A stretch of 35,718 nt of DNA, taken from positions 1-35,718 of the forward strand of contig JAAZYG010000016.1 in NCBI GenBank assembly GCA_014239775.1, given 5' to 3'. The first letter of the stretch is position 1, and every line of letters starts with the position of its first letter. Origin of the DNA: Candidatus Uhrbacteria bacterium (GTDB lineage Bacteria; Patescibacteriota; Patescibacteriia; UBA9934; GWF2-40-263). Positions 1-35,718 of this stretch are shown here, piece after piece. The notes below the pieces were generated by a model. The model ran no database searches. It had not been told where the DNA came from and was given only the letters and a program-made list of their open reading frames with translations. Position numbers and translations under genes: made by a program.

Positions 1-3000
1 GGATTTGCATTACTTATAGACTCAGATGAGACAACTGAAACAAATGACATAATGATGATTCAGACTAATTTTGGTGTTGCAGATAATAATGTATTCAAAA
101 TTGAAGCAGATGGTGAAGTATTCTCAGATGTTGGTTTCTCAGTAGGAGTTGCTTCAACTCATTACAGAGATGGTTATATAGAAAATACTGCGGGTGATCT
201 TGATTTAAGAATGTCTACAGGTTTACTTACTTTTAATCAAGATACAACTATTGGTGATGATACTAAATCTGTAACAATAGATTCGTCTAATTGGGATATT
301 TCATCAGCCGGTGTTCTTACAGGATTTACATTTGATGGAAATGCAGTAGGAAATACCATTTCTGGTATTGACGCAAACGATATTGCAGACGATGCTCTTA
401 ATTATTCAAAGTTTGCAGACGCAATGACACTCGATGCAGATACTAGTATTTCTGCAGGTGCATATAATTATACAATTAATCTAGATTCTACAGGTACCTT
501 TATGGTGCAGGATGCGGGCGTACCTGCTTTAACAGTAAGCAATGATGGAGATACCGGAATTACTGGTGGCTTGTTGGTTGGAAAGACATTAGGTGTAACA
601 CCAACAACTGAGAATACTGGAATTGCTATAACTGGAACAAACGTTCACACATCAAATTTATTATCACTATATCCAACAGGTCAAACAACAGGTCACGGGA
701 TTTATCTTGATGGCGGAACCACAAGAACATCTGGTTATCTCTTGGCGATTAATGACGCATCAAATGCTGCAACATCACCAGCAGTAGGTATAAATGTAAC
801 AGGTACGACTTCTCAGAATGAGATAGAAATAACATATGCAGGAGGTCCTGCTACAGGAAATGCAATTTCAATTAACATGGGAACAAATACTCAAGGTCAT
901 GGTCTTGAGATATTACGTAACAACTCTCAAGTAAGTGAGATATATATAGATGCAACATCATCACTGACTGGCTATGCGAGCAGGATGCTTAATTTAGTAG
1001 CATCTGATGATGATGAGGCTGATGAGATTAAGGGGGATTATATAAATTTATTCATTGAAAATGATTCAACTGCAACAGATACTGCATACGGTCAACATAT
1101 AAACATAAACCAGACAGACACAAGTGGTGCTGGTTATGGCTTATATGTTACAAAAGGCCCTTCTCAGGCAAATGGTGATGCAGACATGACGGCAGCAATT
1201 TTAATCGATAATTTAGATACAGATTCAGATGGTGCTGGGAATGACCAGGCATCTGATATATTAACTGGTATTAAATTTCAACAGACAGGAACTGGTCGTA
1301 TTGAAACAGGAATAGATTTATCTGAAATGGGTTCTCCGGGTGGATATACAGCAATAAAACTAGGAAATAATTTTATAAAATCAACAGATTTTGAGTGGTA
1401 TGACGATGGGCTTAGTACTTGGAGGATGAGAGATTCCAGTGACAATGATACTTTAATAGAAATGATAGATACGGATGCTTTTGGTGGTATAACTTGCCCA
1501 TCATCAAATTGTGCGGGGTTTACTGTCCTTGGTCAGGCAAGTGTGGGTGATTATGGTGTGGGAAATATAGATCCAAACGTGACTTTAATGGCTGGTCGAA
1601 ATTTCACAGCGAGTGCAAATTCAGAAGCATCACAGTTATACATACCTCAACAAACCATAACAAAGGCTAGTGCAGGTACTCATGGAACAATTTCACAACT
1701 GGGAATTGATCAACTAACAATAGCAAATGCAGCTGGTAATGTAACCAACGCTGCTTCACTTTATATAGAAGACGCACCATTAGTTCCTGGTGGTGCAACA
1801 AACGGCCCTTTCTCAATATTTGTTAATGCAGGAGAGAGTAGGTTTGATGATTCAATTCTTATTTTACAGGACACTAATAACAAAACAGCATTAAATATTG
1901 TGTCATCTGCAGAAGACACATCTAATGGTTTATTGAGTCTCTCATACAATGCAACTACAGGAGCGCAAACAGGGAATATAACAGGATTACAAATTGATCA
2001 AGTAATGAATTTAACAGGCGTAAGCGGTAAGCATATTACAGGATCAAAAATTTATACTAACGATTTAATAGCATCAGGTGCAACCAATACAACATACATG
2101 GGCTATTCAGTTAATGGTGACTCAGGATCATTGGATACAACTGACGCAAGTGCTACAACAATAAATTGGCGGGGTCTAGATATAGAAATGCCAGCAATTG
2201 ATACAGGTCATGCAGATGATATAGTTTCATCTTACGGAGTATCAATTAATGGAGGTGCTGTGACAGATGGCTTTGGAATGGAAGACCAGGTTGGATTAAT
2301 GATTTCAGATGTAGCGGTAGATATTGCATCAGCTCCAGGACAAGATTTAAAATTAGAGGCCGGTAAGGGTGTTGGTTCATTTGGTGGAGGTTTAGATTTT
2401 CATGCAGGCATAGGTGATTTTGATAAAGATGGGGGAGAGACTTATATAGATTCAGGTATAGGAGGAGACTCTAGTGGTGGTGCACAAGCAGGTGATGGTG
2501 GAGATTTTTTCTTAGTTACAGGTGGTGGTGGTAATGGTACTGGTAATCAGCATGCAGGTAATGGTGGTTTATTTAACCTAACTACAGGCAATGGTGGAAC
2601 CGCGGCAGGTCCTGGTAGTTCCGGTGATGGTGGAGAACTTAATATAGCATCAGGTGCAGGTGGTGCAGGTAATTCAAATAACTTACAAGCATCAGGTGTA
2701 GGTGGTGCACTTTCGCTTACTGCTGGTGCAGGTGGAGCCGCCAGTAATGGTGGAGTGAATCCAGCAGGTGCAGGTGGATCATTGAATCTATATGCTGGAG
2801 ATGGAGGACACAATGGTTTGGGTGGAGGTGCTGCAGGAGGAGGAGGAAATATTTCAATTACCGCAGGTTCAGCTAGTCAGCATGGTATAGGTGCAAATGG
2901 AGCAGATGGAGGAAATATCTCAATTACATCAGGTGCAGCTACATTGTCAGCTAATAATGTAAACGGTGGTGATGTTACTATTACAACAAGCAATGGGTCT

Positions 3001-6000
3001 AATATGGGCGTATCAAATGGTGGTAATTTAATTTTAGATACGGGGGTAGGTTCAGCTGGTGGTACTGCTGGAGACATTGTGTTGATTACAGGTACAAGTA
3101 CAGCTCCAGTATCTACATTTGGTGGTGATATTCATATTGCTTCAGCCGGCGATCTAAATATGGGTGCTGGTGATGGAAGAAATATTAAATTAGGTGATGT
3201 TGTTGGATCACAAACTATAGATATAGGTGGTGTTGGTGCAGCTTCTAACACTACAATTAATATAGCAACTGAAGCTGGATTATCTGACACAATTACAATT
3301 GGAAACAACAATGCAGCAACATTGCTTTCACTAGTAGGTGGAGACGACTGGTCAATTACAAATACTGGAACAGCAAATTTCGGTGGAGGTTTAGTTGTAA
3401 ATAGCATAACTTCTTCTCAATCAACCGGTTTGGCACTTAAAGGTGCTGATAGTGCGGGTTCAACTGGTCAGTCAATTACATTAGATGGTGGTACTGGAGC
3501 TGCGAACAATGATGGTGGAAGAATAGCGATTTCAGGTGGTACAAGCGGAGTAGGAGGAGCAGGAGGGGATGTGTACATAGGCGGTGGAAAAGATGTAGGT
3601 GGTACAGGTAATGGTGGGATTGTGATTCATAATATTGACACATCTCCAGCTGCCGTAAAAGATAGAATAATAATTCAACCAGAAGAGAATCTGCTTGTGA
3701 ATTTAGATCCTGGATCTGGAATGCAGGTTAATTCAACAAATAATTCACCTACTATAGACATGGTGAACATATCAAATATAGGCGATGCTGTTGTGTCACC
3801 AGGTGTTAATGCTTTGGAAATTCAATTTGATGCAAAACATACAGATACAGCCGCAATGCGTATTCATTCAAATTCAACTGAATTTAATGGTGGGGATAAT
3901 TATAGGGGGCTTGAATTAAAGTTTGATGGGTTTTCATCTAGTGGTAATTTAAATGAAATGCATGGTATTAACATAGGTGCAGTTTCAGAAGACGTTGATG
4001 TCCAAACAAGAACAGTTGCATTGTTAATTGAGGGTACTGGTAATATGGCAACAGACTGGGATGTTGATATAGAACTTCAAAATCAGGAGGTAATATCTAA
4101 TAGTGTGAACGGTTATATGTACTTTACTGGAAAAGGTGGAGCTGTTGACCAACAGATAGCAATGGATCTTGATGATACTAGTCCACATATATTCTCACCA
4201 ACCAGTACTCATATACAAATAAATGACAAATTAATAGTAGATCTTGGTGTTGGTACAGGTCATGCAGTATGTCATTCTGGTACTTCTAATACTGTAAATG
4301 ATGTGGAGCTTCAAGATTGTACTGCGCCTCCTGCTGCAGATTATGCTGAGCAATATCCAGTTGCAGCCGGTATCACATACGGAGATATTGTGGTTCCAGG
4401 TTCAGTAGAAGTTACAACTCAGGATGGACAGGTTATTACTAAACTTATTAAGTCTTCAGTTGTATATCAAGGTCCAGTTGCTGGAATTGTTTCAGATAAC
4501 TACGGTGACTTTACTTCAGCTGGTTACAATGTAGACGAACAGGACAATCCAATGCCGGTTGCTCTTGTTGGTCGTGTTCCAGTGAATGTTACAGACGAAA
4601 ACGGTCCAATTTCAGTTGGAGATTATCTAACAACATCTTCAACTCCAGGAAAAGCAATGAAAGCTACAGAGGCTGGTCGTGTAATCGGAATGGCACTGAA
4701 CGACTTCAGTGAAGTTTCAGGTCAGGTAATGGTTCAGGTAAATAACAGCTGGAATTTTGGTGATATATTAGCTAATGATGGTTCATCAACCTTAATTACA
4801 GACAAAACTGCAATGGCTTCAATTGGTACTGCAACTGAAGAAAACCAAACCTTCGATTCGTACGGGTTGGCGTTACGTGGTTCTGCATGGGACGGTACTC
4901 AAGCTCAGGCTGTAGAGATGATGCTTGTAAATCAAGTAACAGATACAGATAATTACAGACTATCAATTCATAATAATCAAGATGCAGAAGTTGCATATAT
5001 AACAAACGAAGGAACTCTAAATTTATCAGGCGACCTTGTGTTGTCAGGAAAGATTTATCCTTCTGATCAAGGTGTTGCACAAACTGACAAATATATTTAC
5101 TACGATGGTTCGGTTGGTGCAGGTGGTGACTTTATGAGAACAAACGCAAAGGGTTGGTCAACTGGATCATATGACTTTGCTGAGATGTTCCCTTCAACAG
5201 AAGAGTTACAGGCTGGTGATGTTGTGGTGTTTGCAGGTGAGGGTGAGAACGTAAGTAGATCAACATCAACATATGACAAGAAGCTTGCAGGTATTGTTTC
5301 AACACGACCTGGTTTCTTGGCAGGAGAAAATCTTCCAAACTCACATCCAATTGCTTTGGCTGGTCGTGTGCCAACAAAGGTAGTTATGGAAAATGGACCA
5401 ATTGAAGTGGGTGATCCACTTACAAGTTCATCAACTGCAGGATTTGCGATGAAGGCAACAGATGCAGGACCAATAATTGGTTACGCACTTGAGCCTCATA
5501 ATGGAGGAAGCGACACTAAGATTATTGTGTTCGTAAATGCAGGTTACTGGGGAGGTGAGCCAACAGACAGTGCTCCAGGTTCAGAAAATAACGCTTCAGG
5601 ATTTGCACAAGGATTTAATGTAAACTATTCAGCACTTAACATGAGCGGAAATATTTACATGACAGGTAATGAGATTTTGAGTGTAGGACGAATCGCAGCT
5701 GTTGGAGATATTTGGGAACTAAATTCTGACGGTACTATTAAGACAGCAGGATTAGTAAAGACAGTTATAGATTCATATCAAAATACAAAAGTTGAGACAG
5801 TTGCAGTTACTTCACCTGAGGTAATGATTACACTGTCTGGAACTACAGAACTTGTAGGTGATGAGGTTGAGGTACGTTTTGAAAACGTAGCTCCTGAATA
5901 TAACGATGTAATTTCAGCAATCGCACCAATACGTGTGGTTGTAACAGCAAACGGACCAGTTTCATTGTATGTAAAAGAAAAAGATCAAAACCACTTTATT

Positions 6001-6417
6001 GTAAAACGATTTGGTGGCGAAGATGTGGATGTTGAATTTGACTGGATGGTAACAGCTTATCGTAAAGGATACGAGCCAGAAGAAGAGGAAGAAGTTGTAT
6101 TAGAAAATAATGAAGAAGAATTTATTTTAGAGGTTGTTGAAGAAGTGGTTGAAGAAGTAATTGAAGAAGTTGTTGAGGAAGAACCAGTAGAAGAGGTTAT
6201 TATTCAAAATGATAATGAAGAAGTGTTGGGTCAAGAAGTTGAAGTAGAACAAGTTGAAAATTCAGATGAAGCTGTCGAGGGACAAATAAACGAAGAAGAA
6301 GTTGTTGAGGAAGAACCAGCTACTCAGGAGAGTCCTGATGAAAACCAAGTCGATTCGCCGATAGAAGATGAGGGTGGCGCACAAGCCGAGGAACCATCAG
6401 AGTCGGATGTCGAATAG
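1..6417 (+). CDS. Giant repeat-rich surface/fibre-like protein, 5' truncated by window edge (frame open from base 1: GFALLIDSDETTETNDIMMI...)
   Basis: Frame +1 is open from position 1 to TAG at 6415-6417. Thr/Ser/Asn/Gly-rich beta-type repeats, a Gly-rich block (~2340-3650), two related C-terminal modules (DYAEQYPV..., DFAEMFPS...) and a Glu/Val-rich tail. Confidence 0.9.
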   Translation, partial: GFALLIDSDETTETNDIMMIQTNFGVADNNVFKIEADGEVFSDVGFSVGVASTHYRDGYIENTAGDLDLRMSTGLLTFNQDTTIGDDTKSVTIDSSNWDISSAGVLTGFTFDGNAVGNTISGIDANDIADDALNYSKFADAMTLDADTSISAGAYNYTINLDSTGTFMVQDAGVPALTVSNDGDTGITGGLLVGKTLGVTPTTENTGIAITGTNVHTSNLLSLYPTGQTTGHGIYLDGGTTRTSGYLLAINDASNAATSPAVGINVTGTTSQNEIEITYAGGPATGNAISINMGTNTQGHGLEILRNNSQVSEIYIDATSSLTGYASRMLNLVASDDDEADEIKGDYINLFIENDSTATDTAYGQHININQTDTSGAGYGLYVTKGPSQANGDADMTAAILIDNLDTDSDGAGNDQASDILTGIKFQQTGTGRIETGIDLSEMGSPGGYTAIKLGNNFIKSTDFEWYDDGLSTWRMRDSSDNDTLIEMIDTDAFGGITCPSSNCAGFTVLGQASVGDYGVGNIDPNVTLMAGRNFTASANSEASQLYIPQQTITKASAGTHGTISQLGIDQLTIANAAGNVTNAASLYIEDAPLVPGGATNGPFSIFVNAGESRFDDSILILQDTNNKTALNIVSSAEDTSNGLLSLSYNATTGAQTGNITGLQIDQVMNLTGVSGKHITGSKIYTNDLIASGATNTTYMGYSVNGDSGSLDTTDASATTINWRGLDIEMPAIDTGHADDIVSSYGVSINGGAVTDGFGMEDQVGLMISDVAVDIASAPGQDLKLEAGKGVGSFGGGLDFHAGIGDFDKDGGETYIDSGIGGDSSGGAQAGDGGDFFLVTGGGGNGTGNQHAGNGGLFNLTTGNGGTAAGPGSSGDGGELNIASGAGGAGNSNNLQASGVGGALSLTAGAGGAASNGGVNPAGAGGSLNLYAGDGGHNGLGGGAAGGGGNISITAGSASQHGIGANGADGGNISITSGAATLSANNVNGGDVTITTSNGSNMGVSNGGNLILDTGVGSAGGTAGDIVLITGTSTAPVSTFGGDIHIASAGDLNMGAGDGRNIKLGDVVGSQTIDIGGVGAASNTTINIATEAGLSDTITIGNNNAATLLSLVGGDDWSITNTGTANFGGGLVVNSITSSQSTGLALKGADSAGSTGQSITLDGGTGAANNDGGRIAISGGTSGVGGAGGDVYIGGGKDVGGTGNGGIVIHNIDTSPAAVKDRIIIQPEENLLVNLDPGSGMQVNSTNNSPTIDMVNISNIGDAVVSPGVNALEIQFDAKHTDTAAMRIHSNSTEFNGGDNYRGLELKFDGFSSSGNLNEMHGINIGAVSEDVDVQTRTVALLIEGTGNMATDWDVDIELQNQEVISNSVNGYMYFTGKGGAVDQQIAMDLDDTSPHIFSPTSTHIQINDKLIVDLGVGTGHAVCHSGTSNTVNDVELQDCTAPPAADYAEQYPVAAGITYGDIVVPGSVEVTTQDGQVITKLIKSSVVYQGPVAGIVSDNYGDFTSAGYNVDEQDNPMPVALVGRVPVNVTDENGPISVGDYLTTSSTPGKAMKATEAGRVIGMALNDFSEVSGQVMVQVNNSWNFGDILANDGSSTLITDKTAMASIGTATEENQTFDSYGLALRGSAWDGTQAQAVEMMLVNQVTDTDNYRLSIHNNQDAEVAYITNEGTLNLSGDLVLSGKIYPSDQGVAQTDKYIYYDGSVGAGGDFMRTNAKGWSTGSYDFAEMFPSTEELQAGDVVVFAGEGENVSRSTSTYDKKLAGIVSTRPGFLAGENLPNSHPIALAGRVPTKVVMENGPIEVGDPLTSSSTAGFAMKATDAGPIIGYALEPHNGGSDTKIIVFVNAGYWGGEPTDSAPGSENNASGFAQGFNVNYSALNMSGNIYMTGNEILSVGRIAAVGDIWELNSDGTIKTAGLVKTVIDSYQNTKVETVAVTSPEVMITLSGTTELVGDEVEVRFENVAPEYNDVISAIAPIRVVVTANGPVSLYVKEKDQNHFIVKRFGGEDVDVEFDWMVTAYRKGYEPEEEEEVVLENNEEEFILEVVEEVVEEVIEEVVEEEPVEEVIIQNDNEEVLGQEVEVEQVENSDEAVEGQINEEEVVEEEPATQESPDENQVDSPIEDEGGAQAEEPSESDVE
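2380..3650 (+). repeat. Degenerate protein-level repeats of the GG-x-[LI]-x-[LI]-x-[ST]-G type (Gly-rich, predicted beta-helix-like)
   Basis: Repeated translations such as GGLFNLTTGNGG, GGELNIASGAGG, GGALSLTAGAGG, GGSLNLYAGDGG, GGNISITAGSA, GGNISITSGAA, GGDVTITTSNG, GGNLILDTGVG. Confidence 0.75.
4339..5557 (+). repeat. Two diverged copies of one C-terminal module (approx. 4339-4755 and 5167-5557)
   Basis: DYAEQYPV..GDIVV..VAGIVSD..PVALVGRVPVNVTDENGPISVGDYLTTSSTPGKAMKATEAGRVIGMAL versus DFAEMFPS..GDVVV..LAGIVSTRPG..PIALAGRVPTKVVMENGPIEVGDPLTSSSTAGFAMKATDAGPIIGYAL. Confidence 0.8.
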
Positions 6418-6536
6418 ATCGTCAGTGCGGGCGGAGGAGACTAGATTGTAGTCATAACCCCTCTACCTGTGCCGATGAAGCTAAGCTTTATTAGCACATC
6501 GTCCTATTTACACAAATCCATTGTGTGATTTGGACG

Positions 6537-6552
6537 GACCCTGTACAGGGTC
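6537..6552. repeat. 16-bp perfect palindrome GACCCTGTACAGGGTC
   Basis: Read directly; the sequence equals its own reverse complement. Confidence 0.8.
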
Positions 6553-6572
6553 ACAACAATTTTATAGCAGAG

Positions 6573-6602
6573 AGCGTAGGAACCCCACACCTACGCTTTT
6601 TG
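6573..6602 (+). terminator. Rho-independent terminator
   Basis: AGCGTAGG-AACCCCACA-CCTACGCT followed by TTTTT. Confidence 0.85.
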
Positions 6603-6763
6603 CATTCTCAGATTTTCAAAATTAGCGATATTTTAATTCACAACTACGTCCTTCAATGTTGTACTTCTGTATTTACAGTTTGAATAAAATTCATACTTTA
6701 TTTTGTAGATAGACCATACCTATATTGAGTGTGTAGAGAGGCAAGTACATCACCAATCTTTTG

Positions 6764-6772
6764 TGATATAAT
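6764..6772 (+). promoter_or_regulatory. Extended -10 promoter element TGATATAAT
   Basis: TGnTATAAT match 27 nt upstream of the 6799 start codon. Confidence 0.55.
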
Positions 6773-6798
6773 TAAAATTATTAATATTAAGGGGGACT

Positions 6799-9177
6799 AT
6801 GACATTGCCAATACAACTAAAAACAGCAACAAGAGGGTTATTATATACACTCATTTTTTTAATACCTTTATTTTTCCTTCCATTCACACTAGATGTTTTG
6901 GAAATCAATAAACAAACATTGTTATTAGTGCTAACTTTTGCAGCCGCACTTACATGGATAGGTTCAATGCTTTTTGCAAAAAAATTCCATTTTCAAAGAG
7001 GTTGGATAAATATTTTTCCAGTTTTGTTTCTTGTGACATTGGCATTATCAGCAAAACATTCTGCTTCGCCATATATTTCCTGGGTTGGAACATCAATGCA
7101 GGAGTATTCAAGTTTTTTAACAATGTTTGGTCTGGTGGTTTTATTTTATTTACTTACAAATACTTTACGTGATAACAAAACACACAAAACAGTTCATTTC
7201 CTATTAATTTCATCTGCAAACCTAACAGGACTAATAGGATTATTATCTTTGTTTGATATACACATTTTTTCATATGCATTTGCGCAAACAAAGTCATTTA
7301 ACACAGTAGGAACATTAAACTCACTAGGAATTTATTTAGCAGTCATGGCAGTGTTTGCTGCTGGTATTTGGGTATCTCACAGAAAAGATGACAACCTTTT
7401 ATATAAAGGTGTATATGGTTCTATTGCTAGCGGACTAATAATTACACTACAGATCATAACAGCACTGTATCTGACAGTATTGAATTACTGGGTTGTTTGG
7501 ACGGTGCTACTTATAGGAATGGGAACGTTGTTTATTTTCGGCTTATTCAGAGCAAAAGATTTTTCTGGATGGGGGCGCATGACTTTACCTGCCATCATGA
7601 TATTTATCGCACTTCCACTTTTATTTTGGAAAGGAGCGCCTATAAAAATAGATGTACCATCAGAAGTTACACCTAGTTTTGAATCAAGTCGTCAGATTTC
7701 ATCACAAACAATAAAAGAAAGCTCTTCGTCATATGGTTCAGGTCCTGGAACATATGCATTTAACTATGCAAGGTTCAGAGGGCAAGAATTAAATGAAACA
7801 GATTTTTGGAATACACGTTTTGATCGTGCAGCATCATATTACTTAACAGCGCTACCAACATACGGGTATCTTACAATCATTACACTTGGATTGTTCATGC
7901 TCGCACTTGCAATAAGGTCTGTAATACAAATTTTAAAACCAAGCACTCGTGAAAAATGGCTACAATCATTTATTGCATTTGCTCCATGGCTCACAATAGT
8001 CTCAGCTGGATTTTTATATTCATACAATCTAACCCTGATGTTTTTATTGTTTACTTTTTCAGGACTTCTTGCGTCTCAAGTGGTTAAGGATGATTACAAT
8101 AAAACATATAAGGAGGCACCTGGAATAGCTTTGCTGATTTCATGTGTGTTTGTGATTGGTGCAATTGGTTTTTTTGTAGGTATATTTGTTACATCAGAAA
8201 GATATTTGGCAGAGATGTCATTTGCTTCAGCAATTAGAGCTGACAGAGATGGTGCATCAATACAGCTGGTTGTAGAAGATTTAGACAGAGCCGCTACGTT
8301 AAATAGATTTGATGACAGGTATTTTAGAACATTATCAGAAGCATTGTTACTAAGGGTTGATCAACAGATGAAAAATATTTCAGGTGCAGATCAGCTTACA
8401 ATTGAGTCGCGTGAGTATGTGCAGGCACTGGTTGCAGCATCTGTTAATGCGGGAGTTCGTGCAACAAATTTATCTCCGAATAATTCAACGAACTGGTTAG
8501 TAAGAGGACGTGTGTACAAGGAACTAACATCAGTTTTACCAAATGCTGCAGAATTTGCAGTTGCATCACATGAGCAGGCTGTTTTACTTGAGCCAGTAAA
8601 TCCAGCACATTGGAACGAGCTTGGTAAAACATATTTGATTTCAGCTGAACAACATAGGCAATTAACTGTTGCAGATAATGAACAGGTTGCAAATCAAGCA
8701 AAACAAAATTTAGAGTTATATCTAAACAAAGCTGAGCAGGCGTTTTTAAAAGCAACAAATCTTAAGCCTAATTATGCAACAGCGCATTTTCAGTTAGGAA
8801 TCACATATGAAAGACAAGGTAGGCTTGATGATTCAATTTCAAAATTAGAAAGTGTTGCAAAATACAATCCACTGGATGTAGGTGTTGTTTTTCAACTAGG
8901 GCAACTTTACTTAAGGAGAAATAAACCAGGAGATCTATCCAGTGCACAGGCAAGATTTGAAAAGGTGGTTGAATTAGCACCGTCATACAGTAATGCTCAT
9001 TGGTACTTGGCGTCTATTTATGAAACCAATGGAAAGATACAAAAGGCGGTGGTAGCGGTAGAGAATGTGTTGAAAATAAATCCAACAAATTCATTGGTAA
9101 AAAATAGATTAACTAGATTACTGAGAGGTGATGAGCCTCAAAATGAATCTAATGGATTGCTAAAACCATTAGAGTAA
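6799..9177 (+). CDS. Multi-pass membrane protein, O-antigen ligase-like N-terminal part with C-terminal TPR repeats
   Basis: Many hydrophobic segments over roughly the first 460 aa, then TPR-like motifs (PNNSTNWLVRGRVYKEL; PVNPAHWNELGKTYL; PNYATAHFQLGITYERQGRLDDSISKLE; PSYSNAHWYLASIYETNGKIQKA). Purine-rich GGGGGA before the ATG. Confidence 0.8.
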   Translation: MTLPIQLKTATRGLLYTLIFLIPLFFLPFTLDVLEINKQTLLLVLTFAAALTWIGSMLFAKKFHFQRGWINIFPVLFLVTLALSAKHSASPYISWVGTSMQEYSSFLTMFGLVVLFYLLTNTLRDNKTHKTVHFLLISSANLTGLIGLLSLFDIHIFSYAFAQTKSFNTVGTLNSLGIYLAVMAVFAAGIWVSHRKDDNLLYKGVYGSIASGLIITLQIITALYLTVLNYWVVWTVLLIGMGTLFIFGLFRAKDFSGWGRMTLPAIMIFIALPLLFWKGAPIKIDVPSEVTPSFESSRQISSQTIKESSSSYGSGPGTYAFNYARFRGQELNETDFWNTRFDRAASYYLTALPTYGYLTIITLGLFMLALAIRSVIQILKPSTREKWLQSFIAFAPWLTIVSAGFLYSYNLTLMFLLFTFSGLLASQVVKDDYNKTYKEAPGIALLISCVFVIGAIGFFVGIFVTSERYLAEMSFASAIRADRDGASIQLVVEDLDRAATLNRFDDRYFRTLSEALLLRVDQQMKNISGADQLTIESREYVQALVAASVNAGVRATNLSPNNSTNWLVRGRVYKELTSVLPNAAEFAVASHEQAVLLEPVNPAHWNELGKTYLISAEQHRQLTVADNEQVANQAKQNLELYLNKAEQAFLKATNLKPNYATAHFQLGITYERQGRLDDSISKLESVAKYNPLDVGVVFQLGQLYLRRNKPGDLSSAQARFEKVVELAPSYSNAHWYLASIYETNGKIQKAVVAVENVLKINPTNSLVKNRLTRLLRGDEPQNESNGLLKPLE

Positions 9178-9180
9178 ATT

Positions 9181-9205
9181 AAAAGTAGGGCTTGACCCTA
9201 CTTTT
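9181..9205. terminator. Rho-independent terminator
   Basis: AAAAGTAGGG-CTTGA-CCCTACTTTT, perfect 10-bp stem ending in a T-run. Confidence 0.85.
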
Positions 9206-9355
9206 ATTATTGGTAGTATATTTCTGCGACCTGGTTTTTACATTCTTTATGATTACGACCGACCCTCTGAATGCACTTGCAAGTATAAATTTGGCGATCG
9301 CCACTTCATGGCATAACGGTGTTATTACATCGTTTGGTGTAACATGAGGAGTGTC

Positions 9356-9535
9356 ATGAGAGTTGTAAAAAACAGTGATGTTAGTTTTTGGTGTGGCGCT
9401 GGTGGTTGTAGTGCGCCAAGGTGGCCTGATCCAGTATTTTTTCCAGGCATTGCTCAATTCCCCTGGCAAATGTCTGACGAGAATACACCAACGGTAATTA
9501 AATTGGATCAATGGAATCACTTTAAACATAAGTAA
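9356..9535 (+). CDS. Small orphan protein, 59 aa (MRVVKNSDVSFWCGAGGCSAPRWPDPVFFPGIAQFPWQMSDENTPTVIKLDQWNHFKHK)
   Basis: GAGGAG SD 4-5 nt before ATG 9356 (an in-frame ATG at 9344 is upstream of the SD); followed by tandem terminators. Confidence 0.55.
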   Translation: MRVVKNSDVSFWCGAGGCSAPRWPDPVFFPGIAQFPWQMSDENTPTVIKLDQWNHFKHK

Positions 9536-9564
9536 CACAGCAGAAGTTAATGTTTGGTCGTCTT

Positions 9565-9611
9565 GATCATCCCACTTGCTTAGTTGGTGAGGCAGGTGGG
9601 GTGATCTTTTC
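9565..9611 (+). terminator. Rho-independent terminator (long stem with G-U pairs)
   Basis: GATCATCCCACTTGC ... GCAGGTGGGGTGATC followed by TTTT. Confidence 0.75.
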
Positions 9612-9612
9612 T

Positions 9613-9640
9613 AATACTAACCTTTAGGGTTAGTATTTTT
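9613..9640 (+). terminator. Second Rho-independent terminator
   Basis: AATACTAACC-TTTAG-GGTTAGTATT followed by TTT. Confidence 0.8.
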
Positions 9641-9686
9641 CTTATTAATTAAGTGTATCGAAATAGATTAATTTATTAGTACACAG

Positions 9687-9715
9687 TTGGACAACATTCA
9701 TAAATATTGTATTAT
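9687..9715 (+). promoter_or_regulatory. Sigma70-type promoter for ychF
   Basis: TTGGAC-N17-TATTAT. A transcript starting ~7 nt downstream would exclude the ORF-track start at 9707 and favours ATG 9773. Confidence 0.55.
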
Positions 9716-9772
9716 CCTCAAGTTAAAGTGTGTAAAAAAATTGAACCAATTTTAAACATTACATATAAAATT

Positions 9773-10849
9773 ATGCTTCAAGTAGGAATAGTTGGACTTC
9801 CAAATGTAGGTAAGTCAACATTATTTTCAACACTTACAAAAAAACAGGTGGATTGTGCAAATTTTCCATTTTGTACCATTGAACCAAATGTTGGAATTGT
9901 TGAGGTTCCAGATACACGCCTTAAGCGATTAGCAGATATATCAAATGCTGCAAAAATAATTCCAACAGCAATTGAGTTTGTAGATATTGCTGGTCTTGTA
10001 AAAGGTGCACACAAAGGAGAGGGGCTTGGTAATAAATTCTTATCAAATATTAGAGAAGTAGACATGATCGTTCATGTTGTGAGAATGTTTGAAGATTCAG
10101 ATGTACACCATGTTGATGGCACTATTGATCCATTACGAGATGTAGAGATTATTGAAATGGAATTAGCAATGGCTGATATGGTCACAGTAGAAAAACGCCT
10201 TGCAAATGTTAAATCAAAAATGAAATCTGGAAAGACAAAAGATTTAGAAAAAGAAGAATCAGCAGTAAAGAAAATTTTTGACGTACTTGAAAATGGGAAG
10301 ATGGCAAACACAGCAGATCTTACGGATGATGAAAAGATTGCGATTAAGGAAATGAGTCTTTTGACAAACAAGCCAATACTTTACGTTGTTAATGTTGGGG
10401 AGGATGCTGCATCAAATAAGAATTGGTCTAGTCCTCTTGGTGACAATCGAATGGCATTACCAATTAGTATAAAAGTAGAGTCAGAAATAATGGAGATGTC
10501 AAAAGAAGACCAGAACGAATTTTTAAATGAGTTAGGCTTTGAACAATCTGGATTAGATAGGCTTATATCTAATTGCTATACATTGTTGAATTTGATCACT
10601 TACTTTACTTCTGGTGAAGTTGAAACTCGTGCATGGACTGTCTCAAAAGGTACAAAGGCTCCACAGGCAGCCGGTGTCATACATACAGATTTTGAAAAAG
10701 CATTTATTCGCGCAGAAGTAATCTCTGCAACAGACTTTATTGAGCTTAATGGTGAGTCAGGTGCAAGAGATGCTGGTAAGCAACGTATAGAAGGAAAAGA
10801 GTATGTGGTTCAAGACGGTGATGTGTGCCACTTTAGGGTTGGAGTATAA
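9773..10849 (+). CDS. ychF: Redox-regulated/ribosome-binding ATPase YchF (Obg-family GTPase fold)
   Basis: MLQVGIVGLPNVGKSTLFSTLTKKQVDCANFPFCTIEPNVGIVEVPD...; C-terminal TGS-type end (AGVIHTDFEKAFIRAEVI..EGKEYVVQDGDVCHFRVGV). Confidence 0.95.
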   Translation: MLQVGIVGLPNVGKSTLFSTLTKKQVDCANFPFCTIEPNVGIVEVPDTRLKRLADISNAAKIIPTAIEFVDIAGLVKGAHKGEGLGNKFLSNIREVDMIVHVVRMFEDSDVHHVDGTIDPLRDVEIIEMELAMADMVTVEKRLANVKSKMKSGKTKDLEKEESAVKKIFDVLENGKMANTADLTDDEKIAIKEMSLLTNKPILYVVNVGEDAASNKNWSSPLGDNRMALPISIKVESEIMEMSKEDQNEFLNELGFEQSGLDRLISNCYTLLNLITYFTSGEVETRAWTVSKGTKAPQAAGVIHTDFEKAFIRAEVISATDFIELNGESGARDAGKQRIEGKEYVVQDGDVCHFRVGV

Positions 10850-12011
10850 AAATTTCTCGTCCTACAACTTGTTTTTTTCTCTTATACACAAATGTTTCTT
10901 TAATTGTAAATCCAATTTTTTTCAACATTTGCTCTATCGGTAAATGGTACAGTGTACTGTCTTTTAAAACAAAAACAGGAAACGCAATGACGGCAACCCC
11001 GTCATTTTTTAATAGACCATGCAGTGTTTTAAACGAGTCTTTATACATTGACATTAACTCTCTTGTTGATCTTTTAATCTCTTTTTCGCTAACAGTATTT
11101 TTTCTTGCTGGCCCAAGATATGTTTCTGCAACCATAAGATCTACTTGTTTTGAAATAAAAGTATCAAGTTCTTTTGCATCTGTTGTGTGAAGTGCAAATT
11201 TTGGTGCTTCAAGATTACGTCGATCAACAATCCATGTAATATTTTTTGCTGTGTCATTAGTGGCTTTTTCAGATATGTCAGATCCTATGATTTTATCTGC
11301 ACCTAACAACATTGCTTCCATCAAGATTGTTCCAGACCCACAAAAAGGATCAAGTATAGTTTTAGATTCAACTGTTCCAGCAAGGTTTACCATCATGCGT
11401 GCTAGTTTTGGTGGGAGCATTCCAGATTTAGAGTCTCTTGCAGGTCTTCCGTAGTCTCTGTCAGACCATGATTTAAAATTTTGAACAGCTTCTGTTTGGC
11501 AGATGAGTATTTTTTCATCTGAAACTAAAAAAACATATTCACCACCAGAGATAAGTAATCCATTTTGTTCAACAATAACTGAGGAAAGGATTGGTTCTTT
11601 TGAACTTACATATCGAACTGGCCTACCAGTTTCTTTTAGGTATTTTTTTACACTACTGCCAATATCATCAATTTCATCAACAATATCTCTTGTTTTATGT
11701 TTTCCACCCAAATCATAAACACTCAAACCAAAACTGATCTTATTTTTACCCATTGCACCACTTGCGTAGCTTCCAATTAAATCTGTTGTACCAGTTAAAT
11801 CAAATACATTCATTTCACCAATAATTCTTCCTACTTTTATTGTCCCAGCCAATGTTTCTTGTAATTGACCCAAATTTACATCTATCTGGTCAATTACTAA
11901 AACAGAGTCAGAGCGATGTAACTCATTATATATCTGATTTTGGTCTTTAATTACTTGTTTAATCTCAGCAATTGAGATATCTGGATGTGATCCAAGTATA
12001 AAAAATATCAT
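10833..12011 (-). CDS. TRM11-like SAM-dependent (RNA) methyltransferase
   Basis: DPFCGSGTILMEAMLLGADKIIGSDIS motif-I region; N-terminal region like THUMP/TRM11-type proteins; convergent 17-nt overlap with ychF. Confidence 0.75.
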   Translation of the reverse strand: MIFFILGSHPDISIAEIKQVIKDQNQIYNELHRSDSVLVIDQIDVNLGQLQETLAGTIKVGRIIGEMNVFDLTGTTDLIGSYASGAMGKNKISFGLSVYDLGGKHKTRDIVDEIDDIGSSVKKYLKETGRPVRYVSSKEPILSSVIVEQNGLLISGGEYVFLVSDEKILICQTEAVQNFKSWSDRDYGRPARDSKSGMLPPKLARMMVNLAGTVESKTILDPFCGSGTILMEAMLLGADKIIGSDISEKATNDTAKNITWIVDRRNLEAPKFALHTTDAKELDTFISKQVDLMVAETYLGPARKNTVSEKEIKRSTRELMSMYKDSFKTLHGLLKNDGVAVIAFPVFVLKDSTLYHLPIEQMLKKIGFTIKETFVYKRKKQVVGREIFILQP

Positions 12012-12034
12012 AGTGATTACTATTATGCTTAACC

Positions 12035-12063
12035 TTGACTATTTTTGCAAAAATCGCTAGCAT
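12035..12063 (+). promoter_or_regulatory. Promoter of the rpsF-ssb-rpsR operon
   Basis: TTGACT-N17-TAGCAT. Confidence 0.65.
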
Positions 12064-12086
12064 ATTCGCACTAAATCAATAACTGT

Positions 12087-12105
12087 CCGTGACCAAAACG
12101 GTCGG
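12087..12105 (+). promoter_or_regulatory. Possible S6:S18 autoregulatory leader hairpin
   Basis: CCG-TG-ACC-AAAAC-GGT-CGG bulged hairpin in the rpsF 5'UTR, resembling the described S6:S18 leader (GC-rich helices around a bulge). Confidence 0.4.
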
Positions 12106-12126
12106 CTCATTAAGAGTCCAGTATAT

Positions 12127-12663
12127 ATGAATCAATACGAATTACTTTATATTGTCCCAACACAATATACTGATGAAGAGATTGTAGGAATACAAACTAA
12201 GATCTCAGAATTAGTAGAAAAATTTGGTGGCAAAGTGTTACGAAACGATAGTCTTGGAAAAATTCGATTAGCTTATTCAATCAAAAAGATCCGTCATGGA
12301 ACTTATGTACTCGTACATTTCAATGGAGAACCATCTGAAATACAAGAACTTGATAGGCAACTTAAGCTAGCTGAAGAAATTTTACGTCATACTATAGTTA
12401 TGAGAGAAGATGATGCTCTTGAGAAAGAATATCAGATTAGTTCATACGTAGCTCCTTTATCAGAAGAAGCAAGAGCTCAAAAAAAAGAAATGCCAAGAAC
12501 TACGTTTTCTGCACCAGTTTCAGTACCAGTGGCAACACCAGTAAAAGAAATTGCTCCTCCAACACCTTCTGCAACATCTACAGAAGAATCAAAGATGAGT
12601 ATAGAAGAACTTGATAAAAAGTTAGACGAAATCTTAGACACAGACTTAACTGAAAAAATATAA
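12127..12663 (+). CDS. rpsF: 30S ribosomal protein bS6 with extended C-terminus
   Basis: MNQYELLYIVPTQYTDEEI...RLAYSIKKIRHGTYVLVHF...; first gene of an S6-SSB-S18 operon. Confidence 0.93.
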   Translation: MNQYELLYIVPTQYTDEEIVGIQTKISELVEKFGGKVLRNDSLGKIRLAYSIKKIRHGTYVLVHFNGEPSEIQELDRQLKLAEEILRHTIVMREDDALEKEYQISSYVAPLSEEARAQKKEMPRTTFSAPVSVPVATPVKEIAPPTPSATSTEESKMSIEELDKKLDEILDTDLTEKI

Positions 12664-12678
12664 ATATAAACTTTAGGT

Positions 12679-13140
12679 ATGTATTCACTTAATCGAGCAA
12701 CACTTATTGGAAATATGACTCGTGACCCTGAGTTAAAACAAACTCCTAATGGTCAAAACGTTTGCACATTTTCCATTGCAACAAATAGAGCATGGAAAGG
12801 AGCTGATGGTCAAAAGCAGGAGTCTGCAGAATTTCATAATGTTGTTGCATGGGGAAAGCTTGCAGAAATTTGTGGGCAGTATTTATCAAAGGGCCGAAAG
12901 GTATATGTTGAAGGGAGACTGCAAACAAGAGATTGGGAAGGACAAGATGGTGTACGAAGGTACAGAACAGAAGTAATTATAGATAATATGATTATTCTAG
13001 ATAAACCATCATCTGGTGGAAGTGAGCAGTTTAAGGCTCAAGCAACATCAGGATTTACTCCTCCACAACCTGCGGTGAAACAGGACGAACCAGCAGTAAA
13101 CCCCGACGACGAGATTAAGGTTGAGGACATTCCATTTTAA
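12679..13140 (+). CDS. ssb: Single-stranded DNA-binding protein
   Basis: MYSLNRATLIGNMTRDPELKQTPNGQNVCTFSIATNRAWKG...; C-terminal tip DDEIKVEDIPF. Confidence 0.96.
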   Translation: MYSLNRATLIGNMTRDPELKQTPNGQNVCTFSIATNRAWKGADGQKQESAEFHNVVAWGKLAEICGQYLSKGRKVYVEGRLQTRDWEGQDGVRRYRTEVIIDNMIILDKPSSGGSEQFKAQATSGFTPPQPAVKQDEPAVNPDDEIKVEDIPF

Positions 13141-13143
13141 AAT

Positions 13144-13377
13144 ATGTATAACAAAAGAAAACAACAAACAAAACAACCTAGAAAATGTTACTTCTGCTAC
13201 AGTAATCATAAATATATTGATTATAAGGATGTTAACAACTTACGAAGGTATCTATCATCATTTGCAAAGATTGTTCCACGTAAGAGATCTGGTGTGTGTT
13301 CTAAACATCAAAGATGTTTATCAAGTGCAATAAAACGTGCAAGAGTAATGGCATTACTTCCATTCATTCAGAGGTAA
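13144..13377 (+). CDS. rpsR: 30S ribosomal protein bS18
   Basis: [53 protein letters not shown]; CxxC plus CSKHQRC suggests a zinc-binding form. Confidence 0.95.
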
Positions 13378-13384
13378 AATAAAT

Positions 13385-13423
13385 CCCCAGCTAAGTTAAC
13401 TGTATTAATGGCTGGGGTTTTTT
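13385..13423 (+). terminator. Rho-independent terminator
   Basis: CCCCAGC ... GCTGGGG TTTTTT. Confidence 0.85.
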
Positions 13424-13428
13424 AATAT

Positions 13429-14406
13429 ATGATTATGTCAAAAATTAAACAAATTGCATTTGAGCGTCAAACCATAAATCAGGCAATAAGATTATTTTTT
13501 AATGATCGAGGATTTATTGAGGTTGAAACACCGGTGGTTGTTAAATCACCAGGAATGGAGTCTAATCTGTCGCCATTTAATACATTGGTTATTGAGCCAA
13601 ACGGAAAAGAATATCCTGCCGCACTGATAACCAGTCCTGAGTATTCGATGAAAAAACTTTTGGGGAATGGGATGAAAAAAATATTTACTATTACAAAAGT
13701 TTTTAGAAATCATGAAGAGTTTGGTGGAAATCACAATCCAGAATTTAGCATGTTAGAATGGTACATGCAGGGTGGTAATTATATAGATTGCATGAATGAA
13801 ACTGAGGAATTAATTAACTTTATTGACCAAAAATTACAAAGTAATTCTAGATTTAAAGATGTTCTTTTTCAAAAAACAAGAGTTAAGGATTTATTTAAAA
13901 AGTATACGGCACTTAATTTAGATTCAGCTAAGATAAATAATCTAAAGGAGGTTTGTGATAAGAACGGAATACATTTTGCCGATAATGATACAGAATCAGA
14001 TTTATTTTATAGAATATTTTTGGATAAGATAGAGCCAAACATAAGTGGCACACAATTTGTTTATGATTATCCAAAACATCAGGCATCACTTTCAAAATTA
14101 ACAGATGATGGGCTGTACGGACAGAGGTTTGAGTTGTATGTAGATGGTTTGGAATTGTGTAACGGTTTTACAGAATTAACTGACACACAAGAACAAAAAG
14201 AAAGATTTATAGAAGAATCTAATGAGCGTAAAAAGCTAAATAAAAAAGTATATCCAATTGACGAGGCGTTACTTGAGCTGCTACCATCCATCAATCAGCA
14301 TACATATGGTAATGCACTTGGCATAGATAGGTTGCACATGATTCTTACAAAAAGGAACAAAATAGAAGATGTGATGTTGTTTAATGCAAATAAGATATTT
14401 AAATAA
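13429..14406 (+). CDS. epmA: EF-P lysyltransferase-like protein (EpmA/PoxA/GenX, class II LysRS-like catalytic domain)
   Basis: RLFFNDRGFIEVETPVVVKSPGMESNLSPF...ITSPEYSMKKLL...KVFRNHEEFGGNHNPEFSMLEWY...LELCNGFTEL...GNALGIDRLHMIL; immediately upstream of efp; lacks the LysRS anticodon-binding domain. Confidence 0.85.
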   Translation: MIMSKIKQIAFERQTINQAIRLFFNDRGFIEVETPVVVKSPGMESNLSPFNTLVIEPNGKEYPAALITSPEYSMKKLLGNGMKKIFTITKVFRNHEEFGGNHNPEFSMLEWYMQGGNYIDCMNETEELINFIDQKLQSNSRFKDVLFQKTRVKDLFKKYTALNLDSAKINNLKEVCDKNGIHFADNDTESDLFYRIFLDKIEPNISGTQFVYDYPKHQASLSKLTDDGLYGQRFELYVDGLELCNGFTELTDTQEQKERFIEESNERKKLNKKVYPIDEALLELLPSINQHTYGNALGIDRLHMILTKRNKIEDVMLFNANKIFK

Positions 14407-14408
14407 TT

Positions 14409-14972
14409 ATGGGAAGTCCAAACGATATAAAAAAAGGAACAGTCATAAACTACAATGGTGAGTTGTGGGTTGTAGTAGATTTTCAAAGAGTTAGTCCTGG
14501 GAAGGGTAGTTCTTTTGTAAGAACTAAAATGAAAAGCATAAAAACTGGAAAAGTTAATGACAACAATTTTAAGTCTGCAGAAAATTTAACTTTTGAAGAT
14601 GTACAACATAAAAAAATGCAATATCTATTTAGCGATACAAACTTTTATACGTTTATGGATAACAAAACATATGAACAGACTCCAATTGCAGCAAACGAAC
14701 TAGAAGACGTGGTACCGTATTTGAAGGAAGGGTTGTTGGTTTCTGTTGTGGTTCATGATGGTAATCCAATTGCAGTTACACTTCCACAAAAGATTGAATA
14801 TGAAGTTACGTACACAGAACCTGCAGTAAAGGGGGATACAGCATCGGGTAATGTTCTAAAAGAAGCAGAGTTAGACAATGGTCTGAAAATGAAGGTTCCA
14901 GCATTTATAAAAACGGGGGACAAGATAATAGTAAATACAGACAGTGGAAGCTATACAGAGCGTGTGAGTTAA
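14409..14972 (+). CDS. efp: Elongation factor P
   Basis: NDIKKGTVINYNGELWVVVDFQRVSPGKGSSFVRTKMKSIKTGKV...; PGKG loop lysine present. Confidence 0.95.
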   Translation: MGSPNDIKKGTVINYNGELWVVVDFQRVSPGKGSSFVRTKMKSIKTGKVNDNNFKSAENLTFEDVQHKKMQYLFSDTNFYTFMDNKTYEQTPIAANELEDVVPYLKEGLLVSVVVHDGNPIAVTLPQKIEYEVTYTEPAVKGDTASGNVLKEAELDNGLKMKVPAFIKTGDKIIVNTDSGSYTERVS

Positions 14973-14998
14973 GATGAATTATTTAAATTAGATACATA

Positions 14999-15022
14999 AA
15001 AACGGTCACATAGACCGTTTTT
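14999..15022. terminator. Bidirectional terminator between efp and recA
   Basis: AAAACGGTC-ACATA-GACCGTTTT, A/T-flanked on both sides. Confidence 0.8.
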
Positions 15023-15033
15023 ATATTTATAAA

Positions 15034-16056
15034 TCATTCCTGTTCTTTGATTGCTTTTTCTATCTTCCCTCTTATTTCCTTAAGGAGTTTTTTATCAGAC
15101 TTTATGGTTGCCTTCGCTGTTTCTCTGCCAAGACCAAGTTTTTGCTCACCATAGTAGTAATTGTTACCAGATTTTCTTATTACTTCATAAGGTACTCCGA
15201 GCTCAAGTAGATCACCTGCGATTGATATGCCTTCGTTGTACATTATATCAAACTCACATGTTCTAAATGGTGGTGCGACTTTATTTTTTACAATCTTAAT
15301 TTTTGTTCTGTTTCCAATAATTTTATCCACCTGTTTAATTTGAGCACTTCTTCTAATTTCGATTCTAACAGATGAATAGAATTTTAAAGCACGTCCACCA
15401 GTAGTTGTTTCTGGATTACCAAAAACAATTCCAATTTTCATCCTGATCTGGTTAATAAAAATTACTGTTGTTTTTGACTTATTTACAATTGCAGCAAGTT
15501 TGCGCAATGCTTGACTCATGAGTCTTGCCTGAAGGCCCATGTGAGATGCTCCCATATCACCCTCAATTTCAGCTTTTGGTGTAAGTGCTGCAACTGAATC
15601 GATCACAATTACATCTACAGCACTTGATCGTACCAATGTTTCAACGATTTCAAGTGCCTGTTCTCCGGTGTCAGGCTGAGATATAAATAACTCTTCAATA
15701 TTAACACCAATTTTTTGTGCATATTCTGGATCGAGTGCGTGCTCTGCATCGACATATGCTGCAATACCACCTTTTTTTTGTACCTCCGCAACTATATGTT
15801 GAGCAAGTGTGGTTTTACCTGAAGATTCAGGTCCAAAGATTTCGATGATTCTTCCTCTTGGTACACCCCCAACTCCAAGTGCTAAATCCAAAGATAAGCA
15901 CCCTGTTGATATAGATTCAATTTGCATTGTTTTGGCCTCACCAAGTCTCATTATCGCACCTTCACCAAATCTTTGCTTTATCTGGGATATTGCATCTAGT
16001 GCAGCTTTTGCGCGCGCATCGTTTATTTTGACCTCCTTACTGATTTGTTTTGCCAT
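15034..16056 (-). CDS. recA: Recombinase RecA
   Basis: [40 protein letters not shown]...[18 protein letters not shown]...INQIRMKIG. Start trimmed to 16056 because the ORF-track extension overlaps a terminator-like hairpin. Confidence 0.97.
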
Positions 16057-16080
16057 AGTTTTTTCTAACCTTATCAGAGT

Positions 16081-16103
16081 AAAAAAAAGAATCAAGAGAT
16101 TCT
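16081..16103 (-). terminator. Terminator-like hairpin between rodZ-like and recA
   Basis: Minus strand: AGAATC-TCTT-GATTCT followed by an 8-nt T-run. Confidence 0.5.
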
Positions 16104-16118
16104 AAATTGTGGATATAA

Positions 16119-16808
16119 TTAATTTGCAAATGTGATTAGTTTATTTTGCTTAAGAACAACTCTTCTGTATTCAATTGCTTTTTTTGAGTATCTCTTAGCA
16201 CCTTCAATTTTAATTATATTAAGACCTCTTTCCAGTGCTATTTTTTCCTCAAAAGACCCATCAGATAATAATAGAACAGGCACGCCATTAACATTAACTT
16301 GTGCTCCTTCTTCTGTCTGGCCAGTTACTAAAATAGAAGCTTCTTTTGTTGTGACACCATCAGATGGAGAGACTATTAGAAGTTCGGGTGCTGTAATTAT
16401 TGAATGTACCTGAATCCCCATGTAAGTCATTACAGAGAAGGCTGTAAGTAAAATAAAACCAATTTTTATAAATTTACTTGCAACTAAAAATTTTATTTTT
16501 CTTGTTCTTTGTCGTGGCATGACTGCTTTTTTAACAAAGTCACAAGTTCCTCTTTCTTGTTCAAAAAGATCAAGATAATATTTTGGATCTGTTCGAAGTG
16601 TATTTACATAAATCTTCAAGAAATTTCTGGCATAGATTGGGTCAGGTAAATTTTGGTATCGACCGGTCTCAAAAGCTTTAATGTATTTTTTTTGTATCTT
16701 TGTTTTTTGTTCCATTTCAGACAAAGTAATATTAGCCGCTTTACGAAGGGCTTTTAATTTTTCACCGAGTTTTAAATCGTGATCAAATTTTCTTATTACA
16801 AATGTCAT
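16119..16808 (-). CDS. RodZ-like HTH / transmembrane / extracytoplasmic domain protein
   Basis: LGEKLKALRKAANITLSEMEQKTKIQKKYIKAFETGRYQNLPDPIYARNFLKIY HTH; TM FIKIGFILLTAFSVMTYMGI; C-terminal Ig/glucodextranase-B-like VTGQTEEGAQVNVNGVPVLLLSDGSFEEKIAL. Confidence 0.8.
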   Translation of the reverse strand: MTFVIRKFDHDLKLGEKLKALRKAANITLSEMEQKTKIQKKYIKAFETGRYQNLPDPIYARNFLKIYVNTLRTDPKYYLDLFEQERGTCDFVKKAVMPRQRTRKIKFLVASKFIKIGFILLTAFSVMTYMGIQVHSIITAPELLIVSPSDGVTTKEASILVTGQTEEGAQVNVNGVPVLLLSDGSFEEKIALERGLNIIKIEGAKRYSKKAIEYRRVVLKQNKLITFAN

Positions 16809-16811
16809 AGT

Positions 16812-19277
16812 TTAACTATTTAGCCATTCATCTTCTTCTTCTTCTTCTTCTTCTTCTTCTTCTTCTTCTTCACCTTCCTCCTCCTCATAATCTACACCTC
16901 CTTCTTCAGTATTTTCATCTTCGTCTGTATATTCATTAGCATCCTCTTCGTCTTCGCTGTCTTGTTCGTATTCGACATCATCCTCATTATCGTCAGCATT
17001 ATATTCATCATCTTCTTCATTTTCAAACCTGTCTTCATTTTCGTAAGCCTCATCATAATCATCTTGTGCAGTAGGCATTCCCTCTGTGTGACTACCTCCT
17101 GGTGGCCAATTTTCAATTAATATATCTCTTGCCTTTGATCCTTGTTGTTCACCAATAACTCCTGCATCCTGCATAGAGTCCATGATGCGTGCTGCACGTG
17201 AGTAACCAATTCGTAATCGTCTTTGTAGAAAAGAAGTAGATGCTTTGCCGGCTTGTATGACAATTTGAACAGATTCATCAAATAGATCATCTCTATCTTC
17301 ATCGTCAAAAACAGTTCCAGCCTTTGTTATTTCCGTAACCGCCATATTATAATCAGGTTCACCTTTTTTCTGTAAATGTGCAACAACAGCCTCAACTTCT
17401 TCTGACGATAAGAATGCTCCTTGTATACGTTTTGGTTTGGATACATCAGCTGACGTAAATAACATATCACCACGTCCAAGTAGTTTATCTGCACCACCAA
17501 CATCTAGGATTGTTCGTGAATCCGTTTGGGATGCTACTGCAAATGCAATTCTTCCTGGTATGTTTGCTTTAATAATTCCAGTAATAACATCCACACTTGG
17601 TCTTTGTGTCGCAAGAACCAAATGAATACCAACAGCACGTGCCATTTGAGCAATTCTTACAATAGTTGCTTCAACTTCACGACCACTTACTGTCATTAGG
17701 TCTGCAAGCTCATCAATTACAATTACAATTTTTGGCATCCTCTCTTCAACTTTTTTGTTGTAGTCAGTTATGTTTCTTGCACCGAATTTTGAAAGTAAAT
17801 CAAGTCTACGATCCATTTCTCTTACGGCCCACTTAAGTGCGTTTACCGTGTCGTCTACATTGATAATTGGAGGTACTAATAAATGTGGAATACCAGCATA
17901 GGCTGTTAGCTCAACTCGTTTTGGATCAACCAAAATAAGTTTTAACTCATCTGGACCATTTTGGTATAACCACGAAACAATCATTGAATTCAAACAAACA
18001 CTTTTACCAGAACCAGTTGCACCAGCAACTAGCATGTGCGGCATTTTATCAAGGCCGATTGTTAAAACATTACCAGAAACATCTTTTCCAAGAGGAGTGC
18101 TTAGAATAGATTCGTGTGTTTTAAAGTTTTTTGTATCCATCACATCACGTAGTGTTACTGTTGCGACTTTTGTATTAGGTACTTCTATACCTACCAATGA
18201 TTTTCCAGGAATCGGTGCTTCCATTCTTAGCGGGTGAGCAGCAAGTGCAAGAGCAAGATCATTTTGAAGTCCAAGTATTCTTGAGAGTTTCACTCCTTGA
18301 GATGGACGCAGTGTAAATTGTGCAACAGTGGGTCCTACAGAAGTCTTTCCCATTTCAACATTAATATTAAACTCCCTAAATGTTTTTTCAATAATTTCTT
18401 TGTTGCGCTCAATGTCACCTGCCTGAGCTTTGTTTGCAGATTTTTTTAACAGTTTTAAAGGAATTGAGATTTGTCTACGATTTTTTGTTGCAAGAACTCC
18501 TTCTGGTTGCAGATTTGAATCCGCCACATTTTTTCTTCTAAAAGTATTATGTGTATCTTCATCTTCATATTCACCTTCCTCCTCTTCATCCTCCTCATCC
18601 AACTCTTCATCTTCATATTCACCTTCCTCCTCTTCATCCTCCTCATCCAACTCTTCATCTTCAAGGTCTTCAAGATCTCCATCGTAGTCTTCATCATCAT
18701 TTTTACTTTTGTGAAGAAGCTCTCCAAGCCAGCCGGTGATATGTTGGTGTAGTCCAACTATATTCTTCAAGGAAGTATTGAATATAAGCATTATTGAAAT
18801 AAATAAAAGTGCTATTACAATAACCAGTGCACCTAAATATCCAACAAGGCTTGGTAAAATTTTTGCCAAAACTTCTCCTAAATATCCTCCCGCCAAAGTC
18901 AGGTCCTCTGTAAAAGGTATTTCCCTGTGAATTAAGAGTAAGTTCAAGGTAGAGTTAAACGATAGAAAGAAAAATAAAAAACCCAGATAATTCCATGTTG
19001 ATAATTCACCTCGATCTGGATACAGCATTGTTGCACCTATTATAATAAGTACAATTGGAACAAAGAATCTATCAAAACCAAAAAATTGAGAAAGTACTGT
19101 GTTTAAAAATACACCCAGGCTTCCAGCAATCTGGAAAAACGACAGGAACATTATTGCTGCAAGAGCAAAAATGAACACGACTGAGATGCCGCGTTTTGCT
19201 TCTGGATTAAGCTCAAATCCAAATATAGCGTTATTATATTTGCGCCTGCTTTTGCGGCGCTTTTTTTTTCTAGCCAT
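16812..19277 (-). CDS. ftsK: DNA translocase FtsK/SpoIIIE with acidic linker and acidic C-terminal tail
   Basis: Walker A VAGATGSGKSVCLNSMI; KLILVDPKRVELTAYAGIPHLL; gamma-type winged helix TSFLQRRLRIGYSRAARIMDSMQDAGVIGEQQGSKAR; N-terminal TM segments. Confidence 0.95.
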   Translation of the reverse strand: MARKKKRRKSRRKYNNAIFGFELNPEAKRGISVVFIFALAAIMFLSFFQIAGSLGVFLNTVLSQFFGFDRFFVPIVLIIIGATMLYPDRGELSTWNYLGFLFFFLSFNSTLNLLLIHREIPFTEDLTLAGGYLGEVLAKILPSLVGYLGALVIVIALLFISIMLIFNTSLKNIVGLHQHITGWLGELLHKSKNDDEDYDGDLEDLEDEELDEEDEEEEGEYEDEELDEEDEEEEGEYEDEDTHNTFRRKNVADSNLQPEGVLATKNRRQISIPLKLLKKSANKAQAGDIERNKEIIEKTFREFNINVEMGKTSVGPTVAQFTLRPSQGVKLSRILGLQNDLALALAAHPLRMEAPIPGKSLVGIEVPNTKVATVTLRDVMDTKNFKTHESILSTPLGKDVSGNVLTIGLDKMPHMLVAGATGSGKSVCLNSMIVSWLYQNGPDELKLILVDPKRVELTAYAGIPHLLVPPIINVDDTVNALKWAVREMDRRLDLLSKFGARNITDYNKKVEERMPKIVIVIDELADLMTVSGREVEATIVRIAQMARAVGIHLVLATQRPSVDVITGIIKANIPGRIAFAVASQTDSRTILDVGGADKLLGRGDMLFTSADVSKPKRIQGAFLSSEEVEAVVAHLQKKGEPDYNMAVTEITKAGTVFDDEDRDDLFDESVQIVIQAGKASTSFLQRRLRIGYSRAARIMDSMQDAGVIGEQQGSKARDILIENWPPGGSHTEGMPTAQDDYDEAYENEDRFENEEDDEYNADDNEDDVEYEQDSEDEEDANEYTDEDENTEEGGVDYEEEEGEEEEEEEEEEEEEDEWLNS
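16831..16871. repeat. Trinucleotide (CTT/AAG) microsatellite encoding a poly-Glu tract in FtsK
   Basis: ~41 nt of uninterrupted TCT/TTC/CTT repeat. Confidence 0.9.
18557..18663. repeat. 48-bp tandem repeat, ~2.2 copies, in the FtsK acidic linker
   Basis: cttcatcttcatattcaccttcctcctcttcatcctcctcatccaact at 18557-18604 and 18605-18652, identical, then partial copy cttcatcttca. Confidence 0.92.
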
Positions 19278-19349
19278 GGCGGTATTTTAGCATAAAGTTG
19301 CTGTCAGTGGATAATGTTTTGTGTAAATCTCACTTTTTATCAATATCCA

Positions 19350-19378
19350 TTGACAAAACGCTATTTTTTTGTTACATT
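19350..19378 (+). promoter_or_regulatory. Strong sigma70-type promoter
   Basis: TTGACA-N17-TACATT. Confidence 0.65.
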
Positions 19379-19455
19379 CTGTAGTTGAAAAAAGTATAAA
19401 ACATCAGTTTTAATGCTTGAATATCCAACAAACAATATTTTACTGGAGTTTAGAA

Positions 19456-19662
19456 GTGTCAAAGAAAAAAAAAGGTAGGCGATCAAAGCCTGTTGTGATG
19501 AAAAAGCCAAGCGATATGATTATTCGAATCAAAACGTCTGACATAAAAGTTAGATGTAAAATCGCAATTCCTTGCGTCAAAAGATTTCATACAAGAAGTC
19601 ATGATGTAATGAAGGGGCGTAGGCGAAATCCAAAACATGTTAACAAGTATGATCAATACTAA
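19456..19662 (+). CDS. Small highly basic orphan protein, 68 aa (MSKKKKGRRSKPVVMKKPSDMIIRIKTSDIKVRCKIAIPCVKRFHTRSHDVMKGRRRNPKHVNKYDQY)
   Basis: GTG start with TGGAG SD 7 nt upstream; downstream of a good promoter; hairpin at 19692-19717. Confidence 0.6.
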   Translation: MSKKKKGRRSKPVVMKKPSDMIIRIKTSDIKVRCKIAIPCVKRFHTRSHDVMKGRRRNPKHVNKYDQY

Positions 19663-19673
19663 AGGAGGAATGC

Positions 19674-19739
19674 GTGATTGTCTTAATTCTTAGCCGTGGA
19701 AGCTTAAGTCTACGGCTTCCTATTTTAGATCATGAATGA
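19674..19739 (+). CDS. Possible 21-aa mini-ORF/leader peptide MIVLILSRGSLSLRLPILDHE
   Basis: AGGAGG SD 5 nt before GTG; same AAGGAGGAAT-(G)CGTG start context as the 30336 gene; overlaps a terminator-like hairpin. Confidence 0.3.
   Translation: MIVLILSRGSLSLRLPILDHE
19692..19717 (+). terminator. Terminator-like hairpin
   Basis: AGCCGTGGA-AGCTTAAG-TCTACGGCT (one G-U), followed by TCCTATTTTAG. Confidence 0.5.
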
Positions 19740-19760
19740 ATCGTGTTTTAAAATCGGAAA

Positions 19761-19980
19761 AATAAAACTCATAATTGGAGGGCGAGAATAAGGAGGCAAT
19801 AAATTCTCAGTTTCTTGTATTCTGAGAATCGTTATAAAGTTTTATAACATTGTCGGTTGTGTGTTCGATATAAACAAGGCTTAGGCTTTCTTTGTACCTA
19901 TTACATACAACCAATCTGTACACACCTTTATTTATAAGGTCACTGAACAGCTTTCTTGACCTCCAATTATGAGTTTTGTT
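19761..19980 (+). ncRNA. Candidate structured RNA with an 18-bp perfect closing stem (strand inferred)
   Basis: AAAACTCATAATTGGAGG (19764-19781) / CCTCCAATTATGAGTTTT (19960-19977), enclosing further hairpins at 19803-19829, 19831-19848, 19855-19912 and 19924-19940. Confidence 0.45.
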
Positions 19981-20120
19981 CTCAAATTAGACAAAACATA
20001 AGTGAGTAAGTATTATTCAAAACTTCAAGATCTGTCTTCCATAGTATTTTGATGAATATTGTGGTGGACTGATCTGGTCTTTTTGGTTCATTAAAAAGCA
20101 AAATTTTAGGAGGTGCAACA

Positions 20121-21737
20121 TTGGAACAAATAAGTTTATCAGCGAACATTGAATGTAGTCGCTGCGGAGAACATTATGAACTAGGCGATATTACTCGTCA
20201 AACCGGAAGTAATCTTCCGTGGCTTGTTGTCAAAAAAGGTTTTAAGAATATTGATGAGGTTCTAAAAACCGTCTTATGTCAGGTGTGTAATGGACACAAT
20301 GCTGGCCTATCGGTTGAAGACGCTTTGAAGATTCTTGGTGTGCAGATCACAGCTCCTGTGATTTCATCTCATCGACCAGTGTCAATTGGGTGCTCATCCA
20401 ATGTTTTTACTGGAACACATCGTCCTGTATTGTCGAGTGATTATTCACAAACAGTTACAGGATCAAATTCATGTTTTGAGAGCGATGTGGTTTTTGTTGG
20501 AGCAATGAGGCCGAAAAGCAAGTCGGGTAAACAGAATAGTTCTGGTCAAAATTTTGGCCAGCAAAAAATTCAACTACCAAAGAAACAGAGTGCAGATAGA
20601 GAAGTTTGTACTAAAGTAAGTATTTATGACTCATTGAAAGCTCAACTGGACAAGGCTGTTGAAACAGGAAGAGATTATTCTGGTTTGGTGAATATTGCTT
20701 GTAGGGTCGGTATTGATCACGAACTGGTCAGAGATTGTTTGGCTAAAGAGACTCGTTCTAATCGTGCACGTTTTGCAGCACTTTCAGGGTCATTTAAGCG
20801 AAAGCTAAAATACCTTCGTGTGGTTTCTGAAAAACAAGAGTGCACTGATTTAGTAGATGAGCTGTACGACATTCTTGCAAGGGCGAATTCAAGCGATCCA
20901 AAAAAGCGTTCAAAGAATAAACTTCTTGGTTTTTTTGGAACAAGCCATGTTGAGCTTGGTAATTTTGCGACGGTGTACTATTTAACCAAGACCATTGTTC
21001 CGTCAGATAACGGTGCTCAGTGTGTTGATAGGGTTTTGTTTAGGCGTATAGGTTTACCACAAGAGACTAAGATTAGTATCGAGTTTCCTGGTGTCAGTGC
21101 TAGACCAAGTCGCTTGTACTATCATGGAAAAACAAATGTGCGGGTTGTGAAGTTTGGTGTGAGTTTATGCTCCAAACAAAGCAAGTTGGCCTCAGATGTT
21201 TTGTGTGATGGTTACAGTGATGTAAAAATCGTGTATCCAGATGGTGAAATATATGGAAAGAATCCATGTGTCGAACTTCCTGACAACAGGTACAGGTTTA
21301 CTCAGTTGACTAACCGTCAACAGCTCTCACAAGATTCATGGGAGGTCTCAGAGGATGTGTACATGGGAGAGGGTATGAAACTTATAATGTCTCAAAAAGA
21401 CAATAAGTGGATTTATACTCCTGTGACAAAATGCTCTAAACGCACATCTACAAAAACTTTCATTGGAAAGTTTAATGATGGTTATGTGAATACTGATAGC
21501 ACACCAATGCTCTTTATGGATATTGAAGAGCCATTGATGATTTTGCAGATTGATAATTTTACTATCTCGTCTGTTCTCATGAGAAATGGAAGCACTCGTG
21601 TGTTTGAGAGTGTTCATGATGCTGATGCATTTAATAAAGGGATTATAATTATTCCTGATGAAGAAGCATTGGTGTCTTGTGATGAGGTTGTTGTTCAGTC
21701 TATTCACACAGAACAGATTCAACAAGTTCAACCTTAA
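20121..21737 (+). CDS. Orphan 538-aa protein with N-terminal Cys4 zinc-ribbon-like motif; function unknown
   Basis: TTG start with AGGAGG SD 7 nt upstream; CSRCG...CQVCNG; possible HTH (YSGLVNIACRVGIDHELVRDCLAKETRSNRARF); long uninterrupted ORF followed by a terminator. Confidence 0.8.
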   Translation: MEQISLSANIECSRCGEHYELGDITRQTGSNLPWLVVKKGFKNIDEVLKTVLCQVCNGHNAGLSVEDALKILGVQITAPVISSHRPVSIGCSSNVFTGTHRPVLSSDYSQTVTGSNSCFESDVVFVGAMRPKSKSGKQNSSGQNFGQQKIQLPKKQSADREVCTKVSIYDSLKAQLDKAVETGRDYSGLVNIACRVGIDHELVRDCLAKETRSNRARFAALSGSFKRKLKYLRVVSEKQECTDLVDELYDILARANSSDPKKRSKNKLLGFFGTSHVELGNFATVYYLTKTIVPSDNGAQCVDRVLFRRIGLPQETKISIEFPGVSARPSRLYYHGKTNVRVVKFGVSLCSKQSKLASDVLCDGYSDVKIVYPDGEIYGKNPCVELPDNRYRFTQLTNRQQLSQDSWEVSEDVYMGEGMKLIMSQKDNKWIYTPVTKCSKRTSTKTFIGKFNDGYVNTDSTPMLFMDIEEPLMILQIDNFTISSVLMRNGSTRVFESVHDADAFNKGIIIIPDEEALVSCDEVVVQSIHTEQIQQVQP

Positions 21738-21744
21738 CAAACTA

Positions 21745-21790
21745 GGTTCAGATATATAGCCTTTATATGCATATATCTGAACCATTTTTA
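21745..21790 (+). terminator. Rho-independent terminator
   Basis: GGTTCAGATATAT-AGCCTTTATATGC-ATATATCTGAACC, perfect 13-bp stem, then ATTTTTA. Confidence 0.8.
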
Positions 21791-21844
21791 TCAGTACATA
21801 ATCCTGTATTGTGTATCGATTAGAATATGATAAGATCAAACAAG

Positions 21845-22005
21845 ATGACCTTTTATAGGCTGTAATGTGTATTAATAACACTCCAAAGAAAAGTTGCGAG
21901 CATAGCTGCATTTATGTAGCGAAATCTCTCTCCTCAATGTTCAAATGTTTTTCTTCGGTTACTTTATGTAAGTTGTTTTTCTCATTACAGCCTTTAAATG
22001 GTCAT
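21845..22005. repeat. Imperfect inverted repeat (21/23) enclosing ~115 nt
   Basis: ATGACCTTTTATAGGCTGTAATG (21845-21867) versus CATTACAGCCTTTAAATGGTCAT (21983-22005). Confidence 0.75.
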
Positions 22006-22136
22006 TTTTTTGTGGATAAGACATTTTTACGATTAAAGAATTAATTGATCTACTGTAGAAAATATCTGAATTTTTACTTAATTTAGCAAAAAAATTAGAA
22101 ATTCTTGACAATATATTATAGATAACCTTCCAAGGC

Positions 22137-22165
22137 TTGACGGTGTAAAAGTATAATGTTAATAT
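22137..22165 (+). promoter_or_regulatory. Possible rpoBC promoter
   Basis: TTGACG-N17-TAATAT. Confidence 0.4.
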
Positions 22166-22185
22166 CTCGAAGTAATTGTTTGAGT

Positions 22186-22205
22186 TTTTGCTAAAATTAG
22201 CAAAA
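22186..22205. promoter_or_regulatory. Operator-like inverted repeat TTTTGCTAA-AA-TTAGCAAAA
   Basis: Perfect 9-bp arms, 2-nt spacer, directly abutting a TTGACA hexamer at 22207-22212. Confidence 0.45.
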
Positions 22206-22244
22206 CTTGACATACAAATTAAACACAATCCCTGATTTACCTCG

Positions 22245-22386
22245 TTTGCGGCTGAATGGTCTACCGGGTATCAACATCTAAAAAAATTTGAGTGGGGCTC
22301 AGGTTAACCGTCTTTAGATGACACAATTTACATCCGCAAATTAATGATTTTAGCATTCCATACCAATGGGGCGCTTTTTTATTTTT
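22245..22386 (+). promoter_or_regulatory. Structured rpoB leader with terminator-like hairpin (attenuator candidate)
   Basis: TTTGCGG/CCGCAAA (22245/22334), CATCTAAA/TTTAGATG (22275/22313), then imperfect hairpin GCATTCCAT-ACCA-ATGGGGCGC + TTTTTTATTTTT ~40 nt before rpoB. Confidence 0.5.
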
Positions 22387-22422
22387 GAGAATTTAATTTT
22401 TTAATTCTAACTTATACGCATT

Positions 22423-25400
22423 ATGCCCATTTATCGTCGTACACCAGTAAAAACCAGGGAACGAGCAAGTTTTGGAGCTGTATCTGACCAGATGGAGTTA
22501 CCAGATCTTATTGAAGTACAACGTAGTTCATATCGTTGGTTTTTTGAGGAGGGTATCAGAGATCTATTTAAAGAGATTGCACCAATCCGTGATTTTATTG
22601 GACGTGATCTAGAGCTTTACATAGATGATTATTATTTAGATGATCCAAAGTTTGACGAGAGAACTTCTCGTTCTAAAAAAGTTACATTTGAAGCACCTCT
22701 TCGTGTAAAAACTCGTTTAGTAAACGTTCGCACAAAAAGCGTAAAAGAACAGGAGATTTATTTAGGTGATTTACCACTAATGACCCCTCGTGGAACGTTT
22801 GTTATTAATGGAGTTGAGCGTGTAATTGTATCACAGCTCGTTCGTTCAGCAGGTGCATTTTTTACAGCAGACGTGTATAGAGGTCGTAGATATTATGGAG
22901 CAAAAATTATTCCTAATCGTGGAGCATGGTTAGAATTTGAGACAGATCCAAAAAATATAATTTGGGTAAAAATAGACAGAAAACGTAAGGTTCCTGTAAC
23001 TGCACTTTTACGTGCTTTTGGTGTAACAACCGATGAAGAAATAATGGAATTGTTTAAAGATATAGACGTTCATCCAACAAATAATTATATTGAATCAACA
23101 TTAAACAAAGATCCTTCAACAAATGAAGATGAGGGATTGATCGAGGTTTATAAGAGAATTCGTCCAGGTGATCGTGCAACTGCAGATAACGCAAAAGGGT
23201 TAATTCATTCAATGTTTTTTAATTTTGATAGATATGATCTTGGTAAGGTTGGTAGATACAAATTCAACTTACGTTTCGGTGATGATATTTCAGAAGATTT
23301 AGTTGCTGACGAGGCAAATAGAATTATTGGAAAAGAAGACCTTACAAAAATTATTCGTGAGATTATTAGACTAAATATCAATCAAGAAGAACCAGATGAT
23401 GTTGACCATCTTGGAAATAGAAGAGTTCGTGCTGTTGGAGAGTTGATTCAAGGACGTTTCCGAGTTGGTTTGGCGAGAATGGAAAGAATAATAAAAGACA
23501 GAATGTCTACACAAGACATAGATTCACTTACACCAGGAAGGCTTATTAATGCGAGGCCTGTGATTGGTGCTATTCGTGAGTTTTTTATGTCTTCTCAATT
23601 ATCTCAGTTCATGGACCAAACCAATCCGTTAGCAGAGCTTGAGCATAAGAGACGTTTATCAGCAATGGGTCCAGGTGGACTTTCACGTGAAAGAGCTGGG
23701 TTTGAAGTCCGTGATGTGCATCCAACTCACTATGGTCGTATTTGTCCTATTGCTACACCAGAGGGACCAAATATTGGTTTGATTGGACATTTGGCTTCAT
23801 ACTCAAAAATAAATGAGTATGGATTTATTGAGACACCTTATAGAAAAGTTGTTAAGGAGGAGAAGGGTGGAAAAACAATTGCACGTGTTACAGATGAGAT
23901 TGAATATATAAATGCTTTTAAAGAAGAAAAATCAGTTACAGTTACAGCTACAAGTTTAATAGACGATAAGAATTACTTTACAGAAGAGTTTGTTGCAGCA
24001 AGAAAATTTGGTGAGCCAAAAAATGTTGCACAGTCAGAAATTGATTACATGGATGTTTCATCAAAGCAAATTGTTTCAATTGGTACATCTTTGATTCCTT
24101 TCTTGGAACATGACGATGCTACCCGTGCACTTATGGGAACGAACATGCAACGTCAAGCTGTACCTACTGTACGCCCAGACGCTCCTATTGTAGGAACTGG
24201 TGTTGAAAGACGTGCGGCTCGTGATTCAGGTCATGTAATTGTTGCAGATCAATCAGGTGTAATTTCATATGTAGATGGATTTAGGATTGAGATTACAGAC
24301 AAAGATAAAAATATTATCAAGTATGAACTTAAAAAGTTCTTGCGATCTAATAATTCAACTTCTATTAACCAACGTCCTGTTGTAGAGGCTGGTCAGAAGA
24401 TTACAAAGGGAGACATAATTGCAGATTCATCAGCAATTGATAAAGGTGAGTTGGCATTAGGTCAAAATTGTCTTATAGGTTTCATGGCATGGGATGGCTA
24501 CAACTATGAAGATGCTGTTATTATTTCAGAAAAATTAGTACGTGATGACAGGTTTACATCTGTACACATTGAGCATTACACAATTGATGTTCGTGACACA
24601 AAACTTGGACCAGAAGTTGTTACTTCTGATATTCCAAATGTTTCAGAAGAGAAATTAAAAAATCTAGACATTGAAGGTGTTATAAGAATTGGTGCAGAGG
24701 TAAAGTCCGGAGATATTTTAGTAGGAAAAATTACACCAAAAGGTGAGACAGAGCTTTCAGCTGAGGAAAAGTTACTTCGCGCAATCTTTGGTGAGAAGGC
24801 TCGTGATGTGCGTGATTCATCTTTATATCTTGAACATGGTGAACATGGAAAGGTTGTGGATGTAACAGTATTTTCACGTGAGTCTGGAGATAAGTTGTCA
24901 CCAGGTGTTATTAAATCAATTCAGATTACAATTGCTGACTTACGTAAGTCACAAGTTGGAGATAAAGTTGCAGGACGTCACGGAAACAAAGGTGTAATTT
25001 CAAAGATTGTACCTTTATCAGATATGCCATTTTTAGAAGATGGAACTCCTTTGGATATAATGCTTACTCCACTTGGAGTTGTTTCTCGTATGAATTTGGG
25101 ACAGGTTCTTGAGGTTCATTTGGGACTTGCAGCAAATGCGCTTGGATATAATGTCATGACACCTGTACTAAATGGTGTGTCATATGGTGATATTCAGGGT
25201 GAGCTAGAAAAAGCAGATTTGCCAAAAACAGGCCAGGTTCAGTTATATGATGGTCGTACGGGTGACAAGTTTGTACATCCAATTACAGTTGGGTACATGT
25301 ATATTTTGAAGTTGTCACACATGGTTGAAGATAAAATGCATCAGAGGTCAATTGGTCCTTATTCATTAATTACGCAGCAGCCGCTTGGTGGTAAAGCGCA

Positions 25401-25677
25401 ATTTGGTGGACAGAGGTTTGGAGAGATGGAAGTTTGGGCTCTTGAAGCTTATGGAGCTGCACACACATTGCAAGAAATTTTGACAATTAAGTCTGATGAC
25501 GTTCCTGGAAGGTCAAAGGCCTATGAGGCAATCATTAAAGGAAATCCAATTAATAAAGTGAATATCCCTGAATCATTTAATGTACTTGTACGCGAGCTTA
25601 AAGGCTTGTGTCTAGACGTAGAGTTATTAAATGAAGGAAGTAAAATTGAGCTTCAGGGTGAAAAAAGTAAAAAATAA
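22423..25677 (+). CDS. rpoB: DNA-directed RNA polymerase subunit beta
   Basis: Full-length conserved beta subunit (e.g. [85 protein letters not shown]). Confidence 0.98.
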
Positions 25678-25680
25678 CCT

Positions 25681-28600
25681 ATGTTTAAAAAACAAGACAC
25701 ATTAAAATCTACAGATTTTGACTCAATAAGACTTAGGTTAGCTTCTCCAGAAATAATTCGTGGATGGTCACATGGTGAAATAACCAAGCCTGAAACAATT
25801 AATTACAGAACACAAAAACCAGAGAAGCACGGACTTTTCGCTGAAGAAATTTTTGGTCCCTCAAAAGACTGGGAGTGTTATTGTGGTAAGTATAAAAAAA
25901 TTAGATACAAAGGAATTATTTGTGACAAATGTGGAGTAGAAGTAACTCATTCAGTTGTTCGTCGTGAAAGAATGGGGCACATTGAGCTTGCTGCTCCTAT
26001 TACGCACATTTGGTTTTTGAGAGGTGTACCGTCAAGGATTGGTACAGTTTTAGATATGTCAATTCAGAATCTTGAAAAAGTAATTTATTTTGCTAGTTTT
26101 ATAATTACAAACGTAAACGAAGAAGCTAAAGAGCAAACAATCGAACAAGTAAAACAAGAGAGAAAGAGCAAACAGAACATGATAGAAGGTGAATTTAAAA
26201 GAGATGTTGGACGACTTGCAGATAAACATGGTGATGATAAAAAAGTTCTTGCAAAAGAACAGACTAGGTTAGAAGAAATTAGAGATGGAAAACTTGAAGA
26301 ATTAGAAGAAGATTACGAGATAGTAATGGAAGATCTTAAGGCAATGAAGATGATGTCTATTATCTCAGAGCAGACATATCATGAGTGGTCATTAAAATAT
26401 GGTCATGTTTTTGAAGCAATGATCGGTGCAGCAGCAGTTCATGAAATGTTGAAGCGTGCCAATGTGGAGGAGACAATGTATGCACTACAAGATGAGTTGG
26501 TAAATGCAACAAAGACAAAAAAGGACAGAATTCTAAGAAGATTAAAACTTCTAAAGTCTTTACATATAAATAAAATCGACCCTACATGGATGGTTCTTGA
26601 AGCTGTTCCTGTTATTCCACCAGACCTACGGCCAATGGTACCGTTAGATGGTGGAAGGTTTGCAACTTCAGACTTAAATGACTTGTATCGTCGTGTGATA
26701 AACAGGAACAATCGTTTAAAACGGCTGTTTGATTTGAATGCTCCTGAAGTTATTTCAAGAAATGAAAAACGAATGCTTCAAGAGGCTGTTGATGCACTAA
26801 TAGATAATTCAGCAAGGCATAGTAAAACAGTTATTGCAGCTACTGGTAAGAAGCGTCAGTTAAAATCTTTGGCGGATCAGTTAAAAGGTAAGCAAGGTCG
26901 TTTCCGTCAGAACCTACTTGGTAAACGTATTGATTATTCTGGACGTTCAGTAATTGTTGTTGGACCACATTTAAAATTAGAGAATTGTGGAATTCCAAAA
27001 AAGATGGCTCTTGAGCTGTTTAAACCGTTCGTTATTTCAAAGTTAATCGAGCGCGAATACGTTCACAATATTAGAAGTGCGAATAAGTTTATTGATTCAG
27101 ACCGTTCAGAAACATGGGATATTTTGGAAGAGGTTACAAAAGACGCATTTGTTCTTTTGAACCGTGCACCAACTTTGCATAGGCTTGGTATTCAGGCATT
27201 TAGACCTGTTTTGATTGAGGGTAAGGCTATGCAAATTCACCCACTTGTTTGTGATGCTTATAATGCAGACTTTGATGGTGACCAAATGGCAGTCCATGTT
27301 CCTCTTACAGAAGAAGCGCGTGCAGAAGCGCGTGAGATCATGCTTGCTACAAAGAACTTGCTAAAGCCTGCTCATGGTGGGCCAGTTGCGACACCTGGAA
27401 AAGATATTGCTTGGGGAATATTCTATCTAACAATGGAACTAACTCCACAACCAGAAGAAATGAAAGGTATTCCATGGTTTGCAAATGAAACAGACGTGAT
27501 GTACGCAATAAAATCAGGACAAGTACAGCTCCAAGATTGGTGTGTTGTGCGTTTGCAGACTGGTGAAAAAATTATTACAACTCCAGGACGTGTATTGGTT
27601 AATTTGCAGTTTCCAAAAGAAATTCCTTTTAAAAATCAACGACTTGGTAAAAAAGAATTATCAAGTATCGTTAAGTACTTCCTAGAGCTTCATGGTTCAG
27701 ATAGAGCATCTGACTTCCTAGACAGATTAAAAGAAATTGGTTTTGAATACTCCACACAGGCTGGTTATTCATGGGGAATGTCTGATCTTCCATCATTAAA
27801 AAACAAAATAACTCTACTTAAAGAAGGTGATAATAAGATTCGTGAGATCGAAGATTATTATTCTCAAGGTCTTTTGACTGGTTCAGAAAGACATTCATCT
27901 ATTATAAAAATTTGGAATGAAATTAAAGATAGTATCGCATCTGAGGCAAAACAAATGCTTCCAAAAGATAATCCGGCTTATACAATGATTGAGTCCGGTG
28001 CTCGTGGTTCATGGGGACAAATGACACAAATGGTTGGTATGAAAGGATTGGTTGCAAACCCTGCAGGTGACATTATTGAGCTTCCAGTTAAATCATCATT
28101 TAAAGATGGTTACGATGTATTGGAGTTTTTTATCTCATCTCATGGTGTGCGAAAAGGTTTGACTGACACAGCTTTAAGAACTGCTAATGCAGGTTACTTA
28201 ACAAGGCGTTTGGTTGATGTTGCACAAGATGTGGTTGTTCGTGAAATAGATTGTGGTGACGATAAGGGTGTTGTACTTACAAAAGAAGAATCAGATGATA
28301 TCGGAGAGCCATTGATAATTAGAATACTTGGTAGGTTCTTGTTATCAGATCTTAAGAAACCAGGTGGCAGAAAAGTTTTGGTTAAAGCTGGTGAGTTGGT
28401 TACCGAAGACCATATTAGAGCAGTAGAAGCTTCAGGTGGTGAGATTATGGAGGTACACTTAAGATCAGTTATGACATGTAAGCTCCGTCGCGGTGTGTGT
28501 CAGAAGTGTTATGGTTACGATTTGGCTTATAATAAACTTGTAAAACTTGGAACAGCGGTTGGTATTATGGCAGCTCAGTCAATTGGTGAGCCTGGTACAC

Positions 28601-29433
28601 AGTTAACAATGAGAACTTTCCATACTGGTGGTGTTGCTGGAAAAGATATTACACAAGGATTGCCGCGTGTTGAAGAATTATTTGAGGCTCGTAATCCAAA
28701 GCAGAAAGCTGTTATGTCTGAGGTTTCAGGTAAGGCCACAGTTGAGACTATTCAAAGAGAAATTGTACAAGCTGGAACAGGTAAGCAAATTGTTGATACA
28801 AGACCAGGACAGAAGACGGTAAAGATTGCTTATGAAGATGTGGATGATGAAACATTTAGTTATGGAAAGACTGGTGAGTTGTTCTTGAAAGAAGGAGACA
28901 AAGTTAAGACAGGACAAATAATTGCAAAGAAAGGAAGTGGTGTTGAATTTGAATCTCCAGGAAATGGTGTGATTACAATTAAAAAAGAAAATACAGTTAC
29001 TGTTGTGTATGACACAATTAAATTGCGTGAGTACATTATTCCGCCAGGATACACTTTGTATGTTAAAGACGGTGATGAGGTTCAGTCTGGTGATCAGCTA
29101 ACTGACGGAAATCTTGATCTACAATTATTGTTTAAGCACAAAGGTCAGGATGCGGTTCAGAAATATTTGTCTAAGGAAACTCAGTTTATTTATGCTAGTC
29201 AGGGACAGAAACTAAATAACAAGCATATCGAGCTGATTATAAAACAAATGTTCTCACGTGTAAGAGTTATGGATCCAGGTGATACAGATTTACTACCTGC
29301 AGAGATAATTGAAAGAGCTACTTTTGACCAAGCAAATGACGGTGTTGAAAAAGGTAAAAAGGAAGCAACGCACGAGCCTGTGTTTATGGGAATTACAAAG
29401 ATTTCATTATCAACAACCTCATGGTTGTCATAA
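25681..29433 (+). CDS. rpoC: DNA-directed RNA polymerase subunit beta', prematurely closed by in-frame TAA
   Basis: [38 protein letters not shown]; stop falls after [15 protein letters not shown], within the conserved '...GITKASL..SFISAASFQET' block. Confidence 0.97.
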
Positions 29434-29652
<219 letters not shown>

Positions 29653-29720
29653 GATTAAGGTACATACAAGTAAAAGAAGTTCGTAACAGAATTCAAATAA
29701 GATTTGTGCTTATAGAAAGA

Positions 29721-29746
29721 AAGCCGTCCGTTAGAGGGCGGTTTTC
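29721..29746 (+). terminator. Rho-independent terminator after rpoC
   Basis: AAGCCGTCC-GTTAGA-GGGCGGTTT followed by TCTT. Confidence 0.75.
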
Positions 29747-29786
29747 TTGTTGGTGTAATTTAATTTTGGTATCCTTATATAAAATT

Positions 29787-30269
29787 ATGTCTAAAGGAAC
29801 TTTGATAATGGGGGTTGATCCTGGTTATGGTCGAATGGGTTTCGGCTTTATTTATATAGAAGGATCAAAAATGGAATTGGTTGATTATGGAGTTATGACA
29901 ACTCTGGTAGGCGATGCTTTTGAGGACAGATTATTGCATATCGCAAATGACTTACATGATCTTTTTGAGCATCATGACCCGGATGTTATGGTTGTTGAAA
30001 AATTATTTTTTGGAAAAAGTTCAACTACTGCAATGAAGGTTGCAGAAGCAAGGGGTGTATCATTATTGATGGCTGCACAATCTGGTGTACCAGTTTTTGA
30101 GTATACTCCTTCACAAATAAAAAAAGCTGTTACAGGTAATGGCAAGGCTACAAAAAAGGATGTGCAAAAAATGGTCAAGCAATTACTTGGATTAGTTAGA
30201 GTTCCAAAACCAGACGATTCAGCTGACGCATTAGCTGTTGCAATTACTGCATCAAACAAAAAATGGTGA
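29787..30269 (+). CDS. ruvC: Crossover junction endodeoxyribonuclease RuvC
   Basis: MGVDPGYGRMGFGFI...VVEKLFFGKSSTTAMKVAEARGV...YTPSQIKKAVTGNGKATKKDVQKMV...PDDSADALAVAI. Confidence 0.95.
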   Translation: MSKGTLIMGVDPGYGRMGFGFIYIEGSKMELVDYGVMTTLVGDAFEDRLLHIANDLHDLFEHHDPDVMVVEKLFFGKSSTTAMKVAEARGVSLLMAAQSGVPVFEYTPSQIKKAVTGNGKATKKDVQKMVKQLLGLVRVPKPDDSADALAVAITASNKKW

Positions 30270-30278
30270 TATTTAGTA

Positions 30279-30307
30279 TTGACAAAGTGGTATTTTTTTA
30301 GTACCTT
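30279..30307 (+). promoter_or_regulatory. Promoter-like element TTGACA-N17-TACCTT
   Basis: Hexamers at 17-nt spacing; ~80% identical to the 19350-19378 promoter, including the spacer T-tract. Confidence 0.5.
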
Positions 30308-30335
30308 GATATGTCTACATGATTAAGGAGGAATC

Positions 30336-30674
30336 GTGCTAGTGCTATGGTTAGAAAGTTTAAAGGTAGTTTGTATATATCAATCATATATACATGCAAA
30401 TAAATTATGCAATTTTATATTTTGGACGGGTCATGATGGCAGACGAGATTTAATCATTGCTTGTCACTCTAAATATAATAATTGGTGTAAATCTGAACAA
30501 GTATTTGCAGACCATCTAAGGCATAAATTAATGAATTTAATTCCAAGAAGGCTGCCAGATGGTATTGGTGAGGTACATAGGGGTACTATTACTAGTTGGA
30601 AAAGCGATCATTTTAATATCTTAACTCCAGCGGAATTACGTCCATTCATTGAAGAAGCTCTTGGTCTTTATTGA
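30336..30674 (+). CDS. Orphan 112-aa protein, function unknown
   Basis: AAGGAGG SD 5 nt before GTG; flanked by its own promoter and terminator. Confidence 0.65.
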   Translation: MLVLWLESLKVVCIYQSYIHANKLCNFIFWTGHDGRRDLIIACHSKYNNWCKSEQVFADHLRHKLMNLIPRRLPDGIGEVHRGTITSWKSDHFNILTPAELRPFIEEALGLY

Positions 30675-30694
30675 ATCGTTCATCCACTACCACC

Positions 30695-30719
30695 AAAAGT
30701 CCTTTAATAGGACTTTTTA
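30695..30719 (+). terminator. Rho-independent terminator
   Basis: AAAAGTCC-TTTAATA-GGACTTTT + T. Confidence 0.85.
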
Positions 30720-30743
30720 TTTAAAATAAATTTAGTTTAAACC

Positions 30744-30772
30744 TTGCAAAAAATACCTTTTTTGTGTAGAAT
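30744..30772 (+). promoter_or_regulatory. Promoter of tRNA-Gly
   Basis: TTGCAA-N17-TAGAAT about 40 nt before the tRNA. Confidence 0.6.
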
Positions 30773-30812
30773 TTTCTCGCAATACATTATAAAATCTCGG
30801 GATTTTATTTAT

Positions 30813-30887
30813 GCGGGTATGGTATAAAGGCTATTATTTCTGCCTTCCAAGCAGACGATGCGGGTTCGATTCCCGCTACCCGCTCCA
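30813..30887 (+). tRNA. tRNA-Gly(TCC), CCA encoded
   Basis: Acceptor GCGGGTA/TACCCGC, anticodon loop CTTCCAA, T-loop GGTTCGATTCC, encoded CCA. Confidence 0.95.
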
Positions 30888-30925
30888 ATGAAAGTTGTCA
30901 GCTTTTGGCTGGCACTTTTCATTGG
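30885..30925 (+). other. Long 3'-trailer hairpin starting in the tRNA-Gly CCA
   Basis: CCAATGAAAGTTGTCAGC-TTTT-GGCTGGCACTTTTCATTGG. Confidence 0.65.
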
Positions 30926-31178
30926 AGGAAGATCATTTAAATTGAACCCACCGAAGTTCAATGAAATTAAAAACAATTGATATATTTTAAATTATCAGAA
31001 TTGAATCAGATACGATGCGATGCAGAACGGTGACTGTAAAGTAAAATATAAGTTGTTCATAATTAGATGAGATATTGGTGAAGCTCAAACATACGAATAA
31101 ACCGTACTAAAATATACGGTGAAGGAGTGGGTGCAGAACTGATCCTATAGCTTGCTAATCAGGGATTACTTATTTACA

Positions 31179-31255
31179 CGGGATGTAGCTCAGCAGGCCA
31201 GAGCGCTTGGTTTGGGACCAAGAGGTCGCAGGTTCGAGTCCTGTCATCCCGACCA
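31179..31255 (+). tRNA. tRNA-Pro(TGG), CCA encoded
   Basis: Acceptor CGGGATG/CATCCCG, anticodon loop TTTGGGA, T-arm CAGGTTCGAGTCCTG, encoded CCA. Confidence 0.95.
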
Positions 31256-31260
31256 ATAAG

Positions 31261-31288
31261 ACCGTTTGGTATTTAACCAAGCGGTTTT
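31261..31288 (+). terminator. Rho-independent terminator
   Basis: ACCGTTTGG-TATTTAA-CCAAGCGGT TTT. Confidence 0.8.
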
Positions 31289-31367
31289 ATGTTTGTTTAA
31301 AACAATATGTTTGATGTGGGGAAAAGTATGGTTTTTTATATGTTAAAATATAGGCATACTTTTATAT

Positions 31368-31904
31368 ATGGAAAAAAGTTCTTCAGGTTTTAGAAATATA
31401 AATACAGTTGCAGGTGTTATTTTTTTTGGAATGTGCATTGCAGTTATTTTTTTGGTTATTAATTTTTCAGTAAGTGCAGAAAATAAAAGAGATACACAAC
31501 GACAACAAGATGTTGATTCTTTGTTGTATGAATTGAAATCTTTCAGAAATCAAAATGAGGGATTAGTTATTAGATCTATATATAACATGACTCCAAGTGA
31601 AACATACATGATTGTATATGGAGATAAAAGAAAAGGGTGTGATGATATGAATGCTTATTGTGATGTTAAGGTTACAAGCGACACGCATTGTGTAGATTTA
31701 TCAGAACTTGTTGATTATGGCATGTATGAGGACTCTCCGATTGCTCCTAATGGAAATGTGTGGTGGGACAAGGGAATATCAAAAAATGATAATGGCATAG
31801 GTTACACATTATCTATAAATAAAAATTTAGCATTAACAATTACCGCATGTGAATCAGAAGGCGAGGGAATGGATCAAATTTTTTCTTCAGACTTAAAAAA
31901 ATAA
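31368..31904 (+). CDS. Single-TM pilin/pseudopilin-like protein
   Basis: N-terminal hydrophobic helix VAGVIFFGMCIAVIFLVINFSV then NKRDTQRQQDVDSLLYELKSFRNQNEG, the typical pilin-like amphipathic segment; Cys-containing C-terminal domain. Confidence 0.55.
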   Translation: MEKSSSGFRNINTVAGVIFFGMCIAVIFLVINFSVSAENKRDTQRQQDVDSLLYELKSFRNQNEGLVIRSIYNMTPSETYMIVYGDKRKGCDDMNAYCDVKVTSDTHCVDLSELVDYGMYEDSPIAPNGNVWWDKGISKNDNGIGYTLSINKNLALTITACESEGEGMDQIFSSDLKK

Positions 31905-31914
31905 ATTAAAAAAA

Positions 31915-32826
31915 ATGTTCTTATTAAGTTCAAAACTTTCAAAAACAACTCAGATATTATTTGTATCTTTTTTTGTAATATGTTCAATTTTTGTGTGTGC
32001 AAAATCAGCAAGTGCAGATTCGATTGGAATGTCACCACCAAAAATTATTGATAAAATGGAACCAAATGAAAGATTTAAACATACAATCACATTAATGAGA
32101 TCCAAGAATATAGATAAATCAATTAGTCTAAATATAAGTGTTGTTGGCGAAGGCTCTGAATTGGTGGATCTGTACTCTGGAAAGGTAGTTTCTTTTTCAC
32201 CAGGAGAAGAAAAGATATTTTATACTTATGCTATAGATACAGATGGAGCAATTTTTGGTAATTTTAATCCAAAACTACATTTTATATTAGACGAACTTGT
32301 TAATTCAAATGGACTCCAAATGCATGTTGGGCTAGTACACGAAATAGTATTAGAAATTTTGCCAAAGTCAGAAAAAGAAAGGGTTGTTTATAGAGCAGGT
32401 GTCTTAGAAGAAGTGGATAATTTATTTTTAAGACATCCAAAAGTAAAAGTTGTTAAAAATAAGTCAAAAACAAATATAAATATTTCTACTGAGTTGATTA
32501 ATAAAACAAAAGTAGTGATTGCTGAGGTACCATATATATTCAATGTATATAAAGGTAGTGAATTAATATCATCTATCGAAGAAATACATAGAGTTAAAAT
32601 TCAACCAAACAAATCAGATATAATTAATGAAACATTTAAAATTAAAAATCGTTACAAAACAATTGGTAAATACAGGTTTGTGTATAAAATAGGTGATTTA
32701 ACAACTGAATTAAATTATTTTCTTATACCACCAGAATATGTATTTTTGGCATTGATGGGGTTTGCACTACCTTTTTCAATGATCCATTTAACATGTAGAC
32801 GGTATAAAAAAACTAAAAAATCCTAA
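31915..32826 (+). CDS. Secreted membrane-anchored protein, Ig-like (IGMSPP family)
   Basis: Signal peptide, IGMSPPKIIDKMEPNERFKHTITLMRSKN, C-terminal TM YVFLALMGFALPFSMIHL + basic tail. Confidence 0.65.
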   Translation: MFLLSSKLSKTTQILFVSFFVICSIFVCAKSASADSIGMSPPKIIDKMEPNERFKHTITLMRSKNIDKSISLNISVVGEGSELVDLYSGKVVSFSPGEEKIFYTYAIDTDGAIFGNFNPKLHFILDELVNSNGLQMHVGLVHEIVLEILPKSEKERVVYRAGVLEEVDNLFLRHPKVKVVKNKSKTNINISTELINKTKVVIAEVPYIFNVYKGSELISSIEEIHRVKIQPNKSDIINETFKIKNRYKTIGKYRFVYKIGDLTTELNYFLIPPEYVFLALMGFALPFSMIHLTCRRYKKTKKS

Positions 32827-33341
32827 TTTTTTGTAAAAGGAAATTTGCTTATAGTACCTAATATGTATTTTCTGTGTATTGGACCTGTAATTCTTGAGTC
32901 AGTACTTTCTGTTCTGTTATCTCCTAATAAAAAGTATGTATTTGGTTCTAAAATATTATATTTAACTGCACCATCTTTGGTTCTTGTTATCATATTTTGT
33001 GACAAATAAGGCTCGTTTAGTTTTGTTTCTACTCCATATTTATCAATTATAAATACACTATTTTTTTTAATGTATACTTGCTCACCAGGTAGACCTACCA
33101 CCCGCTTAATTATTAATGAGCCAGAGTCTTTGTCAAAAAATTGAACCATATCATATCTTTTTGGTTCTCGAAGAAGGAGTATGATTTTGTTTATTAAAAA
33201 TACATCTTCGTCTATAAAAGTTTTTTCCATAGACATGCCATTTACAACACCAGGCTCAATAAGAAAAGTTCTAGAAAATAAAACTAGAACAATAAATATA
33301 AATAAAATCTTAAGAGTCTGGAAAAAATAAGCAATTTTCAT
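32823..33341 (-). CDS. lepB: Signal peptidase I
   Basis: GMSMEKTF (Ser), KRYDMVQF, IIKRVVGLPGEQVYI (Lys), FLLGDNRTESTDSR. Confidence 0.93.
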   Translation of the reverse strand: MKIAYFFQTLKILFIFIVLVLFSRTFLIEPGVVNGMSMEKTFIDEDVFLINKIILLLREPKRYDMVQFFDKDSGSLIIKRVVGLPGEQVYIKKNSVFIIDKYGVETKLNEPYLSQNMITRTKDGAVKYNILEPNTYFLLGDNRTESTDSRITGPIHRKYILGTISKFPFTKN

Positions 33342-33388
33342 TATTGCTATGGTATCATAGTATAAATATTTTATGGAAGTATTAATTT

Positions 33389-34960
33389 ATGATTCAATAT
33401 TCAAAAATAAATAAAAATTTATTTTCACTCAGCTTATATATTTTTTTATTTTCACTATTTTTATTTTTACCAATTAAACACGTAAATGCAATAGGAGTAA
33501 GTCCACCTACTTTAACAGGTATTTCAATTCCACGAAATGGCATACAAACAAAACAAATAAGAGTTTTAAGAGGTGGGGATAACAAAGGAAACTTAAAAAT
33601 TAAAGTGGAGGCCATGGGTGAGAATGCAGAGTATATTGAGACATCCGGTGATATTATTATGATTAGTGGTAAGGATTTTGTTGATTATGAATTTACAATT
33701 AATCCAAAAAATGCTCCAAATGGAGAACATAAAGCCAGACTATCATTTATATCACAAGGTATTGTTGGAGAAGAAAAAACAAAAGGAGCATCTGTGCAAG
33801 TGTTTGGTGGTGCAGTAGCAGATATTTATTTTGAGGTGGGAGGTGTTGAGGTTATAAAATATGAAATTATAAAATTATTTGTAAAAAATACAGAGGTAAA
33901 TAAAAATACAGAACTTTCTTTTGAAGTAAACAATACTGGTAATGTAAATTGGAAACCAGAAAGAATAGATTTACAATTTACTAATATCAATGATTCTACA
34001 GAAAAAATAATACATACAATATTTAGTGATGCAATAAATATTGCAAAAGCAGGGCGTTTTACTGAATATGTATTTAATTTAGATTTACCATTTATACAAT
34101 CTGAATATGTATTAAATGCAGTTTTTTATGCAAAAGATAAAGAAAAAACAGAATTAACTTCAAATCACTTTAATGTATTTGCTCCAGATACATTAAAGCA
34201 AAAAGGAGAATTGAAGGACGTAAGTCTTAACAAAGACGTATTTTCACCAGATGAAAATATAAAAGTAAGCGGTGTATTTAAAAATACAGGAGAAATTGCT
34301 GTAAGCGGTGTTTTGGTTGTTGAGGTTTATTTAAATAATGAGTTAACAGATTTGTTGAAAAGCAGTGAACTAGATGTAAGTGTCTTAGAAGAAGTAATTT
34401 TTTCAAAAGTATTTACTTTAAAGGAAATTGGTAATTATAAAATATCTGCACATATTAAATACGGAAATAAACAAACAGTTGTATTAAATAAAGAATTTAA
34501 TGTTCAAAATAACAATAATGACAAAGTGGCTATAACAGAGATTGCATCAAAATTAAATACATATATAGGAATAGGTGTGTTAATTTCGATAATTATAATT
34601 ATTACAACAATCTTCATTTTACGTAGGCGAAAAACTGTACAATTTTCAGAACCAGAACCAGTTCAAGGTGTGCAAAATAATATGATTATTTCAGAGTTAG
34701 ATGATAACAGTGCTACTGAAAATATGACAACAGATATTAATGTTACCAATAAAGAAACAGAAATATCAGATAATACAATTGAACCAATTAAAGAAAGTGT
34801 TGAAAAATCAGATAAGGTAGAATTTATTCAAACAGAACAAAGTACTATTCATGAGTCACTGGGTAATTCAGATGAGATAAATAATTATGAATCAGACTCA
34901 GATGACGTTAATTTATTGGATCAAATTAATACAGGAAACACTAGTTTAGATGATAAATAA
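33389..34960 (+). CDS. Secreted membrane-anchored protein with Ig/COG1361-like domains (IGVSPP family)
   Basis: Signal peptide, IGVSPPTLTGISIPRNGIQTKQIRVLRGG, CARDB-like VSGVFKNTGEIAVSGVLVVEVYLNN, TM IGVLISIIIIITTIFIL, acidic cytoplasmic tail. Confidence 0.7.
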   Translation: MIQYSKINKNLFSLSLYIFLFSLFLFLPIKHVNAIGVSPPTLTGISIPRNGIQTKQIRVLRGGDNKGNLKIKVEAMGENAEYIETSGDIIMISGKDFVDYEFTINPKNAPNGEHKARLSFISQGIVGEEKTKGASVQVFGGAVADIYFEVGGVEVIKYEIIKLFVKNTEVNKNTELSFEVNNTGNVNWKPERIDLQFTNINDSTEKIIHTIFSDAINIAKAGRFTEYVFNLDLPFIQSEYVLNAVFYAKDKEKTELTSNHFNVFAPDTLKQKGELKDVSLNKDVFSPDENIKVSGVFKNTGEIAVSGVLVVEVYLNNELTDLLKSSELDVSVLEEVIFSKVFTLKEIGNYKISAHIKYGNKQTVVLNKEFNVQNNNNDKVAITEIASKLNTYIGIGVLISIIIIITTIFILRRRKTVQFSEPEPVQGVQNNMIISELDDNSATENMTTDINVTNKETEISDNTIEPIKESVEKSDKVEFIQTEQSTIHESLGNSDEINNYESDSDDVNLLDQINTGNTSLDDK

Positions 34961-35001
34961 AAAAGTTATTAACAATGCTGATAAAGTTATTTGGCACACT
35001 C

Positions 35002-35010
35002 TGGTATAAT
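35002..35010 (+). promoter_or_regulatory. Extended -10 promoter TGGTATAAT
   Basis: Exact TGnTATAAT match 82 nt before the 35092 start. Confidence 0.6.
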
Positions 35011-35091
35011 TAACATAAATAAGTTAGTAACAATAGCTGGGTCGGCTGTTGTTATTGATTATTTAAATTTAAATCTAAACACAAATATAAT

Positions 35092-35718
35092 ATGTCTGAA
35101 TCAAAATCAGATTCATTAAATTGGATTCTAGGCGCTGCACTGCTTCTTATAGCAGCATTTGTCCTAGGTGCAATAGTTATGTCTAATTCACAAGCAAGTG
35201 ATGACGTTGCCACTGATGTAAATGTAGATAATACAGCACCAACTATCCAAGTATCTCTTGGAAACAGTACCACTCCTGGTGTACAAACTAACGATTTTAG
35301 CACAAGTGGTATAACCATAAACACAGGTAGAGATGCAGAAACACAGGTGCGAGTAGGTATTACAGTTAGTGACCTGAATGGTGTAGCAGACTTCAGAAAC
35401 ATAAAATGGCAGTTCTCCAAAAGTGGGTCTACATGTGATTCTGAAGCAGATATGAACGCTAATGCAGACGGGTCTAATTCTGGTAAGCACACTTGTTTTT
35501 ATGATGAGAATGTAAGTGGAATACTTTCTTCAACAGGAGCACCAGATGGCTCAAATTTGTCTGCTGGTACGACAGCCGGTACTCCTACAACAACAGCGCA
35601 ATATTATGTAACAACACTTAACCTACCATCTTATATTGGTTCAACAGACTCGTCTGGACAGTATGCTAGTGACATATGGACTTTAACAGCGACTGTAACA
35701 GATGGTAATGGTTCAACA
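35092..35718 (+). CDS. N-anchored extracellular protein, 3' truncated by window edge (MSESKSDSLNWILGAALLLIAAFVLGAIVMSNSQASDD...)
   Basis: Frame open from ATG 35092 to the last base (209 codons). Absent from the ORF track because no stop lies in the window. N-terminal TM, Thr/Ser/Asp-rich ectodomain (TAPTIQVSL..VRVGITVSDLNGVADF). Confidence 0.85.
   Translation, partial: MSESKSDSLNWILGAALLLIAAFVLGAIVMSNSQASDDVATDVNVDNTAPTIQVSLGNSTTPGVQTNDFSTSGITINTGRDAETQVRVGITVSDLNGVADFRNIKWQFSKSGSTCDSEADMNANADGSNSGKHTCFYDENVSGILSSTGAPDGSNLSAGTTAGTPTTTAQYYVTTLNLPSYIGSTDSSGQYASDIWTLTATVTDGNGST

What the first reader, a model, noticed from the sequence alone, without database searches (positions are those of the whole stretch)
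19300..22422. Orphan island between divergent ftsK and rpoB
About 3.1 kb between two conserved, divergently oriented operons holds a 68-aa basic protein, a mini-ORF, a long-range paired RNA, a 538-aa Zn-ribbon protein, a strong terminator, a second inverted-repeat block and a structured rpoB leader. None is a family I recognise. The arrangement (basic peptide + structured RNA + Zn-ribbon/HTH-like protein) could be a previously undescribed ribonucleoprotein or regulatory system.
Basis: partly seen in the sequence, partly recalled or inferred. Interest (0 to 1): 0.72.

Follow-up and report, generated by a model that had tools for sequence, protein, structure and literature searches.

The report
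Conserved RNA-framed orphan cassette near rpoB
In a group of tiny uncultured bacteria (Uhrbacteria), the gap next to the RNA-polymerase gene rpoB carries two previously undescribed, evolutionarily conserved folded RNAs that frame a very fast-changing orphan protein, plus a built-in transcription stop ahead of rpoB; the arrangement recurs in another bacterial family, so it is a real unit whose job is still unknown.

Summary
The window is from a Candidatus Uhrbacteria genome. Between ftsK and rpoB lie a basic 68-aa protein (B68), RNA-1 (19761-19980), a 538-aa protein (BIG), RNA-2 (21838-22011) and an rpoB leader with a terminator. RNA-1 and RNA-2 are strongly supported by covariation: 40/48 and 37/39 pairs show two-sided changes, with 0/500 shuffles as good. 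Neither matches Rfam, and no protein matched Pfam, NCBIfam, PHROGs, PADLOC or the PDB. In another family of the class (f6), the order B68 > RNA-1 > orphan > RNA-2 recurs, turned around relative to rpoB. RNA-2 has its own promoter and an exposed, nearly invariant UCUCUCUCC loop. BIG evolves very fast (27-80% identity within genera where rpoB is 89-99%). The f6 orphans compared share no detectable similarity with BIG. The rpoB leader carries a terminator hairpin in 16/16 genomes. That these are conserved RNAs is near certain. Mechanism is inferred: RNA-1 as leader/ncRNA of the orphan gene, RNA-2 as trans-acting sRNA, the leader as rpoB attenuator. Rivals: 6S-like RNA-2, an RNA/toxin-like pair, or conserved RNAs beside an unrelated hotspot.

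The parts
19350..19378 (+). promoter-like site upstream of B68 (TTGACA-N17-TACATT)
   Evidence: (consensus match only)
19456..19662 (+). B68: 68-aa basic protein, GTG start
   Evidence: relatives by HMM in further Uhrbacteria and in genomes of family f6; no Pfam/NCBIfam/PHROGs/PADLOC family
19692..19717 (+). terminator-like hairpin after B68 (lies inside the 21-aa mini-ORF 19674-19739)
   Evidence: comparable hairpins seen in G027 and G018
19761..19980 (+). RNA-1: structured RNA; long closing stem with TGGAGG/CCTCC core, variable arm P2, conserved hairpin P3 (AAGGC-N4-GCTTT), arm with GGTCACTG, U-tract at 3' end in most relatives
20121..21737 (+). BIG: 538-aa hypervariable orphan; zinc ribbon about 10-75, disordered 80-165, helical domain 166-290, disordered 293-363, beta domain 364-515
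21745..21783 (+). terminator-like hairpin after BIG (perfect 13-bp stem, then T-run)
   Evidence: I11
21838..22011 (+). RNA-2: rod-like structured RNA with exposed AAATCTCTCTCCTC loop
22137..22165 (+). rpoB promoter-like site (TTGACG-N17-TAATAT, TG extended)
   Evidence: same element upstream of rpoB in relatives
22229..22390 (+). rpoB leader RNA (RNA-3): conserved motif CCTCGTTTGCGGCTGAATGGTCTACCGGG at 22240-22268, pairing CATCT/AGATG, terminator hairpin 22352-22375 with T-run

Best explanation
The island is a conserved gene cassette of this bacterial class in which structured RNAs frame a fast-evolving orphan protein gene: B68 > RNA-1 > orphan (BIG) > RNA-2. In Uhrbacteria it is followed by an rpoB 5' leader with its own terminator. 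Shown: RNA-1 and RNA-2 are real conserved RNAs on the + strand; RNA-2 lies behind its own conserved promoter with an exposed, nearly invariant pyrimidine loop; RNA-1 lies directly upstream of the orphan gene, ends in a U-tract in Uhrbacteria, and has a strong promoter in family f6; a terminator precedes rpoB in every leader checked. Inferred: RNA-1 is an expressed leader or free ncRNA that gates the orphan gene by premature termination and may be bound by the basic B68 and/or the zinc-ribbon protein. RNA-2 acts in trans as an sRNA whose UCUCUCUCCUC loop pairs with purine-rich GGAGG-type sequences (ribosome-binding sites, possibly the 5' strand of RNA-1). The leader attenuates rpoB transcription.
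For: RNA-1: 17 sequences, 95.6% of cells paired, 40/48 pairs with two-sided changes, 0/500 shuffles, slid controls 41-51%. One G-U pair in 17/17 fixes the + strand; forward 158 bits against reverse 37. RNA-2: 40 sequences, 94.2% paired, 37/39 pairs compensatory. RNA-2 promoter TTGA-N18-21-TANNNT in 27/44 and, in f6, 17/22 against 1.5% of random windows; loop mean unpaired probability 0.93; CTCTCTCC in 41/45 and 15/22. RNA-1 in f6: closing stem TGGAGG/CCTCCA found 23 times in 19/34 loci, against mean 0.2 (max 2) for 29 permuted hexamers. The P3-tip hairpin is in 18/20 (window family) and 16/23 (f6), shuffles about 1. Own promoter upstream of RNA-1 in 13/23 f6 copies (sequences in 129); U-tract after RNA-1 in 75% of Uhrbacteria against 4% control. 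Whole cassette in f6 genome G661. Leader: terminator in 16/16; motif in 11 genomes, once each, at the rpoB leader, reversed-pattern control zero. No Rfam match even at permissive E.
Against: No expression data and no protein-RNA binding evidence. RNA-1 is found without BIG (G023, G012, G006) and BIG without RNA-1 (e.g. G004, G060, G031, G025, G063), so they are not strictly dependent. In Uhrbacteria no own promoter was seen directly upstream of RNA-1. The RNA-1/RNA-2 complementarity is between two invariant motifs and shows no co-variation. The second stem of the rpoB leader aligns poorly across genera, so only its first stem and terminator are well supported.
Confidence: 0.4

Rival explanations
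1. Conserved RNAs beside a hotspot: RNA-1 and RNA-2 are ordinary regulatory RNAs of this lineage, and the ftsK-rpoB gap is an insertion or rapid-turnover site whose orphan genes have nothing to do with them.
For: Gap size ranges from 0.4 to 6.9 kb and some genomes have almost nothing there; f6 orphans compared have no sequence similarity to BIG; RNA-1 without BIG in G023, G012, G006.
Against: The order B68 > RNA-1 > orphan > RNA-2 is kept in two families although the flanking genes are arranged differently; RNA-1 is placed ahead of an orphan ORF in both.
Confidence: 0.3
2. RNA-2 is a highly diverged 6S RNA that binds RNA polymerase, which would suit its place beside rpoB.
For: About 175 nt, long closing stem, internal loop at about 25 bp, terminal stem-loop, own promoter, next to rpoB in the window's family. 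No Rfam 6S hit elsewhere in this genome.
Against: No 6S match even at E up to 10. The nearly invariant part is a terminal-loop pyrimidine run, not the central bubble as expected for 6S (own knowledge). In f6 RNA-2 sits beside rodZ, not rpoB.
Confidence: 0.15
3. RNA antitoxin plus toxin pair: a structured RNA with a terminator ahead of a fast-evolving protein gene, organised like type III toxin-antitoxin loci.
For: RNA then U-tract then protein gene in Uhrbacteria; fast protein evolution; occasional loss of the protein.
Against: No tandem repeats in the RNA; no match to toxin or defence families; RNA kept when the protein is lost and protein kept when the RNA is lost; fixed chromosomal locus across the family.
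Confidence: 0.1
4. RNA-1 is not an RNA but a DNA hairpin acting as a recombination site (attC-like) that lets orphan genes be exchanged.
For: Inverted repeat next to variable ORFs, two copies in some f6 loci.
Against: Conserved G-U pair and interior hairpin; strand-specific scores; promoters upstream in f6; no tandem cassette arrays seen.
Confidence: 0.05

Closest known systems
rpoBC leader attenuation and the L10 leader in other bacteria (own knowledge)
   Same: A structured leader and an intrinsic terminator ahead of the RNA polymerase beta gene.
   Different: No rplJL directly upstream here, no Rfam L10-leader match, and a motif found only in this order among the 383 genomes of the class searched.
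6S RNA (RF00013)
   Same: Size, rod-like shape with internal loop, autonomous gene.
   Different: No covariance-model match; hallmark is a terminal-loop UCUCUCUCC run.
Type III toxin-antitoxin loci (own knowledge)
   Same: Structured RNA, terminator, then protein gene.
   Different: No repeats; protein matches no toxin family; the parts occur separately.
Small RNAs with C/U-rich loops that bind ribosome-binding sites (own knowledge)
   Same: Exposed pyrimidine loop complementary to GGAGG-type sequence (RNA-2).
   Different: Different structure and lineage; no target tested.

Membership tests
6S RNA | match to the 6S covariance model | tested here: not met
   own genome, E<=1; well-conserved RNA-2 locus of G004, E<=10
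6S RNA | binds RNA polymerase and templates product RNA | not testable with these tools
   needs biochemistry
Any of 4227 Rfam families | match at gathering or permissive threshold | tested here: not met
Type III toxin-antitoxin | tandem-repeat RNA antitoxin | tested here: not met
   no tandem repeats in 19280-22422
Type III toxin-antitoxin | toxin-family protein | tested here: not met
rpoB attenuator leader | conserved leader with intrinsic terminator just before rpoB | tested here: met
   hairpin plus T-run in 16/16; motif once per genome, at the rpoB leader
rpoB attenuator leader | regulated termination | not testable with these tools
   needs in vitro transcription or RNA-seq
TnpB/IscB-type RNA-guided nuclease | RuvC/OrfB-type protein next to guide RNA | tested here: not met
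   no such Pfam match for any of 22 BIG proteins
Integron attC site | DNA hairpin flanking gene cassettes in an array, with integrase | not tested
   no integrase search was run; RNA-level conservation and promoters argue against

The most novel reading that the evidence does not exclude
A previously undescribed RNA-protein system of this candidate-phyla class: RNA-1 and RNA-2 interact (purine strand of RNA-1 with the invariant pyrimidine loop of RNA-2) and, together with the basic B68 and a hypervariable protein, form a ribonucleoprotein or RNA-gated defence/conflict module, physically coupled in Uhrbacteria to control of RNA polymerase synthesis.
Probability: 0.2. Interest if true: 0.9.

Novelty: new variant of a known kind. 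Interest (0 to 1): 0.7.

Why it matters
I found no published non-coding RNA work on Uhrbacteria in the papers held, and Rfam has no family for these RNAs. Two RNAs with this much covariation, own promoters and a fixed place beside rpoB and ftsK are likely important for the cell. They frame a protein gene that changes beyond recognition between genera while the RNAs stay, which is the pattern of a conflict or host-interaction locus. The rpoB leader offers a testable case of RNA-based control of RNA polymerase in organisms with very small genomes.

Tried and rejected
Single-protein scan of named genomes found no relative of BIG because the protein diverges too fast; synteny and an iterated HMM were needed. 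Pfam, PHROGs, NCBIfam, PADLOC and PDB sequence searches of the proteins: nothing above cut-offs. Foldseek of the BIG model: nothing at E<=1e-3 in PDB; one BFVD hit at 4e-4 with TM 0.08, not meaningful. A separate model of the beta domain reached only pLDDT 63 and was not searched. RNA-1 P3 core read as a coding sequence (DANKAPAFFAP in several genomes): rejected because changes hit all codon positions, are compensated by pairing, and the window and others have in-frame stops. RNA-1 and RNA-2 motifs on viral contigs: none. A second RNA-1-like hit in G004 (38 bits) is within the range of reverse-strand hits and was not counted; likewise the f42 hit of RNA-2 (31 bits).

Full report
Setting. The window is contig C30 of an 872-kb genome. 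Neighbours are ordinary: recA, a rodZ-like gene and ftsK on one side, rpoB, rpoC and ruvC on the other.

Observation. RNA-1 folds far better than shuffles (z -10.2) and RNA-2 also (z -6.4). The rpoB leader does not (z -0.76); its evidence is comparative.

Synteny in the window's family. I located rpoB in 41 genomes of the family and read the upstream intervals where contigs allowed. BIG relatives found by iterated HMM occur in 22 genomes, always on the rpoB strand and ending 0.5-1.1 kb before it. Three more genomes have shorter proteins with the same N-terminal CxxC...CxxC layout, recognised by eye. B68 relatives occur in 8 other genomes of the family and lie ahead of RNA-1 or BIG in nearly all. 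RNA-1 lies directly ahead of BIG in 17 genomes (one a remnant), stands without BIG in G023, G012, G006 and probably G024, and is absent in several genomes that keep BIG. RNA-2 is the fixed element: it lies upstream of rpoB in about 45 genomes of the order, including families without BIG.

RNA evidence. On 17 RNA-1 sequences 95.6% of cells pair, 40 of 48 pairs show two-sided changes, and no shuffle reaches this; slid controls give 41-51%. On 40 RNA-2 sequences the figures are 94.2% and 37 of 39. One RNA-1 pair is G-U in 17 of 17, which sets the transcribed strand. Rfam has no match even at permissive thresholds. These alignments were fitted to the models, which leans counts upward, but plain MAFFT alignments gave the same picture (28/48 and 31/39 pairs).

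Second family. Searching the phylum and class, RNA-2 also appears in family f6 of the class. There it lies between orphan ORFs and the 3' end of rodZ. Fetching 31 further f6 intervals gave RNA-2 in 24 genomes in total, B68 in 7 (one, G661, confirmed by profile comparison), and RNA-1 recognised by its closing stem TGGAGG/CCTCCA in 19 of 34 loci, against a mean of 0.2 hits for 29 permuted hexamers. Independently of that selection, the P3-tip hairpin NNGGC-N3-5-GCTNN is present in 16 of 23 f6 elements and 18 of 20 elements of the window's family, with about 1 expected. In G661 the full order is B68, RNA-1, a 526-aa orphan, RNA-2. The f6 orphans compared show no detectable relation to BIG. Relative to rpoB the cassette is inverted in f6, so its internal order is kept while its neighbours changed.

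Transcription signals. RNA-2 is preceded by TTGA-N18-21-TANNNT in 27/44 and, in f6, 17/22 cases, against 1.5% of random windows, and its CTCTCTCC loop is predicted unpaired (mean 0.93). RNA-1 in f6 has a strong promoter just upstream (13/23 by pattern, sequences in 129). In the window's family RNA-1 instead ends in a U-tract in 75% of cases against 4% control. The rpoB leader carries a terminator hairpin of varying sequence in 16/16 genomes, and its 5' motif occurs once per genome, at the rpoB leader.

Proteins. No library recognises B68 or BIG. The BIG model has a confident zinc ribbon, a confident helical domain and a less confident beta domain separated by disorder (mean pLDDT 67, pTM 0.36), with no structural relative. 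Within genera BIG is 27-80% identical where rpoB is 89-99%, RNA-1 78-91% and RNA-2 68-96%.

Interpretation. Existence of two new RNA classes and of a conserved cassette is well supported (about 0.95). How it works is inferred. I favour RNA-1 as leader/ncRNA of the orphan gene, RNA-2 as a trans-acting sRNA reading purine-rich sites, and the leader as an rpoB attenuator (0.4 as a whole). Complementarity between RNA-1 and the RNA-2 loop (-11 to -16 kcal/mol in five genomes, in four of them at the RNA-1 strand GGAGGACGAGA or its variant) suggests they may meet, but both motifs are invariant, so there is no covariation to support it, and any ribosome-binding site would also pair.

Limits. No expression data; genome sampling was partial beyond the family; searches with strict filters can miss weak copies; some loci are cut by contig ends; family f6 is unnamed here. 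The promoter, U-tract and tip-motif tests were written after looking at the sequences, so their controls show enrichment rather than a blind prediction.

Noticed in passing
L046:6897-7213 (G018): A roughly 130-nt near-perfect hairpin (GAGACCTCTCTAAAAGTCG...CGACTTTTAGAGAGGTCTC) is inserted in the tip of the RNA-1 P3 hairpin, like a small transposon (MITE) that leaves the RNA stems intact.
   Followed up: no
window 52-6417: A 2121-aa ORF with no Pfam match at E up to 1.
   Followed up: no
window 31915-32826 and 33389-34960: Two more ORFs (303 and 523 aa) without any Pfam family between ruvC and the window end.
   Followed up: no
window 18551-18757 (ftsK, minus strand): Acidic repeat tract (EEDEEEEGEYEDEELD twice) in the FtsK linker; the C-terminus is also a long acidic run.
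   Followed up: no
L153 and other f6 loci: RNA-1 in f6 is preceded by an unusually uniform promoter TTGACA-N16-17-TGCTAAGGT, with a TG-extended, non-consensus -10.
   Followed up: partly
L167, L173, L178, L099: Two RNA-1-type elements in one f6 interval, some with a variant tip (CCGGUUUCGACUGG or CGGAUUCGUCUGG), suggesting subtypes.
   Followed up: partly
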